From assembly GCA_003963365.1 (NCBI GenBank), contig RXJG01000002.1, positions 513,722 through 577,721 on the forward strand: a stretch of DNA of 64,000 nucleotides. Direction: 5' to 3'. Every line of letters starts with the position of its first letter. The stretch's first letter is position 1. Of the stretch, positions 1-64,000 are shown one piece after another. The notes under the pieces are model-generated. The model was given only the letters and a program-made list of their open reading frames with translations, ran no database searches and was not told the DNA's origin. Origin of the DNA: Sphingobacteriales bacterium (GTDB lineage Bacteria > Bacteroidota > Bacteroidia > Chitinophagales > Chitinophagaceae). The translations under genes were made by a program, and so were the position numbers.

Positions 1-1
1 T

Positions 2-82
2 GAAGGATCTTACACTAAAAAGAAAGAACCGGTAAAACCGAAAGAGAAGAAAAAGAAAAAAAGTGATTTGAAGAGTTGGTGA
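2..82 (+). CDS. 3' end of an upstream gene with a lysine-rich tail (partial)
   Basis: An open frame enters from the left edge and runs 26 codons to TGA. The visible C-terminus is very basic, with KKKKK followed by SDLKSW. Such Lys/Pro tails are common at the ends of Bacteroidota envelope or nucleic-acid-binding proteins, but no family can be named from so little. The frame was chosen because it is the only one here that stays open to a sensible stop. It is followed by a TTTGAA-type low-complexity string like those in other gaps of this window. Confidence 0.45.
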   Translation, partial: EGSYTKKKEPVKPKEKKKKKSDLKSW

Positions 83-155
83 TTTGAAAATATGATAACG
101 TGGCATGATGAAGAAATACTTTGCGTCTTTGGGGAAACATTAAACAGTAACCAAT

Positions 156-548
156 ATGTCTCAACGAATAAACATAACCTCAGGCTCACCGTGGGAAGAT
201 ATAGTAGGATACAGCCGTGCGGTTCGTATAGGAAATATTATTGAAGTGGCAGGCACCACCGCCATGGATGGTGATGTGTTAGTAGGAAAAGACGATTTGT
301 ATGCACAAACAAAATATATTTTTCAAAAGGTAGAAAAAGCATTGAAGGAGGCCGGTGCATCTATACAAGACGTGGTAAGAACCAGGATGTTTGTTACGGA
401 TATTGATAAATGGGAAGAAGCAGGAAGGGCACATGGGGAATTTTTTAAAACAATAAAACCCGTAGCCACTATGGTGGAGGTAAATAAACTGATTAATGAA
501 AACCTGTTAATAGAAATAGAAGTTACCGCAATCGTTAGCAGTATATAA
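156..548 (+). CDS. RidA/YjgF/UK114 family protein
   Basis: A 130-residue protein of the RidA family, which in characterised members hydrolyses reactive enamine/imine intermediates released by PLP enzymes. The family pattern is visible: an N-terminal GSPWEDIVGYSRAVRIG strand region, VAGTT, a conserved acidic/Tyr segment, VVRTRMFVTDI containing the arginine typical of active RidA proteins, and a C-terminal glutamate in LLIEIEVTAI. Length fits the family. It starts with ATG and is followed by a gene on the same strand after a gap of just over 100 bases with no obvious terminator. The exact substrate is not predictable, since the family has many subgroups. Confidence 0.88.
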   Translation: MSQRINITSGSPWEDIVGYSRAVRIGNIIEVAGTTAMDGDVLVGKDDLYAQTKYIFQKVEKALKEAGASIQDVVRTRMFVTDIDKWEEAGRAHGEFFKTIKPVATMVEVNKLINENLLIEIEVTAIVSSI

Positions 549-664
549 GATCATTTAATACTATCAGCTGTAAGCATTAATATTGATAATGGCTCTTCAC
601 AATCCTGCTGATTTTCAATTTTTAAAAGTATATTGCGGCCCGTTTGCAAATAATCTGACTGCTT

Positions 665-2320
665 ATGAGTTTTAAGAATTATAAAGTCCCCTATGCTGTT
701 GATGAAAAATATAGTAAAAAGGCAGCTTATTTCTCCATGGAGTTTGCTGTTCATCAGCCGTTGAAAATTTACAGTGGTGGTTTAGGTTTTCTCGCCGGTT
801 CACATTTGCGCAGCGCATACGAGTTACGACAAAACATGATTGGTATTGGTATATTGTGGAAGTATGGTTATTACGACCAGGCCCGCAACCAGGACCAAAC
901 TTTACAAGTGCAGTGGAATGAAAAAATCTATAGTTTTTTAGAAGATACGAATATAAAATTCCAGATTACCATTCATGATCATCCTATTTGGGTAAAAGCC
1001 TGGTATCTCAACCCGGAAACATTTAAATCAGCTCCTTTATTTTTATTAAGTACTGATTTACCGGAGAATGATTATGTTTCTCAAACCATTACCCACCGTT
1101 TATATGATGCCAATGTGGCTACTAAAGTTGCACAATTTATATTGTTAGGTGTGGGGGGGGCTAAACTGATTGATGAATTACTTTTTCAACCCGATGTTTA
1201 TCATCTGAATGAAGCCCATGGTGTTTCTGCAGCTTTTTATCTTTATAAAAAATTAGGCAGTAAAGAAGAGGTGAAAAAACGATTGGTCTTTACTACACAT
1301 ACTCCCGAGGAAGCCGGCAATGAAAAGCATGATATTCATTTATGCGAAAAGATGAGTTATTTCTGCGGAGTGCCTTTGGAGGAAGTAAGAAAAGTTACCG
1401 GCATGGAAGGCGACCAGTTTAATCATTCATTGGCGGCCTTACGTTTTGCAAGGTTAAGTAACGGGGTTTCGCAACTGCATGGTGAAGTATCCCGGCAAAT
1501 GTGGAGTAAGTATGATAATGTTGCTCCTATTAAAGCTATAACCAATGCACAAAACTGGCGTTACTGGGCCGATAAGCAAATGTATTTTGCTATGGATGAG
1601 AGTAACGACGAACGTTTTGATGACCGCAAGAATTATTTAAAACGCCGTTCTTTTGAGATAGTGGCTGATCAGACAGGAAAATTATTTGATCCAAATATTT
1701 TAACCATCGTTTGGGCAAGACGTTTTGCCGGGTATAAAAGAGCTGATATGATTACCCGTGATCAAAAGCGTTTCAATGCATTGATGAATAACAAAAAATA
1801 TCCTGTTCAACTGATATGGGCCGGCAAGCCATACCCCGTTGATTATCCTGCCATCAGTGAATTCAACAGCCTGGTTCATTTAAGCAAGCAGTATAAGAAT
1901 ATGGCTGTTTGTATTGGATATGAACTGGGGTTAAGTAAACGCCTTAAACAAGCAGCTGATATCTGGTTAAATAATCCACGGGTACCCAGGGAAGCCAGTG
2001 GAACCAGTGGAATGACGGCAGCTATGAATGGTGCTGTAAACTTCAGCACATTTGATGGTTGGATATGTGAATTTATAGATCATGGTAATAATGGTTTTGT
2101 TGTTCCACCGGTTGATTACAGTAAGATGAATGTACAGGAGCAGGATCAGTATGATCTTGATCAGTTGTATGATATACTCGAGAACCAAATTCTGCCAATG
2201 TATTATGAACGTCCGGATGTATGGCGCCAGATCATGAAAAATGGTATGAGAGATGTTCGCTTCCGGTTTGATGCCGGAAGAATGGCAAATGAATATTATG
2301 AAAAACTGTATAACGGGTAA
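665..2320 (+). CDS. glgP: Alpha-glucan (glycogen) phosphorylase family protein, PLP lysine absent
   Basis: A GT35 protein of the short alpha-glucan phosphorylase type. Family blocks appear in order: YSGGLGFLAG near residue 37, HLNEAHG, FTTHTP, RFAGYKR, and EASGTSGMTAAMNG near residue 443. The last block normally reads GMK or NMK, and that lysine holds pyridoxal phosphate. Here the residue (about 451) is threonine, encoded by ACG. The rest of the block and the phosphate-site RFAGYKR are intact, so this looks like a conserved variant and not a decayed gene. At 551 residues it is shorter than classical enzymes (about 800), as expected for the short subgroup. It could still be an active phosphorylase with another cofactor arrangement, or a glucan-binding paralogue. 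A rho-independent terminator follows. Confidence 0.82.
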   Translation: MSFKNYKVPYAVDEKYSKKAAYFSMEFAVHQPLKIYSGGLGFLAGSHLRSAYELRQNMIGIGILWKYGYYDQARNQDQTLQVQWNEKIYSFLEDTNIKFQITIHDHPIWVKAWYLNPETFKSAPLFLLSTDLPENDYVSQTITHRLYDANVATKVAQFILLGVGGAKLIDELLFQPDVYHLNEAHGVSAAFYLYKKLGSKEEVKKRLVFTTHTPEEAGNEKHDIHLCEKMSYFCGVPLEEVRKVTGMEGDQFNHSLAALRFARLSNGVSQLHGEVSRQMWSKYDNVAPIKAITNAQNWRYWADKQMYFAMDESNDERFDDRKNYLKRRSFEIVADQTGKLFDPNILTIVWARRFAGYKRADMITRDQKRFNALMNNKKYPVQLIWAGKPYPVDYPAISEFNSLVHLSKQYKNMAVCIGYELGLSKRLKQAADIWLNNPRVPREASGTSGMTAAMNGAVNFSTFDGWICEFIDHGNNGFVVPPVDYSKMNVQEQDQYDLDQLYDILENQILPMYYERPDVWRQIMKNGMRDVRFRFDAGRMANEYYEKLYNG

Positions 2321-2344
2321 TTAATTTCTGCTTTAATAGATTAA

Positions 2345-2380
2345 ACCGTCCTGTTAATAGTAATAGCAGGGCGGTTTTTT
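2345..2380 (+). terminator. Rho-independent terminator after the phosphorylase gene
   Basis: A nine-base-pair stem (ACCGTCCTG with CAGGGCGGT, one G-U pair) encloses an AT-rich loop and is followed by six T residues. It lies just after the phosphorylase stop codon and separates it from the thioesterase gene. Confidence 0.85.
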
Positions 2381-2393
2381 AGTTGCATTCAAC

Positions 2394-2401
2394 TAATTTT
2401 G
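2394..2401 (+). promoter_or_regulatory. Bacteroidota -7 box (TAATTTTG) before the thioesterase
   Basis: TAATTTTG matches the TAnnTTTG -7 consensus of Bacteroidota promoters and sits four bases before the ATG. No TTG -33 element is seen at the usual distance. If it is used, transcription would start at or inside the first codons, so either the message is leaderless or the match is fortuitous. Confidence 0.4.
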
Positions 2402-2405
2402 ACGA

Positions 2406-2837
2406 ATGGAATATTCAAAACAGGTGGAAGTACGCTGGGCTGATCTTGATCCTAATTTTCATGTATTACATTCTAAGTATTACGATTTTGGTGCGTATAT
2501 CCGTATGAGTTATTTAACGGAGAACGGAATTACACCACAAGCATTAAGCAAGCATCATATTGGTCCGATTATTTTCAGGGAAGAATGTATTTTCAGAAGG
2601 GAGATAAAATTTAAGGACCAGGTACAAATTACTTTAGAATTAGCTAAGGCAAAGAGAGATATAAGCCGATGGTCAATGCAACATCAAATTATTCTCAATG
2701 AAAAAACACTGGCAGCACAAATAACAGTGGATGGGGCATGGATGGATACTATGCATCGCAAACTCGCCACACCACCGGAAGAATTTATTGCAGCATTTGA
2801 TGCTATTCCCAAAGCAAAAGATTTTGAATGGATGTAA
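2406..2837 (+). CDS. Acyl-CoA thioesterase, hotdog fold (4HBT type)
   Basis: A 143-residue single hotdog-domain protein. The N-terminal VRWADLDPNFHVLHSKYYDF corresponds to the conserved acid-bearing region of 4-hydroxybenzoyl-CoA-type thioesterases, where R-x-x-D-x-D...H-V-x-x-x-x-Y is expected. The asparagine that often follows the His-Val is missing. The second half, with IFRREIKFKDQVQITLE, is the usual beta-sheet core. Known relatives hydrolyse short or medium acyl-CoA thioesters in the cytoplasm. The gene stands alone between a terminator and a convergent gene, so context does not give the substrate. Confidence 0.82.
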   Translation: MEYSKQVEVRWADLDPNFHVLHSKYYDFGAYIRMSYLTENGITPQALSKHHIGPIIFREECIFRREIKFKDQVQITLELAKAKRDISRWSMQHQIILNEKTLAAQITVDGAWMDTMHRKLATPPEEFIAAFDAIPKAKDFEWM

Positions 2838-2882
2838 ATTAATCTTCCATTCCTGGTGTTCTCAGTGTTCTCCCCGGTGAAT

Positions 2883-2938
2883 TTTGTGGTAAATCCTTCG
2901 ATAAACTCAGGATGACAAACCACAGGGAACACAAAGAA
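2883..2938. repeat. Composite intergenic repeat (TTGTGGT ... ACCACA around CTTCGATAAACTCAGGATGACA)
   Basis: A convergent intergenic gap holds TTTGTGGT and ACCACA arms like the CCACAAAG palindromes elsewhere in this window. The arms surround a string resembling the widespread CCTTCGACAAGCTCAGGATGACA element of environmental genomes. The arms can pair. It may act as a bidirectional terminator for the converging genes, but no strong T-tract is present. Confidence 0.5.
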
Positions 2939-2951
2939 AAATGAGTAAATT

Positions 2952-3494
2952 TTATTGTTTGTTTTCGCAATAAGTTTTTAATCTTTCCAATCCATCTTCT
3001 AAAACAGGCCCGTAGATTTTATCCAGTACAATGCCTTTTAGTTTGGCCCACGGGTACCATTTAATATGCACATTCATTCTCCATTCCACTAAAACAAACT
3101 GTGCCTTTGGATTCGTGTACAATTTTAAAGAGCCGGGAGAAAGATTATAACCGGTCAATTCATTTTCTGTTGCTACTTCATCTGCTGTTAATTTTTTAAT
3201 GGTAATCTTACCTTTTTTGGAGAGATTACTCTTTACATTCCATGCATAAGAAGAATTGATTTTATTGGGAGTTGAATCCACCCGAACAGTAAACAAACTA
3301 TCAGCTGCCGACCATGGCATCCATTGCTTCCATTTGTTTACATTGCTGATGGCTTCATATACTTTTTCTTTAGGTGCATATACTTCAACCACACGGGTAA
3401 CTTTTACTGTGGATGGAATTAATAAAGAAAATAAAGCAAAGATGATAGCTAATACAACCAGTCCCACCATCAACATTTTTACATTTCGGATCAT
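2952..3494 (-). CDS. SRPBCC-fold (polyketide cyclase/START-like) membrane-anchored protein
   Basis: After one N-terminal transmembrane helix (about residues 6-26, MLMVGLVVLAIIFALFSLL), a START-like fold follows. It begins RVVEVYAPKEKVYEAISNVNKWKQWMPW, the standard opening of SRPBCC proteins. Such domains bind hydrophobic ligands; in the polyketide-cyclase-2 subgroup the ligand is mostly unknown. The ORF track start would overlap the upstream permease gene, so the internal ATG was chosen, leaving a 22-base gap. It is probably co-transcribed with the ABC-2 permease. No catalytic residue can be assigned. Confidence 0.8.
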   Translation of the reverse strand: MIRNVKMLMVGLVVLAIIFALFSLLIPSTVKVTRVVEVYAPKEKVYEAISNVNKWKQWMPWSAADSLFTVRVDSTPNKINSSYAWNVKSNLSKKGKITIKKLTADEVATENELTGYNLSPGSLKLYTNPKAQFVLVEWRMNVHIKWYPWAKLKGIVLDKIYGPVLEDGLERLKTYCENKQ

Positions 3495-3516
3495 AGAAAA
3501 GATTAAGTCATTAAAA

Positions 3517-4620
3517 TCAGGATTCCCACTTAAATACTCTTGAGGCAATAATAAACATAATTATTCCCCATGCTGCTAAGATGATCACTTCAGATGGTGT
3601 TTCCCAGATATGCAGTCCTTCAAAAGAAACTTTACGCATGGCATCATTCAATGCCGTAAGCGGAAGAAATTTGATGAACCCCTGCATGCCAGCAGGCAAT
3701 GCTGATTTAGGAAAGAAAGTTCCGCTTAAAAAATATTGAGGAAACATAAACAGGTTAGCATAAATAGGGATTACGTTTTGGTTTTTAGCCACACTACTGA
3801 TAAAAAATCCAAAACCCATAAATACAATGAGGCCAAAAAAGCTTAACAGGATCAATTCAAAGAAAGTGATCCAGCCGTTGGATAAAGTAAACCCGTAAAA
3901 GAATTTACCAAACAATATCAGTACTACTGCAGTTGCCAGTTGAAATAAAATACGGGCAATACTTTCGCCGGCTACAATATATCCTTTCTTAATAGGAGTG
4001 GAGTACATCCGCTTCAGCACGAGTGTTTCTCTTAAGCTGAAGAAAACAAAAGCAACTCCAAATACCGCCGCACCAATTAATGAAAAGCCAAGCATGCCGG
4101 GTAAATAAAAATCTATTAGTTTATAGGGCCTGCCTTTTATTTCATCGGTAGTTATTTTAGCAATTGTTTTAGTGGAAGGAAAAGCTGCCTCATCAATTTT
4201 AGCAATAACACTATTTAATATCGTGGTAAGAATATTAAGGTCCTGTCTTTGTACTGCAGAACTTGTTTTTAAATTCAATACATAGGGATTGGTACTATCA
4301 TTGCTTTTATTAATGCTTATAATGGCCGTTATTCTTCCTTTCTTTAACCGGTCTTGTATATCCTGCTCATCACTTTTAATAATATTTACCGCACTTATAT
4401 TTTTAATAGCAACATAAAGCACATTTAACGTATCGCTTTTTTTATCAATAGCCACATCTACGCTAATACCCCCGCCACCACTTAGTGCCCCAAAAATGAC
4501 AATAAGCACAATTGGGAAAAACAAACTGAAGAAAACAGCCTGCGGACTTTTAAATATTGCTTTGGTACTTGCCTTTACAATAGACCACATGGCGGTCCAT
4601 TGACTGTATGGTTTATTCAT
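3517..4620 (-). CDS. ABC-2 type transporter permease
   Basis: A 367-residue ABC-2 membrane protein. One transmembrane helix sits near the N-terminus (AVFFSLFFPIVLIVIFGAL). A periplasmic domain of about 130 residues follows, and then a five-helix C-terminal block, the topology of the YhgE/YadH-like exporters. The core has the family's short FYLPGMLGFSLIG and PLTALNDAMRKVSFEG regions. No ATPase gene is adjacent, so the partner must be elsewhere or shared. The downstream membrane-anchored SRPBCC gene suggests handling of a hydrophobic substrate, which is only an inference. The start is the first ATG, facing folK. Confidence 0.85.
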   Translation of the reverse strand: MNKPYSQWTAMWSIVKASTKAIFKSPQAVFFSLFFPIVLIVIFGALSGGGGISVDVAIDKKSDTLNVLYVAIKNISAVNIIKSDEQDIQDRLKKGRITAIISINKSNDSTNPYVLNLKTSSAVQRQDLNILTTILNSVIAKIDEAAFPSTKTIAKITTDEIKGRPYKLIDFYLPGMLGFSLIGAAVFGVAFVFFSLRETLVLKRMYSTPIKKGYIVAGESIARILFQLATAVVLILFGKFFYGFTLSNGWITFFELILLSFFGLIVFMGFGFFISSVAKNQNVIPIYANLFMFPQYFLSGTFFPKSALPAGMQGFIKFLPLTALNDAMRKVSFEGLHIWETPSEVIILAAWGIIMFIIASRVFKWES

Positions 4621-4717
4621 AATGCAAAATAAGGCTCAAATCTATTAGATAATTCGGCCCCTGCAAAAACATTTGCTTAATCCGCTATTTTATGCATCTT
4701 GCTGCCTGATTGTAATT

Positions 4718-5200
4718 ATGGCAAAATTGGTTTTATTAATCGGGGCTAATATGGGTAACAGGGAAAAAAACCTGTCAGCAGCCGTTAAAAAAATTGGTAA
4801 ACGGATTGGTAAAGTACTTCGGTCTTCTGCTTATTACGAAACAGCCGCCTGGGGCAATACTGAACAACCCGATTTTTTAAACCAGGTGTTGATTGCCGAA
4901 ACAAAAAAAACTGCCTCTGCAGTAATGCAGCAAATTTTGGCTATTGAAAAAGAACTGGGCCGTATCCGTACAGTGAAAAATGCCCCACGTTTAATTGATA
5001 TTGATATCTTATTTTACGATAAAGAGATTCATGCTGAAGATGAACTCAGCATTCCGCACCCGCAAATACCTAACAGGCGTTTTGTTTTGGTTCCGTTAAA
5101 TGAACTGATCCCTAATTTCAAACACCCATCGATTAAGAAAAGCATCCACAAATTATTATTACAGTGCAAAGACAAACTGGAAGTAAAAAAACTGCGTTGA
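4718..5200 (+). CDS. folK: 2-amino-4-hydroxy-6-hydroxymethyldihydropteridine diphosphokinase
   Basis: HPPK, which transfers pyrophosphate from ATP to 6-hydroxymethyl-dihydropterin in folate synthesis. Diagnostic parts are the N-terminal LLIGANMGNREKNL, the YYETAAWG loop, FLNQVL, and the signature RLIDIDILFYDKEI with the magnesium-binding aspartates, followed by IPHPQIPNRRFVLVPL. The internal ATG was chosen because the 15 preceding residues have no homology and the family starts directly with the first beta strand. The length of about 160 residues is typical of monofunctional FolK. The gene is divergent from the ABC permease. Confidence 0.95.
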   Translation: MAKLVLLIGANMGNREKNLSAAVKKIGKRIGKVLRSSAYYETAAWGNTEQPDFLNQVLIAETKKTASAVMQQILAIEKELGRIRTVKNAPRLIDIDILFYDKEIHAEDELSIPHPQIPNRRFVLVPLNELIPNFKHPSIKKSIHKLLLQCKDKLEVKKLR

Positions 5201-5326
5201 TTACACAGAACTTTTCCACAACTTACTCATTCCAAAATTTTAATTGACTCGTATTTACTTATTTTGGCAGCGAAACGTTTAACGGTTTAAGAGTTGAATG
5301 ATTATTTGTTTTCAGCAACCAGTTAC

Positions 5327-5959
5327 ATGAACTATCATTTCATCACCATAGAAGGCAATATCGGCGCAGGTAAAACAACATTATCACACCTGCTGGCCAG
5401 GCATTACAATGCAAGGCTGATATTGGAAGAGTTTGCTGATAATCCTTTTTTGGCCAAGTTTTATGAAAACCCTCAGCAATATGCTTTTCCGGTTGAATTA
5501 TTTTTTATGGCAGAAAGGTATAAGCAGCTGAAAGACCTTATTCATACTAAAGATCTTTTTCAGAACATTACGGTTTCTGATTATTTGTTTACCAAATGTT
5601 TGCTTTTTGCCAAAGTAAACCTGGCGGAAGATGAGTTTCGTTTATACCAGCGATTGTTTGATATCATTCATCAGCAATTGGTGCAGCCGGATATATTAAT
5701 CTACTTACATGCACCGGTAAGTAAACTGCAGGAAAACATCCGCAAACGTCAGCGCAGCTATGAACAAAATATCCCGGATGATTATTTGTTCAATATTCAA
5801 CAAACTTATACGCATTACATCAAACAACATAATATTAAAACGCTTTTTGTAGATGCCAGCAATGCCGATTTCACCGGTAATGAAGAACATTTAAAAATTA
5901 TTACCGATGCATTGGATAAAGAATATGAATATGGCCAATACTACATCACTTTGCCCTAG
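5327..5959 (+). CDS. Deoxynucleoside kinase (deoxyadenosine/deoxyguanosine kinase family)
   Basis: A 210-residue dNK-family kinase that phosphorylates deoxynucleosides for salvage. It opens with ITIEGNIGAGKTTLS, a P-loop in the form typical of this family. The LEEFADNPFLAKFYENP segment carries the glutamate base, followed by FFMAERYKQL and, later, the lid region RKRQRSYEQ with its arginines. The ORF track begins at a TTG, but the ATG immediately before the first beta strand fits family alignments better. Placement after folK is common in Bacteroidetes, which fits a shared nucleotide/folate function, though a 126-base gap suggests separate transcription. Confidence 0.9.
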   Translation: MNYHFITIEGNIGAGKTTLSHLLARHYNARLILEEFADNPFLAKFYENPQQYAFPVELFFMAERYKQLKDLIHTKDLFQNITVSDYLFTKCLLFAKVNLAEDEFRLYQRLFDIIHQQLVQPDILIYLHAPVSKLQENIRKRQRSYEQNIPDDYLFNIQQTYTHYIKQHNIKTLFVDASNADFTGNEEHLKIITDALDKEYEYGQYYITLP

Positions 5960-5983
5960 CTGTGCCGGTAATCGTTTGTTTCT

Positions 5984-5991
5984 TAGTTTTG
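5984..5991 (+). promoter_or_regulatory. Bacteroidota -7 box (TAGTTTTG) before the MFS gene
   Basis: TAGTTTTG matches TAnnTTTG and ends ten bases before the ATG. There is no clear TTG at the -33 distance. A start about seven bases downstream would leave a leader of only a few bases. Confidence 0.45.
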
Positions 5992-6001
5992 CATCTATTA
6001 C

Positions 6002-7249
6002 ATGAAACCAAGGTTTAATCTCCCGCAAAGTTTATCACCTCTCCATGAAAAAGAATTCCGGTTCTTTGTAACGGCCCGTTTCTTTTTAATTATGGCATTG
6101 CGTATGGTGGGTACCGTGGTGGCCTATGAATTATTTCAAATTACTAAAAGCTCTTTTTCAATTGGCCTGGTTGGTTTATCGGAGTTTGTACCGGTGTTTT
6201 CATTGGCTTTGTATGCAGGACATATAATCGACCGGTCAGATAAACGAAAGATATTACTGCGGGGAATTTTTTGTTACGGTTTGTGCATAGTAGCATTGAT
6301 TGTAGTAACCGTTCCGGCAGTGCAGCAGCTATTCAATAAACATTTACTCGAAATATCTTTTTATGCAGTGATATTTGGCACCGGTATTACCCGTGCTTTT
6401 GTTGGGCCTACAACCAACGCTATCATTTCGCAGTTAGTACCAAGAAATATTTTACCGCTGGCGGCCAATATCAGTTCCTCCACCTGGTTAGTAGCGTCTA
6501 TTCTTGGTCATGCTTCGGCAGGATTTTTTATTGCCTGGTTTGGGGTAAATACCACTTTCACTATCATATTGGTGTATGCGGTAACGGCAGCAATTGTTAT
6601 TTCTTTTATCAAACCCAAACCAATTGTGGCAAAAAATATTGATATCGGTGCATGGGATAGTGTGAAAGAGGGATTACAGTTTGTTCGCAGTAATAAAATT
6701 ATGCTGGGTGCTATTTCGCTGGATCTGTTTGCGGTATTGTTCGGTGGCGCAGTAGCATTAATACCTGAGTTTGCCAATAAAATTTTAAATGTTGGTCCCA
6801 TTGGTTTTGGCTGGTTAAATGCGGCGATTGATATTGGTTCAGTTATTATCATTGTTACACTTACTTTCTTCCCCATGAAGAAACACCAGGGCTATAAATT
6901 ATTTTTTGCCGTAGCCGGTTTTGGTTTGTGTATTATCACTTTTGGATTTTCTACTAACTTCTGGTTATCTTTTTTTGCAATGGTGATGGCAGGTGTGTTT
7001 GATGGTATCAGTGTGATTGTTCGGGGTACGGTGCTGCAGTTAACTACTCCTGATGAAATGCGGGGAAGGGTGGGGTCGGTTAATTCTATGTTCATCAATT
7101 CTTCCAATGAGCTGGGACAATTTGAAAGCGGGTTTACTTCAAGAATAATGGGTACGGTACCCGCAGTAATATTTGGTGGAACGATGACTCTGTTGGTAGT
7201 AATCATCACCTGGTTCAAAGCCCCCAAACTTCGCAAGTTTGAATATTGA
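6002..7249 (+). CDS. MFS transporter, EntS-like (MFS_3) group
   Basis: A 415-residue protein with about 12 hydrophobic helices. The loop between helices 2 and 3 carries HIIDRSDKRKILL, the usual MFS A-motif variant G-x-x-x-D-R-x-x-R/K. The C-terminal half has TPDEMRGRVGSVNSMFINSSNELGQFESG, characteristic of MFS_3 proteins related to the enterobactin exporter EntS and macrolide exporters. It is therefore probably a proton-driven drug or siderophore exporter of the inner membrane. Nothing nearby specifies the substrate. The start follows a TAGTTTTG box. Confidence 0.85.
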   Translation: MKPRFNLPQSLSPLHEKEFRFFVTARFFLIMALRMVGTVVAYELFQITKSSFSIGLVGLSEFVPVFSLALYAGHIIDRSDKRKILLRGIFCYGLCIVALIVVTVPAVQQLFNKHLLEISFYAVIFGTGITRAFVGPTTNAIISQLVPRNILPLAANISSSTWLVASILGHASAGFFIAWFGVNTTFTIILVYAVTAAIVISFIKPKPIVAKNIDIGAWDSVKEGLQFVRSNKIMLGAISLDLFAVLFGGAVALIPEFANKILNVGPIGFGWLNAAIDIGSVIIIVTLTFFPMKKHQGYKLFFAVAGFGLCIITFGFSTNFWLSFFAMVMAGVFDGISVIVRGTVLQLTTPDEMRGRVGSVNSMFINSSNELGQFESGFTSRIMGTVPAVIFGGTMTLLVVIITWFKAPKLRKFEY

Positions 7250-7289
7250 TTCCTTCGTAACTTACACTAAGAACATAAAACTTACAACT

Positions 7290-7598
7290 ATGATCTCCTA
7301 CGACACCGTTTCTGAGGCCGTAAATGGACTCAAACAAAGAGGCTACAATATTGATTTTAATGTGGAGTATGATTGCATTGTGTGTCATGAAACACCATTG
7401 TCGTTACTGCCCAATGAATTTGAGATAACAGAAGTACATCGCTTTGAAGGTGATACCGATCCGGCTGATGAAGCGGTGGTGTATGCTATCGAGAGCAAGC
7501 ATGGAGAAAAAGGAGTATTGGTAAATGCATTTGGAATTTACAGTGACAGTGTGAGTGATGAGTTGATTGAAAAGCTGAAGATGCAGCATCATAATTAA
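7290..7598 (+). CDS. Small conserved Bacteroidota protein of unknown function
   Basis: About 102 residues, beginning MISYDTVSEAVNGLKQRGY. It has two acidic patches, one of them EGDTDPADEAVVYAIES, and no membrane segment. As recalled, relatives in databases are often labelled phosphoribosylpyrophosphate synthetase, but none of the PRPP synthetase motifs can be seen and the protein is a third of the length, so that name is not used here. The ORF track starts at an upstream TTG overlapping the MFS gene; the ATG with a clean leader is preferred. It lies just before a Crp/Fnr regulator gene, possibly co-transcribed. Confidence 0.75.
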   Translation: MISYDTVSEAVNGLKQRGYNIDFNVEYDCIVCHETPLSLLPNEFEITEVHRFEGDTDPADEAVVYAIESKHGEKGVLVNAFGIYSDSVSDELIEKLKMQHHN

Positions 7599-7619
7599 TT
7601 GCCGGGTTTATTATATTAA

Positions 7620-8204
7620 ATGAATACAGACTTACTTCTTCAACATATATCCAAACACATAAGCCTTACCGGTGAGGAAGAGGATATTTTAAAATCGGTT
7701 CTTCATTCCAAAAAAATAAAGAAGAAACATTTTTTATTGCAGGAAGGTGAAGTGAATAAAACGGCCACTTTTGTTACTTCCGGCATCCTCCGCATTTATT
7801 CTATTGATAAAAATGGGTTTGAACATATACTGCAGTTTGCCCCGCCGGGCTGGTGGATTGGTGATATGAAAAGTGCGATTACCCAGCAACCGGCCACTTT
7901 GAATATTGATGCTATTGAAGACACCGAAATAATATGGATCAGTAAAGAAGATTTAGAGAAACTCTATGCTGCTGTTCCAAAGTTTGAACGTTTCTTCCGC
8001 ATATTGGCGGAGAATTCTATCGCCTCGTACCAGCAACGATTAGTTAATAATCTCAGTCTTTCAGCGGCAGAACGGTATGATAATTTTTGTAAGCTCTATC
8101 CATCTTTAGTTCAGAATTTACCACAAAAGCAAGTGGCTTCTTATATTGGTGTTACACCTGAGTTTCTCAGTAAAATGCTGAGTAATCTTTCTGAAAAGAA
8201 ATAA
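7620..8204 (+). CDS. Crp/Fnr family transcriptional regulator
   Basis: A 194-residue regulator with an N-terminal cyclic-nucleotide-binding fold (residues about 20-120, including FLLQEGEVNKTATFVTSGILRIY). A long dimerisation helix follows, then a short winged-helix domain with LPQKQVASYIGVTPEFLSKMLSNL as the recognition helix region. No Cys ligands for an Fe-S cluster are present, and the Arg of a cAMP phosphate-binding cassette is not apparent, so the effector is unknown. Bacteroidota members of this kind often control neighbouring stress genes; the pirin/OsmC operon directly downstream is the obvious candidate target. Confidence 0.88.
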   Translation: MNTDLLLQHISKHISLTGEEEDILKSVLHSKKIKKKHFLLQEGEVNKTATFVTSGILRIYSIDKNGFEHILQFAPPGWWIGDMKSAITQQPATLNIDAIEDTEIIWISKEDLEKLYAAVPKFERFFRILAENSIASYQQRLVNNLSLSAAERYDNFCKLYPSLVQNLPQKQVASYIGVTPEFLSKMLSNLSEKK

Positions 8205-8300
8205 ACATCCCGGTTATTTAATCTTCAGGGCTTTAGCTCTCAATTTATTGGGCAGTAAATATTCTTAATCTACATTAAGTCCGCCCCTTAATCTTTATTA

Positions 8301-8332
8301 TTGGAAGAGGAGTAGTGTTGGTTGTAGTTTTG
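8301..8332 (+). promoter_or_regulatory. Bacteroidota promoter (TTG-N21-TAGTTTTG)
   Basis: TTG at the -33 position is separated by 21 bases from TAGTTTTG, a full match to the phylum's TTG/TAnnTTTG promoter. It lies about 20 bases before the degenerate receiver gene and is the best promoter match noted in the window. It probably drives the operon running through the pirins to the OsmC fusion. Confidence 0.7.
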
Positions 8333-8351
8333 TGTTCATTAAGGAGATAAT

Positions 8352-8717
8352 ATGAATACAACAAACATTTTACTGGTTGGCAACAATGAAGAACAATCAA
8401 ACAACTGGATCAAACTTTTAAATGACCGCAACGAATGGAAAGCAGAACATGCTTTAACAGACGAAGAAGCGATTGAAAAATTTCATCAATACCATTTTGA
8501 TGTGGTAGTGCTGGGCAATGATCTTTCTGCAGATGCAGTAAAGAAACTGAACAAACTGTGTACGTTTCAGCATGAAGATGTAATAGTGATCAACAACACG
8601 GCTGATCTTGCAGAAAAGATAAGTGAAGCATTGAAAGCACAAAAAAGAAATAATACTACTTTCTCATTTGTGGATGATGCTTTGAAAAGTGCAGGATTAA
8701 ATATTAACATACAATAA
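8352..8717 (+). CDS. Degenerate (pseudo) receiver-domain protein
   Basis: The first 90 residues read like a response-regulator receiver: ILLVGNNEEQ at the place of the acidic pocket, then DEEAIEKFHQYHFDVVVLG where a D-L-V-L-L-D phosphorylation site belongs. The acidic pair has become N-N and the phospho-acceptor Asp is Gly, so normal phosphotransfer is unlikely. A short C-terminal tail without a DNA-binding domain follows. The gene has an unusually good Shine-Dalgarno sequence (AAGGAG) and a clear promoter. It may be a phosphorylation-independent adaptor for the operon it heads. The fold is inferred from the pattern only. Confidence 0.65.
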   Translation: MNTTNILLVGNNEEQSNNWIKLLNDRNEWKAEHALTDEEAIEKFHQYHFDVVVLGNDLSADAVKKLNKLCTFQHEDVIVINNTADLAEKISEALKAQKRNNTTFSFVDDALKSAGLNINIQ

Positions 8718-8735
8718 CCTCGTGTATTGAGAGAC

Positions 8736-8800
8736 TTCTTTGTGCACCTTGTGGTAAAGATTTTAAACCACAAAGTACACAAGGAAAAAACACAAAGGTC
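8736..8800. repeat. CCACAAAG palindromic intergenic repeat, copy A
   Basis: CCTTGTGGT and ACCACAAAG can pair around a short AT loop. They are continued on both sides by imperfect GTGCAC / GTACAC and AAGG / CACAAAGG strings. A longer version of the same element lies between the two pirin genes, so the family has inserted twice within one operon. No T-tract makes it a strong terminator; it could shape mRNA processing. Confidence 0.65.
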
Positions 8801-8824
8801 ACAATAAATAAAAAGGGAATAATT

Positions 8825-9691
8825 ATGAAAAGACAAATTGAAAGAGTAATACCAAAACAGGCAAGACCCGGAATGGTGGGTGATGGATTCAGGGTGTATA
8901 ATTTTATTCCCGGTGCTGTTTTGCAAAGAAGGATCAGTCCATTTTTAATGCTCGATTTTGCAGCTGAATTTAATTTCACTCCATCTGAAAAAGTAAGAGG
9001 TGTGGATGTACATCCGCATAAAGGTTTTGAAACCGTTACCATTGCCTATAAAGGAAGTGTGGCGCATCATGACAGTGCGGGTAATAGCGGTATCATCAAT
9101 TCCGGTGATGTACAATGGATGACTGCCGGTGCAGGTATCTTACACAAAGAATATCATGAACAGGAATTTTCTAAACGGGGCGGACCATTTGAAATGGTTC
9201 AGTTATGGGTGAATCTTCCTAAAAAACATAAATCCGTTGCACCACATTACCAGGCTATCACTGCTGATAAGATGGGTAAATATGTTATTCCAAACAATGG
9301 CGGTATAGTGAATGTAATTGCCGGAAAGGTAAATGATGTAAAAGGACCGGCGGCTACTTATTCACCGGTGAACTTGTTTGATATTAAATTAAACAAAGGA
9401 GCGGAGTTGAACTTTACGATCCCTGCCAGTCATAATGCTGCTATGTTAATGGTAAACGGAACAGCCCTGGCAGATGAAACAGCAGTGGCAGAACATAGTT
9501 TTGTATTATTCAAGGATGGTGGTGAAGAAATAACTATCAAAGCAGATAGTGATGCGGTGATCTTATTCATGAGCGGAGAACCTATCAATGAACCTATCGC
9601 CAGCTACGGACCTTTTGTGATGAACACACAGGAAGAAATTTATGAAGCGATTGAAGAATTCCAGGCTGGTAAATTCGGAACCTTAGTATAA
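8825..9691 (+). CDS. Pirin family protein
   Basis: A 288-residue bicupin pirin. The iron-binding set of the N-terminal cupin is intact: HPHKGFETVT supplies the two histidines and GILHKE the distal His and Glu. GDVQWMTAGAG lies between them as in all pirins. Bacterial pirins are non-haem iron proteins; a few have quercetinase activity, but most have no known substrate. The C-terminal cupin has lost its metal residues, which is normal. It is adjacent to a second pirin (about 190 bases on) with which it shares the operon. A weak AAGGGA precedes the ATG. Confidence 0.92.
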   Translation: MKRQIERVIPKQARPGMVGDGFRVYNFIPGAVLQRRISPFLMLDFAAEFNFTPSEKVRGVDVHPHKGFETVTIAYKGSVAHHDSAGNSGIINSGDVQWMTAGAGILHKEYHEQEFSKRGGPFEMVQLWVNLPKKHKSVAPHYQAITADKMGKYVIPNNGGIVNVIAGKVNDVKGPAATYSPVNLFDIKLNKGAELNFTIPASHNAAMLMVNGTALADETAVAEHSFVLFKDGGEEITIKADSDAVILFMSGEPINEPIASYGPFVMNTQEEIYEAIEEFQAGKFGTLV

Positions 9692-9733
9692 AGCGATAAC
9701 CGGGTAAAGTATCTACTTCCCGGTTTTTTTATT

Positions 9734-9823
9734 CCTTGTGCCCTTTGTGTAAATACTTTGTGTTCTTTGTGGTAAAAATTCTCATACCACAAAGAAGACA
9801 AGGAAAACACAAGGAGCACAAGG
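9734..9823. repeat. CCACAAAG palindromic intergenic repeat, copy B
   Basis: CTTTGTGGTA and TACCACAAAG form a perfect ten-base-pair stem around AAAATTCTCA. The stem is extended imperfectly on each side by CCTTGTG / CACAAGG strings to about 90 bases. It sits between two same-strand pirin genes. It is one of several copies of a palindromic family in this window. Confidence 0.75.
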
Positions 9824-9879
9824 AAAGATAATAATCGAAACACAAAATTTTTTTGAAACCTTTTATCGAATATTGAGAT

Positions 9880-10737
9880 ATGAAAAAAGCAATTGCACAC
9901 ATTTTATTAGGAAGAGAAAAACAGATCACGAAAGAAGAAACTGTTCTGCAACCATTGCCACATAAAGATTTTCGTTTTGCCAATCCGTTTATTGTAATTC
10001 ATCATTTAAAACCGGAGATGATTGAGCCGGGTGCTGAGTTTAGAATTCACCCGCATCCGCATCGTGGTTTTTCTCCTGTTACCTTTGTGTTGCAGGGTGA
10101 AGGATATCATAAAGACAATGCCGGTCATGATGAAATTGTAAAAGCCGGTGATGTGCAATGGATGTTTGCCGGTAAGGGACTGCTTCACAGTGAAGGGCCA
10201 ACTAAAGAATTATTGAAAAAAGGGGGTGTACAGGAATTTATACAGCTTTGGATCAATGCACCAAAAGCAAATAAATGGGATGAACCATTTTATCAGTCTG
10301 CCAGAAAAGAAGAATTAATACAGGTTATCAACGAAGAAGGAGTGAACTTGCGGTTAGCAACAGGCGAATACGATGGAAAGAAAGGGCCCATCAATAAAAG
10401 TCATACACCGGTTGTTTCAATTGTGGGAGAGATCAGTAAAGGCAAACAGGTGCAGTTAACCGCTACCCCGGGTTGGTGGACATTATTATACATCGCTAAA
10501 GGGAAACTTTGTATTGACCAGGAAAGTATTGATCAGTATCATTTAATAATTTTTCAAAAAGAGAATGAAGAGATAGTGATTACTGCCGAAGAAGATACGC
10601 AACTATTGTTTTTATCTGCCGAACCAATTGATGAGCCCATTGCCGCAAAAGATAATTTTGTAATGAATACAGCAGAAGAAATTGAACAGGCGATGAAAGA
10701 CTATGAAAACGGTGTGTTTGGAACATTAGTATATTAA
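9880..10737 (+). CDS. Pirin family protein (second copy)
   Basis: A 285-residue pirin diverged from its neighbour. The iron ligands are again present: HPHPHRGFSPVT, GDVQWMFAGKG and LLHSEG. The two proteins share cupin architecture and a closely similar C-terminal motif (FVMNT then EEI...FGTLVY), so the pair looks like an old tandem duplication with functional divergence. It is followed after nine bases by the small GNAT gene, which argues for one transcript with the GNAT and OsmC fusion genes. Confidence 0.92.
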   Translation: MKKAIAHILLGREKQITKEETVLQPLPHKDFRFANPFIVIHHLKPEMIEPGAEFRIHPHPHRGFSPVTFVLQGEGYHKDNAGHDEIVKAGDVQWMFAGKGLLHSEGPTKELLKKGGVQEFIQLWINAPKANKWDEPFYQSARKEELIQVINEEGVNLRLATGEYDGKKGPINKSHTPVVSIVGEISKGKQVQLTATPGWWTLLYIAKGKLCIDQESIDQYHLIIFQKENEEIVITAEEDTQLLFLSAEPIDEPIAAKDNFVMNTAEEIEQAMKDYENGVFGTLVY

Positions 10738-10746
10738 AACAATTTT

Positions 10747-11049
10747 ATGAAAGAAGAATATCAATCGCTTGAGCTGATTAAGAACGATTCACTTAACCGT
10801 TTTGAAATGAAAGTAGGAGAGCACCTCGCTATCATTGAATATAAAGAACTGCCGGGTAAGATAGCTTTGCTGCATACAGAAGTAGAACCTGCATTGGAAG
10901 GTAAAGGTGCCGGTACGGCAATTGTTGAGAAGACATTGGATTATATAGAAAAAAATAACTTGAAACTGATCCCATTGTGTCCTTTGGTGGTAGCTTACAT
11001 TAAACGCCACCCTGAATGGAACAGGATTGTGGCAGCACATGATGAATAG
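10747..11049 (+). CDS. Small GNAT-fold N-acetyltransferase (YjdJ-like)
   Basis: A 100-residue mini-GNAT of the GCN5-related type, with the acetyl-CoA loop seen in EPALEGKGAGTAIVEKTLDYI (Q/R-x-x-G-x-G/A pattern) and LIPLCPLVVAYIKRHPEW. This C-terminal LCP(F/L)V..Y...HPE block is diagnostic of the YidJ/YjdJ group. In E. coli the homologue is adjacent to YjdI, a mono-cluster ferredoxin-like protein; here the next gene contains exactly that domain fused to OsmC. The physiological acceptor is unknown. Confidence 0.88.
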   Translation: MKEEYQSLELIKNDSLNRFEMKVGEHLAIIEYKELPGKIALLHTEVEPALEGKGAGTAIVEKTLDYIEKNNLKLIPLCPLVVAYIKRHPEWNRIVAAHDE

Positions 11050-11075
11050 TAGTAACTTACTTAAAATTAATTTGT

Positions 11076-11726
11076 ATGCAGTATAAATTAGACAAGCCCG
11101 TACACGGAACTATTGGTACGGAAAAATATAAATGTGTAATAGAGTGGCGCAACGGAAAATTGATTGCAGATGAACCAGTAAACAACGGTGGAAAAGATGA
11201 AGGTCCCGATCCTTATACCTTATTACTCTCCTCACTGGCAACCTGTACACTGGTAACCCTGCGTATGTATATTGACCGCAAAGGATGGAATATACCAGAA
11301 ATAGCGGTGAAAACAAATATGTTTCAAACAAAACAGGGAGATGAAACCACCACATACATTGACAGGGATATTTCTTTTCCCCAACCATTACCTGCAGAAC
11401 AAAAAGACCGGTTACTGGAAATTGCACTGCATTGTCCCATTTCAAAAATTTTAGAAGGAGAAATTAAGATCCGCAGTTTTGTATATCATGATGAAGAAGT
11501 GGATAAGAATATTAAATACAAAAACGATGAGGTGACAGTTGTATGGAAGCCCGAGCTATGTAAACATTCAGGAAGATGTGTTACGCAGTTACCGCAGGTA
11601 TTTAATTTAAAAGCTCATCCATGGATTAATGTAAATGGAGCGGATGCACAAACTATCATTGATCAGGTCGCTAAATGCCCAACAGGTGCCTTGTCAATTC
11701 AACCAAAAATTGAAGAAACAAAATAA
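11076..11726 (+). CDS. OsmC-domain protein fused to a YjdI-like iron-sulfur domain
   Basis: A 216-residue two-domain protein. Residues 1-140 form an OsmC-like domain, with a conserved Cys in SSLATCTLVTLRMY and a second in ALHCPISKILEG. This is the peroxidatic/resolving pair of OsmC/Ohr-type thiol peroxidases, and the glutamate-rich central region is also in place. Residues 148-210 form a Fer4_19/YjdI domain with LCKHSGRCV and CPTGALSI, which should bind one Fe-S cluster. The fusion directly couples an organic-hydroperoxide-type thiol site to an electron-transfer domain, which suggests self-contained reduction. It is the last gene of the pirin operon. Confidence 0.9.
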   Translation: MQYKLDKPVHGTIGTEKYKCVIEWRNGKLIADEPVNNGGKDEGPDPYTLLLSSLATCTLVTLRMYIDRKGWNIPEIAVKTNMFQTKQGDETTTYIDRDISFPQPLPAEQKDRLLEIALHCPISKILEGEIKIRSFVYHDEEVDKNIKYKNDEVTVVWKPELCKHSGRCVTQLPQVFNLKAHPWINVNGADAQTIIDQVAKCPTGALSIQPKIEETK

Positions 11727-11915
11727 TTAATTCTTTTCAACCGCATGTCCTCCAAACTCATTGCGTAAAGCAGCTACCACTTTAGCAGCATACGTTTCCT
11801 TTTGCAGTGAAGCATAATGTAACTGTAAACTCAAATCAATTACTTCATGTTCTTTTGTTATATTAAAGGCCAATGGATAACCCGTTTTACCTAAACCAAT
11901 CAATCCTGTTTGTAT
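11727..11915 (-). pseudogene. gnd: gnd remnant (6-phosphogluconate dehydrogenase) with large internal deletion
   Basis: Read on the minus strand, a single open frame gives QTGLIGLGKTGYPLAFN, the Rossmann N-terminus of NAD-type 6-phosphogluconate dehydrogenase. It then passes directly into YAAKVVAALRNEFGGHAVEK, the extreme C-terminus of the same enzyme. About 230-250 residues of the normal ~300 are gone, and the expected ATG has become ATA. It lies immediately downstream of gluconokinase on the same strand, where gnd would be expected. The deletion kept the frame. An enzyme cannot be made from this. Confidence 0.8.
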
Positions 11916-11933
11916 ATAGAAAAGTTGATATGA

Positions 11934-13388
11934 TCAATATTTGTTATTGCTGTAAAGTTCTTTGAATATGGCGTAATTGTCCATATAAAAATCATGATTC
12001 CAGTCTTCAGGCTGATAAATATTAGCAGCAGGATGTACGGTAAGATTTTTTTCAGTCATTAATCCCAAACTATAACCGCCCCAGATAGCAGCACCCAATG
12101 CAGAAGCATCTGCATTATCTGACACATGTACCGGTAAGTTAAAAACATCCGCCACCATTTGCAACCATTTGGGTGATTGAATAAACCCACCGCTGGCAAT
12201 AATGCGGCTGATGCCGGGTTGTTGTTTAATAAGTTTCTCTGCAATAGAATATAAATTCATCACCACCCCTTCAATCATCGCCCGGCAAAAATGATCAGGC
12301 GTATGATGTGCCTGCATACCATATACAACCATCTTTGCTTTGGCATCCCACACAGGAGCTCTTTCACCATATAAATAAGGAAGAATAACGAGCCCTTCAC
12401 TTCCTGCATCAATCTTAAAAGCTCTTTCTAATATTTTTGCTTCGGTTAAAGTGTTGTCTTTTAAAAAATCTTTTAACCAGTTAACTACATTGCCTCCGTT
12501 ATTGCTGGCACCGCCGCTGATGTATAAATTATTGGCCAGGGCATAATTGAAAATGCTTTCATCCGGATCAAAAAAAGGTTCAGGTGAAGTGATGCGTACA
12601 GCAGCACTGGTTCCAATAGTGATGGCTAAATCACGATTGGGAATAACATGACTGCCCACATTGGCAAAACAGCCATCGCTGCTGCCGGCTACAAACAATA
12701 TATCATCGGGCAGATTCAATTCCGCTTTTATTCCTTCTCTCCATTTATTGGTGTAAGCCGATGTAGGAACTGGTTCTGATAACAATTCGTAAGTAATACC
12801 GGCATTGTTTAATCCGGTAATATCCCATTTCAATTCCTGTATATCAAACATACCGGTGGCGGAAGCAATAGAATAATCAATGATATATCTTCCTAATAAA
12901 TGAAAACAGATATATTCTTTAATAGAGATGAATTTATAAGCCGCAGCAAAAGCTTCCTTTGCATTTCGCTTCAACCATTTGATCTTGGTGAGCGGTAACA
13001 TAGGATGAACAGGAGTACCGCATTTGCGATAAATAATGGAGGCATCTTTTTCATAACGGATATCATCTGCTTCCTCAGTACTACGGGTATCACTCCATAA
13101 TAACAGCGGAGTTAAAGGTCTTCCTTCCGCATCTACAATCATAATACTGTGCATGGCTGCACTAAAACAGATGGATTTTATTTGTTGTGGCTGATTGCAT
13201 TTTCCAATGATTTCTTTAATTACACTAAACGTAGCATTCTTTACCACATTTGCATCCTGTTCACGATAGCCCGGTTCTGGTTCGTTGGTGGGATAATGTT
13301 GGTGAGCAGTACCAATGATCTCTCCATTAGTATTGATCAGTACGGCTTTAACGGATCCGGTGCCTATATCTATTCCTAAAAAAAACAT
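11934..13388 (-). CDS. gntK: Gluconokinase (FGGY family)
   Basis: A 484-residue FGGY carbohydrate kinase. The actin-fold phosphate loop appears as FFLGIDIGTGSVKAVL. CGTPVHPMLPLTKIKWL strongly resembles the gluconate-kinase subgroup (as in Bacillus GntK) more than xylulose or glycerol kinases. The second nucleotide motif is IGTSAAVRI and the C-terminal signature is IIASGGFIQSPKWLQMVADVF. It makes 6-phosphogluconate from gluconate. The ATG was taken at the start of the first beta strand; the longer ORF reads through low-complexity DNA before prfB. Its normal partner gnd survives only as a fragment downstream, so the product must be used by a gnd elsewhere or by the Entner-Doudoroff route. Confidence 0.92.
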   Translation of the reverse strand: MFFLGIDIGTGSVKAVLINTNGEIIGTAHQHYPTNEPEPGYREQDANVVKNATFSVIKEIIGKCNQPQQIKSICFSAAMHSIMIVDAEGRPLTPLLLWSDTRSTEEADDIRYEKDASIIYRKCGTPVHPMLPLTKIKWLKRNAKEAFAAAYKFISIKEYICFHLLGRYIIDYSIASATGMFDIQELKWDITGLNNAGITYELLSEPVPTSAYTNKWREGIKAELNLPDDILFVAGSSDGCFANVGSHVIPNRDLAITIGTSAAVRITSPEPFFDPDESIFNYALANNLYISGGASNNGGNVVNWLKDFLKDNTLTEAKILERAFKIDAGSEGLVILPYLYGERAPVWDAKAKMVVYGMQAHHTPDHFCRAMIEGVVMNLYSIAEKLIKQQPGISRIIASGGFIQSPKWLQMVADVFNLPVHVSDNADASALGAAIWGGYSLGLMTEKNLTVHPAANIYQPEDWNHDFYMDNYAIFKELYSNNKY

Positions 13389-13516
13389 GGGTGTAAGATA
13401 ATGGAAGATGTTGACAGTTGACAGATGGCGTTTCACAGAAAGAAAGGAAAATTGTTCAAATACCGGTAACCAGTTACCCGCAACTAACAACCAATAACCA
13501 TCTCCCAACTTTCACT

Positions 13517-13524
13517 TACCTTTG
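13517..13524 (+). promoter_or_regulatory. prfB: Bacteroidota -7 box (TACCTTTG) abutting prfB
   Basis: TACCTTTG ends six bases before the prfB ATG. With a start about seven bases downstream, the transcript would begin at the start codon, so a leaderless mRNA is predicted. The TTG -33 element is not obvious. Confidence 0.5.
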
Positions 13525-13530
13525 CCCGCT

Positions 13531-14620
13531 ATGACACAGGAACAACTTAAGGATATGAGAGACCGTGTAGTGGTCTTGAGGAGGTTTCTTTGACGTGGAG
13601 AACCGCCAATACAAAATCAGTGAAGAGAAACAACTCTCTCTAAGTCCGGGCTTTTGGGATGATAACAAACGTGCCACGGAGATACTAAAAAACATTAAGC
13701 AAAATGAATTTTGGGTAAATCTTTATACAGAAGTAGATACAGCTGTAGAAGATTTTGCTGTGCTCTTTGATTTCTGGAAAGCAGGTGATGCCACTGAAGA
13801 AGAAACGAAAGAAGCATACAACAAAGCAATTGAAAAAATTGAAGAAGCAGAATTTAAGAGTACCCTGAATGAACCGGAAGATGAACTGCCTGCAGTTTTA
13901 CAAATCAACAGTGGTGCTGGTGGAACAGAAAGCCAGGACTGGGCAGAGATGCTGGCCCGTATGTATCGTATGTACGGACAAAAACAGGGCTGGGCAATAA
14001 AAGAACTCGACTGGCAGGATGGTGATGGTGCCGGGATAAAAACCTGTACGTTTGAATTTGATGGCCCTTTTGCTTACGGGTTTTTGAAAGCGGAAAGTGG
14101 TGTGCACCGGTTGGTTCGTATCAGCCCGTTTGATAGTAATGCAAGAAGACATACTTCATTTGCGTCTGTATTTGTATATCCGTTAGTGGATGATACGATT
14201 CATATTGAAATTAATCCGGCAGATGTAAAAATGGAAACGTCCCGTAGTGGTGGTGCCGGTGGACAGAATGTAAACAAAGTAGAAACAAAAGTGCAGTTAA
14301 CACATATTCCAACAGGTATTGTAGTAGTTTGCCAGCAGGACAGAAGCCAGTTAGGTAACAGGGAACTGGCTATGCAAATGTTGCGCAGCCGTTTGTATGA
14401 AGAAGAACTGCGTAAACGGCAGGCCCTGAAAGATGCTGCTAATGCCGGAAAGAAAAAAATAGAATGGGGTTCACAGATACGTTCCTATGTTTTTCATCCA
14501 TACAAAATGATTAAAGACCACCGTACCGATTATGAAGTGGGGAATGTGCAGCCGGTAATGGATGGAGAACTGGATGGATTTATTAAAGCATACCTGATGA
14601 GTGAGAAAGAGAATGCCTGA
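13531..14620 (+). CDS. prfB: Peptide chain release factor 2, with programmed +1 frameshift
   Basis: RF2 releases proteins at UGA and UAA. A 20-codon leader ([20 protein letters not shown]) ends at CTT TGA C. Slipping one base at CTT continues as [10 protein letters not shown] into the main frame, giving a protein of about 363 residues. The main frame has the SPF stop-codon-recognition tripeptide in [13 protein letters not shown] and the catalytic GGQ in [13 protein letters not shown]. The ORF track shows only the second frame from an in-frame GTG. An AGGAGG lies three bases before the slip codon. The gene therefore senses RF2 shortage through its own UGA. It is divergent from gluconokinase. 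Confidence 0.95.
13579..13594 (+). promoter_or_regulatory. prfB: prfB autoregulatory frameshift site
   Basis: AGGAGG, a three-base gap, then CTTTGAC form the classical RF2 recoding site: an internal Shine-Dalgarno, a slippery CUU codon and an in-frame UGA followed by C. Everything matches the established arrangement, although Shine-Dalgarno sequences are rare at start codons here. Confidence 0.93.
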
Positions 14621-14715
14621 TTTGAAGATGTGTTGATTTGAAGATTTGGAAATGAGAATTTCAAAATTGACTAATTTTCAAATCTTCAAATTACCAACTC
14701 ATCAAATTAAACTTT
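14621..14715. repeat. TTTGAAGATTTG / CAAATCTTCAAA low-complexity inverted repeat
   Basis: The gap after prfB is made of TTTGAAGAT-type strings followed by their reverse complements (CAAATCTTCAAATTA and so on), able to form a long weak hairpin. The same vocabulary recurs on the far side of the following pseudogene (ACCAAATCTTCAAATTAAC) and in other gaps of the window, so the small gene looks like a cassette between copies of this repeat. Confidence 0.65.
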
Positions 14716-15074
14716 ATGCAGAATAACAAAGAAGGAAACCTTATTGTAGAACTTAGTTTTAAGTTTGCGCTGGATATTATTCGCTATGCAGAGTTATTGG
14801 AGCAGAATAGGAAATTTGTAGTAGCTAATCAATTATTGAAGCAGGAACTTCCATCGGAGCTAACATAAGAGAAGCACAAAACGCAGAAAGTAAAGTTGAC
14901 TTTATTCATAAAATGAAAGTAGCTGCAAAAGAGGCAGATGAAACAGAATATTGGTTATTGCTTTGTAAAGCATCTGAACATTATCCGGGAACTGATGGGT
15001 TGATAGAAAAGCTGACATCAATTATAAAAGTTCTTTCAAAAATAATATCATCATCAAAATCCAGTATTCATTAA
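14716..15074 (+). pseudogene. Frameshifted four-helix-bundle (23S rRNA IVS-type) protein
   Basis: The first 45 codons give a helical protein ending QLLKQELPSELT and then TAA. Shifting one base at the LLK codons restores AGTSIGANIREAQNAESK, the conserved core of the S23/four-helix-bundle family found in 23S rRNA intervening sequences and as free cassettes. The sequence then continues cleanly to IHKMKVAAKEADETEYWLLL and a stop codon near the end of the gap. One missing base explains everything, so this is either a recent pseudogene or a sequencing error. Both flanks carry TTTGAAGA-type repeats. It is too broken to appear in the ORF track. Confidence 0.85.
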
Positions 15075-15104
15075 CAAATTACCAAATCTTCAAATTAACA
15101 CCAT

Positions 15105-16736
15105 ATGAATTTAGGTTATTTCAATTATCCAATGCCGGCAAACGAACCGGTGTTGAGTTATGCCCCCGGAAGTAAGGAAAAAGAAATTTTAAAAGCCACA
15201 CTGGAGAAACTGAAAAGTGAGGTGATAGATGTGCCCATGTATATTGGCAGTAAAGAAGTTCGTACTAATACAAAAGGGGAGATTCGTCCTCCGCATGAAA
15301 TAAAACATTTACTGGGTTATTATCATGAAGGAAACGAAAAACATGTGCAGCAGGCTATTGATGCGGCATTGGCAGCTAAAGAAAGCTGGGCTAACATGAG
15401 TTGGGAAAACCGGGCAGCTATTTTTTTAAAAGCAGCTGATCTCCTGGCAACTAAATACCGGGCATACATGAACGGCACTACTATGCTTGGTCAGAGTAAG
15501 AATGCTTACCAGGCAGAGATAGACAGTGCCTGTGAGCTGATAGATTTCCTTAGGTTCAATGTTCATTTCCTAAGTGAGATATACCGTCAGCAACCAATAA
15601 GCGGACCCGGTATGCACAACCGTATGGAGTATCGTCCCCTCGAAGGGTTTGTGCTGGCAATTACTCCTTTTAATTTTACCGCTATTGGTGGTAACCTCCC
15701 CACTTCTGCGGCTATGTGTGGTAATGTGGTGGTTTGGAAACCGGCACATACACAAATTTATTCGGCGCAAATGTTTATGCGCATTTTAAAAGAAGCAGGA
15801 TTGCCGGATGGTGTTATCAATTTGATTTATGTAGACGGGCCAACATTAGGTAAAGTATGTTTCAGTCATCCTGATTTTGCCGGCGTACATTTTACCGGAA
15901 GCACAGGAGTATTTAACTATATGTGGGAAACCATTGGTAAAAATATGAGTGCTTATAAATCGTATCCACGGATAGTTGGTGAAACGGGGGGTAAGGATTT
16001 CGTAATAGCCCATAAATCCGCCGATGTGGATGTAGTGGTAACAGCTTTGTTACGTGGCGCCTTTGAATTCCAGGGACAAAAATGTTCTGCTGCCTCAAGA
16101 GCCTATATTCCTTCTAACATAGCGGAAGAAGTAAAGAAAAAATTAATTGCCGGAGTAAAGAGTTTTAAAATGGGTACGGTGGAAGACTTTACCAATTTTA
16201 TAAATGCGGTGATTGATGAAAAAAGTTTTGATAAAATAAAAGCTTATATCGATAATGCCAAAAAAGATAAGAAAGCAGAGATATGGGTGGGAGGTAAGTG
16301 TGATAAGAAAGAAGGTTATTTTATTCAACCAACCATAATTGAAGCAAAGGATCCAAATTATGTTACCATGTGTGAAGAGATATTTGGTCCGGTATTAACG
16401 GTGTATATATATCCTGCCAATAGTTTTGAAAAAACATTAGAGTTGGTGGATAAAACATCTCCTTATGCATTAACAGGCGCAATAATTGCCCAGGATAAAG
16501 CAGCGGTTGAATTAGCGACAAACAAATTGCGTAACGCTGCAGGTAATTTTTATATAAACGATAAACCTACTGGGGCAGTGGTGGGCCAACAGCCTTTTGG
16601 TGGGGCAAGAGCAAGCGGTACAAATGACAAAGCAGGTTCTGCGTTAAACCTTTACAGGTGGTTAAGTGCAAGAACTATTAAAGAAACATACAACCCGCCG
16701 GTGGATTACCGCTATCCATTTTTGCTTGAAGAATAA
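15105..16736 (+). CDS. pruA: L-glutamate gamma-semialdehyde dehydrogenase (P5C dehydrogenase)
   Basis: A 543-residue aldehyde dehydrogenase of the P5CDH type, oxidising glutamate semialdehyde to glutamate with NAD in proline and arginine breakdown. The catalytic thiol is the Cys in FQGQKCSAASR (about residue 327), and the general base is in VGETGGKDFVIAHKSAD. LTPFNFTAIGGNLP-like and EEIFGPVL regions match the family. The C-terminal YRYPFLLEE is typical of eukaryotic-like and Bacteroidota P5CDH. The single-domain form has no PutA proline dehydrogenase, and no putA-like gene is in the window. Confidence is high. Confidence 0.95.
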   Translation: MNLGYFNYPMPANEPVLSYAPGSKEKEILKATLEKLKSEVIDVPMYIGSKEVRTNTKGEIRPPHEIKHLLGYYHEGNEKHVQQAIDAALAAKESWANMSWENRAAIFLKAADLLATKYRAYMNGTTMLGQSKNAYQAEIDSACELIDFLRFNVHFLSEIYRQQPISGPGMHNRMEYRPLEGFVLAITPFNFTAIGGNLPTSAAMCGNVVVWKPAHTQIYSAQMFMRILKEAGLPDGVINLIYVDGPTLGKVCFSHPDFAGVHFTGSTGVFNYMWETIGKNMSAYKSYPRIVGETGGKDFVIAHKSADVDVVVTALLRGAFEFQGQKCSAASRAYIPSNIAEEVKKKLIAGVKSFKMGTVEDFTNFINAVIDEKSFDKIKAYIDNAKKDKKAEIWVGGKCDKKEGYFIQPTIIEAKDPNYVTMCEEIFGPVLTVYIYPANSFEKTLELVDKTSPYALTGAIIAQDKAAVELATNKLRNAAGNFYINDKPTGAVVGQQPFGGARASGTNDKAGSALNLYRWLSARTIKETYNPPVDYRYPFLLEE

Positions 16737-16751
16737 GTTAAGAACAATGTC

Positions 16752-16776
16752 AAGACTGTTATTTGACGGTCTTTTC
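16752..16776 (+). terminator. Hairpin after pruA (weak terminator)
   Basis: AAGACTGT pairs with ACGGTCTT (eight pairs, one G-U) around a six-base loop, followed by TTTC. The T-run is short. It could end pruA transcription or belong to the pyrR leader. Confidence 0.5.
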
Positions 16777-16842
16777 ATTTAGTTAAAATAAATTTCACTT
16801 TCACCGATACAAAAGATAAATTCGCTTTATTAAAGATTACCG

Positions 16843-17352
16843 GTGAAGACAATTTTAAATTCATACCAGCTTAATTTAACGATTCAGCGTTTAACGCACC
16901 AGTTGATAGAAAACAAGGTCGATTTTAAGCACACTACTTTTGTTGGGATACAGCCAAGAGGAATATTATTATCAGATAAGATCATTGAAAACATACGGTC
17001 AATTTATCCCAATGAAAAATTGCAATACGGAAAACTGGATATAACTTTTTACCGGGATGATATCCGGAAAGAATTACATGTTCCCAATCAAACCGATATC
17101 CCTTTTTCCCTCGAAGGGAAAAAAGTGGTTTTAATTGACGATGTGCTGTACACCGGCAGAACAATAAGGGCTGCCTTAGATGCGCTGCTTGACTTTGGCC
17201 GCCCGGAAAAAGTAGAGCTATGTGTATTAATTGATCGTCGTTTCAGCCGTCAGCTTCCCATTCAGCCGGATTATTGCGGCAAACCCATTGACTCAATCAT
17301 TTCTCAAAAAGTAAAAGTGCAATGGGATAAAGGGGAAGTTGTGTTGTATTAA
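16843..17352 (+). CDS. pyrR: PyrR: pyr attenuation regulator / uracil phosphoribosyltransferase
   Basis: A 169-residue PRTase of the PyrR type. VVLIDDVLYTGRTIRAALDAL is the PRPP-binding loop, and VGIQPRGILL and LIDRRFSRQLPIQPDYCGK are PyrR-typical. PyrR proteins bind pyr mRNA to attenuate transcription when UMP is high and may also make UMP from uracil. The start is GTG, since no ATG lies before the conserved first strand. It directly precedes pyrB (24-base gap), supporting pyrimidine control. No complete anti-terminator/terminator pair could be recognised in the short leader. Confidence 0.93.
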   Translation: MKTILNSYQLNLTIQRLTHQLIENKVDFKHTTFVGIQPRGILLSDKIIENIRSIYPNEKLQYGKLDITFYRDDIRKELHVPNQTDIPFSLEGKKVVLIDDVLYTGRTIRAALDALLDFGRPEKVELCVLIDRRFSRQLPIQPDYCGKPIDSIISQKVKVQWDKGEVVLY

Positions 17353-17369
17353 AATACCCTTTACCTTTG
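17339..17369 (+). promoter_or_regulatory. pyrB: Promoter of pyrB (TTG-N20-TACCTTTG) inside the end of pyrR
   Basis: TTG in the last codons of pyrR is 20 bases upstream of TACCTTTG, whose end is seven bases before the pyrB ATG. Both elements and their spacing match the Bacteroidota consensus. The start site would fall at the pyrB start codon, giving a leaderless message in addition to read-through from pyrR. Confidence 0.6.
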
Positions 17370-17376
17370 CTCTTTA

Positions 17377-18312
17377 ATGCAACTATCTACTCGTCACTTA
17401 CTAGGCATTAAAGACCTGACCTCACAGGACATTCAATTAATTCTCGACACCGCCACTCAATTCAAAGAAGTTTTACAAAGACCGATTAAAAAAGTTCCAT
17501 CGCTCAGGGATGTAACTATTGTCAATCTTTTTTACGAAAACTCAACCCGCACCCGTATTTCATTTGAGCTGGCAGAAAAACGATTAAGTGCTGATACCAT
17601 CAACTTTGCCGCCAGTGCTTCCTCTGTTTCAAAAGGAGAAACCTTACTGGATACGGTCAATAACATTCTATCTATGAAAGTGGATATGGTGGTAATGCGG
17701 CACAGTGCCAGCGGTGCACCTCATTTTTTAGCTAAACATATTCCGGCTGCTATTGTAAATGCCGGGGACGGAATTAATGAACATCCAACCCAGGGCTTAC
17801 TCGATGCTTTTTCTATGCGGGAAAAAACTGGTAAACTGGAGGGCCTTAAAGTGGCTATCATCGGTGATATTATGCACAGCCGGGTGGCAATGAGTAATAT
17901 TTATTTACTGAAGAAAATGGGAGCAGAGGTAATGGTTGCCGGTCCGCCAACGCTTATTCCAAAATACATACAAGAGGCATTTGACATAAGAGTAGAATAC
18001 AACTTAAGGAGGGCACTGGAATGGTGTGATGTGGCGAATGTATTGCGGATACAATTGGAAAGACAAAACCAGGTATTGTTTTCTTCATTAAGAGAGTATA
18101 GTCTGGCTTATGGTATCAACAAACAGATACTGGATTCGCTCAATAAAGAAATTGTGATTATGCACCCCGGCCCGATAAACCGTGGAGTGGAATTAGACAG
18201 TGATGCAGCAGACAGTAAACAATCTATCATACTGCAGCAGGTAGAAAATGGTGTGGCAGTGAGAATGGCAGTACTGTACTTGTTAGCCGGAGGAAGAGGG
18301 GAGAACAATTAG
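17377..18312 (+). CDS. pyrB: Aspartate carbamoyltransferase catalytic subunit
   Basis: A 311-residue ATCase catalytic chain that joins carbamoyl phosphate and aspartate, the first committed pyrimidine step. FYENSTRTRISFELAEKRL carries the carbamoyl-phosphate-binding S-T-R-T-R. GDGINEHPTQGLLD and IGDIMHSRVAMSN follow, and the C-terminal HPGPINRGVELDSD is the aspartate-binding loop. No pyrI regulatory subunit is nearby, as is normal for the class working with PyrR control. Length is standard. Confidence 0.96.
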   Translation: MQLSTRHLLGIKDLTSQDIQLILDTATQFKEVLQRPIKKVPSLRDVTIVNLFYENSTRTRISFELAEKRLSADTINFAASASSVSKGETLLDTVNNILSMKVDMVVMRHSASGAPHFLAKHIPAAIVNAGDGINEHPTQGLLDAFSMREKTGKLEGLKVAIIGDIMHSRVAMSNIYLLKKMGAEVMVAGPPTLIPKYIQEAFDIRVEYNLRRALEWCDVANVLRIQLERQNQVLFSSLREYSLAYGINKQILDSLNKEIVIMHPGPINRGVELDSDAADSKQSIILQQVENGVAVRMAVLYLLAGGRGENN

Positions 18313-18376
18313 GCAATTTGATCATGTGATGATGAGAATAAGAAAAGTGAAATAAGGAATAAAAAAGTAAAATAGA

Positions 18377-18420
18377 TTTTCACGCAAAGACGCAAAGTCG
18401 CAACGACAAGCATGCAAAAT
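18377..18420. repeat. CACGCAAAGACGCAAAG repeat (half palindrome)
   Basis: TTTTCACGCAAAGACGCAAAGTCGCAACG is one arm of the CACGCAAAGGCGC palindromic family; the matching right arm is missing. The 40 bases before it (AATAAGAAAAGTGAAATAAGGAAT) recur almost unchanged before the copy that precedes the GMC oxidoreductase gene, so the repeat travels with its flank. Confidence 0.65.
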
Positions 18421-18500
18421 ATTGATCATCACAAATCAATCAACTATTAAACCTTTAAATAATTAAACGAATAAACCAGTAACAAGAAACCAGCAACCAG

Positions 18501-18827
18501 ATGCGTACCATATTGCTTCTCCTATTTTCTAACATCTTCATGACCTTTGCGTGGTATGGGCATTTGAAGTACCATAATGTTCCATTGTGGAAAGCAATTT
18601 TAGTGAGCTGGGGAATAGCTTTCTTCGAATATTGCTTAATGGTTCCTGCTAACCGTATCGGTTATGGCGGTGGGTTTAATGCCTACCAGCTTAAGATAGT
18701 GCAGGAGGTAATCACTCTAACAGTGTTTTGTGTATTTGCAATTATTTATTTAAAAGAACCTTTTCACTGGAAATACCTCGTAAGCTTTGGCTTCTTAATC
18801 GGAGCCGTATATTTTATGTTCAAATAG
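18501..18827 (+). CDS. Small four-helix membrane protein, DMT/DUF486 family
   Basis: A 108-residue protein with four hydrophobic helices and the family signature WYGHLKYHNVPLWKAILVSWGIAFFEYCLMVPANRIGY. DUF486 proteins resemble half of a drug/metabolite transporter or an SMR-type pump and may act as dimers in the inner membrane; no substrate is known. It stands alone, with low-complexity CAGCAACCAG strings right before the ATG. Confidence 0.9.
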   Translation: MRTILLLLFSNIFMTFAWYGHLKYHNVPLWKAILVSWGIAFFEYCLMVPANRIGYGGGFNAYQLKIVQEVITLTVFCVFAIIYLKEPFHWKYLVSFGFLIGAVYFMFK

Positions 18828-18844
18828 GCTGCAGGGACATTTTT

Positions 18845-19360
18845 TTACATGCCCGGAAAACGAAAGCCTTTAAAAAACAACTGTTGTTTATTATAATCAG
18901 CCTGTTCCATTCCCTTTACATATAACACCGCTATTATTTTCCCATCTGTCCAGCCCTGAATGCTCCATTGGTTTTTATCTTCTGCCTGCCAGTAATCAAT
19001 AATGCCAATGATGTCTTCATTATTATTTAAGTGCATGCCTTTACCATAACCACTTGCTGAACGGATATTAAATTGTCCTTTTAAAAAATCGAGATAAGAT
19101 TCCAGCAATGCTTCTCCATCCTGGCCACTGCTTACAGAATCTTTTAATTGCACACAAATCAATCCGTAGGTAAATCCATCTTTCACACATTCACCGGTAT
19201 ATACTTTGGAAGAATCTTCGCTGTAGCTTTTTTCAAATTCTCCCGGATCACAAAACATATAAATGGAACAACCGCTTTTACTGACAGGATATTTTTTCAG
19301 CGACTGACTTTTTGTATTAACTGCAATTAATAAAAGAAGGATGCTTAAAATCTTTTTCAT
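18845..19360 (-). CDS. Secreted protein of unknown function
   Basis: 171 residues with a clear signal peptide (MKKILSILLLLIAVNTKSQS). The mature part has two cysteines in GCSIYMFCDPGEF, one more in TGECVKDGF and another in GLICVQL, so one or two periplasmic disulfides are likely. The rest is a mixed alpha/beta pattern ending KGFRFPGM. No family was recognised. It is convergent with the DUF486 gene. Related short secreted proteins are common in Bacteroidota genomes. Confidence 0.72.
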   Translation of the reverse strand: MKKILSILLLLIAVNTKSQSLKKYPVSKSGCSIYMFCDPGEFEKSYSEDSSKVYTGECVKDGFTYGLICVQLKDSVSSGQDGEALLESYLDFLKGQFNIRSASGYGKGMHLNNNEDIIGIIDYWQAEDKNQWSIQGWTDGKIIAVLYVKGMEQADYNKQQLFFKGFRFPGM

Positions 19361-19419
19361 GTGTATGACATAAAATTAAGAATTGTGGCTTAGAAATTAA
19401 GTACCCAATGCTACGGATT

Positions 19420-20412
19420 TTAATAAACCAGTTTACCAATCTTTCCATTGATGCCGGCAAGATAAACAGCTTTACCACTTTTAGCTTTTTTCACCACATG
19501 AAAACTTTCATTGCTGATTAAATTCCATTGCTGACCATTTGTGGTTGAATAATCTACGCCTGTTAACCCGCAGCAAATCCAATTGTTTTTGCCAATATAC
19601 TCCACGCAACTTCTGTAACCATGCGGATTGATGGCCGGTGCATTCCAGTGCTTGCCTCCATCTTTACTGATAAAACAATTTTTATCAGCTGAATCTTTTG
19701 TATTAAAATCTCCGCCTACAATAATCAGTATCTTTTCATTTTTAACAGCAATAGAATTAGCACCGGTTGTTTGTTTACCCTGGATGATTGGTAAATCAAT
19801 TTTATTATTTCTTACAAATAATCTTGATCTCAATCCACCGGTAACAAATACCGCTTCACTTTTATTGATGGCTTTTACATTCGTTCCACTGGAAGCAAAC
19901 ATCGCTTCACCGCTGTCAGCTTTGGGGTAATTTTCTTCCGGCAAACCACGCCAGGTATCACCACCATCAAAGGTTCGGGCAATAAATATTTTCCCATCAA
20001 TCGGGTCGCCAACTACAATGCCGCTCATTTCATTCCAGAATTCCATTGCATCTAAAAACATTCCCGGTCGTTTATCTTCAAACACTACTTTCCATGTTTT
20101 GCCGGCATCATTTGTTTTTAAAATATAAGCAGGCTCTGCCACTCCCATAATAATGGCTTCAGTGCTGCTGAACGCTTCTATATCACGAAAATCAGTTTTC
20201 TCAAATCCTTTCACCGTTATCCAGTCCCATGTTTTACCGGCATCGAGTGATAAACCAACCTGCCCGTTACTCCCACTCACCCAAATGATATGATCATTCA
20301 CCACACTCAATCCACGTAAAGATGTATGATGACCCGAATCAAGCACCTGTATCTTTTGTGCTGATAAATTATTGATGAAACACAACAGCAAAATGAAAAA
20401 AATGTATCGCAT
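19420..20412 (-). CDS. Secreted BNR/YCF48-like beta-propeller protein
   Basis: A signal peptide (MRYIFFILLLCFINNLSAQ) is followed by repeated propeller blades. Each carries a D-x-G-x-T-W motif, as in SLDAGKTWDW, TNDAGKTWKV, TFDGGDTWRG, SKDGGKHWNA and TTNGQQWNL. The fold is that of sialidase/YCF48 proteins, which often bind glycans or act in assembly; no catalytic sialidase arginines are seen. Start chosen at the ATG opening the signal peptide; the longer ORF overlaps the hutH leader. It is divergent from hutH. Confidence 0.85.
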   Translation of the reverse strand: MRYIFFILLLCFINNLSAQKIQVLDSGHHTSLRGLSVVNDHIIWVSGSNGQVGLSLDAGKTWDWITVKGFEKTDFRDIEAFSSTEAIIMGVAEPAYILKTNDAGKTWKVVFEDKRPGMFLDAMEFWNEMSGIVVGDPIDGKIFIARTFDGGDTWRGLPEENYPKADSGEAMFASSGTNVKAINKSEAVFVTGGLRSRLFVRNNKIDLPIIQGKQTTGANSIAVKNEKILIIVGGDFNTKDSADKNCFISKDGGKHWNAPAINPHGYRSCVEYIGKNNWICCGLTGVDYSTTNGQQWNLISNESFHVVKKAKSGKAVYLAGINGKIGKLVY

Positions 20413-20466
20413 ATAGAAGAATGATGAGGTGAAAGATAGCATATTAATCAATAAGCGGCGTTTCAT

Positions 20467-20474
20467 TACATTTG
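20467..20474 (+). promoter_or_regulatory. hutH: Bacteroidota -7 box (TACATTTG) before hutH
   Basis: TACATTTG fully matches TAnnTTTG and ends 20 bases before the chosen hutH ATG. That spacing allows a short leader. No -33 TTG is obvious. Confidence 0.5.
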
Positions 20475-20494
20475 CTGCCAAAGCTTGCCAGTTT

Positions 20495-22051
20495 ATGATA
20501 TTTAATTACGGAACGGATACTTTAACAACAGGAAAGGCCCTTGACCTTGCAAAGGGAAAAGTAAAAGGTGTATTGAATAATGAAGCGGTAAAAAAAATAA
20601 ATGCTTCATCGCATAATGTACAACAGATCGTTGACAACGATAAAACCGTTTACGGAGTGAATACCGGTTTTGGGATTTTAGCTAACACTGCTATTTCCAA
20701 AGAAGATACGGCAACACTACAGTATAAAATTTTACAAAGTCATAGTGTGGGAGTGGGAGATGCAATTCCAACGGAAGTTGCCAAGATTATGCTCATCACC
20801 AAAGTGCATGCATTAGCACAAGGTTATAGTGGTGTACAATTATCAACACTGGAACGTATCATCTGGCATATTGATAATGATGTAATACCTGTTGTTCCTG
20901 AAAAGGGTAGTGTGGGTGCCAGTGGTGATTTAGCTCCTTTATCACATTTGTTCCTGCCATTGATTGGATTGGGTGAAGTGTATCATAATAACCAGCGACA
21001 AACAACCAGCAACGTTCTGGCACAACTGGGTTTATCACCCATACAACTCGGCCCCAAAGAAGGATTAGCCCTCATCAACGGAACACAATTCATTTTATCC
21101 TTTGCAGTAAAAGCAGTGCAACGTATGCACAATTGTTTGGAAGCTGCTGATATTATTGGTGCGATGAGCCTGGAAGCATTAACAGGAACTAAAGCTCCTT
21201 TTGACGAACGATTGCATGAACTGCGTCCTTATAATGGAAATAAATTAGTAGCACAGCGTTTGCGTTTATTGCTGAATAATTCTGATATCATGCAAAGTCA
21301 TATTGATTGCGGACGGGTACAGGATCCTTACAGCCTCCGTTGTATGCCGCAGGTACATGGTGCTTCGAGAAATGCCTGGTTACATCTGAAAGAATTAACA
21401 GAGATAGAATTAAATGCAGTAACTGATAACCCTGTAATACTGGGTGCAGATGATACCATCAGTGGCGGTAATTTCCACGGACAGCCTTTGGCGTTGCCTT
21501 TGGATTATGCCTGTTTTGCTGCTGCTGAAATAGGAAACATCAGCGACCGCCGTTGTTATTTATTGTTAGAAGGGAAATGGGGATTGCCGATGTTGCTGAT
21601 GAAAGATGTGGGATTAAACAGTGGTTTTATGATTCCACAATACACCACTGCTGCATTGGTAACAGAGAATAAAACATTATGTTTCCCTTCCAGTGCAGAT
21701 AGTATTCCCACTTCACTCGGACAGGAAGATCATGTAAGTATGGGAAGTATCAGTGGAAGAAAGCTGAATAAAGTATTGGATAATTTAGAATTCATCCTGG
21801 CAATAGAATTATTATCCGCCTGCCAGGCAATAGAATTCCGTCGGCCATTAAAGAGCAGTGAATTACTGGAACATGCACATGAAGTAGTGCGTAAATGTGT
21901 AAGCTTCGCCAGCGAAGACCGCATCTTTGCAGAAGACATCAACAAAGTGGCTACTATCATCAAAGACTTTTCATTTGTGAATGACTTAAATACATTTGCC
22001 GCAGAAAAAGCAGTGAAACTGAACGGTGGGTTTGAAAGCTTTGCGGTGTAA
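20495..22051 (+). CDS. hutH: Histidine ammonia-lyase
   Basis: A 518-residue HAL, converting histidine to urocanate and ammonia. The MIO cofactor is formed from ASG in GSVGASGDLAPLSHL (about residues 142-144). VYGVNTGFG, GALINGT-like EGLALINGTQ, RVQDPYSLRC and NPV...GGNFHGQP are all present. The ORF track adds 22 upstream residues without homology; the ATG at MIFNYG was used. The next pathway enzyme, urocanate hydratase, is encoded about 1 kb further on with deoD between; hutI is not in the window. Confidence 0.95.
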   Translation: MIFNYGTDTLTTGKALDLAKGKVKGVLNNEAVKKINASSHNVQQIVDNDKTVYGVNTGFGILANTAISKEDTATLQYKILQSHSVGVGDAIPTEVAKIMLITKVHALAQGYSGVQLSTLERIIWHIDNDVIPVVPEKGSVGASGDLAPLSHLFLPLIGLGEVYHNNQRQTTSNVLAQLGLSPIQLGPKEGLALINGTQFILSFAVKAVQRMHNCLEAADIIGAMSLEALTGTKAPFDERLHELRPYNGNKLVAQRLRLLLNNSDIMQSHIDCGRVQDPYSLRCMPQVHGASRNAWLHLKELTEIELNAVTDNPVILGADDTISGGNFHGQPLALPLDYACFAAAEIGNISDRRCYLLLEGKWGLPMLLMKDVGLNSGFMIPQYTTAALVTENKTLCFPSSADSIPTSLGQEDHVSMGSISGRKLNKVLDNLEFILAIELLSACQAIEFRRPLKSSELLEHAHEVVRKCVSFASEDRIFAEDINKVATIIKDFSFVNDLNTFAAEKAVKLNGGFESFAV

Positions 22052-22054
22052 TAA

Positions 22055-22127
22055 TTTCACGCAAAGGCGCTAAGTCGCAGCGAAATAAACATTAAACTTT
22101 GCGCCGCAGCGCCGTGGCGTGAAATAA
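22055..22127. repeat. CACGCAAAGGCGC palindrome after hutH
   Basis: ATTTCACGC and GCGTGAAAT form perfect outer arms, and GGCGCT / AGCGCC pair inside them, giving a long imperfect hairpin between the convergent hutH and deoD genes. A further half-copy follows (CGCGGGGTCGCAACG). It is the most symmetrical member of its family here and could end transcription from both sides. Confidence 0.75.
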
Positions 22128-22226
22128 AATGATAAAATAATTATTCACAAAAAGCCGCGGGGTCGCAACGATTAAGATCGCAAAGAAAAAATCATTTTAG
22201 CTTTCCTGTTAATCCTGAAAATCCAA

Positions 22227-22937
22227 TCAATCCAGGTTCAGACAACTCTCCAGCGCCAGCTCCATCATCGGCAACAAAGCTGTTTCCCTTTGATCAGCGC
22301 TGATGAATTCATGTGTGGGAATAACATCCGATACGGTAAGTATTGTAGCAGCAGTTTTTCCTAAATACTGTGCATTGGCAAATAAAGAAAAGGCTTCCAT
22401 CTCCACTGCCAAACATTTATTCTTCTCCGCCACTTTAGGAACCTCCTTACTCTTACGGTAAAAAATATCGCTGGAGTGAATATTACAATGTTTTAAAGCG
22501 ATCTTAAGTTCTTTAGCTGTTTTCTTAATTATTTTATGAGCCTTTCCCTGGTGTTTTATCACATCACCTTTAATGCCCCAGGCATATTTGGCATAAGTGC
22601 TTTCGCTGGCAGCTTCATCCACATTAATCAGGTCAAACACTTTCAGCTTGGGAGTATAAGCGCCGCAGGTTCCAATACGGATGATGGTATCCACATCATA
22701 TTCCGTAAACAATTCATAGCTGTAAATACCAATACTGGGACAGCCCATACCACTGGCACCAACCGTAATACGCTTACCTTTATAGTTTCCTGTAAAATAA
22801 AAAGCATTACGGGTCTGGCTTACCAGTTCTACGCCCTGCATATACTTTTCTGCAATAAATTTTGCCCGCAAAGGGTCCCCGGCCAATAATACAGTTTTAG
22901 CAATATCTTCGGGTTTGGCGCTGATGTGTAAACTCAT
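22227..22937 (-). CDS. deoD: Purine nucleoside phosphorylase, DeoD type
   Basis: A 236-residue NP-I phosphorylase of the hexameric DeoD class that cleaves purine (deoxy)nucleosides with phosphate. Matches are MSLHISAKPEDIAKTVLLAGDPLRAKFIAE, GASGMGCPSIGIYSYELF, RIGTCGAY and VEMEAFSLFANA, with the catalytic Asp in LTVSDVIPTHE. The ORF track starts four residues early at a TTG; ATG was used. It lies between hutH and hutU but on the other strand, so it is not part of a hut operon. Confidence 0.94.
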   Translation of the reverse strand: MSLHISAKPEDIAKTVLLAGDPLRAKFIAEKYMQGVELVSQTRNAFYFTGNYKGKRITVGASGMGCPSIGIYSYELFTEYDVDTIIRIGTCGAYTPKLKVFDLINVDEAASESTYAKYAWGIKGDVIKHQGKAHKIIKKTAKELKIALKHCNIHSSDIFYRKSKEVPKVAEKNKCLAVEMEAFSLFANAQYLGKTAATILTVSDVIPTHEFISADQRETALLPMMELALESCLNLD

Positions 22938-22997
22938 AAATAGATACAATTAGAACTGACGAATATATTCATTTTATTGCGACTTTTGTAATGGTTC

Positions 22998-23066
22998 CAC
23001 GCAAAGTCGCAAAGAAAATAAGCCGCAATGAAAATTTCCTTAGCGTCTTCGCCTCTTTGCATGAAA
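22998..23066. repeat. CACGCAAAGTCGC palindrome before hutU
   Basis: CCACGCAAAGTCGCAAAG at the left pairs with CTTTGCATG at the right, with TTAGCGTCTTCGCC between. The element is only a dozen bases from the hutU ATG, and an open frame through it produces the false N-terminal extension of the hutU ORF in the track. Its position suits an influence on hutU translation. Confidence 0.65.
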
Positions 23067-23077
23067 AAAACAATATT

Positions 23078-24796
23078 ATGGATACGATTGCTAAACGCTA
23101 CGATGTAATTAAGTACAAAACTCCCACCGGTAACCAGCTCAACTGTAAAGGATGGATACAGGAAGCCGCTTTAAGAATGTTATTAAACAACCTTAACCCC
23201 GAAGTGGCAGAAAGGCCAGAAGATCTCATTGTATATGGTGGCCGTGGTAAGGCGGCCCGCAACTTTGAAGCCCTTGATAATATCATTAAAGCATTAAAAG
23301 TGCTGGAGAATGATGAGTCTCTTTTAATACAAAGTGGTAAACCCGTTGGTATTTTAAAAACACATAAAGATGCACCAAGGGTTTTAATCAGTAATTCGCA
23401 ATTAGTACCTAACTGGGCTAACTGGAAGCATTTTGATGAGCTGGAAAAGAAAGGACTAATGATGTACGGACAAATGACAGCTGGTTCATGGATATACATC
23501 GGTTCACAGGGAATTGTACAGGGAACTTATGAAACCTATGCCGCAGCAGCCAATAAACATTTTGGCGGTACGTTGAAAGGAACATTAAATGTAACAGCAG
23601 GGTTAGGCGGAATGGGTGGAGCACAACCCTTAGCCATTACGATGAATGAAGGCGTGGCTTTGATTGCTGAAGTAGAAGAATGGAGAATAGATAAACGTAT
23701 TGAAACAAGATACCTCGATGAGAAGCATACCAATATTGATGATGCTATTAATGCTGCTATGCATTATCGCCGGGAAGGAGAAGCAAAAAGTATTGGCGTA
23801 TTGTGCAATGCAATTCATTTACTGGATCGGCTGATACAAAGAGAAATCATTCCCGATACTTTAACAGATCAAACCTCTGCACATGATCCGTTGATCGGTT
23901 ATGTGCCACATACATTAACCAACGAACAGGCCAATGTATTAAGAGAACAAAACCCGGAAGAATATATCCGTCGCAGTTATGAAAGTATGCACCTGCATGT
24001 GCAACTCATGCTGCAGTTAATGGATAAAGGTGCCATTACTTTTGATTATGGAAATAATATAAGAGCAAGAGCACAGGAATTTGAAGAAAAACATTCAACA
24101 TCCAACATTCAACATCCAACATTCAAAACCGGTCGTTGTTTCGATTTCCCCGGCTTTGTACCTGCCTATATCCGTCCATTGTTTTGCGAAGGTAAAGGTC
24201 CTTTCCGCTGGGCAGCCTTGAGTGGTGATCCTGATGATATTGCGGTAACCGATGAACTCATCATAAATATGTTTCCCAATAACAAAGGCATGATCCGCTG
24301 GATGCAAATGGCAAAAGAAAAAATTGCTTTCCAGGGGTTACCGGCAAGAATATGCTGGCTGGGACAGGGCGAAAGAGAAAAAGCAGGATTAGCATTTAAT
24401 GAATTGGTAAGAACAGGAAAAGTAAAAGCACCAATCGTTATTGGTAGAGATCATTTGGATACAGGTTCTGTTGCTTCACCTAATAGAGAAACAGAAGCGA
24501 TGCTCGATGGTAGTGATGCTGTTGCTGACTGGCCTTTGTTAAATGCATTGGTGAATACTGCCGGTGGTGCATCATGGGTAAGTTTGCATCATGGCGGTGG
24601 AGTAGGGATGGGTTATTCTATTCATGCCGGTATGGTGATTGTGGCAGATGGAACAGACGATGCAGAACAAAGATTGAAAAGAGTATTGCGTAATGATCCG
24701 GGCATGGGTGTTATCCGTCATGCTGATGCGGGTTATGATATTGCAAAAGACACTGCAAGGAAGAATGGGTTGGATATAAATGAGCGGTTGAAATAG
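23078..24796 (+). CDS. hutU: Urocanate hydratase
   Basis: A 572-residue urocanase, turning urocanate into imidazolonepropionate with tightly bound NAD. Conserved blocks are [54 protein letters not shown], the active-site region [10 protein letters not shown] with the catalytic Cys, and [18 protein letters not shown]. The start is the ATG after the palindrome. A 12-residue insert (about residues 339-350, [12 protein letters not shown]) comes from two and a half copies of a 14-base repeat and lies about 20 residues before the active-site Cys; the frame is kept. The 3' end occurs a second time about 9.4 kb away. Confidence 0.95.
24092..24126 (+). repeat. In-frame 14-bp tandem repeat inside hutU
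   Basis: CATTCAACATCCAA occurs twice in full and once as CATTCAA. The same vocabulary (CAACATTCATCATTCAAAATTCAACA) is seen in intergenic gaps such as the one before the GMC gene. Here it adds about 12 residues to urocanase without shifting the frame. Confidence 0.85.
24712..24796 (+). repeat. Left copy of the hutU 3'-end direct repeat
   Basis: The last 85 bases of hutU, through its stop codon, recur at the far side of the biosynthetic island with 73 of 85 positions identical by manual count. Most differences are at third codon positions, apart from a Lys/Leu codon change. Outside this segment the two copies share nothing. Confidence 0.85.
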
Positions 24797-24913
24797 TTTT
24801 AAGGATTTGGTACCTTACTGAATACAACAATTGGGGTTCCGATTGAATACACTGATGATTTAATTATTTAGGTAATAGTGTTACATATTTGATTTAAAAG
24901 TAAGTACGATCAC

Positions 24914-26542
24914 TTGAAAACACAAATAGAACAATTAAGTGAATGGATAGAAAAGTTTACCATTAAGGATGTTCCTGTAACTACGCAGGAGCAGGCCAAA
25001 CTCCAGGTGCTGGATTGTGTTGCCAGTATTGCTGCCGGATTCAGATCTCATGCCGGACAAAAAATATACGCAGCTTTAAATGAATTATCGTGTAATGGGG
25101 GGAAACATTATATACTTCCAACGGGAGAATACTGGTCGTTAGAAAATGCCGTGTATTTGCATTCATCTTTAATAAATGCATTAGAATTAGATAATTTTTG
25201 CTACATGGGACATTTGAGTGAATCCGCTTTCCCAGTGGCTTTATCCGTAGCTGAAAAACTAAAGACTGGTGAAGATGCGTTTCTTGCCGCATTAATTTGT
25301 GCACAGGAAGTATCAGGCAGGCTCGGAGCTTACCTGGCATCAGGTCCCCTGCAGGGGCATATGCGCTCCTTTATACACCGTATAGGCGCAGCCGTTGCAA
25401 CTGTTAAACTTTATCAAAGTCCGGCTCACGTAATTGCCAATGCAATCGCAATAGCATTATCATCTCCGGAACTCCCGATGTTTCCTGCTTCCTTCTCTCC
25501 GGATACAAAAATCAATTGTGTTTCCTCCGCAACAGTAGAAGGCCTGCGTTCAGCTTTTTTAGCGATGAAAAGTTTTGAAGCCAGTCTTGATATTATTGAA
25601 CACCCGGCAGGATTCGTAAAAAATTTCAGCCGCCTCAAATACATACCTGGTTTCTGGCAGAGCCTGGGAAAAACATGGTCCATCGATTCCCTGTCATTCA
25701 AATATTACTCTTCCTGTGCCTATTCGCAGGGCCCTGTTAATGCAGTATTAAATGCTGCAGAAACAAGAAAGATATATGTAAATGAAATTAAAGCCATTCA
25801 TTTGCATAGTCCAATCTTAACGGTAGTGATGGAAGAGTTTTCTGTTCCGCATTATAAAGCTGGATTAACACAGGTGAATATTAATTTTTCAACCAAAAGA
25901 AGTGTGAGTGCGGCTCTTTTATACAATGGACTGGATGGTAATTTTTTTGCAGACAGAAACGATGAGCAATATCACGAGCAAATTAATCAGCTAAGCGAAC
26001 GTGTTTTTATTCATCATAGCTGGAAACATACAATTGAAATGATTATGGGTATGGATGCCTGTTTGGAGAATGCTGGTTATCCCGGGGTTTTTGATACGGG
26101 AACTTCTGATAAAACTATGAAGTATTTGAAAAAAGTGTATAAAAATCGAACATTATTTCAATCTTCCGAGTGGAAGGAGTTCTTAAAATTGCCAAAGGGC
26201 TACCTGGCTTATTTTTTGAAACGGATATTAAAGTCTTATGCCGGTCATAAAGGCTGGACCCGGTTGAAATCGTTTGAGAATGATTTGTCAAAACTTCAAT
26301 TCAGGGTGGGAAGTACAGCCCATATTCATTTACATAGTGGAGAAGTATTGACGGGTGAATGTACTGTTCCAAAGGGATTTGCAGGCGACCCTGAAAAAAA
26401 TATAAGAGTTATTGAGAAATTCAGAAGGGAATGTATTCCATTATATGGCATGGATAAAACCAACCGCCTTTTCAATTACATTATGACTACCGGATTTCCG
26501 AAAGTTACAGAGCAGAAACCTGTCAATGATATTTCCGATTAA
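24914..26542 (+). CDS. MmgE/PrpD family protein
   Basis: A 542-residue protein of the fold shared by 2-methylcitrate dehydratase PrpD and cis-aconitate decarboxylase. The helical N-terminal region has LDCVASIAAG and HSSLINALELDNFC...GHLSESAFPVALSVAE, where PrpD has its D-D...HP-G segment. The central YYSSCAYSQGPVNAVL corresponds to the conserved K-x-Y-P/S-C-C/A substrate loop. The lid domain follows, with a longer C-terminus than usual (family about 450-480). The start appears to be TTG; no usable ATG lies near. Its role is probably dehydration or decarboxylation of a carboxylic acid, but the substrate cannot be named. It converges with the island operon. Confidence 0.78.
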   Translation: MKTQIEQLSEWIEKFTIKDVPVTTQEQAKLQVLDCVASIAAGFRSHAGQKIYAALNELSCNGGKHYILPTGEYWSLENAVYLHSSLINALELDNFCYMGHLSESAFPVALSVAEKLKTGEDAFLAALICAQEVSGRLGAYLASGPLQGHMRSFIHRIGAAVATVKLYQSPAHVIANAIAIALSSPELPMFPASFSPDTKINCVSSATVEGLRSAFLAMKSFEASLDIIEHPAGFVKNFSRLKYIPGFWQSLGKTWSIDSLSFKYYSSCAYSQGPVNAVLNAAETRKIYVNEIKAIHLHSPILTVVMEEFSVPHYKAGLTQVNINFSTKRSVSAALLYNGLDGNFFADRNDEQYHEQINQLSERVFIHHSWKHTIEMIMGMDACLENAGYPGVFDTGTSDKTMKYLKKVYKNRTLFQSSEWKEFLKLPKGYLAYFLKRILKSYAGHKGWTRLKSFENDLSKLQFRVGSTAHIHLHSGEVLTGECTVPKGFAGDPEKNIRVIEKFRRECIPLYGMDKTNRLFNYIMTTGFPKVTEQKPVNDISD

Positions 26543-26578
26543 CACAATACCTGTGAAAAAACTGTTTTAGCGGGTGGG

Positions 26579-27649
26579 TCACGGCCGGGTAAATTTTATC
26601 CGTCGCAAAGACATCGCTTTGATTAGCCAACGGGGAAGGGGCTTATGGGGATCTCTTTTTGTTAAATTTATGTTCCAGTTTATTTTTTTTAGCAGCGGCA
26701 CTTTATGAGTTTCTACAAATTCTATCAGCGTACCATCTGTATCCTCAATATATCCCCAGTATCCATTTGCCTGCCCCATTTTAAAAGAATCATTACTCAG
26801 CACTTTAAAAGGAAAGCCTTTTTGAGCACATTCTCTTACCAGTGCCTGCATGTTTCGTATATCAAAGCATAAATGAATGAAGCCTAAGTCGCCCCAGTAC
26901 CGGTTGTAAAAAATATGGGGATGTTTTTTATTAATTGATTGAATTAATTCAATTTGACTTGTGCCTAATAATTGAGCAAAACCACCCGTTCTGTTGCTGT
27001 CATGTGTAAGCAAAATACGTCTAAATTTTTCATCACCTTCGGGTAACTGGTAAAAATCATCGAAAAAGCCCGTTTTATCATAAAGGATATTTGAGTAGCC
27101 CAAAATATCTGCATAAATTTTCAATGAACAGTCAATATCCGAAACACCAATGATAGAACCACAAATACCTCCGGTATCTTTTTTATAATCAGCATACCAG
27201 TCAGAAGACTCAAGTAATTGAAAAATATTTTCATAGAGGTCTTTAATATAAAAGCACGGAGTTTCGTCAGGCGTGTTTATTATGCCTGTTAACAAGTTAA
27301 CTTTTTGCTGCTTGAGGCGGCTGTAAGCTTTTTGGATATTTCTTGTTTTGATTTTCGCAATATTTATTCCCAGGACACCTAACCTGAATGGTTCCAATGA
27401 ATGCAATGGCTTCCTGTCAAGATACTGCCAGAGCTCAACCCCGCTTCCTCCCTGCAGGTTCATGGCTAACAAGGCTCTCTTTTTATGCGGTTGTCCCCCC
27501 ATATAAGGAGCCATGTAAGTAGCAGTGTTACTGTCATCAAATATTGGTACATCATAACCCAGGCGGGAGGCATACCATTGAAGGGCTTCTTCGGCGTCGG
27601 GAACGCCAATTCCTACCTGTTGTATACCATATATTAATTTGTCGTCCAT
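26579..27649 (-). CDS. Two-domain VOC (glyoxalase/dioxygenase superfamily) protein
   Basis: 356 residues with two vicinal-oxygen-chelate modules. The first starts IYGIQQVGIGVPDAEEALQWYASRLGY and ends FQLLES. The second starts ICGSIIGVSDIDCSLKIYADILGY and continues through GFIHLCFDIRNMQAL to GTLIEFVE. His and Glu metal positions are visible in the second module (HLCFD, LIEFVE); in the first the histidine is replaced by Gln-Gln-Val, so only one site may be active. This resembles type-I extradiol or hydroxyphenylpyruvate-dioxygenase-like proteins, but the specific subfamily is not recognised. It is the last gene of the island operon, 27 bases after the SDR. Confidence 0.78.
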   Translation of the reverse strand: MDDKLIYGIQQVGIGVPDAEEALQWYASRLGYDVPIFDDSNTATYMAPYMGGQPHKKRALLAMNLQGGSGVELWQYLDRKPLHSLEPFRLGVLGINIAKIKTRNIQKAYSRLKQQKVNLLTGIINTPDETPCFYIKDLYENIFQLLESSDWYADYKKDTGGICGSIIGVSDIDCSLKIYADILGYSNILYDKTGFFDDFYQLPEGDEKFRRILLTHDSNRTGGFAQLLGTSQIELIQSINKKHPHIFYNRYWGDLGFIHLCFDIRNMQALVRECAQKGFPFKVLSNDSFKMGQANGYWGYIEDTDGTLIEFVETHKVPLLKKINWNINLTKRDPHKPLPRWLIKAMSLRRIKFTRP

Positions 27650-27676
27650 GTATAAAAAGTTTTTACTTAAGGTTAC

Positions 27677-28675
27677 TCACCTGTGTTGCCTCAAAAATTC
27701 ATCACAGGTATTTTTTATGGATTGTTCAACAGGCGTAAAGTTTATTTGAGTCGCCTGTCGAATTTTTTCGTTTGAGAATTGCATTTTCTTCCTGCCGGAG
27801 ATTACGGTTTCTTTAGTGATAAAAGGTGTTTCACCAGTCAAATATTTTTTTAATGCTGCCACACGCCAGGCTGTTTCAAGCAAAAAGTAGTTTGCCCGAA
27901 GTATTGGTTTAGGTTTACCCAGGTGAACAGCAATAGTTTCAAATACTTGTTTATAGGACAAGTTTTCGCTGTTTATAATAAATCTTTCCGAATGAATACC
28001 GCTCTCCATCAAAAGAATCATAGCAGTACAAACATCCCGGACATCTACAAAACCCGCAGTACCGGCGGGGTAAAATTTTAAACCTTTCCATACCTGGTTA
28101 AACATAGCTGCACTTCCGTTGTTCCACTTGCCGGAACCTATGATGATAGTTGGGTTTACAATCACAGCATTCAATCCGTTCTTAATGCCCATCCATACCA
28201 TTTTCTCTGCTTCGTATTTGCTGATGGCATAGTTAGAGTTTTCTTTAGAAATCCGCCATGGAGTGTCTTCTGTTATTATTTCATTTTCATTAACTCTGTT
28301 AATGGCCGATACTGAACTTACATAACACAATTTTTTAACACCGGTTTCAAAACAGGTCCTGACTATATTTTCAGTGCCCCTTACATTGATTGTATTCATC
28401 CGTGCAGCATCGCCTGGTACATAAGAAACCTTTCCTGCACAGTGATACACATAATGAGCGCCTCTTAATACAGTTTGTAAGGAAGAAATATCCAGTATAT
28501 CCGCATCCTTCCATTGAATATATTTATAAAGTTGGGGTTGATGATAGAATACGTTTTTCACCAGACATTCATCTGCTGTGTTTCGTTTGATGGCTATTAC
28601 AGGTACTTTTCTCCTTGCCAGTTGGAACAGCAAGTGAGAGCCAACTAATCCGGTTCCGCCTGTAACTAGAATCAT
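27677..28675 (-). CDS. NAD(P)-dependent extended SDR (epimerase/dihydroflavonol-reductase-like)
   Basis: A 332-residue extended short-chain reductase. VTGGTGLVGSHLL is the Rossmann glycine motif, HCAGKVSY the adenine-side strand, YVSSVSAINR the Ser strand, and YAISKYEAE the catalytic Tyr-x-x-x-Lys. VVNPTIIIGSG is family-typical. Relatives reduce or epimerise sugar nucleotides, beta-keto or flavonoid-type carbonyls. Here it probably reduces a carbonyl made by the preceding enzymes. Only four bases separate it from the P450 gene, indicating translational coupling. Confidence 0.87.
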   Translation of the reverse strand: MILVTGGTGLVGSHLLFQLARRKVPVIAIKRNTADECLVKNVFYHQPQLYKYIQWKDADILDISSLQTVLRGAHYVYHCAGKVSYVPGDAARMNTINVRGTENIVRTCFETGVKKLCYVSSVSAINRVNENEIITEDTPWRISKENSNYAISKYEAEKMVWMGIKNGLNAVIVNPTIIIGSGKWNNGSAAMFNQVWKGLKFYPAGTAGFVDVRDVCTAMILLMESGIHSERFIINSENLSYKQVFETIAVHLGKPKPILRANYFLLETAWRVAALKKYLTGETPFITKETVISGRKKMQFSNEKIRQATQINFTPVEQSIKNTCDEFLRQHR

Positions 28676-28679
28676 AACT

Positions 28680-30047
28680 TCATTTTTTTATAAGTTGAAT
28701 TCCGTTTTTTGCTCTTAAGGTTATATTGATCTCAATTTCTGGCTGATAATCTTCAGCTATAGCAAACTCAAATTGCTTTATTAACCGGCACACCGTAACT
28801 TGCATCACCATCATAGCAAAATTGCTTCCAAGACAAAGCCTTGGTCCGCCACCAAAAGGAAGAAAAGTAAAAGGATGCCTGCTTTGTTCTTTTTCCACAG
28901 TAAAATGATTGGGCTCAAAATCATCGGGGTGCTCCCAAAAACGTGGATGATGGTGTATGCCATAAATATTGATTAGTGCATAGGATGAACGGGGGATTTC
29001 AATACCGTTTATGTTTTCATCATGATAAGGTTTACGTACGAGTGCCCATATGGGAGGATACAGGCGGAGCCCTTCCTGAACCACTTGTTTTGTATAAGCC
29101 AGATGCGGAAGATCATCAAGCTCTGGCAACCTGTTATTTAAAATGTTGTTGCTTTCTTCTTTTACTTTGGTATAAATGGATTTGTCTTTAGCAAGATGAT
29201 AAAATATCCAGCTGAGTGTTTGAGCAGTAGTTTCATGCCCGGCCATAAACATTGTGGTTACTTCATCTCTCAATTGTTTTTCTGTCATCCCATCTTCAAT
29301 ATTTTCACCGGTATAATCCAGTAACATATCTAAAAGGTCGTCATGCGGTGATAACAACAAATCAGACCGGTATATCTTCCTTTTTTCAATCATACTGTAA
29401 ATAATGTCATCAAATATTTTACAGTTCTTTCTGAAATCATTGTTAGAGGGAATTCTCCAATTAGCAGGTATTTTTACGGGGCTTTTCATCCATTTGGAAG
29501 CATAATTTGCCAGGGTCTCCAGCGCATGTATCATGCTGTCCATTTCTTTTTTTAGAGCAGTACTGAACATAGCTCTGCTGATGATAGCAATAGTTAATTG
29601 CAGAAATTCATGACTCAGGTTAATTGTTGAGCCGGTAGCAAATGATTGCAGCCGGTCAGTTAATTTTGTGATTTCTTCATTGATGATACGAAGCACCAGG
29701 GCAATTCTTTGTTTATGAAAGGCTGGTTGCATAATTCTTCTTTGCCTTAGCCATAACTCACCATTGCTGGTGGATAATCCTTCGCCAAGGAATAGCCGTA
29801 GTATTTTTGTAGCTCCGGGCTTACTGTATGCTTTGTGATTATCCAGTAAAACATTCTTAATATAATCAGGGTGCTGCAATACGAAATAGCTTTTAACACC
29901 TAAAGTGAAATGAACAACGGGGCCGTAGCACCTGGGCAATTCACCAAGAAAGGTAACCGGGTTTTTTAATATCCGGAAAGTATTGCTTAATAAGAATTTT
30001 CCTTTTAACCGTTCAGCTACTGGTGCTATTGATGATTGATAGTTCAT
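28680..30047 (-). CDS. Cytochrome P450 (bacterial, fatty-acid-hydroxylase-like)
   Basis: A 455-residue soluble P450. The oxygen-binding I-helix is AGHETT (residues 269-274), the K-helix EGLR (325-328), and the haem loop FLPFGGGPRLCLGSNFA with Cys 405 as thiolate. The overall sequence resembles CYP102-haem-domain and CYP4-like fatty acid hydroxylases, such as the PPIWALVRKPYHDENINGIEIP region. No reductase or ferredoxin gene is in the island, so electrons must come from elsewhere. With an acyl-ACP reductase and a BtaA-like enzyme next to it, hydroxylation of a lipid chain is a reasonable role. The gene lies 14 bases after the BtaA-like gene. Confidence 0.95.
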   Translation of the reverse strand: MNYQSSIAPVAERLKGKFLLSNTFRILKNPVTFLGELPRCYGPVVHFTLGVKSYFVLQHPDYIKNVLLDNHKAYSKPGATKILRLFLGEGLSTSNGELWLRQRRIMQPAFHKQRIALVLRIINEEITKLTDRLQSFATGSTINLSHEFLQLTIAIISRAMFSTALKKEMDSMIHALETLANYASKWMKSPVKIPANWRIPSNNDFRKNCKIFDDIIYSMIEKRKIYRSDLLLSPHDDLLDMLLDYTGENIEDGMTEKQLRDEVTTMFMAGHETTAQTLSWIFYHLAKDKSIYTKVKEESNNILNNRLPELDDLPHLAYTKQVVQEGLRLYPPIWALVRKPYHDENINGIEIPRSSYALINIYGIHHHPRFWEHPDDFEPNHFTVEKEQSRHPFTFLPFGGGPRLCLGSNFAMMVMQVTVCRLIKQFEFAIAEDYQPEIEINITLRAKNGIQLIKK

Positions 30048-30061
30048 TTAAACAAAATATA

Positions 30062-31171
30062 TTACTTGTTTACAATGTAGGCGGCCACTTTGCCGTAAAC
30101 AAAAGAACGGTCAGCCTGCTGCAGTTCTTTACTTGATGCTGTATCCTTAATGATGAATGATTGTAAATCCTGAGGAACCTCTCTTGGAATCATCAGGTTT
30201 CGAAATATGATTTTTGCATCGGGTTTAGCTGTCCGTATTACCTCTGAAAAAAGTTTGTGCGTATCTGCATCATCCATCAGCTCACAAATATTGGATAGGG
30301 CAAAAGCATCAAATAATTCAGGTGGTTGCTGTTGCAGCCAGTATTTACTGTCAGCGGTAACAGGTTTAATGCGGCCGATATTTTTTTTAATGATATCAAA
30401 ATTATTTTCCTGTAAATACGCAGGAAGGCTTTCCTCACTAAGATAATGACCAAGCAGGTAAAGGGCAATAAAGTAATTGCTGCCAACAGGAATATCTTTT
30501 ATGGCATGACCGGCTCTTTTGTAAAAACTTTCAGAGAAAGAAGACGAACCATCATCAAAATGAAAGTAGTCAGCATTTAATCCTTTTTTTGCCAGCCTCC
30601 TTTTATTGAACATGGTTTTAAAAATCCATCTCCATCGCCGGTTATCCCATTGTGTCTCGTAAAATTTTTTTTGCTCTTCTATTGTCTTTAACCTGAAAAA
30701 AGATTTTGTTTTACCGGGTCCCTGCAGCAAACGCATTAAAGTGCCGGCGATTTTTACAAACCGTTCGTACCGGCCGTTCATAACAATCCCTTTTTTAATA
30801 AGAGGCAGATGATTTTGCCAGAACAGCTGTCCTTCTTTGCTTAATTCATTTTGTAGTGATAGATAAATGGATTTTCTGTCATTGTGATGCCGGATGCCAA
30901 AAAACTCCAGCAGGGAAGAGTAGTCAAGTTTTTTAATGGCCGCCTGTTTTAATTCCATGAGCCAGGTTTGTGCAGGGTTGATATCTGTACAATAAATCAA
31001 ACCCGGGTTAAACCGCAAGAAACCAAGTGAATTACATCCTCCGGAAGTTATAGTAAAAACAGTTTGACCGGGTTTTAGTTGCAATGCACTTTCATCACAA
31101 GCCGGGTCCTCCCAGTTATGCGTAAAAATTAACTGGTGCAACTGCACCTGTCCTTTTATTGTTTCATTCAT
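30062..31171 (-). CDS. BtaA-like (DUF3419) S-adenosylmethionine 3-amino-3-carboxypropyl transferase
   Basis: A 369-residue DUF3419 protein. LIFTHNWEDPACDESALQL, TVFTITSGGCNSLGFL and YCTDINPAQTWLMELK form the SAM-binding N-terminus found in BtaA, the enzyme that moves the homoserine part of SAM onto diacylglycerol in betaine-lipid synthesis. The C-terminal block is also represented (FDAFALSNICELMDD and IIFRNLMIPRE). BtaB, which N-methylates the product, is not present. The start overlaps the reductase gene by eight bases. It probably attaches a homoserine unit to a lipid hydroxyl, but the acceptor may not be diacylglycerol. Confidence 0.88.
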   Translation of the reverse strand: MNETIKGQVQLHQLIFTHNWEDPACDESALQLKPGQTVFTITSGGCNSLGFLRFNPGLIYCTDINPAQTWLMELKQAAIKKLDYSSLLEFFGIRHHNDRKSIYLSLQNELSKEGQLFWQNHLPLIKKGIVMNGRYERFVKIAGTLMRLLQGPGKTKSFFRLKTIEEQKKFYETQWDNRRWRWIFKTMFNKRRLAKKGLNADYFHFDDGSSSFSESFYKRAGHAIKDIPVGSNYFIALYLLGHYLSEESLPAYLQENNFDIIKKNIGRIKPVTADSKYWLQQQPPELFDAFALSNICELMDDADTHKLFSEVIRTAKPDAKIIFRNLMIPREVPQDLQSFIIKDTASSKELQQADRSFVYGKVAAYIVNK

Positions 31172-32276
31172 AATTTGTTGTTGCAGGTGATGGGGAGCTC
31201 AGCCATATTTCTTCAGTATTAAAGAAAGGTGATACATCTATTCCGTTCCGTTTACTCATTGCCAGTATGATTTCCATTTTTTCTTTACTAATATTGCCAC
31301 GGCCGGTTGAAAAAGCTTCGAACTTTTTTTCCATGCTTAAAACAATACTTTCCAGCAGGCAGCCATGGGACACACCGGCACAAGGATACTGGTAAAAATC
31401 CTCCATATACTTTGGGGTGAAGTAGAAACCGGGAGAAATAAATCCCATTCCACCACAGAAGATGGACTGTTTTAAATGAACCGGTAAATGCCGAATAATA
31501 TTTTTAGGATATCCTGCATCGCATATAATTACGGTTTCTTTTAAAAGATTGGTATCCCAGTTTTCTACCGGTGAGCTGGCTACCAAAATGATTATATCTG
31601 CCTGTGGCAACAAAGCATTTAAGCTGACAGAAGCCTGGCAGTTAATATCTTTTTCCTGCAGGGATGCGGCCTGCTGTTGCAGTTGCTTATTATTTCTTGC
31701 ACATAGCAACAATGAATGAATTACTCCGGCAAAATAGTTTACACAGGCAGAACCTATATCACCAGTAGAACCCACCACCAGCAATTTACACTGATGAATA
31801 TCTTTTCCCTTCTGCTCACAAGCTTTTATAATTCCCTTGCATATAAAAGAGGCAGTTAACGTATTGCCGGTTGTGAAAAAAGTGTTTTTAACTTCCTGCA
31901 AAGGATTACCTGCTGCTTCCAATACAATGGAAGTAAATCCCCCCAAGGAAGCAATCCTGGCTCCTTCAGAAGCCGCACAAATACAAGCAGCTTTTACTTT
32001 AGACAGGTTTTGCTGGAGGTGTTTTATGTTAATATGTTCCGGCGATATAAACGTTTCCACATAAATACCCTGTACTGGCTCGCCCCGGAGTGTGTTAACA
32101 GTTATATCAAACACCTTTCTTGGCGGAATATATGGGTAGATGTCTTTAATAGCCGCTAAGCTTAACGGCTCAGTACCTTCCATTTTTCGCATTGTATTCA
32201 CCAGTATTTCTACTTTCTGCCAGTTTTCCTGGTGGCCAATTAAAGCAAAGTCTATGCGGGGAGCTGAATGATCCAT
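31164..32276 (-). CDS. Acyl-ACP reductase homologue (cyanobacterial AAR type)
   Basis: 370 residues with colinear similarity to the cyanobacterial long-chain acyl-ACP reductase. FALIGH lies at the N-terminus, FDITVNTLRGEPVQGIYVE next, then SLGGFTSIV and TTGNTLTASFICKGI. The NADPH loop is VVGSTGDIGSA (168-178), followed by ADIIILVASSP and CDAGYPKNI. Cys 306 in HGCLLES aligns with the catalytic Cys that forms the acyl-enzyme in the family, upstream of GRGNISKEKME. Known members make fatty aldehydes from acyl-ACP. It overlaps the oxygenase gene by 25 bases, as strict a pairing as in cyanobacteria. An acyl-CoA or other thioester substrate remains possible. Confidence 0.9.
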   Translation of the reverse strand: MDHSAPRIDFALIGHQENWQKVEILVNTMRKMEGTEPLSLAAIKDIYPYIPPRKVFDITVNTLRGEPVQGIYVETFISPEHINIKHLQQNLSKVKAACICAASEGARIASLGGFTSIVLEAAGNPLQEVKNTFFTTGNTLTASFICKGIIKACEQKGKDIHQCKLLVVGSTGDIGSACVNYFAGVIHSLLLCARNNKQLQQQAASLQEKDINCQASVSLNALLPQADIIILVASSPVENWDTNLLKETVIICDAGYPKNIIRHLPVHLKQSIFCGGMGFISPGFYFTPKYMEDFYQYPCAGVSHGCLLESIVLSMEKKFEAFSTGRGNISKEKMEIILAMSKRNGIDVSPFFNTEEIWLSSPSPATTNYE

Positions 32277-32995
32277 TGCAGGGTTTTTTGGCCGGGTAAA
32301 CCAATACGGTCTAATGTTTTCATATAAAGATTGAGTGCATTACCCCGTATAACCGACAGATCCAGTTGTGCATGATGCAGGGACTCTTTCATGCAACTGT
32401 CTTTACAAACACCGCAATGGCCTTTGAGATCAGATTTGGCGGTCCATTCGCCCAGTATAGTCATACAATCTTTATGTATCTGTTCTATCTTAAGAAAAAA
32501 AGCGAGGGGATCTTTATCCATCTCTGCCCTCAACAGGTCAATGGAGTGTTCAATATGTTCTTCTTCTTCTTTAGAAATAGCAAGAAATAATTCTCCAATA
32601 TCGTTTTGCAGCGCTTCACCCGTATCTTTATACATACTTACCGCAAAACATTCCAGCATTACTTCCTGTATGATTATGCAGCCAATAAAATCTTTTTGCG
32701 CAGCATATTTTAAAAAGCACTCACGAACACTTTTCCAGTAGTAACCGTTTAGATTGATGACGGGCTCCAGCTGATGTTTTTGGGCGATAGCCATAAATCC
32801 TTCGGCATGGCCTCTTTCGCAATTAGCATGTTCCACTGCTTCCATTTTTTCAAGTACATCATCCACACTGTCGCAGAGAGTGGCAAAATTGCTCATGCCA
32901 ACCAGTTCACCGGTAATAGCCTGGGATAGAATGTCAGTAACAAGATGCCAGTATTCTGCACTTTGTTGTGTGTGGGAGTTTTGTGTAGCCAGCAT
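32252..32995 (-). CDS. Aldehyde-deformylating oxygenase homologue (ferritin-like di-iron)
   Basis: 247 residues. The six di-iron ligands of cyanobacterial ADO are all found in register: E30 (ITGELVG), E60 and H63 (CERGHAEGFMAIA), E115 (EVMLECFAVSMY), E144 and H147 (EEEEHIEH). These are nearly the same residue numbers as recalled for the Synechococcus enzyme. In cyanobacteria ADO turns a fatty aldehyde into an alkane plus formate. Unlike those proteins, this one has a loop with three cysteines (HCGVCKDSC, about residue 195) before the final helices. It is co-encoded with the reductase homologue. A related oxygenation other than deformylation cannot be excluded. Confidence 0.87.
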   Translation of the reverse strand: MLATQNSHTQQSAEYWHLVTDILSQAITGELVGMSNFATLCDSVDDVLEKMEAVEHANCERGHAEGFMAIAQKHQLEPVINLNGYYWKSVRECFLKYAAQKDFIGCIIIQEVMLECFAVSMYKDTGEALQNDIGELFLAISKEEEEHIEHSIDLLRAEMDKDPLAFFLKIEQIHKDCMTILGEWTAKSDLKGHCGVCKDSCMKESLHHAQLDLSVIRGNALNLYMKTLDRIGLPGQKTLQWIIQLPA

Positions 32996-33016
32996 AAAAT
33001 TGGTTTTAATGAATGA

Positions 33017-34060
33017 TTAAATAACGCTGTAATCTTCAAAGGTGATGCCGGTATTAATTTGTTTCAACAGGAGGGGGTGTTGTTGCAGGCTGGTGATGTA
33101 TCCGTTGGACTGGAAGGTAAACATACTTTGAGGTCCTACCAGTTTCTCAAGGATGCTGTCTTTTTCTTGTACGGTAAAAGATACAAAATGAAATCCATTC
33201 TGAAAGGCATCATGCCGGATTTTTTTTAAAATGGCAAGAAATTCTTTTTCTGCGCCGGGCACAAAAGCATAATAACGGATGTATAAAATTTTTAATGGCT
33301 GATTTTTTACTGGTACTTCAGGTAACGGATATACCTTTTTGGAAATACGCAGCAGGATGAGCAGCATACCGGTAAAAAATGGGTGGCCTATTACTACATT
33401 TTGTTTAAAAGGCAGTGGATTAAATACGGTTGCGGCAGCTTTTATTTCCTGATCTTTCTGCCATATATAATGCGTGGAATCGCTTTCTGTTTTTATTAAG
33501 GGATGAAGGGAGAACCGGGAAAAATAATTTTGGTAAAAAGAATCCAGGCGGGCCATTGGCTGATGAACTGATATAAACGGGAAAACCCGGTTACATTTCC
33601 GGGGGAGCAACTGGTGTACTTTAAACACACCCGTATTTTCAAACGGAGTAAAACCTGCCCTTGCACCTTTGAATAGTTTCTGTACTGCGGTATTGCCTGC
33701 AGCCGTGGTACAAAGTACCAGGTCAGCATTTATTCTCTTCAATTCTTCCGCCATCGCTTTTAACAAACGAAAAGCAACCGGGCTGCGGGTATACAAAGGA
33801 TGAACCTTTAAATCACCAAGATAGTAAACGGGATATACATTACCATTAACAACAGCATAGTGCATGGAACAGGAAACCGAACCAATTAACTGTTGCTCCA
33901 GCTCTGCTACCAGTACAATATAGTTCCCTCTTTTTCTGAGCAGTTCAAAAAAATCAGGCTTACGATCAATGCGTAAACTGATAATACCTTCCATGGGTGC
34001 AAGACCAGTTAAGGCAATCAGTTTCTCATTATCCTGTATAGTTGCCCTGCGGACAATCAT
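33017..34060 (-). CDS. GNAT-family N-acyltransferase, probably double-domain
   Basis: A 347-residue protein that opens as a GNAT: IVRRATIQDNEKLIALTGLAP, then YIVLVAELEQQLIGSVSCSMHYAVVN, YYLGDLKVHPLYTRSPVAFRLLKAMAEEL. This is the acetyl-CoA-binding region, though its usual R/Q-x-x-G-x-G/A loop is degenerate (TRSPVAFRLL). The second half again shows a GNAT-like strand-helix pattern (LYIRYYAFVPGAEKEFLAILKKIRHDAF). Such tandem proteins can acylate amines with long chains. It heads the island operon, so an amino group, for example on a homoserine unit, is a possible target. The specificity is not readable. Confidence 0.72.
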   Translation of the reverse strand: MIVRRATIQDNEKLIALTGLAPMEGIISLRIDRKPDFFELLRKRGNYIVLVAELEQQLIGSVSCSMHYAVVNGNVYPVYYLGDLKVHPLYTRSPVAFRLLKAMAEELKRINADLVLCTTAAGNTAVQKLFKGARAGFTPFENTGVFKVHQLLPRKCNRVFPFISVHQPMARLDSFYQNYFSRFSLHPLIKTESDSTHYIWQKDQEIKAAATVFNPLPFKQNVVIGHPFFTGMLLILLRISKKVYPLPEVPVKNQPLKILYIRYYAFVPGAEKEFLAILKKIRHDAFQNGFHFVSFTVQEKDSILEKLVGPQSMFTFQSNGYITSLQQHPLLLKQINTGITFEDYSVI

Positions 34061-34149
34061 TATTGTAAGTTACAAAAGATGATTTTACACAAAATCAGTA
34101 ATCTTAAAACAATTTTTCTTAAAGTACAAGCTTTGGTATCTTCACTGTA

Positions 34150-34242
34150 ATGAGAACTATCCGTCATGCTGATGCGGGTTATGATATTGCATTGGATACA
34201 GCGAGGAAGAATGGGTTGGATATAAATGAAAGACTGAAGTAA
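34150..34242 (+). pseudogene. Stranded 3' end of a second hutU copy
   Basis: The frame reads [30 protein letters not shown] and stops. This is the exact C-terminus of urocanase with one replacement (Lys to Leu) and mostly synonymous base changes. Homology with the intact hutU begins a few bases after the apparent ATG and ends at the stop codon. It marks the right border of the island. It is not expected to be a functional gene. Confidence 0.87.
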
Positions 34243-34328
34243 AAATTCAAAAGTCAAAATTCAAAAATAAAAAGGTTTTTGTTTTTACATCATCAAATTT
34301 TCAAATCACCAAATCACCAAATCAATCA
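34243..34328. repeat. TCAAATTTTCAAATCACCAAATCACC low-complexity repeat
   Basis: AATTCAAAAGTCAAAATTCAAAAA and CATCAAATTTTCAAATCACCAAATCACCAAATCAATC fill the gap between the stranded hutU tail and the isomerase gene. The same vocabulary borders the broken four-helix-bundle gene. It probably belonged to the original downstream side of hutU. Confidence 0.55.
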
Positions 34329-35243
34329 ATGCCCACCACCCGTAGAAAGTTCATCATCAATACCGCCATGCTCACCGGAGCAGCTGCACTCGGTATGTCA
34401 TTTGCCCCAAAGAAAGCACCCAAACTTTCTTTCTCCACTCTCGGCTGTCCTGATTGGGATTTTAATACCATTGTTGATTTTGCGGCAAAGAATAATTACA
34501 GGGGCATTGAGATAAGGGGTATTCAACGGCAAATGGATTTAACCCTGTGCAAGGAATTCAGCAAAGAAAATATAGCAGCCACCAAAGAACAGCTGACAAA
34601 AAATAATTTACGCATCATCAATCTTGGTGCCTCTGCCAACCTACATACTGCCGAACCAAAAGAAAGAAAAAAGAATTTAGATGAAGCCAAACGTTTTATT
34701 GATTTGGCCAGTGAATTGAATTGCCCATATATAAGAGTGTTCCCTAACAATCTTCCCAAAGATTCAGCAAAAGAAGAAGCACTGCAGCTTATCAGCAACG
34801 GACTAATAGAACTTGGCAACTACAGCAAAGACAAAAACGTAAGGGTGCTGATGGAAACACATGGAGATCTGGTGCACACCAAAGACCTTATCACTGTTAT
34901 GCAGGCAGCTAAGTTTGCGCATGTGGGTTTGGTATGGGATGTATGTAATATGTGGGTCATCACCAAAGAATCACCTAAGCAAGTGTACCAGCAGTTAAAA
35001 CCGTGGATACATCATACGCATATAAAAGATGCGGTGCTAAAGGACGGTAATCCCAATTATGTATTACTCGGCAAAGGTGAAGTGCCCATCTTTGAAGCGA
35101 TAGATGTGCTGCGTAAAAATAATTACAAAGGCTACTACAGCTTTGAATGGGAAAAACTCTGGCACCCGGAAATTCTGGAACCGGAAGTAGCGATAGCGGA
35201 TTACCCGGTAGCGATGAATAAGCATTTTAATAATGAGAAATAA
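34329..35243 (+). CDS. Twin-arginine-exported sugar phosphate isomerase/epimerase-like TIM barrel
   Basis: 304 residues with a twin-arginine signal (TTRRKFIINTAMLTGAAALG) and a xylose-isomerase-like barrel. Probable metal ligands are Glu in VLMETHGD, Asp in VWDVCNMW, His in HHTHIKD and Glu in YSFEWEKLW. Such proteins are abundant in Bacteroidota and act on sugars or inositols in the periplasm, often with GMC or Gfo/Idh oxidoreductases; a GMC gene follows on the same strand. Individual substrates are not predictable. Confidence 0.85.
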   Translation: MPTTRRKFIINTAMLTGAAALGMSFAPKKAPKLSFSTLGCPDWDFNTIVDFAAKNNYRGIEIRGIQRQMDLTLCKEFSKENIAATKEQLTKNNLRIINLGASANLHTAEPKERKKNLDEAKRFIDLASELNCPYIRVFPNNLPKDSAKEEALQLISNGLIELGNYSKDKNVRVLMETHGDLVHTKDLITVMQAAKFAHVGLVWDVCNMWVITKESPKQVYQQLKPWIHHTHIKDAVLKDGNPNYVLLGKGEVPIFEAIDVLRKNNYKGYYSFEWEKLWHPEILEPEVAIADYPVAMNKHFNNEK

Positions 35244-35275
35244 GAAAGGTGAAATAAGGAATGAGAAAGTAAATG

Positions 35276-35350
35276 TTCACGCAAAGGCGCTAAGACGCAA
35301 CGGGTAAGTTCGCAAAAAAAAACGTAGCGCCGCTGCGCCGTGGCATGAAA
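35276..35350. repeat. CACGCAAAGGCGC palindrome before the GMC gene
   Basis: TTCACGCAAAGGCGCTAAGACGC at the left pairs imperfectly with GCGCCGCTGCGCCGTGGCATGAA at the right. It is preceded by AATAAGAAAGGTGAAATAAGGAATGAGAAAG, nearly identical to the flank of the copy after pyrB. It is followed by CAACATTCATCATTCAAAATTCAACATAAT low-complexity DNA. Confidence 0.7.
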
Positions 35351-35404
35351 TAAAAATAAGCAACTAATTCAACATTCATCATTCAAAATTCAACATAATA
35401 AAAA

Positions 35405-37096
35405 GTGCCTCAACCCTTAACTAAAGCAAAACAACAAAACACTTACGATGCTATTGTGGTAGGCTCCGGCATCAGCGGCGGATGGGCGGCTAAAGAATTG
35501 TGTGAAAAAGGATTAAAAGTATTAATGCTCGAGCGGGGAAGAATGGTGGAGCATCCCAAAGATTATATTACTACCAATAAAAGTTTATGGGAGTTTGAGC
35601 ACCGGCTCAATTTATCTATTGATGATAAACAAACACATCCCATACAAAGCCGTCACTGGTCTTTCAGGGAAGACAATAAACATTTTTACATTAACGATCA
35701 GCAAAATCCTTACGAAGAGAAACAACGGTTCGACTGGATACGGGGCGATGTTGTTGGCGGACGATCCTTGTTATGGTCAAGAGCTACTTACCGCTGGAGC
35801 GACCTGGATTTTGAAGCCAACCTCAAAGATGGGCATGGGGTAGACTGGCCCATCCGTTATAAAGATATTGCGCCGTGGTACGATTATGTAGAACGTTTTA
35901 TTGGGGTGAGCGGCAGCAAAGAAAATATTCCGCAGTTGCCGGATGGTATCTTTCAGCCGCCTTTTGAAATGAATGCGGTGGAAAAACATTTCAAGCAGCA
36001 AATAGAATCGCATTATCCCGACCGTAAAGTAATTATGGGCCGCAGTGCTAACTTAACGGCTCCCGTAAAAGACCGCGGACTTTGCCAGAGCCGCAATCTC
36101 TGTCACCGTGGTTGTCCATGGGGTGCTTACTTCAGTACTAACGCCAGCACCATGCCGGCAGCTTTTGCCACCGGTAATCTTACGCTGAAAAGCGGTGCAC
36201 TGGTAAATAAAGTATTGTACAATGAAGCAACGCAAAGAGCTGAAGGGGTGGAAGTGATACATACCGATACCAGACAAACAGAAACCTTTTACGCCAAATT
36301 GATTTTCCTCAACGCCTCTACGGTGGCTACAGCTTTTATATTGCTCAACTCGGTAAGCAACCGTTTCCCCAATGGACTGGGTAATGGCAGCGACCAGGTA
36401 GGCCGCAACCTGATGGATCATCACAAAGGACTGGGCTTTGAAGCAGGCGTGGAAGGTTTTGCTGATAGTTATTACAGCGGTTACCGCCCGGTGCCTTTGT
36501 ATATACCCCGTTTTGAAAATGTAAAAGAGAGTAACCCCCATTTTGTGAGGGGTTATCATTACGGTGCTTCTGCTTACCGGCCAAGGCAAAGCAACGGTGC
36601 TCCCCTTGGTGAAGAACTGAAACAAGCCCTTAGCGAACCCGGTGACTGGCGCATAGGTTTGTATGCTTTTGGTGAATGCCTGCCTTATTCCGATAACCGC
36701 ATTACGCTAAGTAAGGATAAGCAGGACCCATGGGGAAGGCCACAGGTAGTAATGGATTGTTCTTTTAAAGAGAACGAGCACCGCATGCATGAACAGATTA
36801 AAACCAACGGTCTGGAAATGCTGGAAGCAGCCGGTTATAAAAACCCGCAGGTGAGCGGAAGCATCAGTTACCCCGGTAATGCCAACCACGAAATGGGTAT
36901 TGCCCGTATGGGCCGTGATGCGAAGACCAGTGTCTTAAATGCTTTCAATCAAATGCACGAAGTACCCAATGTATTTATTACCGATGGCAGTTGCATGACG
37001 AGCAGCTCCTGTGTAAACCCCTCGCTTACCTATATGGCGCTGACTGCCCGTGCCTGCGATTATGCGGTTACTGCGTTGAAGAAAGGGGAGTTGTGA
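35405..37096 (+). CDS. GMC family oxidoreductase
   Basis: A 563-residue FAD protein. AIVVGSGISGGWAAKELCEKGLKVLMLERGR is the dinucleotide motif and GDVVGGRSLLWSRATYRW the GMC substrate/FAD region. CHRGCPWGAYFST is a short Cys motif seen in gluconate-dehydrogenase-like GMC proteins. The C-terminal NVFITDGSCMTSSSCVNPSLTYMALTAR contains the position of the catalytic pair; the usual His is not obvious and Asn probably serves. It appears to start with GTG, in DNA lacking an SD. The gluconate-2-dehydrogenase subunit-3-like partner usually found next door is absent; repeats flank both ends, which may hide its loss. Confidence 0.88.
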   Translation: MPQPLTKAKQQNTYDAIVVGSGISGGWAAKELCEKGLKVLMLERGRMVEHPKDYITTNKSLWEFEHRLNLSIDDKQTHPIQSRHWSFREDNKHFYINDQQNPYEEKQRFDWIRGDVVGGRSLLWSRATYRWSDLDFEANLKDGHGVDWPIRYKDIAPWYDYVERFIGVSGSKENIPQLPDGIFQPPFEMNAVEKHFKQQIESHYPDRKVIMGRSANLTAPVKDRGLCQSRNLCHRGCPWGAYFSTNASTMPAAFATGNLTLKSGALVNKVLYNEATQRAEGVEVIHTDTRQTETFYAKLIFLNASTVATAFILLNSVSNRFPNGLGNGSDQVGRNLMDHHKGLGFEAGVEGFADSYYSGYRPVPLYIPRFENVKESNPHFVRGYHYGASAYRPRQSNGAPLGEELKQALSEPGDWRIGLYAFGECLPYSDNRITLSKDKQDPWGRPQVVMDCSFKENEHRMHEQIKTNGLEMLEAAGYKNPQVSGSISYPGNANHEMGIARMGRDAKTSVLNAFNQMHEVPNVFITDGSCMTSSSCVNPSLTYMALTARACDYAVTALKKGEL

Positions 37097-37137
37097 GTGG
37101 TGAGTAGCGAGTTGCGGGAGGCGAGTAGTGGGAATGG

Positions 37138-37193
37138 TGAATAATGAATAATGAATAATGAATAATGAATAATGAATAATGAATAGTGAATCA
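37138..37193. repeat. TGAATAA heptamer tandem array
   Basis: Six perfect and two imperfect copies of TGAATAA follow each other right after the GMC gene. An array of this kind can change copy number by slippage. No gene is affected, as it lies in non-coding DNA. Confidence 0.9.
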
Positions 37194-37220
37194 AGATACT
37201 CAACTGTTATATCTTTTACT

Positions 37221-37473
37221 ACCGTCATTGCGAGACTTGCGTAGCTTGTCGTGGTAATCTCCTGACTGAAAGAGAAACTCAACCAATGCTCCTTTCTTGT
37301 CATTCCGTGTATGCCGGGAATCTCAGAGGGTTTAATACTGATGAATGTTATAATCTCGGGGATGTCTCCTGCGTTGACATGACAACACGGGTGTGCCTGC
37401 GATTATCGGTGAAGGAGTTGAAGAAAGGGGAAGGTGTGATGCTTGTTTCGTGGGACACGAACCAAGGCGGTTG
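37221..37473. repeat. 253-bp direct repeat, copy 1
   Basis: This segment recurs 319 bases downstream with three differences noted by eye. It is a patchwork of elements known from many environmental genomes: GTCATTGCGAGACTTGCGTAG, GTCATTCCGTGTATGCSGGGAATCTC, and TTCGTGGGACACGAACCAAG, which contains TTCGTG.. / ..CACGAA palindromes. The two 60-75-residue ORFs in the track at these places are the same non-gene read twice. Confidence 0.9.
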
Positions 37474-37539
37474 AATGTCATAGTCTCTGAGATGTCTCAC
37501 TACGTTCGACATGACCAGAAGGGGACTATTACTCCCCAC

Positions 37540-37792
37540 ACCGTCATTGCGAGACTTGCGTAGCTTGTCGTGGCAATCTCCTGACTGAAAGAGAAACTCA
37601 ACCAATGCTCCTTTCTTGTCATTCCGTGTATGCGGGGAATCTCAGAGGGTTTAATACTGATGAATGTTATAATCTCGGGGATGTCTCCTGCGTTGACATG
37701 ACAACACGGGTGTGCCTGCGATTATCGGTAAAGGAGTTGAAGAAAGGGGAAGGTGTGATGCTTGTTTCGTGGGACACGAACCAAGGCGGTTG
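37540..37792. repeat. 253-bp direct repeat, copy 2
   Basis: The second copy, with three substitutions relative to copy 1, is separated from it by 66 bases that hold another element (GAGATGTCTCACTACGTTCGACATGAC). It ends about 20 bases before the stop of the minus-strand membrane protein. The near identity shows the duplication is recent. Confidence 0.9.
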
Positions 37793-37814
37793 CCACCATT
37801 GCAGCAAAACGCTG

Positions 37815-38369
37815 TTAGCTGAATTGCATTGTTGAAACATGTTCAAATGTTCTTGTAAATCGCTTTACATTTCTTGTGTTTTGTCCCCAAGCGATTGCTT
37901 GTGTTGCATAAGTGTCAACATTGCATATATTATTGATGAATATTCTGTTGTCTGTAATTACAACCGAGAACATCTGGTCAGCCCAAGTGATGATGCCAAA
38001 AATTTCTGTATAAGCTTCGATGAAGCCCTTGTTGTCAACTTTTATTTGCCATTTTAGCTCTTGTAGTGTCGCTTTAACAGCCTTATAATTGTCTTGCTTC
38101 GAAAGATTTGTTTCTAACTCTGTTAGCCGTAACGAGTTCTTTTGATGCAAGTAAAGTAGTCCCGCCGTAAGTGGAAACACAATAAAAATGGCGAAGTACG
38201 GCGACTTATAGTGTCCTTCTTGGTTGATGAACCCTTTCGCTATCAAGAACCAGAAGAAAATCGAGAGACCTGTCACAATAAAAGTGTCCATATAGTACCG
38301 TCGCTTTCGTCCTCTCGACAAGTGCAAGCGTTTTGTTTGTGTCATCTCTTGCTGCTGTAGGGTTGTCAT
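37815..38369 (-). CDS. Membrane protein of unknown function
   Basis: A 184-residue protein with a basic N-terminus (KRLHLSRGRKRRYYMD), two transmembrane helices (TFIVTGLSIFFWFLIAKGF and YFAIFIVFPLTAGLLYLH) and a soluble alpha/beta C-terminal domain that may be cytoplasmic (NLSKQDNYKAVKATLQELKWQIKVDNKGFIEAYTE). The layout resembles small YcxB- or PH-like membrane proteins, with hydrophobic hairpin then beta-domain, but no family is certain. It lies alone between the duplicated repeats and a long empty gap. Confidence 0.68.
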   Translation of the reverse strand: MTTLQQQEMTQTKRLHLSRGRKRRYYMDTFIVTGLSIFFWFLIAKGFINQEGHYKSPYFAIFIVFPLTAGLLYLHQKNSLRLTELETNLSKQDNYKAVKATLQELKWQIKVDNKGFIEAYTEIFGIITWADQMFSVVITDNRIFINNICNVDTYATQAIAWGQNTRNVKRFTRTFEHVSTMQFS

Positions 38370-38908
38370 TGCATTTTAGCTAACTCAAAAATATGCGAAA
38401 GTTCCTCTTTGTTCAAACTTGAGCTTTTTTAAATAATAATTTAATTATCAAAAGATAAGAAAAAATGTTTTTGGAATAAAACTTTCGCAAATACAAATTT
38501 CTATTATCCGTTGCAAACGTTTATAATCGGATCTAATGTCTCCAATACCTTGGTTGGTTTCTGCCCTCATGCTTTGGTTCCTGTCCCCGGGAAACAAATA
38601 TCACAACCGGCATTATTATTCTTGTAATTCAAGGCAGTGAAGAATCTGAGAGAGCAGGAAAAATACCTCTTTAGTGGTATTGTTTATATTTAAGTAATCC
38701 ATTAACTTGTATGTAAATATTTAGTTGAAAAAGTCTGCACTTTAAAAACATCAATCCTCCTTTAGAAAATAAATAGCTTTAAACATCTTCGGTGGTGGTT
38801 ATCGGGTCTCATACCTCTGGCGATAACCTGTTCAAATAACAAGTCCGTTACTCCTGATAAGTTTACTTAAGGAAAATAAGTAAATACCTGACAAATAAAA
38901 TATACCGT
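38370..38908. other. 539-bp gap without a recognised gene
   Basis: AT-rich DNA upstream of a divergent pair. No credible ORF, RNA gene or long repeat was found by eye. The last 60 bases (AAGTTTACTTAAGGAAAATAAGTAAATAC) contain short TAAGT/ACTTA inverted strings that could be an operator of the following operon. Confidence 0.4.
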
Positions 38909-40384
38909 ATGGCAAAGAAAGTAACTATTAAGTGTTTAGTGGTTGGATGCCTGATTTTATTAATGCAGCCGGCAAATGCACAAAAAGGTGCACAATCAGA
39001 TCTTTTGCAGGGCAGGGTGTTGGAAGCAGGGTCAAACTCACCTGTTAAAAATGCAAAGGTGGTAATATATAATGCGGATGATAATAGTGTATTATTCAGA
39101 AAAAGTACAGATGATAAAGGTGTGTATGAAATAGTGTATGGTAATTTGCGAAATTTCAGGATTGAAGTTTCAAAAGTTTTTTATGAAAGCAATAGTGCAG
39201 GCCCTTATAATATAAGAGAAATTTTTTCATCCCCTAACCGGTCTATCCCTGATATTTTTTTAAAAAGCAACCTTGTATTTACACCGCCCAAAATTGATAC
39301 CCCTTTACCACAGGTACTTTTTGAAAGAAGAGTAAAGGAAGAACATATTTTTCCAAACGAAGACATTTTTGAATTGATCTATGCACTAAACCCGGGGCTG
39401 GATCGCCACAGGCCCATACCTTCCAATACACGTTTGGTAATGCCAAAGTTTCCCCGTCCTGAAAAAAGGGTGCGTAAGTCATTTCGTAAATCCCATAAAA
39501 AGGAAGTAAAGCCTGATAAAGAGCAAACAGCAAAATACCAAAGTAATACAACTGCTTTTAATGAAGTTTCAGCCAGATTTATTGCTGCTAACATACGGGC
39601 GGGAAGAGGTGTATCAGCAGATGCGGTACCGGCTGTTAAAAGATCATTGGAGACACTGGGTTCAGCAATAAATCAGTTTAAACAAAAAGCTTCCCATACA
39701 AGCAAAGCAGCATTAACGATAATGAACAGTGAATTAAGTATACTAAACCAGCTGTTGCAAAAAACAGTATCAGAAAACATCCTTTCATCCGAAACACGGG
39801 ATAAATATTATGCTATTAAAGAAAATATAGAACAATATTTTCATGTAGTATTTTTTAATGCGGGTGGGTTAAAACAAAATGAGTATAAGTTTGCTGTTAT
39901 GACGGGTGAAATAAAAAGAACGATTGTTTTCCATCCGGTTAAAAATAACAATGCTTCATTTTTTTCAATAAGTCTGCTGGGCGTGAATACAGTTAGTAGT
40001 TTGTACGGGACGAATCAATATGCAGCAACATTTTTATTTTCCGATCCCAATGATCCAAGACCATTTAATATTTATGTTTTTATTAATGACCCTGTAACCG
40101 GACAGGCAAGAAATTCTCCCGAAGAAAAAATATTTGACATTACCTATTTTCCTCCGGGGCTGGAAGCTGAAGACCCCATCAAGCCGGGTAATTTGCCGGC
40201 ATCGGTATCCACAGCATCTATTCCTCCTGCGAAGTTTACTTTCGTTATAGAAGATGCAAAACACAACCGGACCAGTTATGAAAAATATCTTGACCAGGAA
40301 ACATATAAAGATGAATCTGTAAGCTGGAGTCTTTTTCATAAAAGACCTTATAAACTGGTATTTTATTTAAACAATAACCAATGA
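38909..40384 (+). CDS. Secreted protein with carboxypeptidase-like and LysM-like segments
   Basis: 491 residues. The signal peptide (GCLILLMQPANAQ) is followed by a carboxypeptidase-regulatory-like Ig domain (LLQGRVLEAGSNSPVKNAKVVIYN...DDKGVYEI, about 30-110). Next is a LysM-like stretch (residues ~146-181: NEDIFELIYALNPGLDRHRPIPSNTRLVMPKF), then a basic linker, a helical region and a beta-rich C-terminus. No established family covers the whole protein. The next gene starts within its stop codon (ATGA overlap), and a PAAR protein follows. A cell-wall-associated envelope subunit of an injection apparatus is conceivable but unproven. Confidence 0.75.
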   Translation: MAKKVTIKCLVVGCLILLMQPANAQKGAQSDLLQGRVLEAGSNSPVKNAKVVIYNADDNSVLFRKSTDDKGVYEIVYGNLRNFRIEVSKVFYESNSAGPYNIREIFSSPNRSIPDIFLKSNLVFTPPKIDTPLPQVLFERRVKEEHIFPNEDIFELIYALNPGLDRHRPIPSNTRLVMPKFPRPEKRVRKSFRKSHKKEVKPDKEQTAKYQSNTTAFNEVSARFIAANIRAGRGVSADAVPAVKRSLETLGSAINQFKQKASHTSKAALTIMNSELSILNQLLQKTVSENILSSETRDKYYAIKENIEQYFHVVFFNAGGLKQNEYKFAVMTGEIKRTIVFHPVKNNNASFFSISLLGVNTVSSLYGTNQYAATFLFSDPNDPRPFNIYVFINDPVTGQARNSPEEKIFDITYFPPGLEAEDPIKPGNLPASVSTASIPPAKFTFVIEDAKHNRTSYEKYLDQETYKDESVSWSLFHKRPYKLVFYLNNNQ

Positions 40385-40986
40385 AAGTAAAAACAACAAT
40401 GCTGTCGATCCTTAAATCGAGGGTAATTTTAGTTACCGCTTTGTTTGGGGTATTTGGTGGTGCACTTTCTTTATTATTAAAGATTGATGAAATGCAGCGA
40501 TATTATGTGGCGCTGTCAATGCTGGTAGCGTTTCTTATCAGCCTGCTCTTATCCTTTTTATTGAAAGGATCTTTAAAAGGCCGCATGAAACAAACATTAA
40601 AAATAATACTGAGTGTGGGCTTTGTTTTATTTATTGTTTCAGCTCTTTATCATACTAAGATATTTCTTGAAAAGACAATGGCATACCACTATCCCGCCGG
40701 CAGCAGGACAAGCTACCTGGTAAAAGCAAATAATTATTCAGAAGATGGAAAAAAAAGAAAAGCGCTTAATGCAGCAATGACAGATGAGGAACTGCTTTAT
40801 CAGCAATTAGGAGGGCCTGGTGGTAAGCGGCATTTATGGGATTCGGGTGAAATTGATTCTAATACATTTAGCCTGATTACGAGTTACATTATATTGATCA
40901 TCTTTTTTTCAGGCAGTGTATTTGCCCTTTTAGAAATACTTTCATTAACTAATGCATCCAATCTTGCCAGGACGGATGGATTGTAG
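40381..40986 (+). CDS. Four-helix inner-membrane protein in a PAAR operon
   Basis: 201 residues with four hydrophobic helices (about 14-32, 41-62, 73-92 and 163-187). A soluble loop between helices 3 and 4 has YHYPAGSRTSYLVKANNYSEDGKKRKALNAAMTDEELL. No family was recognised. Translation is coupled to the gene before it by a four-base overlap, and the PAAR gene starts four bases after it, so the three act as one unit. Membrane proteins of similar size exist in the Bacteroidota-type T6SS (for example TssN), but no sequence similarity can be claimed from reading. Confidence 0.72.
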   Translation: MKVKTTMLSILKSRVILVTALFGVFGGALSLLLKIDEMQRYYVALSMLVAFLISLLLSFLLKGSLKGRMKQTLKIILSVGFVLFIVSALYHTKIFLEKTMAYHYPAGSRTSYLVKANNYSEDGKKRKALNAAMTDEELLYQQLGGPGGKRHLWDSGEIDSNTFSLITSYIILIIFFSGSVFALLEILSLTNASNLARTDGL

Positions 40987-40990
40987 GCAC

Positions 40991-41287
40991 ATGCATAGTT
41001 GTCCATTAATAACAGGAGGTATTCCTCATAACGGTGGTCCGGTTATTGGGCCGGGATGTACAACCGTATTAATTGAGGGCAAGCCGGCATCAGTAGCAGG
41101 TGATGTGTTACAATGCAATGGTGCAATGGATACAATCGTTACAGGTTCGGCCAGTGTTTTAATTAATAATAAACCTGCTGCAAGAATTGGTGACAAAACC
41201 GCACATGGCGGAACTATTATTACTGGCAGTTCGAATGTACAGATAGGGGTTAACTCAAAGCAATACTCAACTCAATATAGTTTATAA
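40991..41287 (+). CDS. PAAR-domain protein
   Basis: A 98-residue single-domain PAAR protein. The conserved repeats are GKPASVAGD and NKPAARIGD, with C-P at the start and further Cys/His positions (GCTTV, LQCNG, TAHGG) that can hold the apical zinc. PAAR proteins form the sharp tip of the VgrG spike in type VI secretion and related contractile systems. No effector domain is attached, and no vgrG, hcp or sheath gene is in the window. The short ATG after the membrane-protein stop was chosen in preference to the overlapping upstream one. Confidence 0.9.
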   Translation: MHSCPLITGGIPHNGGPVIGPGCTTVLIEGKPASVAGDVLQCNGAMDTIVTGSASVLINNKPAARIGDKTAHGGTIITGSSNVQIGVNSKQYSTQYSL

Positions 41288-41414
41288 ACACGGTTCATTA
41301 CGATACCTGGTTCATCTTAAAAGATCACCTGTTTACTTATATAAAATAGCCTATGAACGAGAGGAAAATCATTTTCATCAAATAACAATAAAAAGGGTAA
41401 CAGGCAACAGCTAA

Positions 41415-42185
41415 TTATTCCATCCGGTAAATGATGGATAACATCTTATACAAATCCGGGTGATGAGCCTGCAGTAATCCAGGCTGTTCAAAAAAATATT
41501 CGGAAACAACGGCAAAGAATTCTACGGTATTTTTAGCCGCATAACTATGAATAACGGAATGGCCATTTCTTATTTGTTCAGTTGTGGCATACATCAGTTG
41601 TTTCCATTGCTCCACGTATTTTCTTTCTAAAATTATTTCGGGCACACCATCCATGGTGCCATCCATTTTATCAACCAGGTGTACAAATTCATGTATGGCA
41701 GTATTGTGTACGCTGTTGTTGTCAATAAATCCCTGTCTTAATTGCCATTTCGTAATAATCATGGTATTTTGTAAACCACCCGTTCCCACCATGCCGGCAA
41801 TATAACGGTCTGTTCCTTCCTGGTCAAAGTCTTCATTAAATGCACCCGGGTACACTAATACTTCGTGCAGGTTAATATATTGCCAGTCGGTAATGGCAAA
41901 TACAGGGATCACCGCTGCAGAAGCAATTAATAACAGGTCAATATCTTCCACCACAGCATTTACACCGGTTATTTTGGTGGCAGCTAAAAACTGTTCCACT
42001 CTTTTTTCAAAATGTGCCCGGCCGGTGCTATCTAACCGGCGGTAGAATTTTACATAAGCTTCCAGCAGTTCTTTATAATTTTCGGGCAGCGGTGTAACCA
42101 CTTTTTCTTTATTCTTTCGAAAAGCAAAGAGTGTTAGCAGTACGATTAAAAACATGACCAGCAGAATTTGAAACACCATGACCAT
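41415..42185 (-). CDS. Zinc-dependent peptidase, MtfA family
   Basis: A 256-residue protein with one N-terminal membrane helix (FQILLVMFLIVLLTLFAF) and an MtfA-like metallopeptidase domain. The zinc site is AIHEFVHLVDKMDG (H-E-F-V-H), with a third ligand expected in TVEFFAVVSEYFFEQP. INLHEVLVYPGAF and the N-terminal LLEAYVKFYRRLD block are also typical. In E. coli, MtfA inactivates the Mlc repressor and is linked to glucose uptake; Bacteroidota lack that system, so the target here is unknown. A shorter ATG start two codons later is equally possible. Confidence 0.88.
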   Translation of the reverse strand: MVMVFQILLVMFLIVLLTLFAFRKNKEKVVTPLPENYKELLEAYVKFYRRLDSTGRAHFEKRVEQFLAATKITGVNAVVEDIDLLLIASAAVIPVFAITDWQYINLHEVLVYPGAFNEDFDQEGTDRYIAGMVGTGGLQNTMIITKWQLRQGFIDNNSVHNTAIHEFVHLVDKMDGTMDGVPEIILERKYVEQWKQLMYATTEQIRNGHSVIHSYAAKNTVEFFAVVSEYFFEQPGLLQAHHPDLYKMLSIIYRME

Positions 42186-42306
42186 AGTTTAGTGAAGATA
42201 AACAACCTTATTAACTTAACTCGCTGCCATAATAACACATTTCGCTATCCGGCACAATTTTTAACGCAGCATTACTGATATTATATTTTTCACTAAAAGA
42301 AAAAAC

Positions 42307-42705
42307 ATGTACTACAATCAGTCATGCGCCGCAAAAGGCAACGCTTACGCAGGTTCCGCCAGGTCGGGATTTATGCGTTCATTACAAAGGGCTGCTGTAA
42401 ACATTTACAAAACCAGCAACAGTTATGAAATGCTGGTGTTTGCACCCGGCCGTATTAAAGAACATTTTCATCTTGATGTAGATGGAAATGAGTTATCGGT
42501 TTCTTACACACCACCGGAAGGTTTCCCCCGCCCCGATTGGGTAGTGAGGGAATACAGCCGGGGTGGATTTAAACGCAGTTTCACACTGGATGAAACGATT
42601 GACAGGCAAAACATCACCGCCAAATATGTGGATGGTGTGCTGCAGGTTAGTTTGCCCATTATCCCCGGTAAAGAAGCTACCAAAAAAGAAATCGTAATTA
42701 ACTAA
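42307..42705 (+). CDS. Hsp20/alpha-crystallin small heat-shock protein
   Basis: 132 residues. The alpha-crystallin domain runs from NIYKTSNSYEMLVFAPGRIKEHFHLDV to the conserved core REYSRGGFKRSFTLDETIDRQNITAKYVDGVLQVSLPI. The A-x-x-x-G-V-L motif appears as AKYVDGVLQVSLP. These are ATP-independent holdases. Its N-terminus is short and unusually rich in Gly/Ala/Ser, and its C-terminal I-x-I-type tail is reduced. A strong terminator follows. A second, longer Hsp20 gene lies about 10 kb further on. Confidence 0.92.
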   Translation: MYYNQSCAAKGNAYAGSARSGFMRSLQRAAVNIYKTSNSYEMLVFAPGRIKEHFHLDVDGNELSVSYTPPEGFPRPDWVVREYSRGGFKRSFTLDETIDRQNITAKYVDGVLQVSLPIIPGKEATKKEIVIN

Positions 42706-42721
42706 GCGATTTAAACAAAGT

Positions 42722-42753
42722 AAAGGTGATTGTGAAAGCAATCACCTTTTTTT
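42722..42753 (+). terminator. Rho-independent terminator after hsp20
   Basis: AAAGGTGATT and AATCACCTTT form a perfect ten-base-pair stem around GTGAAAGC, followed by a short T-run. It is one of the clearest terminators in the window. Confidence 0.93.
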
Positions 42754-42917
42754 ATCCAAAACCAGGATATATACAGCCAGTGAACGGACTTTACTTTGTC
42801 ATAATGGCAATGGTATTATTTGTTTCCTTATTAACTGAACAATTGTTTTGCTTAATCCTGCCACATTTAAGAACTTTAGGAAGATAACTTGATTATTTAT
42901 TTTTAAAACCAACTAAA

Positions 42918-43211
42918 ATGATCATCGTACACGATATTTTTATCTGCAAACCGGGGAATGCTTCCAAACTCGCCAAACTGTTTAAAGAAGTAATGTCTGC
43001 CATGAGTGAATTTGATTGTGTTATGACGGATATGACCGGTCAGTACAACCGGGTTATAATGGTTACTAAATATGAAAATCTTGGAGCGTATGAAAAGAAT
43101 TTTGAAAAATATATGCAGGATACTGATGAGATGAAAAAGATGAAGGAGATGATGAAAGGATATACTGATCTTTATCTCTCCGGATCAAGGGAGATATATA
43201 GAATCATGTAA
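42918..43211 (+). CDS. Small dimeric alpha-beta-barrel (ABM/NIPSNAP-like) protein
   Basis: A 97-residue protein starting MIIVHDIFICKPGNASKLAKLFKEVM and containing RVIMVTKYENLGAYEKNFEKYM. This is the beta-alpha-beta pattern of antibiotic-biosynthesis-monooxygenase-like or NIPSNAP dimeric barrels. No catalytic residues can be assigned, and family assignment by pattern is moderate. It is transcribed alone. Confidence 0.65.
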   Translation: MIIVHDIFICKPGNASKLAKLFKEVMSAMSEFDCVMTDMTGQYNRVIMVTKYENLGAYEKNFEKYMQDTDEMKKMKEMMKGYTDLYLSGSREIYRIM

Positions 43212-43227
43212 CAGATTATTCTGTACA

Positions 43228-43398
43228 TCAATGGGGATTTTCTTCTGCATCCACATCTGCTTTGTCGTGCTTTGGATGCGGATAATCATCTTTTAGCAGT
43301 TTTTCTAATTCACCCTCATCTTTAATGTTGCTACGGATAAAAAAAATTAGCAGTACCAGCACAGCAAAGCCAACAGCAATAATTATATACCAGTTCAT
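43228..43398 (-). CDS. Small single-pass membrane protein
   Basis: 56 residues: one transmembrane helix (WYIIIAVGFAVLVLLIFFIR) followed by a charged tail NIKDEGELEKLLKDDYPHPKHDKADVDAEENPH. The ORF track extends upstream through non-homologous sequence; the ATG at MNWYII was used. The helix-plus-acidic-tail layout is repeated in many short Bacteroidota proteins; no function is known. Confidence 0.7.
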   Translation of the reverse strand: MNWYIIIAVGFAVLVLLIFFIRSNIKDEGELEKLLKDDYPHPKHDKADVDAEENPH

Positions 43399-43740
43399 AT
43401 CAATATTTTTAATTAACAAGGAACAAAAGCCGGTTATAGTATTTGTCAAGGGTAATAAAAGTTTACATATTGTGAACAGCATTTATCTGCCTGTGTATAA
43501 TTATGATTTGAATGTGCACACTAACATTAATTTAAAGATATGATAACATTATGTTAATACGTTTTCATTTTACTCATTGGTGCCTGTGCTGGCTAAAAAA
43601 GAAAACCATGACGGAGGTAGTCAAATCATATTTAATTTTATAAGAGAGCACAAACAGGATATTTATCAGGCCAATTTTTCATGGATGGAGAAGTATGGAT
43701 TAGCTGCGTTGGATATTCTTAACTTAGGTAAAATATTTTT
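43399..43740. other. 342-bp gap without a confident gene
   Basis: The gap separates two divergent genes. A 73-codon TTG-started ORF runs into the PIG-L gene in another frame and has no recognisable features. The DNA includes TAAAGATATGATAACATTATGTTAATACG, a possible operator-like inverted string (AACATTATGTT). Nothing else is seen. Confidence 0.35.
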
Positions 43741-44505
43741 ATGTATTCTTCACGCCGGAAATTTATTCAAACGACTATCACCGCTTCTGCCGGATTGAGC
43801 CTTGTTTCTTATTTAAATGCGATGTCATTACCGGCAGGCATTAATAAAAAAGTAGTTTGTGTGGGTGGTCATCCGGATGATCCTGAAAGTGGTTGTGGTG
43901 GTACGTTAGCAAAGTTTATTAAAGCCGGGTATGAAGTAACAATTATTTATCTCACCAGTGGTGAAGCAGGAATAAAAGGAAAAACGCATGAAGAAGCTGC
44001 ATCAATCAGGACCAAAGAAGCCATTGCAGCCTGTAAAATATTGGAAGCAAAACCTGTTTTTGCCGGGCAAATTGATGGCGATACTGTTATCAGCAATGAA
44101 TGGTTTAATAAAATTAATAAACTAATTGAAGCAGAAAAACCGGCAATCGTATTCACACACTGGCCAATCGATTCACATAAAGATCACCAGGCTGCCAGCA
44201 TATTAACGATTCAGGCATGGATGAAGAGCGATCGTTCTTTTGAATTATATTTTTTTGAAGTTTGTGCCGGCGCCCAAACAATGAGTTTTAAACCGACCGA
44301 TTATATAGACATTACCGATACCAGGGAATTAAAACGAAAAGCAGTGTATGAGCATATAAGCCAGGTCCCCGAAAGTATATATAATGCCGTTGATTGTAAC
44401 CATGCGTTAATGGAACAACGCAGGGGTAAGGAAATAAATGTAACATATGCTGAAGCCTTTGTCAGGATGGACGAATCAGTAAAGCATGGCTTATTGATCA
44501 GGTAA
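43741..44505 (+). CDS. PIG-L/LmbE-family deacetylase, twin-arginine exported
   Basis: 254 residues. A twin-arginine signal ([21 protein letters not shown]) precedes the PIG-L fold. The zinc/catalytic motif is [14 protein letters not shown] (H-P-D-D), and the third ligand lies in [13 protein letters not shown]. Family members de-N-acetylate sugars such as GlcNAc conjugates. The export signal places it in the periplasm, so glycan or peptidoglycan-derived substrates are likely. It converges on the M24 peptidase gene with only three bases between stop codons. Confidence 0.9.
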
Positions 44506-44508
44506 TAG

Positions 44509-45783
44509 CTAAAATGGTTCCGTAATAGATTTGGCAAAAGGTGAAAATGATTTCACACCTTCTTCTGTCATGTACACACAATCTTCCAGTCTTACACCAA
44601 ACTCACCCGGTAATGAAATGGTTGGTTCTATACTAAAACACATTCCCGGTTGTAATAACTGCTTGTTCCCTTTCACCATATTACCCCATTCATGCCCGTC
44701 CATTCCTATACCATGGCCGGTGCGGTGTGGTAACCCCGGTAATTTATAACCCGGTCCAAAGCCTGCGTCCGTAATCACTTTTCTTGCCGCAGCATCCACC
44801 ATTTCACAGGCAACGCCTTTTTTGGCAGTATTAAAACCTGCTAATTGTGATTGCTGTTCAAGATTCCATACCTGTAATTGTTTAGCAGTGGGTTCGTTGC
44901 CAAATACAACGGTTCGGGTTATGTCAGATGCATAACCTTCCACACTGCAGCCGCAATCCATCAAAACGATATCGCCTTTCTTTAATGTTTGTGGTTTAGT
45001 ACTGCCATGTGGAAAAGAAGAGGATACGCCAAACAAAACCAGGCCGCCACCACCATTACCACCTAACTGGTCATGTGCCACAGCAATGATTTCGGCTAAC
45101 TCACCCTGCGTCATTCCTTCTCTTAGCTGACTGATGCCATGTTTTATTGCAGCTACCGTAATATCAGCCGCTTTTTGCATTAGTGCCAATTCTGCTGTAG
45201 ATTTTGTAAGGCGGCAGGGCATCGTTATGGGTGTGCCACTTACATAATTATAGGCGCCTCCCTCTTTGCGCATGCCATCCACAATAAAAAAACGTACTCT
45301 TTCTTCAATACCAATATTGCCGGAGCGATAACCAGCATCTTTAAAAACTTTTATCATTTGTGCATAAGGACTTTCATCTTCCTGCCACACATACACGTTT
45401 TTTCCTATAGTGATTAATTCTCTTAAACGGGCTTCTTCAAAACCCGGACATACATAACTTACCTCACCTTTAGCTGGTATAATAGCTACCATGGGTCTTT
45501 CACTGGGCCACCAGCTGATGCCGGTAAAGTATTTTAAAGAAGTACCAGAGTCGATTACTAATGCGGCTATCTTTTGTTCATTCATTAACCGTTGGGCTTT
45601 GGCCACTCTTTCCTTTCTTTCTTCAGTTGTAATTGGTTTAACATCACCCGTAAGTGGTTTTAATTCCAATGCAGGCTCCTGTAATAATTTTTTTTGATTC
45701 CCTGCATAACTGCTAATACCGGGAATAAATGCTGATGCTGAAAGAGCTGAGAGCTTTAAAAAGTCCGTTCTTTTTAGTTTCAT
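44509..45783 (-). CDS. M24-family Xaa-Pro peptidase, exported
   Basis: 424 residues with an N-terminal hydrophobic signal (LKLSALSASAFIPGISSYAG). A creatinase-like N-domain (RLMNEQKIAALVIDSG) comes next, and then the pita-bread catalytic domain. The metal ligands are Asp in LMDCGC and SDITRTV, His in HRTGHGIGMDGHEW and Glu in SIEPTISLPGEFGVRLEDC. It should cleave X-Pro bonds from peptides in the periplasm. It could alternatively be a creatinase-like hydrolase, since the two cannot be separated by motif alone. Confidence 0.9.
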   Translation of the reverse strand: MKLKRTDFLKLSALSASAFIPGISSYAGNQKKLLQEPALELKPLTGDVKPITTEERKERVAKAQRLMNEQKIAALVIDSGTSLKYFTGISWWPSERPMVAIIPAKGEVSYVCPGFEEARLRELITIGKNVYVWQEDESPYAQMIKVFKDAGYRSGNIGIEERVRFFIVDGMRKEGGAYNYVSGTPITMPCRLTKSTAELALMQKAADITVAAIKHGISQLREGMTQGELAEIIAVAHDQLGGNGGGGLVLFGVSSSFPHGSTKPQTLKKGDIVLMDCGCSVEGYASDITRTVVFGNEPTAKQLQVWNLEQQSQLAGFNTAKKGVACEMVDAAARKVITDAGFGPGYKLPGLPHRTGHGIGMDGHEWGNMVKGNKQLLQPGMCFSIEPTISLPGEFGVRLEDCVYMTEEGVKSFSPFAKSITEPF

Positions 45784-45847
45784 ATCGTTTACTTTAGAAT
45801 AAGGTTAAAGATAAAATAATTAAATCAGCTGAAGCGGTTGTAAAAAA

Positions 45848-48289
45848 TTAATCATTGGAGTATTTATTCTCCAGCAGTTTTTCTTTAAAACTGGTACCAA
45901 AAGTATAAGCAAATGTAACCACAATAGCCCTTGAATCAACTTTGCCATACCGGTTGTAGGAGAAATTACTTGCTTTTAACTCTGAGCCATATTTTAAGGT
46001 ATTGAAAATATCTGTTACTGCTAAACTCAATCGTCCATTTCCTTTTTTGCCGAGCTTTTGCTGAAAACCCATATCAGCGTAATAAGTAGCAATTCGTTTT
46101 CCCTGTGGTAAGGCAATGGGTGAATTATAAACTCCGGTAAGCTGCAACTTGCTTCCTTTCCATAAAATAAAATTATTGATCAACTTTCCGTGCCAGCTTA
46201 CTACATCATTACTTAATTCCTGTCCGGCAGCGCTGCCCTTTATGTTTTGTTTGTATAAAGAAGCACTGAGATTAAAATCGTATTTAGAAAAAGGTTTTGC
46301 TGTAAAAACATTTTCAATACCATAAGTAATGACGCTGCCAAAGTTTTGTGGTATAGAAAGTGCTACTCCATTTGTTTGCAAAAGCGTAAACTGACGGATG
46401 CTGTTGCTGGCATTACGGTAATAGGCTACCGCATAATAAGAAATTTTATTCCAGTCTTTATTATAACCTAACTCAAACGAATGAATTAATTCGGGTTTAA
46501 GAGTTGGATTACCACCATGCTGGTTTAATGTATCAGTTACGTCAATAAAAGGATTGAGTTGTCCAAAACCCGGGCGATTAATTTTTCTGCTATAATTGAA
46601 CCGCCATGTTTCAGAAGAAGATGGATTGAATGCAAGTCCTGCTGAAGGAAAGAGTTTGAAATACTGGTTACTGAAATTTTGATTGGTGGTTTTTACCGTT
46701 CCATTGTTACCTGTTTCTTCCATCCTTACACCAATATCATATTTCCATTTTTGATTATTCGCTTTTCCTGCTGCAGCACTGTACTGTACATACCATGCAT
46801 GTACATTTTCATTGAAACGAAAGTTACTGCTGGCAATTGGATTGGGTGTATAAACTCCATTCTCATAATTGAGTGATTGAAAATTGGCATCTAAATAACG
46901 CAGTGTTGCTTTATAGCCGGTTTCAATCATACCGTTTTCAGTAACCGGGTGAGCAAAATCAACTTTTATATTAGTGGTGCTGCCATTCTCATGATTATTG
47001 GTTCGTTGTAATTGCGGATCGCCAATTTGCCCGTCTGATTCTGTAAGAAATTTTGTAGTAATGCCGGTATTTTGCCCGTCACGTTCAATAGAAGTACTGA
47101 CCATTCCTGTAAGACTAACTTTCTTATTGGCAAATTTTCGTCCGTAGTTTAATACAAACTCGGCTTCTTTACCCCGCTCATATTCATTGGAAAAGCGGTC
47201 GTTCCTGGAAGTAAATGCTTTATTGTTGTTACGGATGGTGTTATTCAGATCTTCATGATTATCCTGGTAATCCAGTACTCCAACAGCTTCCAGTTCAAAA
47301 CTGTTTTTTGTGTCGGGTGAAAAACCAATCACTGCTCTTAAGTTTTGTAATTGATCAAGCCGGTTATCATTACGATGCTGAATTAAATAATATTGATCAG
47401 GTATATCAAAGCTTTGCCGCTCAGCATTTATTTTGCGGATACGACCGGCGAAACGATTATCATAGGCCAATGATAAATTCCAGTTTCCTGTTTTATGACT
47501 GATCATAGCAGCACTGTTGAAACGGGCTTTTGCACCAAAACCAGTTCCTATTGCCAATGCACCATTAGTTCCGTTTTGCCTGTTCTTTTTTAAAACGATA
47601 TTGATGATGCCAGCTTCGCTGTTGGCGTCAAATTGTGCTGATGGGTTATTGATGATCTCTATCCTTTCCACTGCACTGGCTGCAATTTGTTCAGTATTGG
47701 TAATAGCTGAATTTCTGCCGTTGATTAATATTAATGGCGTTTTACCACGTAAAGTTATATTTCCATCTTCATCTACTACAACCGTTGGAGTATTTCGTAA
47801 CAAATCAGTTGCAGTACCTCCGGCCTGTGTAAGCGTTGAAGCTGCATTTAATACTAACCCACGATTCGTTTTTTGAATAACAGGTTTGGTGGAAGTAACA
47901 GTCACATCACCCAATTGCTTTGCTTCTGCAATTAATGTAATTGTTCCTGCATCAATGATTGATTGCTCTTTATTCAAATTGATATTTTGATGATAGGGTT
48001 TATAGCCAATAAGACTTACAGTAAGAAGATAACGTCCTGCAGATAAATTCTCCAGTGTAAACTTCCCGGTAGCATCTGTAAGACTGTTACGTACGGGTTT
48101 GAGAGTATCAGGTAAATTGTATAAGTTGACCGTTGCAAACTCAAGTGGTGTATTCTTATCGGCAACTGTTCCTGTAATGCTTCCTGATTGCTGTGCTGCC
48201 GCAGACATGCTTACAGAGCACATAAGAATAAATAAAACAAAGCGAAGATTTCTCAATTGCAAAAAAATAAATCCTTTAGGTGAAAACAT
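45848..48289 (-). CDS. TonB-receptor-like outer-membrane beta-barrel protein
   Basis: About 813 residues. The signal peptide (FVLFILMCSVSMSAAAQ) is followed by a carboxypeptidase-like domain (GSITGTVADKNTPLEFATVNLYN), a plug region with LRNTPTVVVDEDGNITLRGKTPLILINGR, and an outer-membrane-barrel family-3 domain. Repeated aromatic-ended strands run to the C-terminal VVTFAYTFGTSFKEK. Such proteins take up ligands or complement SusC-like receptors in the outer membrane. No SusD partner is present. The start was moved from the longer ORF to the ATG before the signal peptide. Confidence 0.9.
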   Translation of the reverse strand: MFSPKGFIFLQLRNLRFVLFILMCSVSMSAAAQQSGSITGTVADKNTPLEFATVNLYNLPDTLKPVRNSLTDATGKFTLENLSAGRYLLTVSLIGYKPYHQNINLNKEQSIIDAGTITLIAEAKQLGDVTVTSTKPVIQKTNRGLVLNAASTLTQAGGTATDLLRNTPTVVVDEDGNITLRGKTPLILINGRNSAITNTEQIAASAVERIEIINNPSAQFDANSEAGIINIVLKKNRQNGTNGALAIGTGFGAKARFNSAAMISHKTGNWNLSLAYDNRFAGRIRKINAERQSFDIPDQYYLIQHRNDNRLDQLQNLRAVIGFSPDTKNSFELEAVGVLDYQDNHEDLNNTIRNNNKAFTSRNDRFSNEYERGKEAEFVLNYGRKFANKKVSLTGMVSTSIERDGQNTGITTKFLTESDGQIGDPQLQRTNNHENGSTTNIKVDFAHPVTENGMIETGYKATLRYLDANFQSLNYENGVYTPNPIASSNFRFNENVHAWYVQYSAAAGKANNQKWKYDIGVRMEETGNNGTVKTTNQNFSNQYFKLFPSAGLAFNPSSSETWRFNYSRKINRPGFGQLNPFIDVTDTLNQHGGNPTLKPELIHSFELGYNKDWNKISYYAVAYYRNASNSIRQFTLLQTNGVALSIPQNFGSVITYGIENVFTAKPFSKYDFNLSASLYKQNIKGSAAGQELSNDVVSWHGKLINNFILWKGSKLQLTGVYNSPIALPQGKRIATYYADMGFQQKLGKKGNGRLSLAVTDIFNTLKYGSELKASNFSYNRYGKVDSRAIVVTFAYTFGTSFKEKLLENKYSND

Positions 48290-48349
48290 AGGGTGTAAAA
48301 ATAAGCAGGTATCAGCAATTCTGGAAGATTTGTTAACTGAATCCATGAA

Positions 48350-48380
48350 GGTGTCCAACATCTTTAAGACGTCAGATACC
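48350..48380. repeat. GGTGTCCAACATCTT hairpin repeat
   Basis: GGTGTC...GATACC with further partial pairing (ACATC / GACGT) forms a hairpin immediately downstream of the TauE-like gene. The GGTGTCTGACATCTTCAGGA element after the second hsp20 gene has the same design. They appear to belong to a repeat family used as terminators. Confidence 0.55.
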
Positions 48381-48383
48381 CGG

Positions 48384-49133
48384 CTACCGAAAGAAAATAA
48401 ATACAGCCCCAATTAAGGTGAGTACGATCACCACTTTACGGTAACTGTCATCTTTAATGCGATTGACTATTTTAAGTCCTGACCAAAAACCCAGGAATAA
48501 AGCTGGTAATAAATACAGGTCAATTAAAAGGGTATCCTGTGTAATGTTTTTCCAATAAAATACCTGGAACGGCAGTTTGAATAAATTAATAACCAAAAAT
48601 ATCCACGCCGCTGTACCGATAAAATCATTTTTAGTCATTCGCATGGCAAGGAAATAAATATTGGAGAAAGCACCGGCTAAATTCCCCAGCATGGTAGTAA
48701 AACCTGACACCAATCCTGTACTTGCTACAAATAATTTATTATGCGGCACCTCTGCAATTCTTTTAAACTCCATCACCAGCATGATGATAACTGTTAGTAC
48801 AATGATCCCCGCCATAATTTTTCTGAAAACATTTTCATTCATATCCTTACCAGCAGCTACCCCAATTAAGATGCCTGCAGCCATCCATGGAATCAGTTTC
48901 CAGAAATGATTCCATTGTGCATGACGGTTGTAATAGAGCACAGCAGCAATATCAGCCGCACATAAAAGCGGCAATACGATTCCGGTTGATCCTTTGCCAC
49001 CAAATACCAGTGCCATGATAGTAACATTGAGCATGTCAATACCTTTCAGCCCGGCTTTTGCCAAACCTATTATAAAAGCACCGCTGAAGATTAAAATAAT
49101 ATTGAGTATACTGAATGAAGAAAGAATGCTCAT
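48384..49133 (-). CDS. TauE/SafE-family sulfite or organic-anion permease
   Basis: 249 residues with seven to eight hydrophobic helices. The TauE/SafE glycine-rich repeats are seen as FSGAFIIGLAKAGLKGIDMLNVTIMALVFGGKGSTGIVLPLL and again as STGLVSGFTTMLGNLAGAFSNIYFLAMRM. Members export sulfite or sulfonates or take up short organic anions across the inner membrane. The HAD-phosphatase gene lies 20 bases upstream in the same direction, with no functional link apparent. Confidence 0.9.
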   Translation of the reverse strand: MSILSSFSILNIILIFSGAFIIGLAKAGLKGIDMLNVTIMALVFGGKGSTGIVLPLLCAADIAAVLYYNRHAQWNHFWKLIPWMAAGILIGVAAGKDMNENVFRKIMAGIIVLTVIIMLVMEFKRIAEVPHNKLFVASTGLVSGFTTMLGNLAGAFSNIYFLAMRMTKNDFIGTAAWIFLVINLFKLPFQVFYWKNITQDTLLIDLYLLPALFLGFWSGLKIVNRIKDDSYRKVVIVLTLIGAVFIFFR

Positions 49134-49153
49134 TGGCCATAAATTAAATAAGC

Positions 49154-50011
49154 CTAGATGTTGCTAATTATCGCTGCAGATTCGCAGATGAAATCTGGTG
49201 TAATGCCGGTTGATTTTATTCTTGTTTCCGCATCTGCCGGCAAGGTGGTACCGGTTAATACCAGCATTGTATCTAACCCAAATTTATTGGCGCCGATAAT
49301 ATCTGTATGCAGCGTATCACCAATCATCAGTATTTCACTCTTGGTTACGGGTTTAAAACTCCGCACATGATCGTATGCAAAAATGAAAATCTGTGAATCA
49401 GGTTTACCAAAACGGAGAAAGCGTTTGCCTACAATACTTTCAATCATAGTAGCAATGCCGCCAATAGCAATCGATACATTATTCTTGGTTACAGGATAAA
49501 TATTATCCGTGTTTGCTACAATGGCGGGGATAGTTCTTTGTCTTAGCAGGTTGACAGCTCTATTAATATCTCTATACCAGTCAAACCCTTCATCATCTAA
49601 TAATACGAGTGCATTTACTTCATTTATATTAGTTTCATCAATCGCACTAACAGGTAAGGTTTTTAAACCAGAGCTTTCAATATAGTGTGCCGAATTTTCT
49701 GTCCCGAGATAAGCAACGATTCCATCTTTCACTTTCAAATCTAAATATTCTTTCGCCAGCATTCCGGATGAAATGATATGGTCTGCATTAATTGGCTTTA
49801 ACCCTAATTTATTAAATGAAACGGCTAATTGCTCAGGGCTTCGGGATGCATCGTTGGTAATGATGAAATATTCTTTCTTTTGCTGAATGAGGTAATCAAA
49901 TGTTTTTTCAATACCGGGAATTAATCCTTTATAATTTTTAATGACTCCATAAGCGTCGAAAAAGATTACCTGGTACTTACTGATGACAGATTGAAACGAT
50001 GCAATTTCCAT
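49154..50011 (-). CDS. HAD-IIA family hydrolase (TIGR01459-like)
   Basis: About 285 residues. The HAD aspartate motif is VIFFDAYGVIKNYKGL (D-x-Y instead of the common D-x-D), motif II lies in FIITNDASRSPEQL, and ILMIGDTLHTDIIGANKFG is the acidic motif at the end. The D-A-Y sequence replaces the second Asp with Tyr, which may reduce ordinary phosphatase turnover; this substitution recurs in some family members. NagD-like hydrolases act on sugar or nucleotide phosphates. The preferred start is the ATG at MEIASF, four bases downstream of the kinase-like gene's stop. Confidence 0.87.
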   Translation of the reverse strand: MEIASFQSVISKYQVIFFDAYGVIKNYKGLIPGIEKTFDYLIQQKKEYFIITNDASRSPEQLAVSFNKLGLKPINADHIISSGMLAKEYLDLKVKDGIVAYLGTENSAHYIESSGLKTLPVSAIDETNINEVNALVLLDDEGFDWYRDINRAVNLLRQRTIPAIVANTDNIYPVTKNNVSIAIGGIATMIESIVGKRFLRFGKPDSQIFIFAYDHVRSFKPVTKSEILMIGDTLHTDIIGANKFGLDTMLVLTGTTLPADAETRIKSTGITPDFICESAAIISNI

Positions 50012-50015
50012 GAAA

Positions 50016-51062
50016 TTAATTTTTGATTTTAAGTGCTTTGATGATGACCTCAGGATCAAAATCACGGTCTACAGAAGGAAGATACGTTTCAAACGCTTCT
50101 GCTTTTAATGTTTTTGCATAGTGTTCGCTAAAGAAGTGGCGGCCATCTTTAATTACATAATTCAGAATAAAGAAACGGTACACTTCCCGCAGAAAACGGA
50201 TTTCATTTGCTGTTAAAGGATTTATTTTATGATATTCTTCCAAAAAAAGTATAAACCGGTCTTCCATCATGGGATTGATCAAATAACTGAATACTGTTTT
50301 GTCGCCAGCATCAGAAACTACCCGGCTGAAGAAATAAAAATCCATCATCCGGTAACTCACCCTGAACCAGTCATAATCCCAACGGGAATATAATTCCAGT
50401 TTATCTGTTACAGAGAAATTTCCAATGTTCCAGTCAATAAAAATAGGAATCATTTCAAATGAGGATGGATTGTATTTTAAACGGTTCTTTAAAAATTGTT
50501 CGCAGTGATATTTGAGATAGTCTACCTGTGTTTTTGTACCGAACTTTTCTTCATTTGTTTCTAACTGGTGCAGAAATTTGTTGATATCGCTTCTTAATGT
50601 TTTTGACGTTTTGGGCAATACATTTTTAACTCTTGAACAAGCTTTATGAAATTTGGCGATCTGCTGACCAAATTTTTTGATATGTTTTTCCTCTAATCTC
50701 CCCGGGAGTTTATTTAAAAAACGAACAGGGTTATAAAACACTACCCATGCATCTAATTTATTTTTCCGGTAACGGTAGATGTAAACACGATTGTTTTTTA
50801 AAAGCGATTTAGCAAGAAAATTTTCATAAGGATAAAGCAGGTTGTTACCCAGTGTATGAATGATGCGGTGGTCTTCCCTGAAATATTCATAGGCACCAAA
50901 GAGTGAAAGTTTTGCCACCACCATATCATCATCTTCAAAAGTGATACGGTAAACTTTATTGGTTGATACATTTACACTGATGTCTTCTATTGTTTTAATT
51001 TTCTTTGACGCATCATAACCGTTCCAGGCTGCTTCAATAATGGGTAAATAGTTTTTTGTCAT
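50016..51062 (-). CDS. APH-like phosphotransferase (aminoglycoside/choline kinase fold)
   Basis: 348 residues with a bilobal kinase-like layout. N-lobe strands are KVYRITFEDDDMVVAKLSLFGAYEYF. The catalytic loop is IFIDWNIGNFSV (Asp as base, Asn as metal ligand), and WDYDWFRVSYRMMDFY corresponds to the DFG-equivalent Asp. It is not a recognised antibiotic kinase; Bacteroidota have similar proteins tied to small-metabolite or sugar phosphorylation. Start separation of four bases to the HAD gene makes a kinase-phosphatase pair likely. Confidence 0.83.
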   Translation of the reverse strand: MTKNYLPIIEAAWNGYDASKKIKTIEDISVNVSTNKVYRITFEDDDMVVAKLSLFGAYEYFREDHRIIHTLGNNLLYPYENFLAKSLLKNNRVYIYRYRKNKLDAWVVFYNPVRFLNKLPGRLEEKHIKKFGQQIAKFHKACSRVKNVLPKTSKTLRSDINKFLHQLETNEEKFGTKTQVDYLKYHCEQFLKNRLKYNPSSFEMIPIFIDWNIGNFSVTDKLELYSRWDYDWFRVSYRMMDFYFFSRVVSDAGDKTVFSYLINPMMEDRFILFLEEYHKINPLTANEIRFLREVYRFFILNYVIKDGRHFFSEHYAKTLKAEAFETYLPSVDRDFDPEVIIKALKIKN

Positions 51063-51261
51063 GGCTGTTGTCAGGATAAAGGTTAAATGATTTTTATAAA
51101 TGCTGGTAATTGATTCTTGTTAGGGTACAATATTTTGATTGTAAATATACCTAACTGCGAGGTTTTAGCAAGCCCGGCTTTTTTTACCTTTCATAATATT
51201 AAATGCCTTCACCCTTATATTTTCTTGCCTAATTCTTATTTTTACAGGCTTTGTTTATTCA

Positions 51262-52140
51262 ATGATCAATTTCTTCGATAAAGTATTGAGCTATCCGCAG
51301 TTTTGCCGCCAGTTTACCTGTGGCGATTCGCTTATTACTGTGTTTAATTGCCCCGTGGAAGCAAGATTAATGCAACAGAAGTTTGCGGGTATATGGTCTA
51401 AATACAATTATATTTTTTATGTATTGCAGGGAAGAAAAACCTGGCATACACCACATGGCGTTTTTGAATGTGAAAGCGGCAGTTGCCTGTTTGTAAGAAA
51501 AGGGGCATCCATTGTGGAGCAGTTTAACGAGGAAGGGTTTTGTGTAGTTTTATTTTTTATTCCCGATGATTTTCTTTGTGAAACACTAAAGACCAAATCA
51601 AAACCAATTAACCGGAATAATAAAAAATTTTCACCCATTATACCACTTAATACCAGTGAAACGCTAAAAAGCTTTTTTGTTTCCATGTTTTCCTATTTCA
51701 GCGAAAACCAGGAACCAGACCAATCCCTGATTGAATTAAAATTTAAAGAACTGGTATTGATGCTGGCCGATAATTCCAATAATGCTGAGTTACTGGCTTA
51801 TTTCTGCTCATTGATACAGGAACCACAATCCGTATCACTGCAGCGTATTATGGAAGATAACTTTTGTTATAACCTTAGGATGGAAGAATATGCAGTACTG
51901 TGCAACCGGAGCCTTTCGGCTTTTAAACGGGATTTTAAAAAACACTTCAATAATACCCCGGGCAAATGGTTATTGGAAAAAAGACTGCAGCATGCCCACC
52001 ACTTGCTGCAATACTCAGGCAAAAATGTAAACGAAGCTGCTTTTGAAAGTGGCTTTGAAAACACCTCTCACTTCAGCCGTTCTTTTAAAGAGCGATTTGG
52101 TTATTCTCCTCTTACAGCAAAGACTGCTTTGTCAAATTAA
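51262..52140 (+). CDS. AraC-family transcriptional regulator
   Basis: 292 residues. The N-terminal half is a cupin-like sensor without an assigned ligand. The C-terminal AraC domain has two helix-turn-helix motifs: MEEYAVLCNRSLSAFKRDFKKHF, then VNEAAFESGFENTSHFSRSFKERFGYSPL, the signature of the family. It precedes a methyltransferase gene on the same strand after about 100 bases and may regulate it. This is the first of two AraC regulators here. Confidence 0.93.
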   Translation: MINFFDKVLSYPQFCRQFTCGDSLITVFNCPVEARLMQQKFAGIWSKYNYIFYVLQGRKTWHTPHGVFECESGSCLFVRKGASIVEQFNEEGFCVVLFFIPDDFLCETLKTKSKPINRNNKKFSPIIPLNTSETLKSFFVSMFSYFSENQEPDQSLIELKFKELVLMLADNSNNAELLAYFCSLIQEPQSVSLQRIMEDNFCYNLRMEEYAVLCNRSLSAFKRDFKKHFNNTPGKWLLEKRLQHAHHLLQYSGKNVNEAAFESGFENTSHFSRSFKERFGYSPLTAKTALSN

Positions 52141-52245
52141 TTGAACTTTTGAGCAATATTACTGGTCTCATCAGCAACAGTAAACAAAAGGTGGCAGTGT
52201 AGTTTTATGCCCGCAACATTCATTCATCATTTAAACTTTTAAACA

Positions 52246-53058
52246 ATGAACCCCAACAAAGCATTATGGGAAAAAGGAGATTTCACCCGCATTGCTGAAA
52301 CGATGCGCCAAAGCGGTGAAGAATTAGTTTCTTCAATCAATATTAAAAAAGGAATGAAAATTCTTGATCTTGGTTGTGGTGATGGCACCACCGCTATACC
52401 TGCTGCAAAAAAAGGGGTGGTGGTTATTGGTGTGGATATAGCGAGTAACCTGGTGGAAGCAGGAAACAGAAGAGCAAAAAAAGAAGGATTAACCAATTGC
52501 ATTTTTAAAGAAGGGGATGCTTCTGATTTAAGTGAATTGGTGGATGATAGTTTTGATGTAATAGTAACTTTCTTTGGAGCTATGTTTGCACCAAAGCCAT
52601 TTGATGTGGCAAAAGAGATGGTAAGGGTAACCAAACCCGGGGGCAAAATTGTAATGGGTAACTGGATTCCCGGCGACCCGACCCTGGTAGCTCAAATTTT
52701 AAAAACCTGTTCCGCTTACATGCCACCACCACCAGAAGGCTTTGTTAGCCCGGTGACATGGGGGCAGGAAGATAAAGTGGTAGAGCGGTTTACTAAAGCA
52801 GGTATTTCAAAAGAGAATATTTCCTTTGAAAAAGAAACCTGGACGTTTCGCTCTGCCGGTTCTCCCAAAGAATTTTTTTTATTATTCAAAAACTACTACG
52901 GGCCCACAATGAATGCTTTTGAAGCTGCTGAAAAGAACGGTAAGGCCGGGGAGTTGCAGAATGAACTGGAAAATCTTTTCAACAGTCAAAATAAAAGTGA
53001 CAAGGAAAATGAAACGGTCATTCCTGCAACCTATTTAAAAGTAACTGTGAATTGCTAA
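52246..53058 (+). CDS. Class I SAM-dependent methyltransferase
   Basis: 270 residues with a clear SAM motif: MKILDLGCGDGTTAIPAAKKGVVVIGVDIASNLVEAG (motif I and the acidic second strand), FDVIVTFFGAMFAPKP as motif II, and MVRVTKPGGKIVMGNWIPGDP as motif III. It resembles the UbiE-like/Methyltransf_11 group that methylates small molecules. The long C-terminus with FFLLFKNYYGPTMNAFEAAEKNG is a subgroup feature whose acceptor is not known. A terminator follows. Confidence 0.9.
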   Translation: MNPNKALWEKGDFTRIAETMRQSGEELVSSINIKKGMKILDLGCGDGTTAIPAAKKGVVVIGVDIASNLVEAGNRRAKKEGLTNCIFKEGDASDLSELVDDSFDVIVTFFGAMFAPKPFDVAKEMVRVTKPGGKIVMGNWIPGDPTLVAQILKTCSAYMPPPPEGFVSPVTWGQEDKVVERFTKAGISKENISFEKETWTFRSAGSPKEFFLLFKNYYGPTMNAFEAAEKNGKAGELQNELENLFNSQNKSDKENETVIPATYLKVTVNC

Positions 53059-53127
53059 ACAACTATTATCATAACAAGATAACAAACAAGCTGGCTTGAT
53101 TATATAGAGTGGATATAAAAAAGCAGG

Positions 53128-53158
53128 GCCATCAGCATTGATGGCTTTATTTTTTTTA
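53128..53158 (+). terminator. Rho-independent terminator after the methyltransferase
   Basis: GCCATCA and TGATGGC form a perfect seven-base-pair stem with a four-base loop, followed by TTTATTTTTTTTAT. Confidence 0.88.
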
Positions 53159-53300
53159 TGGTAGTACCGGTCTTCCCTTTATCAGCTGAACCTGCACTGA
53201 AAAAAAATCATTTTCTGCTGAAATTTTTTCAGTTGAAAAAGTCAAAATTTCTTTTTTTAACCCGCTGGCACCCGGTTTGAAAAGGCATCATTAAAATAAA

Positions 53301-53306
53301 AGGAGG
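53301..53306 (+). promoter_or_regulatory. Canonical Shine-Dalgarno (AGGAGG) before hsp20
   Basis: AAAGGAGG lies four bases before the ATG of the second hsp20 gene. Strong SD sequences are rare in this phylum. It and the AAGGAG before the pseudo-receiver gene are the clear cases seen in the window. An ordinary heat-shock sigma-site could not be placed. Confidence 0.8.
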
Positions 53307-53310
53307 TTTT

Positions 53311-53790
53311 ATGACAACCAGTATTATCAAAAGAAGTAACGGCACTACCAACACGCCGGCAAAAAATGTCAGCAGCTGGATGGACCAATTGCTGCAGGAT
53401 AATCTTAACCGTTTCTTTAATGATGATTTTTGGGGGTTCAACGGGCTTAACCAGCAGGTGAGTGTACCCGTTAACCTTCGTGAAACCGACAAGAGTTATG
53501 AAATGTCTATAGTAGCTCCCGGGCTGCATAAAGAAGATTTCAAACTCAATGTTACCAACGATTTGCTCACTGTATCTTATGAGCACAAAGATGAAAAGAA
53601 TGAAAAAGAAAAGCCGGATGGATGGTTGCGTACCGAATACCGCATGCAGTCATTCTCCCGCAGCTTTACACTGGATGACACGGTGGATGTAAACAAGATT
53701 ACAGCCAGTTACAACAATGGCATCCTTCATCTTACCCTTCCTAAAAAGGATACTGCACAACGGTTAAGCAGAACGATTGAGATTAAATAA
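53311..53790 (+). CDS. Hsp20/alpha-crystallin small heat-shock protein
   Basis: 159 residues of the classical Hsp20 form. The N-terminal region has WMDQLLQDNLNRFFNDDFWGFN. The crystallin domain starts SVPVNLRETDKSYEMSIVAPGLHKEDFKLNV and ends ITASYNNGILHLTLPK (A-x-x-x-G-I-L). The C-terminal tail SRTIEIK carries an I-x-I motif for oligomer assembly. It is therefore the complete holdase, compared with the shorter copy near 42 kb. The strong SD indicates high expression. Confidence 0.95.
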   Translation: MTTSIIKRSNGTTNTPAKNVSSWMDQLLQDNLNRFFNDDFWGFNGLNQQVSVPVNLRETDKSYEMSIVAPGLHKEDFKLNVTNDLLTVSYEHKDEKNEKEKPDGWLRTEYRMQSFSRSFTLDDTVDVNKITASYNNGILHLTLPKKDTAQRLSRTIEIK

Positions 53791-53837
53791 AAGGGCGATT
53801 GCCTTATTCTTTAAGGTTTTGGAGTGAACGTTACGTT

Positions 53838-53875
53838 AAGGTGTCTGACATCTTCAGGAAGTTGGGCACCTTTTT
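53838..53875 (+). terminator. Hairpin terminator GGTGTCTGACATC..GGGCACC-T5
   Basis: AAGGTG pairs with CACCTT, and partial pairing continues through TCTGACATCTTC with GAAGTTGGG. The run CACCTTTTTAATTT provides a T-tail. It ends the second hsp20 transcript and belongs to the same repeat design as the hairpin after the TauE-like gene. Confidence 0.7.
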
Positions 53876-53907
53876 AATTTCTCATCTTACCTTCGCTTAA
53901 AAAAAAT

Positions 53908-54939
53908 ATGGAACTGGGCATTAGTATGTTTGGCGATAATCATTATGATAAAAATGGTAAACCTTTATCAACCGGAGAACGTTTAAAAGAACTGATAGAG
54001 GAAATAAAGCTGATGGATGAAGTGGGATTGGATTTTTTTGGGATTGGTGAACATCACCGCCCAGATTATGCCGTATCTGTTCCTGAAATTGTATTGGCTG
54101 CGGCAGCTTCAGTTACAAAAAATATTAAACTTGGCAGCGCCGTTAATGTGCTGAGTTCATCAGACCCGGTAAGAGTTTATCAGAGTTTTGCCACGATAGA
54201 TTTACTAACGGATGGAAGAGCAGAACTGGTGGCAGGGCGTGGCAGTTTCATTGAGTCATTTCCATTATATGGTTATAATCTTGAAGATTATGATGCGTTG
54301 TTTGAAGAGAAATTAGATTTACTGGTAAAGATCAACCAGCAAAACCCCATTACATGGAAAGGAAAGTTCAGACCGGAACTAAGGGATCAACCCGTATTGC
54401 CCCGTGCAGTAAACAATCACCTTCGTATTTGGGTGGCTGTTGGTGGTACGCCTGAAAGTGTGGTTAGAGCAGCTAAACATGGGTTACCGGTTATCTTTGC
54501 TATCATCGGCGGCGATCCCGCACAGTTCGTTCCTTTGTTTGATTATTATAAAAAAGCCTGGATACATTTTGGGAATGATATTAATAAGTTGCAGGCTGGT
54601 GTACATATGCATGCATTTTTTGGCGAAAACAGCAATCAGGTATCTGATGAATATTATCCCGTGTATTCATCGCAAATGACAAGAATAGGGAGCACCAGGG
54701 GCTGGCCCCGGTATCAGCGTTCACAGTACGATACCGGCCGAGGCAAGAATGGGCATTTAATTATTGGTGATGTCAATGAAGCGGTTGAGAAAATTTTATA
54801 CCTGCAGGAAATCTTTGGCCTTACCCGCTTCTCCGCACATATGGATGTAGGAGGCCCCTCTCATCAATCGCTGATGAAGTCCATTGAAATTTTTGGAAAT
54901 AAGATTGCCCCTAAGGTAAAAGAAGCTTTAAAGAAATAG
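53908..54939 (+). CDS. LLM-class (luciferase-like) flavin-dependent oxidoreductase
   Basis: 343 residues of the bacterial-luciferase-like barrel. Family blocks are GLDFFGIGEHHRPDYAVSVPEIVLAAAASVTKNIKLGSAVNVLSSSDPVRVYQSFATIDLLTDGRAELVAGRG, LRIWVAVGGTPESVVRAAKHGLP, and HLIIGDVNEAVEKI near the end. These are reduced-flavin/F420-type monooxygenases; the E-H-H pattern favours an FMN form. The substrate is unknown. TACCTTCG, close to TAnnTTTG, lies 12 bases before the ATG. The hsp20 terminator precedes it, so it is transcribed separately. Confidence 0.92.
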   Translation: MELGISMFGDNHYDKNGKPLSTGERLKELIEEIKLMDEVGLDFFGIGEHHRPDYAVSVPEIVLAAAASVTKNIKLGSAVNVLSSSDPVRVYQSFATIDLLTDGRAELVAGRGSFIESFPLYGYNLEDYDALFEEKLDLLVKINQQNPITWKGKFRPELRDQPVLPRAVNNHLRIWVAVGGTPESVVRAAKHGLPVIFAIIGGDPAQFVPLFDYYKKAWIHFGNDINKLQAGVHMHAFFGENSNQVSDEYYPVYSSQMTRIGSTRGWPRYQRSQYDTGRGKNGHLIIGDVNEAVEKILYLQEIFGLTRFSAHMDVGGPSHQSLMKSIEIFGNKIAPKVKEALKK

Positions 54940-54957
54940 TTACGGTATCTCTATTCT

Positions 54958-56256
54958 TTAATCTGCCAGCATAAAATCATGTTCGGCAGTTGGTGCGGCA
55001 CCTTCTTCGGGTACTGCTACCGGCTGACGATAGTAAGAAAGTACAGCACGGCGTAATTGCTCTGCCAGTACAAATTTTGGATTATCACTGCTGAAAACAA
55101 AGGCCGTTCTCTCGTTGGGATTATAATCTTTGGCACACAAAATATCGTAGAGGTGAAACAACTCTAATTTTCCAATACGGATGAGCGGTTTTCTTTTTAC
55201 GAGTATGCTGGAGAATACTTCCGTTTTTCTTTGTGTTTTAATACCAATACAAACACCAAAAGAACGGGTATCCTCATCATTTAGCCGTTTAACCAGTAAT
55301 TGCTTCAGCTTTAAGGCGTCGGGGTTATAATCTTCCACCTGAAAATTTAACTCGTTGGCTGCATGCCGTACATTTATATAATACCGGTCAAGTAAATCAT
55401 TCCATTGGTTACGGTTCTTTTCTTCTATGCCTTTTATCATAATGCTTTTCCACGGAGTGGAGCAAAGTTGTTCTGAGCCGGTACTGATGCAGAGCAAACA
55501 AACCTCTTTTAAAAATTGGATGCTGAAGAGCTCATCTCTTCTGTAAATGCCCAGCCAGTATTTATCACCATACCGGTTTAATCCCTCGTAATAAGGAAGT
55601 TTGAATGGTGGTAAAGCACAGGGAGCAGCTGCGGGTTTTGCATTAAATGTTTCTTTCTTTATCAGCGCATATAATTCATCACCACTGGCAGTTTCATTAT
55701 CATAAAATTTTTCTTTATGCTGAAGAATGTTTTCTTCAATATAATGACTCATTACCGGCAGGTCTTTTGTATGTACCACATCTTTCCATTCGTAAATAAT
55801 GTTTGTTTTGGGAAAGCGGATAAACAAATGCCAGAAATTGGTATCTGTAATGGAGGCCACCCAGTTGATATTACCGGTGAGCAGCGGGGTAAAACTTTGA
55901 TTACTGTCGCTGATATTGATTTTAAGCTGGGGTGGATAATCAAATGCTGAAAAAATTTCTTTATAGATATTTTCAGTAAGCCAGGTGTTGTTGATAAAAA
56001 CTTCTTCGGCAGGATAGGAGCTGATGATGTTTGGATAATTTTCTGTATTTACTTCGTAGCGGATGCCAAGTGCATCTAGTTCGGCGGTAAGGTTGTAAAC
56101 TTCTTCAATGCCCACTTCCAGCAAAAATTGCTGGCGTAAACCAAACTTGGCATACAACAATCTTGATTTTTCTGCTGCTAATAATATATTGTAAAATTCA
56201 GCGGGGTTGATGATACCTCCTTTGAAGTTAACCTTGATGATGTTAAAATTTTTCAT
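54958..56256 (-). CDS. Nitrite/sulfite reductase-like (ferredoxin-half-domain) protein
   Basis: 432 residues. The N-terminus has the reductase half-domain pattern (FKGGIINPAEFYNILLAAEKSRLLYAKFGLRQQFLLEV), followed by NIISSYPAEEVF and PQLKINISDSNQ. A second such domain follows near GDKYWLGIYRRDELF and CLLCISTGSEQLCSTPWKSIMIKGI. The classical four-Cys siroheme/4Fe-4S motif is reduced to three Cys (C-x2-C-x8-C). Some Bacteroidota relatives end in a rubredoxin domain, which is not seen here. Reductase activity is uncertain; an assembly or electron-transfer role is possible. Confidence 0.7.
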   Translation of the reverse strand: MKNFNIIKVNFKGGIINPAEFYNILLAAEKSRLLYAKFGLRQQFLLEVGIEEVYNLTAELDALGIRYEVNTENYPNIISSYPAEEVFINNTWLTENIYKEIFSAFDYPPQLKINISDSNQSFTPLLTGNINWVASITDTNFWHLFIRFPKTNIIYEWKDVVHTKDLPVMSHYIEENILQHKEKFYDNETASGDELYALIKKETFNAKPAAAPCALPPFKLPYYEGLNRYGDKYWLGIYRRDELFSIQFLKEVCLLCISTGSEQLCSTPWKSIMIKGIEEKNRNQWNDLLDRYYINVRHAANELNFQVEDYNPDALKLKQLLVKRLNDEDTRSFGVCIGIKTQRKTEVFSSILVKRKPLIRIGKLELFHLYDILCAKDYNPNERTAFVFSSDNPKFVLAEQLRRAVLSYYRQPVAVPEEGAAPTAEHDFMLAD

Positions 56257-56476
56257 TCCGGCTGTTTTAGATATTAGGTGGTAAGTGAATTACTGCTAAT
56301 ATCCGCTTTTTTCAAATAACAGTTGTTCATGTAAAGATTTGTTTTATAAGACGAGCACAGGGTCCGGTTCAGTTTCCGCTGGATGAAAAGCTTCCTCTCT
56401 CATTAATTAAGAATATTGTTCAATTCAGGGTGAAAGAAAATAAGGAAGGAACTATCAAATGGAGATCATGATATAA

Positions 56477-57325
56477 TCAATTTACTTTTTGCCTTTTTTT
56501 AAAGGCCGTTGGATTTTCCCCGGCAAAACGCTTAAATGTTTTATTGAAGTGTGACAGGTTTTCGAAACCACTGTCATAACAAACTTCCGTCACCGTTTTA
56601 TCCTGCAGCAAAAATTTCTTTGCCTGGTTAATTCGGTATTGATTAACAAAATCAGTAAAGGTGAGATGGGTTGATTTTTTAAAGTACCGGCAAAACGCAG
56701 CGGTAGTCAAATTTGAAAGTTTAGCTACTTTATTTACATCAATATTCTGCTGGTAATGATTCTCGATATAATGATAAATCTTATGCATCCGTTCCTGTTC
56801 TTTTAAAACAGAAGCATTGGCAATGGGTCTTGTTTTTAACGGAACCACTTCTTTGCTTTCGGCCAGTAGCTGGAATACCTGTAATAAAGCAATCAGCTGA
56901 TCAAAGTGCGACAGACCAGTAAGCCGTTTTAATTTTTCACCTGCTTTCTTTTTTGTTTCTCCATAAAAAGCTAATCCGCTTTTAGCTCTTTCAAATAAAT
57001 TATTGATAGCTGCAATTTCAGGCAATGCAAAAAAATGCTGACCTAAAAAATGTTCTTTCATCTGCACTACCACTGTTTCAACAATTGTCTTAACTCCATA
57101 ATCAAAATTCAGGTGGGGAATGTTTGGACCAATCAACGCCAGGTCACTTCCCTCATATTTGGAAATATGGTCACCAATATGACGGATGCCTTTCTCTGCT
57201 TCCACATAAACAATCTCATATTCAGGATGAAAATGCCAATAGAATAATTCATTCAGTTTTGGAGTAAGCAAAATTTTGAATGAACTGTCAATATCTGGTT
57301 TTATGGCTTCTCTTAGAACCCTCAT
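56477..57325 (-). CDS. AraC-family transcriptional regulator with cupin sensor
   Basis: About 282 residues. The N-terminal cupin (ELFYWHFHPEYEIVYVEAEKGIRHIGDHI) is typical of sugar- or metabolite-sensing AraC proteins. The C-terminal DNA-binding domain has IDVNKVAKLSNLTTAAFCRYFKKSTHLTFTDFVNQYRI and VTEVCYDSGFENLSHFNKTFKRFAGENPTAFK. The ATG start was preferred over the track's TTG. It is divergent from the small ORF/PhyH-like/AKR unit across about 130 bases and likely regulates it. Confidence 0.92.
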   Translation of the reverse strand: MRVLREAIKPDIDSSFKILLTPKLNELFYWHFHPEYEIVYVEAEKGIRHIGDHISKYEGSDLALIGPNIPHLNFDYGVKTIVETVVVQMKEHFLGQHFFALPEIAAINNLFERAKSGLAFYGETKKKAGEKLKRLTGLSHFDQLIALLQVFQLLAESKEVVPLKTRPIANASVLKEQERMHKIYHYIENHYQQNIDVNKVAKLSNLTTAAFCRYFKKSTHLTFTDFVNQYRINQAKKFLLQDKTVTEVCYDSGFENLSHFNKTFKRFAGENPTAFKKRQKVN

Positions 57326-57454
57326 TTGTCCTTTATTAGTATTGTTAGCCCCAAATTTCTGGAAAAATGTCAATACAGCACAAAAACTGGCCAGTATAAG
57401 TGTAGAAAATGGGGTGTCGCTAATGCTAATTTTACATCAGAAACCAACTCGATT

Positions 57455-57652
57455 ATGAAAAAAGCTATAAGTAAATTACCAGCTTCAGAAGAAGCAATGC
57501 TGGTAGTACTCACTACTCAAACAAGCATTCAACAAACAACAACCCATCATCACAGCAAAACTGCTTGTAAGAATTTAACACCGTCGGGATATTGTACAGT
57601 CTGCAAAAGACAATGCCCGGCAGCAACTATCAATTCATCATTCAATCAATAA
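57455..57652 (+). CDS. Short Cys-rich ORF before a PhyH-like gene
   Basis: A 65-codon frame starting MKKAISKLPASEEAMLVVL and ending with HHHSKTACKNLTPSGYCTVCKRQCPAA. Four Cys (C-x8-C-x2-C-x3-C) and three adjacent His could bind a metal. It is translated just before the dioxygenase gene (14 bases between stop and ATG) and faces the AraC gene. No family was recognised. It could be a peptide of unknown role or simply leader DNA; coding is suggested by its position and its clean start. Confidence 0.4.
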   Translation: MKKAISKLPASEEAMLVVLTTQTSIQQTTTHHHSKTACKNLTPSGYCTVCKRQCPAATINSSFNQ

Positions 57653-57666
57653 AAATAATATCGCAT

Positions 57667-58650
57667 ATGCAACAGCAAACAATGGCCGCTACAATGGCTC
57701 CAACTATGATTCCCAATAATGCACATACAGACATACCGGGAAATCCATCCACTGCCAAAAGCAGTGCTACTAAATTAAATGACCGCAGCAATGGAAAACC
57801 ATTGAGAGTGTTAAGTGAAGATGATTGGAATTTCTGGATCACGAATGGATATATAGTTATTAAAAATGCAGTGCCAAGAGAACAGGCAGAAGCAACTGCA
57901 AAATTTTTATGGGAGTTTGAAGAAAAAGATCCCAATGATTCCAACACCTGGTATGCACCACCAAGAGCAGAAATGAAAATGAAAGAGTTGACCAATACTG
58001 GTATGGTGGAAGTGTACAATAACCAGCATTTGTGGAATAACCGGATGACACAAAAAGTATATGATGCATTTGCAGATATATGGGGCACAGAAAAGTTGTG
58101 GGTTACGATTGACAGGGCTAATTTAAATTTTCCTATTCGTCCCGGTTTTGAATACAAAGCATTTATTCACTGGGATTATGATCCGGAAACAAAACCGGTG
58201 AATGTACAGGGGGTATTGGCATTGGCTGATCAGACAGATGAAAATATGGGTGGCTTTCAATGTATTCCTGAATTGTTCCGGACCTATGATACATGGAAGT
58301 TAACACAGCCGGAAGACAGGGATCGTTTCAAACCCGATACAACAGGGTTTGAGCCGGTAAAAGTGAAAATGGAAGCCGGTGATTTATTAATATTCAACAG
58401 TCTTCAGCCACATGGCATAAGGGCAAATCGCAGTGAAAATAAAGTTCGCATTGCCCAATATATATCTATGATGCCGGCTGAGGAAGATAATGAAGCTTTA
58501 AAAGAATGGAGAATTAATTCATGGAAGAATCGTATTGCACCGGAAGGTTATGCCTTTCCCGGGGATCCACGTAAATGGGAGCAAACAAAATATGATACAG
58601 CCGTGTTAAACGATTTAGGTAAGAAATTATTGGGATTAGAAAAATGGTGA
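57667..58650 (+). CDS. Phytanoyl-CoA dioxygenase-family Fe(II)/2-oxoglutarate oxygenase
   Basis: 327 residues. After a low-complexity N-terminus, the PhyH core starts LSEDDWNFWITNGYIVIKNAVPREQAEA. Iron ligands are H-x-D in FIHWDYDPET and the distal His in LQPHGIRANRSENKVRIAQY, whose Arg should hold 2-oxoglutarate. Such enzymes hydroxylate small molecules, lipids or peptides. The start is the ATG at MQQQTM. Co-transcription with the aldo/keto reductase downstream (61 bases) and the small Cys-rich ORF upstream suggests a shared pathway under the AraC regulator. Confidence 0.9.
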   Translation: MQQQTMAATMAPTMIPNNAHTDIPGNPSTAKSSATKLNDRSNGKPLRVLSEDDWNFWITNGYIVIKNAVPREQAEATAKFLWEFEEKDPNDSNTWYAPPRAEMKMKELTNTGMVEVYNNQHLWNNRMTQKVYDAFADIWGTEKLWVTIDRANLNFPIRPGFEYKAFIHWDYDPETKPVNVQGVLALADQTDENMGGFQCIPELFRTYDTWKLTQPEDRDRFKPDTTGFEPVKVKMEAGDLLIFNSLQPHGIRANRSENKVRIAQYISMMPAEEDNEALKEWRINSWKNRIAPEGYAFPGDPRKWEQTKYDTAVLNDLGKKLLGLEKW

Positions 58651-58711
58651 GTTACACTGAATGCTGAACGCTCAATGCTAAATGCTGTATCTTGAATGAA
58701 AATGGTAATTA

Positions 58712-59545
58712 ATGACAGAACAAGTAAAACCAGTTCAACCATACACTACACTCAGCAATGGTATTACCATGCCGTTGCTGGGTTTGGGGGTGTATGATAT
58801 GTATAATGCAGAAGCTGAACAGGCGGTAAGTGATGCACTGGAGATTGGCTACCGTTTAGTTGATACGGCTTCATTGTACCGTAATGAAAAAGAAGTAGGC
58901 AATGCCATAAGGCAAAGCGGTATTAACCGTAATGAAATTTTCGTTACTACCAAAGTTGGTAATGGTGATCATGGTTTTGATAATACACTCAGGGCTTTTG
59001 ATGTAAGCATGAAAAAACTGAACATTGATTACATTGATTTGTATTTAGTTCACTGGCCCATTAAAGGAAAAAGGAAAGAAACATGGCTGGCGTTAGAAAA
59101 ATTGTATAAAGAGAAAAGAGTAAGAGCAGCAGGGGTGGCCAATTATTTAATCCCATTTCTGAATGAGTTAGAAAGTTATGCTGCTATTCAACCTGTTCTT
59201 GACCAGGTAGAGTTATCACCCTGGTGTTTCAATAAAGAACTTTTTGACTATTGCCGGAAAAGAAAAATACAGTTACAATCCTATTCGCCTATTACAAGAG
59301 GAAAAAAACTGAATGACCCACGAATAATTCAGCTTGCCAAAAAATATAACCGGACAGCCGCTCAAATTGTGTTGCGCTGGAATATTGAACAGGGTATATC
59401 CACCATTCCTAAATCATCCAGCAAAATAAGATTACAGGAAAATTTTGATGTCATCAACTTTTCTATAGCAGCGGAAGATGTAGCCTTTATGAATACATTT
59501 AATGAGAACTTTCGTATTTGTGACGATCCTATGCTATTCTTATAA
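58712..59545 (+). CDS. Aldo/keto reductase
   Basis: 277 residues of the AKR5/2,5-diketogluconate-reductase-like group. The tetrad is visible: Asp in LVDTASLYRNE, Tyr in the same segment, Lys in FVTTKVG and His in LYLVHWPI. The NADPH-binding C-terminus is RWNIEQGISTIPKSSSKIRLQENF. It reduces aldehydes or ketones with NADPH. It is the last gene of the AraC-linked unit, followed by a strong terminator. Confidence 0.94.
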   Translation: MTEQVKPVQPYTTLSNGITMPLLGLGVYDMYNAEAEQAVSDALEIGYRLVDTASLYRNEKEVGNAIRQSGINRNEIFVTTKVGNGDHGFDNTLRAFDVSMKKLNIDYIDLYLVHWPIKGKRKETWLALEKLYKEKRVRAAGVANYLIPFLNELESYAAIQPVLDQVELSPWCFNKELFDYCRKRKIQLQSYSPITRGKKLNDPRIIQLAKKYNRTAAQIVLRWNIEQGISTIPKSSSKIRLQENFDVINFSIAAEDVAFMNTFNENFRICDDPMLFL

Positions 59546-59550
59546 AAAAG

Positions 59551-59582
59551 AAACATGCCCACAATTGATGAGCATGTTTTTT
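59551..59582 (+). terminator. Rho-independent terminator after the aldo/keto reductase
   Basis: AAACATGC and GCATGTTT form an eight-base-pair stem around CCCACAATTGATGA-like loop DNA, followed by TTT. Confidence 0.88.
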
Positions 59583-59605
59583 GTAAACTACCTCTGGATT
59601 GAACA

Positions 59606-59968
59606 CTATCTTTTATAATAATTAGCTTCTGTATCTCTTAGTTCCTTATTCCGCTCCGATTTAAGATTTCTGATTATCTCTTTTCGCTCAGCACGGGACA
59701 AAGACTTGTCATGTCGTGCAGAACGGATTTTATCCTGGTAATCGTTTCTTATATCTTCCAGTTTCATATCCAGTTTGGAAGGCCGGTTATAATATTGGCT
59801 GGAAGGCTGATACCAATAAGAAGGATAATAACCGTAGCCATAATACGGAGCCCAGCCCGAAACTATATACGTCCGGGGATGATAATAATAACGACCCCTG
59901 GATCCTTTTTGTGCAGATACATTCAAAACCAATAAGCCCAGTAAGGCTATCAATGCTATCTTTTTCAT
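59606..59968 (-). CDS. Secreted Tyr-rich protein of unknown function
   Basis: 120 residues. The signal peptide (MKKIALIALLGLLVLNVSAQ) is followed by a Tyr/Gly/Pro-rich low-complexity part (WAPYYGYGYYPSYWYQP) and then a charged helical C-terminus (DYQDKIRSARHDKSLSRAERKEIIRNLKSERNKEL) that may form a coiled coil. Proteins of this plan occur widely in Bacteroidota and may sit at the cell surface. It has no known function and stands alone. Confidence 0.75.
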   Translation of the reverse strand: MKKIALIALLGLLVLNVSAQKGSRGRYYYHPRTYIVSGWAPYYGYGYYPSYWYQPSSQYYNRPSKLDMKLEDIRNDYQDKIRSARHDKSLSRAERKEIIRNLKSERNKELRDTEANYYKR

Positions 59969-60190
59969 ATCTACAAGATTTAGATTTTACCAATTGATTC
60001 AAACAACTAATAGACGCAAAAACTATCTGTCCTATTACTCCATTTTGAGTGTATAACAAGAAAATAACGAATGTTAAAAGCTTTAGGGCAGCGTTAATCT
60101 TTTGTTAGTCATCTGCCCTGTGTATTTGTAAGTATACACGATGGCTATATTTACATGGTATATGGTTTCATCTAAAATTCTTTAGAAAGT

Positions 60191-60631
60191 ATGATCAGGT
60201 TACTCCTCTTGTTCCTAATGGCCATTAACATTTCTGGTAATGGCTGGCTTGTTAATATAGATGATGCAAAAGCTCAGGCAAAAAAAGAGCACAAGTACAT
60301 TCTTCTCAATTTCTCCGGTTCAGATTGGTGTGGTCCATGTGTCCGCATGCACAAAGAGATCTTCGATTCGGAAGTATTTAAAGTGTTTGCCAATGATAAA
60401 CTGGTATTGGTAAACGCAGATTTTCCCCGCTTAAAAAAGAATCAGCTTCCTAAAGAGCAGCAAAAGCTTAATGATGCCATGGCTGACAAATACAATGCTG
60501 ATGGCAAATTCCCTTACACCGCTTTGTTAAATGAAGATGGAAAGGTTATTAAAGATTGGGATGGTTATCCTAAAGAGGGTATGAATGAATTTTTGAATGA
60601 ATTAAAGCAGGCCGTGGATGGTAGCTATTGA
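60191..60631 (+). CDS. Thioredoxin-like periplasmic oxidoreductase
   Basis: 146 residues with a short signal peptide (LLLLFLMAINISGNG) and a thioredoxin fold carrying WCGPC in FSGSDWCGPCVRMHKEIF, plus the cis-Pro region GKFPYTALLNEDG. It probably reduces disulfides in the periplasm and belongs to the DUF255/thioredoxin-7-like subgroup. It overlaps the following apbE reading frame by 14 bases and starts a four-gene operon with apbE, DUF4266 and DUF3570 genes. Confidence 0.9.
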   Translation: MIRLLLLFLMAINISGNGWLVNIDDAKAQAKKEHKYILLNFSGSDWCGPCVRMHKEIFDSEVFKVFANDKLVLVNADFPRLKKNQLPKEQQKLNDAMADKYNADGKFPYTALLNEDGKVIKDWDGYPKEGMNEFLNELKQAVDGSY

Positions 60632-61568
60632 AAAGCATGCAAAAAATATGATACACAAGCAGGCGATGCGCCTGATGGGAAATCATTTTGAAATTACGGT
60701 GGTGGATGAAGATGAATCAGGGGCTAATTATTTAATTGGCCTGGCAGTAAAAGAAATTCAACGGATTGAAAAGTTGCTTACCACTTATAGTGATACCAGT
60801 GAAACAAGTTTGATCAACGCAGCAGCAGGCATTCACCCGGTAAAAGTGAGTGAAGAAACCTTTCGCTTAATTCAACGTTCTATCCGCATTTCAGATATTA
60901 CACAGGGAGCTTTTGATATTACTTATGGTTCGGTTGATAAAAGTCTCTGGAATTTTGATACTAACATGACGAGCCTGCCTGATGCCAGAACTGCCAGGCG
61001 AATGGTAAGACTGATCAATTACCATAACATCATCTTAAACGAAGAAGAGAAAACTGTTTTTCTTAAAGAGAAAGGAATGCGGATTGGTTTTGGTGGAATA
61101 GGAAAAGGATATGCTGCAGAAAGAGCCAGGCAAATTTTACTACAGCAAGGAGTGAAGAGTGGTATTGTTAATGCATCGGGTGATTTAACTGTTTGGGGTT
61201 ATCAACCGGATGGTAAGCCATGGACGATTGGCATTGTAAATCCAAATTTGAAGCATGAAGTTTTTTCTTATATCAATGTGACTAACATGGCTGTTGCTAC
61301 CTCTGGTAATTATGAAAAATTTGTAATGATCAAAGGTGAAAAATATTCTCACACTATTGATCCACGAACAGGTCTGCCGGTGAAAGGAATTAAAAGTGTA
61401 ACCATTATTACACCCAACGCTGAAATAGCGGATGCGATGGCAACGCCGGTTACCATTATGGGCATTGAAGCCGGGTTAGATATGATCAACCAGATCAATA
61501 ATATTGAAGCGATAGTAATTGATGACAATGATATTATCTACACGACCAAAAATTTACATTTTACTTAA
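60618..61568 (+). CDS. apbE: FAD:protein FMN transferase
   Basis: 316 residues of the ApbE type. RLMGNHFEITVV begins the fold, AFDITYGSVDKSLWNFD and IGFGGIGKGYAAERAR are conserved FAD-binding parts, and KYSHTIDPRTGLPVKGIKSVTII is the catalytic block with the H-x-I-D-P motif. ApbE attaches FMN to Thr/Ser in D-x-x-(S/T)-G-A-(S/T) of exported proteins. No signal peptide is visible; the first ATG overlaps the thioredoxin gene, and a later ATG (MIHKQ) 30 bases on is also possible. Its likely target is an operon partner. Confidence 0.93.
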   Translation: MVAIEKHAKNMIHKQAMRLMGNHFEITVVDEDESGANYLIGLAVKEIQRIEKLLTTYSDTSETSLINAAAGIHPVKVSEETFRLIQRSIRISDITQGAFDITYGSVDKSLWNFDTNMTSLPDARTARRMVRLINYHNIILNEEEKTVFLKEKGMRIGFGGIGKGYAAERARQILLQQGVKSGIVNASGDLTVWGYQPDGKPWTIGIVNPNLKHEVFSYINVTNMAVATSGNYEKFVMIKGEKYSHTIDPRTGLPVKGIKSVTIITPNAEIADAMATPVTIMGIEAGLDMINQINNIEAIVIDDNDIIYTTKNLHFT

Positions 61569-61578
61569 AACCACCAGT

Positions 61579-61803
61579 ATGATAAAACAGTTTTTTTCAT
61601 CCGCATTTTTATTAATGGCAGGAATATTTTCTTTTTCTTCCTGTGCTACTGTTAAAGAGTATCAAAAAAGTAAATTGAATGATGCAGATATGGCTTTGCA
61701 CAGCCGTAAATGCCAGAAAACAGAAATGAATTTTCATGGTTACCGTGAAGGTTCTGCCGGTGCCAATGGAGGTAAAACCGGGGGAGGCTGTGGCTGTAAT
61801 TAA
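61579..61803 (+). CDS. DUF4266 lipoprotein
   Basis: 74 residues. The lipoprotein signal peptide ends in SFSSCATV with a lipobox Cys. The mature part (ATVKEYQKSKLNDADMALHSRKCQKTEMNFHGYREGSAGANGGKTGGGCGCN) is the DUF4266 pattern, with a C-terminal Gly-rich CGC tail. It follows the ApbE gene by ten bases. The family is repeatedly found with thioredoxin, ApbE and DUF3570, and has no known biochemical role. Confidence 0.87.
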   Translation: MIKQFFSSAFLLMAGIFSFSSCATVKEYQKSKLNDADMALHSRKCQKTEMNFHGYREGSAGANGGKTGGGCGCN

Positions 61804-61833
61804 TATTTAATCAATTTATTTTTCTGAATTAAC

Positions 61834-63087
61834 ATGCGTAAAATTTGCTTAACCGTTATTGGATTATACATCAGTTTTCTCTCCGCCTTCTCACAGAAAA
61901 ACAGGCCCGATACAGTTTACACACCTAAGCCTTTAAAAGTAGATGAGGTGAATTTAATTTCCAGTTATTATACACAGGAAGGTAATCACTCTGCAGTAAC
62001 AGGTGGAATTGGTAATGAACATGTGATTGATCTCTCGACCGGGTTAGAAGTAAAGTTTGTTGGGTGGGATACACAACACAATAAACATACATTGAGTGCT
62101 GAATTGGGTTTTGATCATCATACTGCTGCTTCATCTGCTTATGTATCAAAGACCGGTGCTTCCAAAACAGGCGGTACCCGAATCTATCCATCTCTCAACT
62201 GGTCAGTAGAAAATTTAAAGGGAAATAGTTTTGGTATAGGAGTGTATTATTCTCATGAATATAATTACCAGTCTGTTGGACTGGAAGTAAATGGTTCAAA
62301 GAAATTAAGTTCCAATACTGAGATCAATGGAAAAGTTTCAGGATTTTTTGACAGGGTAAAAATGATCTATCCATCTGAATTAATTCCGGGAACAAATAAT
62401 AACACTACTGGCGGGGGCTATTCAACGTACACTACCGCCAGCGGAAGAACTGTTACCGTAAGAGATGGACAGGAGTATAGTGACGATATCCCATCCAGTG
62501 CCCGTAATACTTTTACTGCTTCTGCTTCATTGGCGCAGATAGTGAATAAAAGAATGCAGTTTAGTGTGATGACAGACCTGGTAGAACAAACAGGTTATTT
62601 GGGTTTGCCATTTCATCGTGTTTATTTTACAGATGGAACAGCGCATGTAGAAAATTTGCCCGATAACAGAACTAAACTTCCTCTTGGATTTCGTTTGAAT
62701 TATTTTATGGGTGACCATTTTGTATTCAGAGCTTATTACCGTTACTATATGGACAGTTGGGGAATAAGATCGCATACTGCAGATATTGAAATCCCGGTGA
62801 AATTTAATTCGTTCTTCTCGGTATCGCCTTTCTATCGTTATTATACACAAACAGCAGCAAAGTATTTTGGAGCTTATGCTACACATACATCAGCTGATAC
62901 TTATTATACCAGTAATTTTTCTTATTCTAAATTAAACAGCCAATTTTATGGAGTGGGAATACATCTTGCTCCACCAAAGGGAATTTTAAATCAGCATTTG
63001 AATACACTGGAAGTAAGGTATGGACATTATACACAATCAACAGATTTGTATTCTAATGTTATTTCATTTGCCTTTACATTCAAGTAA
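61834..63087 (+). CDS. DUF3570 outer-membrane beta-barrel protein
   Basis: 417 residues. A signal peptide (GLYISFLSAFSQ) leads into a DUF3570 barrel: many alternating-strand segments ending in aromatic residues, and a C-terminal strand YSNVISFAFTFK. Near residue 90, DHHTAASSAY and VSKTGASKTGG resemble the D-x-x-(S/T)-G-A-(S/T) flavinylation motif recognised by ApbE, but neither is a perfect match (Ala for Gly in one, Val for Asp in the other). With the operon context, modification by ApbE is plausible. Its transport or electron-transfer function is unknown. Confidence 0.87.
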   Translation: MRKICLTVIGLYISFLSAFSQKNRPDTVYTPKPLKVDEVNLISSYYTQEGNHSAVTGGIGNEHVIDLSTGLEVKFVGWDTQHNKHTLSAELGFDHHTAASSAYVSKTGASKTGGTRIYPSLNWSVENLKGNSFGIGVYYSHEYNYQSVGLEVNGSKKLSSNTEINGKVSGFFDRVKMIYPSELIPGTNNNTTGGGYSTYTTASGRTVTVRDGQEYSDDIPSSARNTFTASASLAQIVNKRMQFSVMTDLVEQTGYLGLPFHRVYFTDGTAHVENLPDNRTKLPLGFRLNYFMGDHFVFRAYYRYYMDSWGIRSHTADIEIPVKFNSFFSVSPFYRYYTQTAAKYFGAYATHTSADTYYTSNFSYSKLNSQFYGVGIHLAPPKGILNQHLNTLEVRYGHYTQSTDLYSNVISFAFTFK

Positions 63088-63122
63088 AAATTAGTGGTGG
63101 TTTTTAACAGCACGGGTATTGT

Positions 63123-63680
63123 TTACTTTTTAAACAATATCTGTGCTTGTACTATTGCTGCAATGCCCTGAATAGTTCCCATAGTGATGAAAAGAATATT
63201 GAACGAACCGTAATGCGCAATTAATCCACCCACCAAAATAGCGGCGCCGGTTACTATTTGTGATTGACCGCTTGATAATCCCCATGCATAAGCATCATGT
63301 TCATCAGCAACATTCTTTGCATACAACGCATCCCATGCAGGTGTACCGACTGCTTCTGCCATTCCTAACCCGGCTTGTACAAGAAACAGTTGCCAGGAAT
63401 TTGACACAAATAAATAAAAAAAAGTGAACAAGGCATTTAATGCATAGCCGGCAACCATTACTTTATCTTTGTATGGTTTACCATTGATGAGTTTGCCTAC
63501 AATAATATAACAGATACCGGTAATGGCAAGATAAGTAGCCCATGCCCAGGTAATATCTAAAATATCTCCGCCAACTTTTTCTGCAAATACAGCAAACAAA
63601 GGTCCGAGCATACCTTCGCCAAAGTACCATATATTGGCACCCATCAATAATATTTTGCTAGTTCGGGATAGTCGTGTCAT
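63123..63680 (-). CDS. Half-length MFS-fold membrane protein
   Basis: 185 residues with six hydrophobic helices, equal to the N-terminal six-helix bundle of an MFS transporter. GEGMLGPLFAVFAEKVGG comes first, then YLAITGICYIIVGKLING, LFLVQAGLGMAEAVGTPAWDALYAKNVADEHDAYAWGLSSGQSQIVTGAAILVGG. It starts with ATG and ends naturally, so it is not a simple truncation. Whether it works as a dimer of halves is unknown. It follows a full MFS gene by about 40 bases on the same strand. Confidence 0.78.
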   Translation of the reverse strand: MTRLSRTSKILLMGANIWYFGEGMLGPLFAVFAEKVGGDILDITWAWATYLAITGICYIIVGKLINGKPYKDKVMVAGYALNALFTFFYLFVSNSWQLFLVQAGLGMAEAVGTPAWDALYAKNVADEHDAYAWGLSSGQSQIVTGAAILVGGLIAHYGSFNILFITMGTIQGIAAIVQAQILFKK

Positions 63681-63724
63681 GTTTGTCGTCGGTAAAATAA
63701 AATTACATCAAAATAAAGAACGAA

Positions 63725-64000
63725 TTAATAAATCTGTTCATCAAAAACTGGTGGAGGTGTAATGTTTTTGGTGGTGATGAAACGATTTTTCCACGCAACC
63801 GTTGCAGAAGCCAATGCCATTATGATGAGTAATGCAAATGCTTTGGATAAGCCCATTACTTCGGATAATACACCAATGATGGATGGACCGGCTAAAAAAC
63901 CAATCAAACCACCGGTAGTTACCATCGCAAAGCCTTCTACTTTGCTCAGTCCGGGAATATTGCCCGATGTTCTGAATAATACAGGAACAATACAGGAACA
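63725..64000 (-). CDS. C-terminal part of an MFS transporter (cut by the window edge)
   Basis: The frame enters from beyond the right edge. PVLFRTSGNIPGLSKVEGFAMVTTGGLIGFLAGPSIIGVLSEVMGLSKAFALLIIMALA is the conserved last two-helix region of MFS proteins, and the tail ends VFDEQIY. The N-terminal half is outside the window. The substrate cannot be judged from this part. The half-length MFS gene is next on the same strand. Confidence 0.8.
   Translation of the reverse strand, partial: CSCIVPVLFRTSGNIPGLSKVEGFAMVTTGGLIGFLAGPSIIGVLSEVMGLSKAFALLIIMALASATVAWKNRFITTKNITPPPVFDEQIY

Follow-up and report, generated by a model that had tools for sequence, protein, structure and literature searches.

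A thioredoxin, ApbE, DUF4266, and DUF3570 operon in a Sphingobacteriales bacterium with predicted flavinylation sites on a predicted outer-membrane barrel

Four adjacent genes, separated by very short gaps or overlapping one another in the open reading frame (ORF) calls, occupy the + strand from position 60191 to position 63087 of the window, by which we mean the whole 64,000-nucleotide stretch of DNA that was analyzed. A sequence-only reading of this DNA had described four tightly spaced genes, and the ORFs together with the Pfam matches (Thioredoxin_7, 2.4e-12; ApbE, 2.9e-84; DUF4266, 1.8e-17; DUF3570 [PF12094], 2.1e-30) bear out its spacing, family names, and coordinates, as well as the Gly-rich CGC tail that it had noticed on the lipoprotein. 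The genes, with two predicted flavinylation sites inside the last of them, are as follows.

60191-60631, + strand: thioredoxin-like protein (Thioredoxin_7 / DsbH-like), 146 aa, with a hydrophobic N-terminal signal sequence and a WCGPC active site
60618-61568, + strand: ApbE, FAD:protein FMN transferase, 316 aa
61579-61803, + strand: DUF4266 small lipoprotein, 74 aa from its ATG, lipobox SSC (Cys22), ending in GGGCGCN
61834-63087, + strand: DUF3570, predicted outer-membrane barrel, 417 aa, with an N-terminal signal sequence
62113-62133, + strand: predicted flavinylation site 1, DHHTAAS, DUF3570 residues 94-100, predicted acceptor Ser100
62143-62163, + strand: predicted flavinylation site 2, VSKTGAS, DUF3570 residues 104-110, predicted second acceptor Ser110

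The order thioredoxin-ApbE-DUF4266-DUF3570 recurs in 91 of the 141 loci that we fetched, an approximate count, as some contigs entered the set twice. The ApbE gene overlaps the thioredoxin gene by 14 nt. A frameshift fusion of the two was considered, given this overlap and a relative (L092:3500-4930) in which a single ORF of 476 aa encodes both behind the thioredoxin's signal sequence, an arrangement that would place ApbE in the periplasm; it was rejected as a general arrangement, the two genes being separated by a gap in many relatives. Promoter and terminator scans of the operon returned values near background. Upstream of the operon, on the minus strand at 59606-59968 of the window, lies a gene for a Tyr/Pro-rich protein of 120 aa with a hydrophobic N-terminus and no Pfam match.

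This gene set has been described before, which the sequence-only reading had not recognized. Meheust et al. 2021 (PMC8238504) report clusters composed of ApbE, DUF3570, a PF13899 thioredoxin-like protein, and a DUF4266 protein with a C-terminal CXC, and count 227 DsbD clusters with DUF3570 alongside 316 clusters without an adjacent DsbD. According to the same study, the DUF3570 protein of C. luteolum is flavinylated by its own ApbE upon co-expression in Escherichia coli, and the serines of both of its [S/T]GA[S/T] motifs must be replaced to abolish flavinylation. The sequence-only reading had called both DUF families uncharacterized, a description that this account makes outdated for DUF3570, an ApbE substrate since 2021. 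We found no other paper naming DUF3570 or DUF4266 in the literature searched, nor any literature report of flavinylation for a DUF3570 protein from the Bacteroidia.

All of these components (ApbE, an adjacent DUF3570, the PF13899 thioredoxin-like protein, and DUF4266 with its CXC tail) are present in the window, and we conclude that its operon belongs to the published DsbD/DUF3570 flavinylation cluster and is not a new system. The window nevertheless departs from the cluster as published. Site 1 reads D-x-x-T-A-A-S, whereas the published motif is D-x-x-[S/T]-G-A-S; the single full-length DsbD of the window genome lies elsewhere (G000:C5), an adjacent DsbD not being required in the published clusters; and the window ApbE lacks a signal peptide, a point on which the sequence-only reading had not remarked and that we did not find discussed by Meheust et al. 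The C. luteolum pair ABB24424/ABB24423 resembles the window in having a DUF3570 with two acceptor motifs, one of which aligns with window site 1. One fetched locus, L104, is probably the C. luteolum locus itself, judging from its gene content. Its ApbE is likewise signal-less; unlike the window, in which the second site is in loop 2, it has its other site in loop 1, and its gene order is thioredoxin-DUF4266-DUF3570-ApbE-DsbD.

The flavinylation motifs of the barrel protein carry most of the argument. DHHTAAS departs from D-x-x-[S/T]-G-A-[S/T] by G to A and VSKTGAS by D to V, so that each is indeed one step off the motif, as had been read from the sequence; TGAS of site 2 is a strict [S/T]GA[S/T], and TAAS of site 1 occupies the corresponding alignment position as a variant of the lineage. 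Aligning DUF3570 relatives around this region had been proposed as a check, and the alignment reveals a conserved motif. Among 143 distinct proteins, drawn from the same family and phylum plus 80 named Bacteroidota loci, every one bears a motif in the site 1 loop, with G, S, or A as its middle residue. Because the site 1 motif is universal in this set and the gene order recurs in so many loci, we do not regard the motif as a product of chance. Ser100 of the window protein aligns with Ser122 of the L104 protein, the last residue of the strict motif DAVSGAS. Searches of the window genome for other known ApbE substrate families returned no FMN_bind and no DUF2271 protein, beside one DUF3570. The conserved motif position, the aligned C. 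luteolum site, and this search for other substrate families together support the earlier suggestion of the barrel as the probable flavin carrier, and what had been vague near motifs become specific predicted acceptors, Ser100 and Ser110, located where flavinylation motifs are conserved in the DUF3570 family.

At least two motifs lie in the same loop in 116 of the 143 proteins. Of the single-motif proteins, 9 of 27 carry a strict motif in a different long loop, versus 2 of the 116 others (Fisher p 4e-6, a value that exaggerates the strength of the contrast because the sequences are related and by eye represent about three or four lineages). The alignment thus suggests that DUF3570 proteins without site 2 often bear a replacement site on another predicted outer loop. 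In f36, a family of the same phylum that appears from its gene order and adjacent DsbD to be Chlorobiaceae, the second site of several proteins, the L104 protein among them, is in loop 1 rather than loop 2. At five loci (L074, L082, L117, L136, and L150) two DUF3570 genes lie near one ApbE, and at some of them predicted outer loop 4 bears additional stretches resembling the motif (TSAS, TGAS).

We propose, with a probability of roughly 0.7, that the DUF3570 barrel is flavinylated by ApbE and reduced through thiol partners. The operon would make an envelope electron carrier of the DsbD/DUF3570 flavinylation type, in which the signal-less ApbE would transfer FMN from FAD to Ser100, and probably also to Ser110; the simplest place for this transfer would be the cytosol, ahead of Sec export. 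The flavinylated protein would fold as a 16-strand outer-membrane barrel whose flavins lie on the predicted outer rim. Electrons in the periplasm would pass from DsbD to the thioredoxin-like protein, from there to the CGC tail of the membrane-tethered DUF4266 and on to the barrel flavins, which would hand them to an acceptor outside, possibly a metal. The timing of flavinylation and the orientation of the barrel are less certain than the core claim. Counting against the proposal, site 1 has Ala in place of Gly, a change that halved the flavinylation of another protein (PMC12052999), and site 2 lacks the Asp. In its most extended form, in which a cytosolic ApbE flavinylates the barrel precursor before export and two outward FMNs let electrons from the thioredoxin and the CGC lipoprotein cross the outer membrane without cytochromes, the proposal is a tentative one that we think will probably not hold in full. 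Outward-facing flavins, if real, would constitute a flavin-based electron route across the outer membrane in the Bacteroidota; we found no discussion of them in the literature on this system.

The AlphaFold model of DUF3570, built with 75 sequences, has a pLDDT of 88 and a pTM of 0.82, and 16 strands were counted from its secondary structure; short turns and both termini lie on one side of the barrel and long loops on the other. The best Foldseek matches in the PDB are OccAB3, OccD2, FadL, OmpG, and AlgE (best E 2.6e-09, TM about 0.3-0.4), and a sequence search against solved structures returned nothing meaningful, its streptavidin matches (E 0.14) being chance-like. By this model DUF3570 is an outer-membrane barrel, with no close relative among the solved ones, as the low TM-scores indicate. 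Predicted outer loop 2 opens with site 1 and also contains site 2, and all 74 strict motifs (74/74) are on the long-loop side. If the short-turn side with the termini is periplasmic, then all 74 would lie in outer loops.

A competing view, which we place only somewhat short of even odds, puts the flavin inside the barrel lumen or facing the periplasm, where it would serve periplasmic redox chemistry, such as the reduction of a metal or protein, instead of passing electrons outside. In its favor, porin-like barrels can have loops folded into their lumen, model confidence is low for the site loop (pLDDT 58, residues 101-110), and a periplasmic location is expected for both partners, the lipoprotein and the thioredoxin. 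Against this view, the termini and short turns lie opposite every strict motif, and the replacement sites are in other loops of the same motif-bearing side.

Where the FMN is attached is a separate question. The window ApbE, which matches a solved FMN transferase (7esa, 6.2e-47), begins with MVAIEKHAKNMIHKQAMRLMGN and has neither a hydrophobic N-terminus nor a signal peptide; a longer start that would supply one was rejected, because in-frame stop codons close the reading frame immediately upstream. Among the ApbE genes of related loci, 114 of 129 are signal-less, 14 have an export signal, and 1 (L092) is the gene fused behind a thioredoxin, by calls that come from a simple hydrophobicity rule with inspection rather than from a trained signal-peptide predictor. 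The export label needs four changes on the ApbE tree, a quick tree with long branches. Six genomes (G007, G071, G162, G108, G119, and G173) encode no ApbE besides the signal-less one of these loci and lack FMN_bind; in G225 the single ApbE is signal-less and adjoins a DUF3570 gene. Because the operon ApbE is signal-less in most loci and is the sole ApbE in these six genomes, FMN may, on these sequence comparisons, be attached while the barrel, which itself has a signal sequence, is still in the cytosol awaiting export. We found no discussion of pre-export flavinylation by a signal-less ApbE in the literature on this system. The cytosolic ApbEs covered in a review act on a soluble cytosolic substrate or are fused to their substrate (PMC12052999). 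Klebsiella offers a parallel in a cytosolic ApbE without a signal peptide that acts on a soluble fumarate reductase; its substrate stays in the cytosol, however, whereas that of the window is a predicted exported outer-membrane protein (PMC12052999).

FMN could alternatively be added in the periplasm, either by a second, exported ApbE or by the operon ApbE reaching the periplasm by some other route. Most characterized bacterial ApbEs act in that compartment (PMC12052999), the window genome encodes another ApbE that does have a signal peptide, and the related loci with an exported ApbE, together with the thioredoxin-ApbE fusion and its thioredoxin-type signal, are consistent with such a route. 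We nevertheless consider it unlikely: genomes that possess the system with a signal-less enzyme as their only ApbE argue against it, as does the persistence of the signal-less apbE beside its substrate gene. The second ApbE of the window genome (L115; G000:C1:443943-444776, minus strand) lies between sugar-isomerase-like and FGE-sulfatase-like genes and near a Gfo/Idh-like gene, all of them named by eye from their translations.

The departures of the two sites from the motif, TAAS rather than TGAS in site 1 and the missing Asp in site 2, would also be expected if the sites had decayed in the window lineage, with the barrel no longer flavinylated and ApbE serving another target. We judge such decay highly improbable. 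The 75-protein alignment shows no variation at Ala99 or Ser100, only S or T at residue 97, and Asp94 retained in 73 of the 75 proteins; position 5 of the motif (residue 98) is S in 65 proteins and A in 10. Across the wider set, most Bacteroidia have S at this position, f36 has G, and a subset to which the window protein belongs has A. Because the S/A/G variation is lineage-wide, it does not represent the decay of a single genome, and the absence of other known ApbE substrate families from the genome likewise speaks against a switch of target. By this comparison the TAAS of the window is one of the normal states of the DUF3570 family.

The DUF4266 lipoprotein, which the sequence-only reading had also entertained as a flavin carrier, does contain a mimic of the ApbE motif, E-G-S-A-G-A-N (residues 57-63, window 61747-61767), but we accord that role almost no probability, given that in this E-G-x-[SA]-G-A-N stretch the acceptor position is an Asn (Asn63) invariant in 50 close relatives and that the wider DUF4266 family has no invariant Ser/Thr there. 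In the lipoprotein C22, E57, G69, G70, C71, and C73 are invariant across 26 diverse relatives. Its AlphaFold model (pLDDT 61) is mostly disordered, with no fold beyond the signal helix, a prediction fitting a flexible arm that would present the CGC pair. The thioredoxin-like protein has as its nearest solved chain 2ju5, a 'Thioredoxin Disulfide Isomerase' (E 6.5e-16), and resembles DsbH, although it falls below the DsbH family cut-off. It is plausible that this protein reduces the CGC tail of DUF4266, and Meheust et al. propose something similar (PMC8238504).

We found no DsbD, metal, or cytochrome gene beside the window operon. Genes neighboring the operon's relatives include those for VIT1 metal transporters (22 loci), CusB (19), and RND efflux (12), as well as cytochrome b561 (13), haem-binding (13), and Rieske (7) genes, suggesting a connection with metal or respiratory redox. 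L057 has a Rieske gene upstream of its thioredoxin gene, and in L190 (5439-7490) DUF4266 and DUF3570 come immediately after a gene for a Rieske-like lipoprotein, which takes the place of the thioredoxin and ApbE of other loci.
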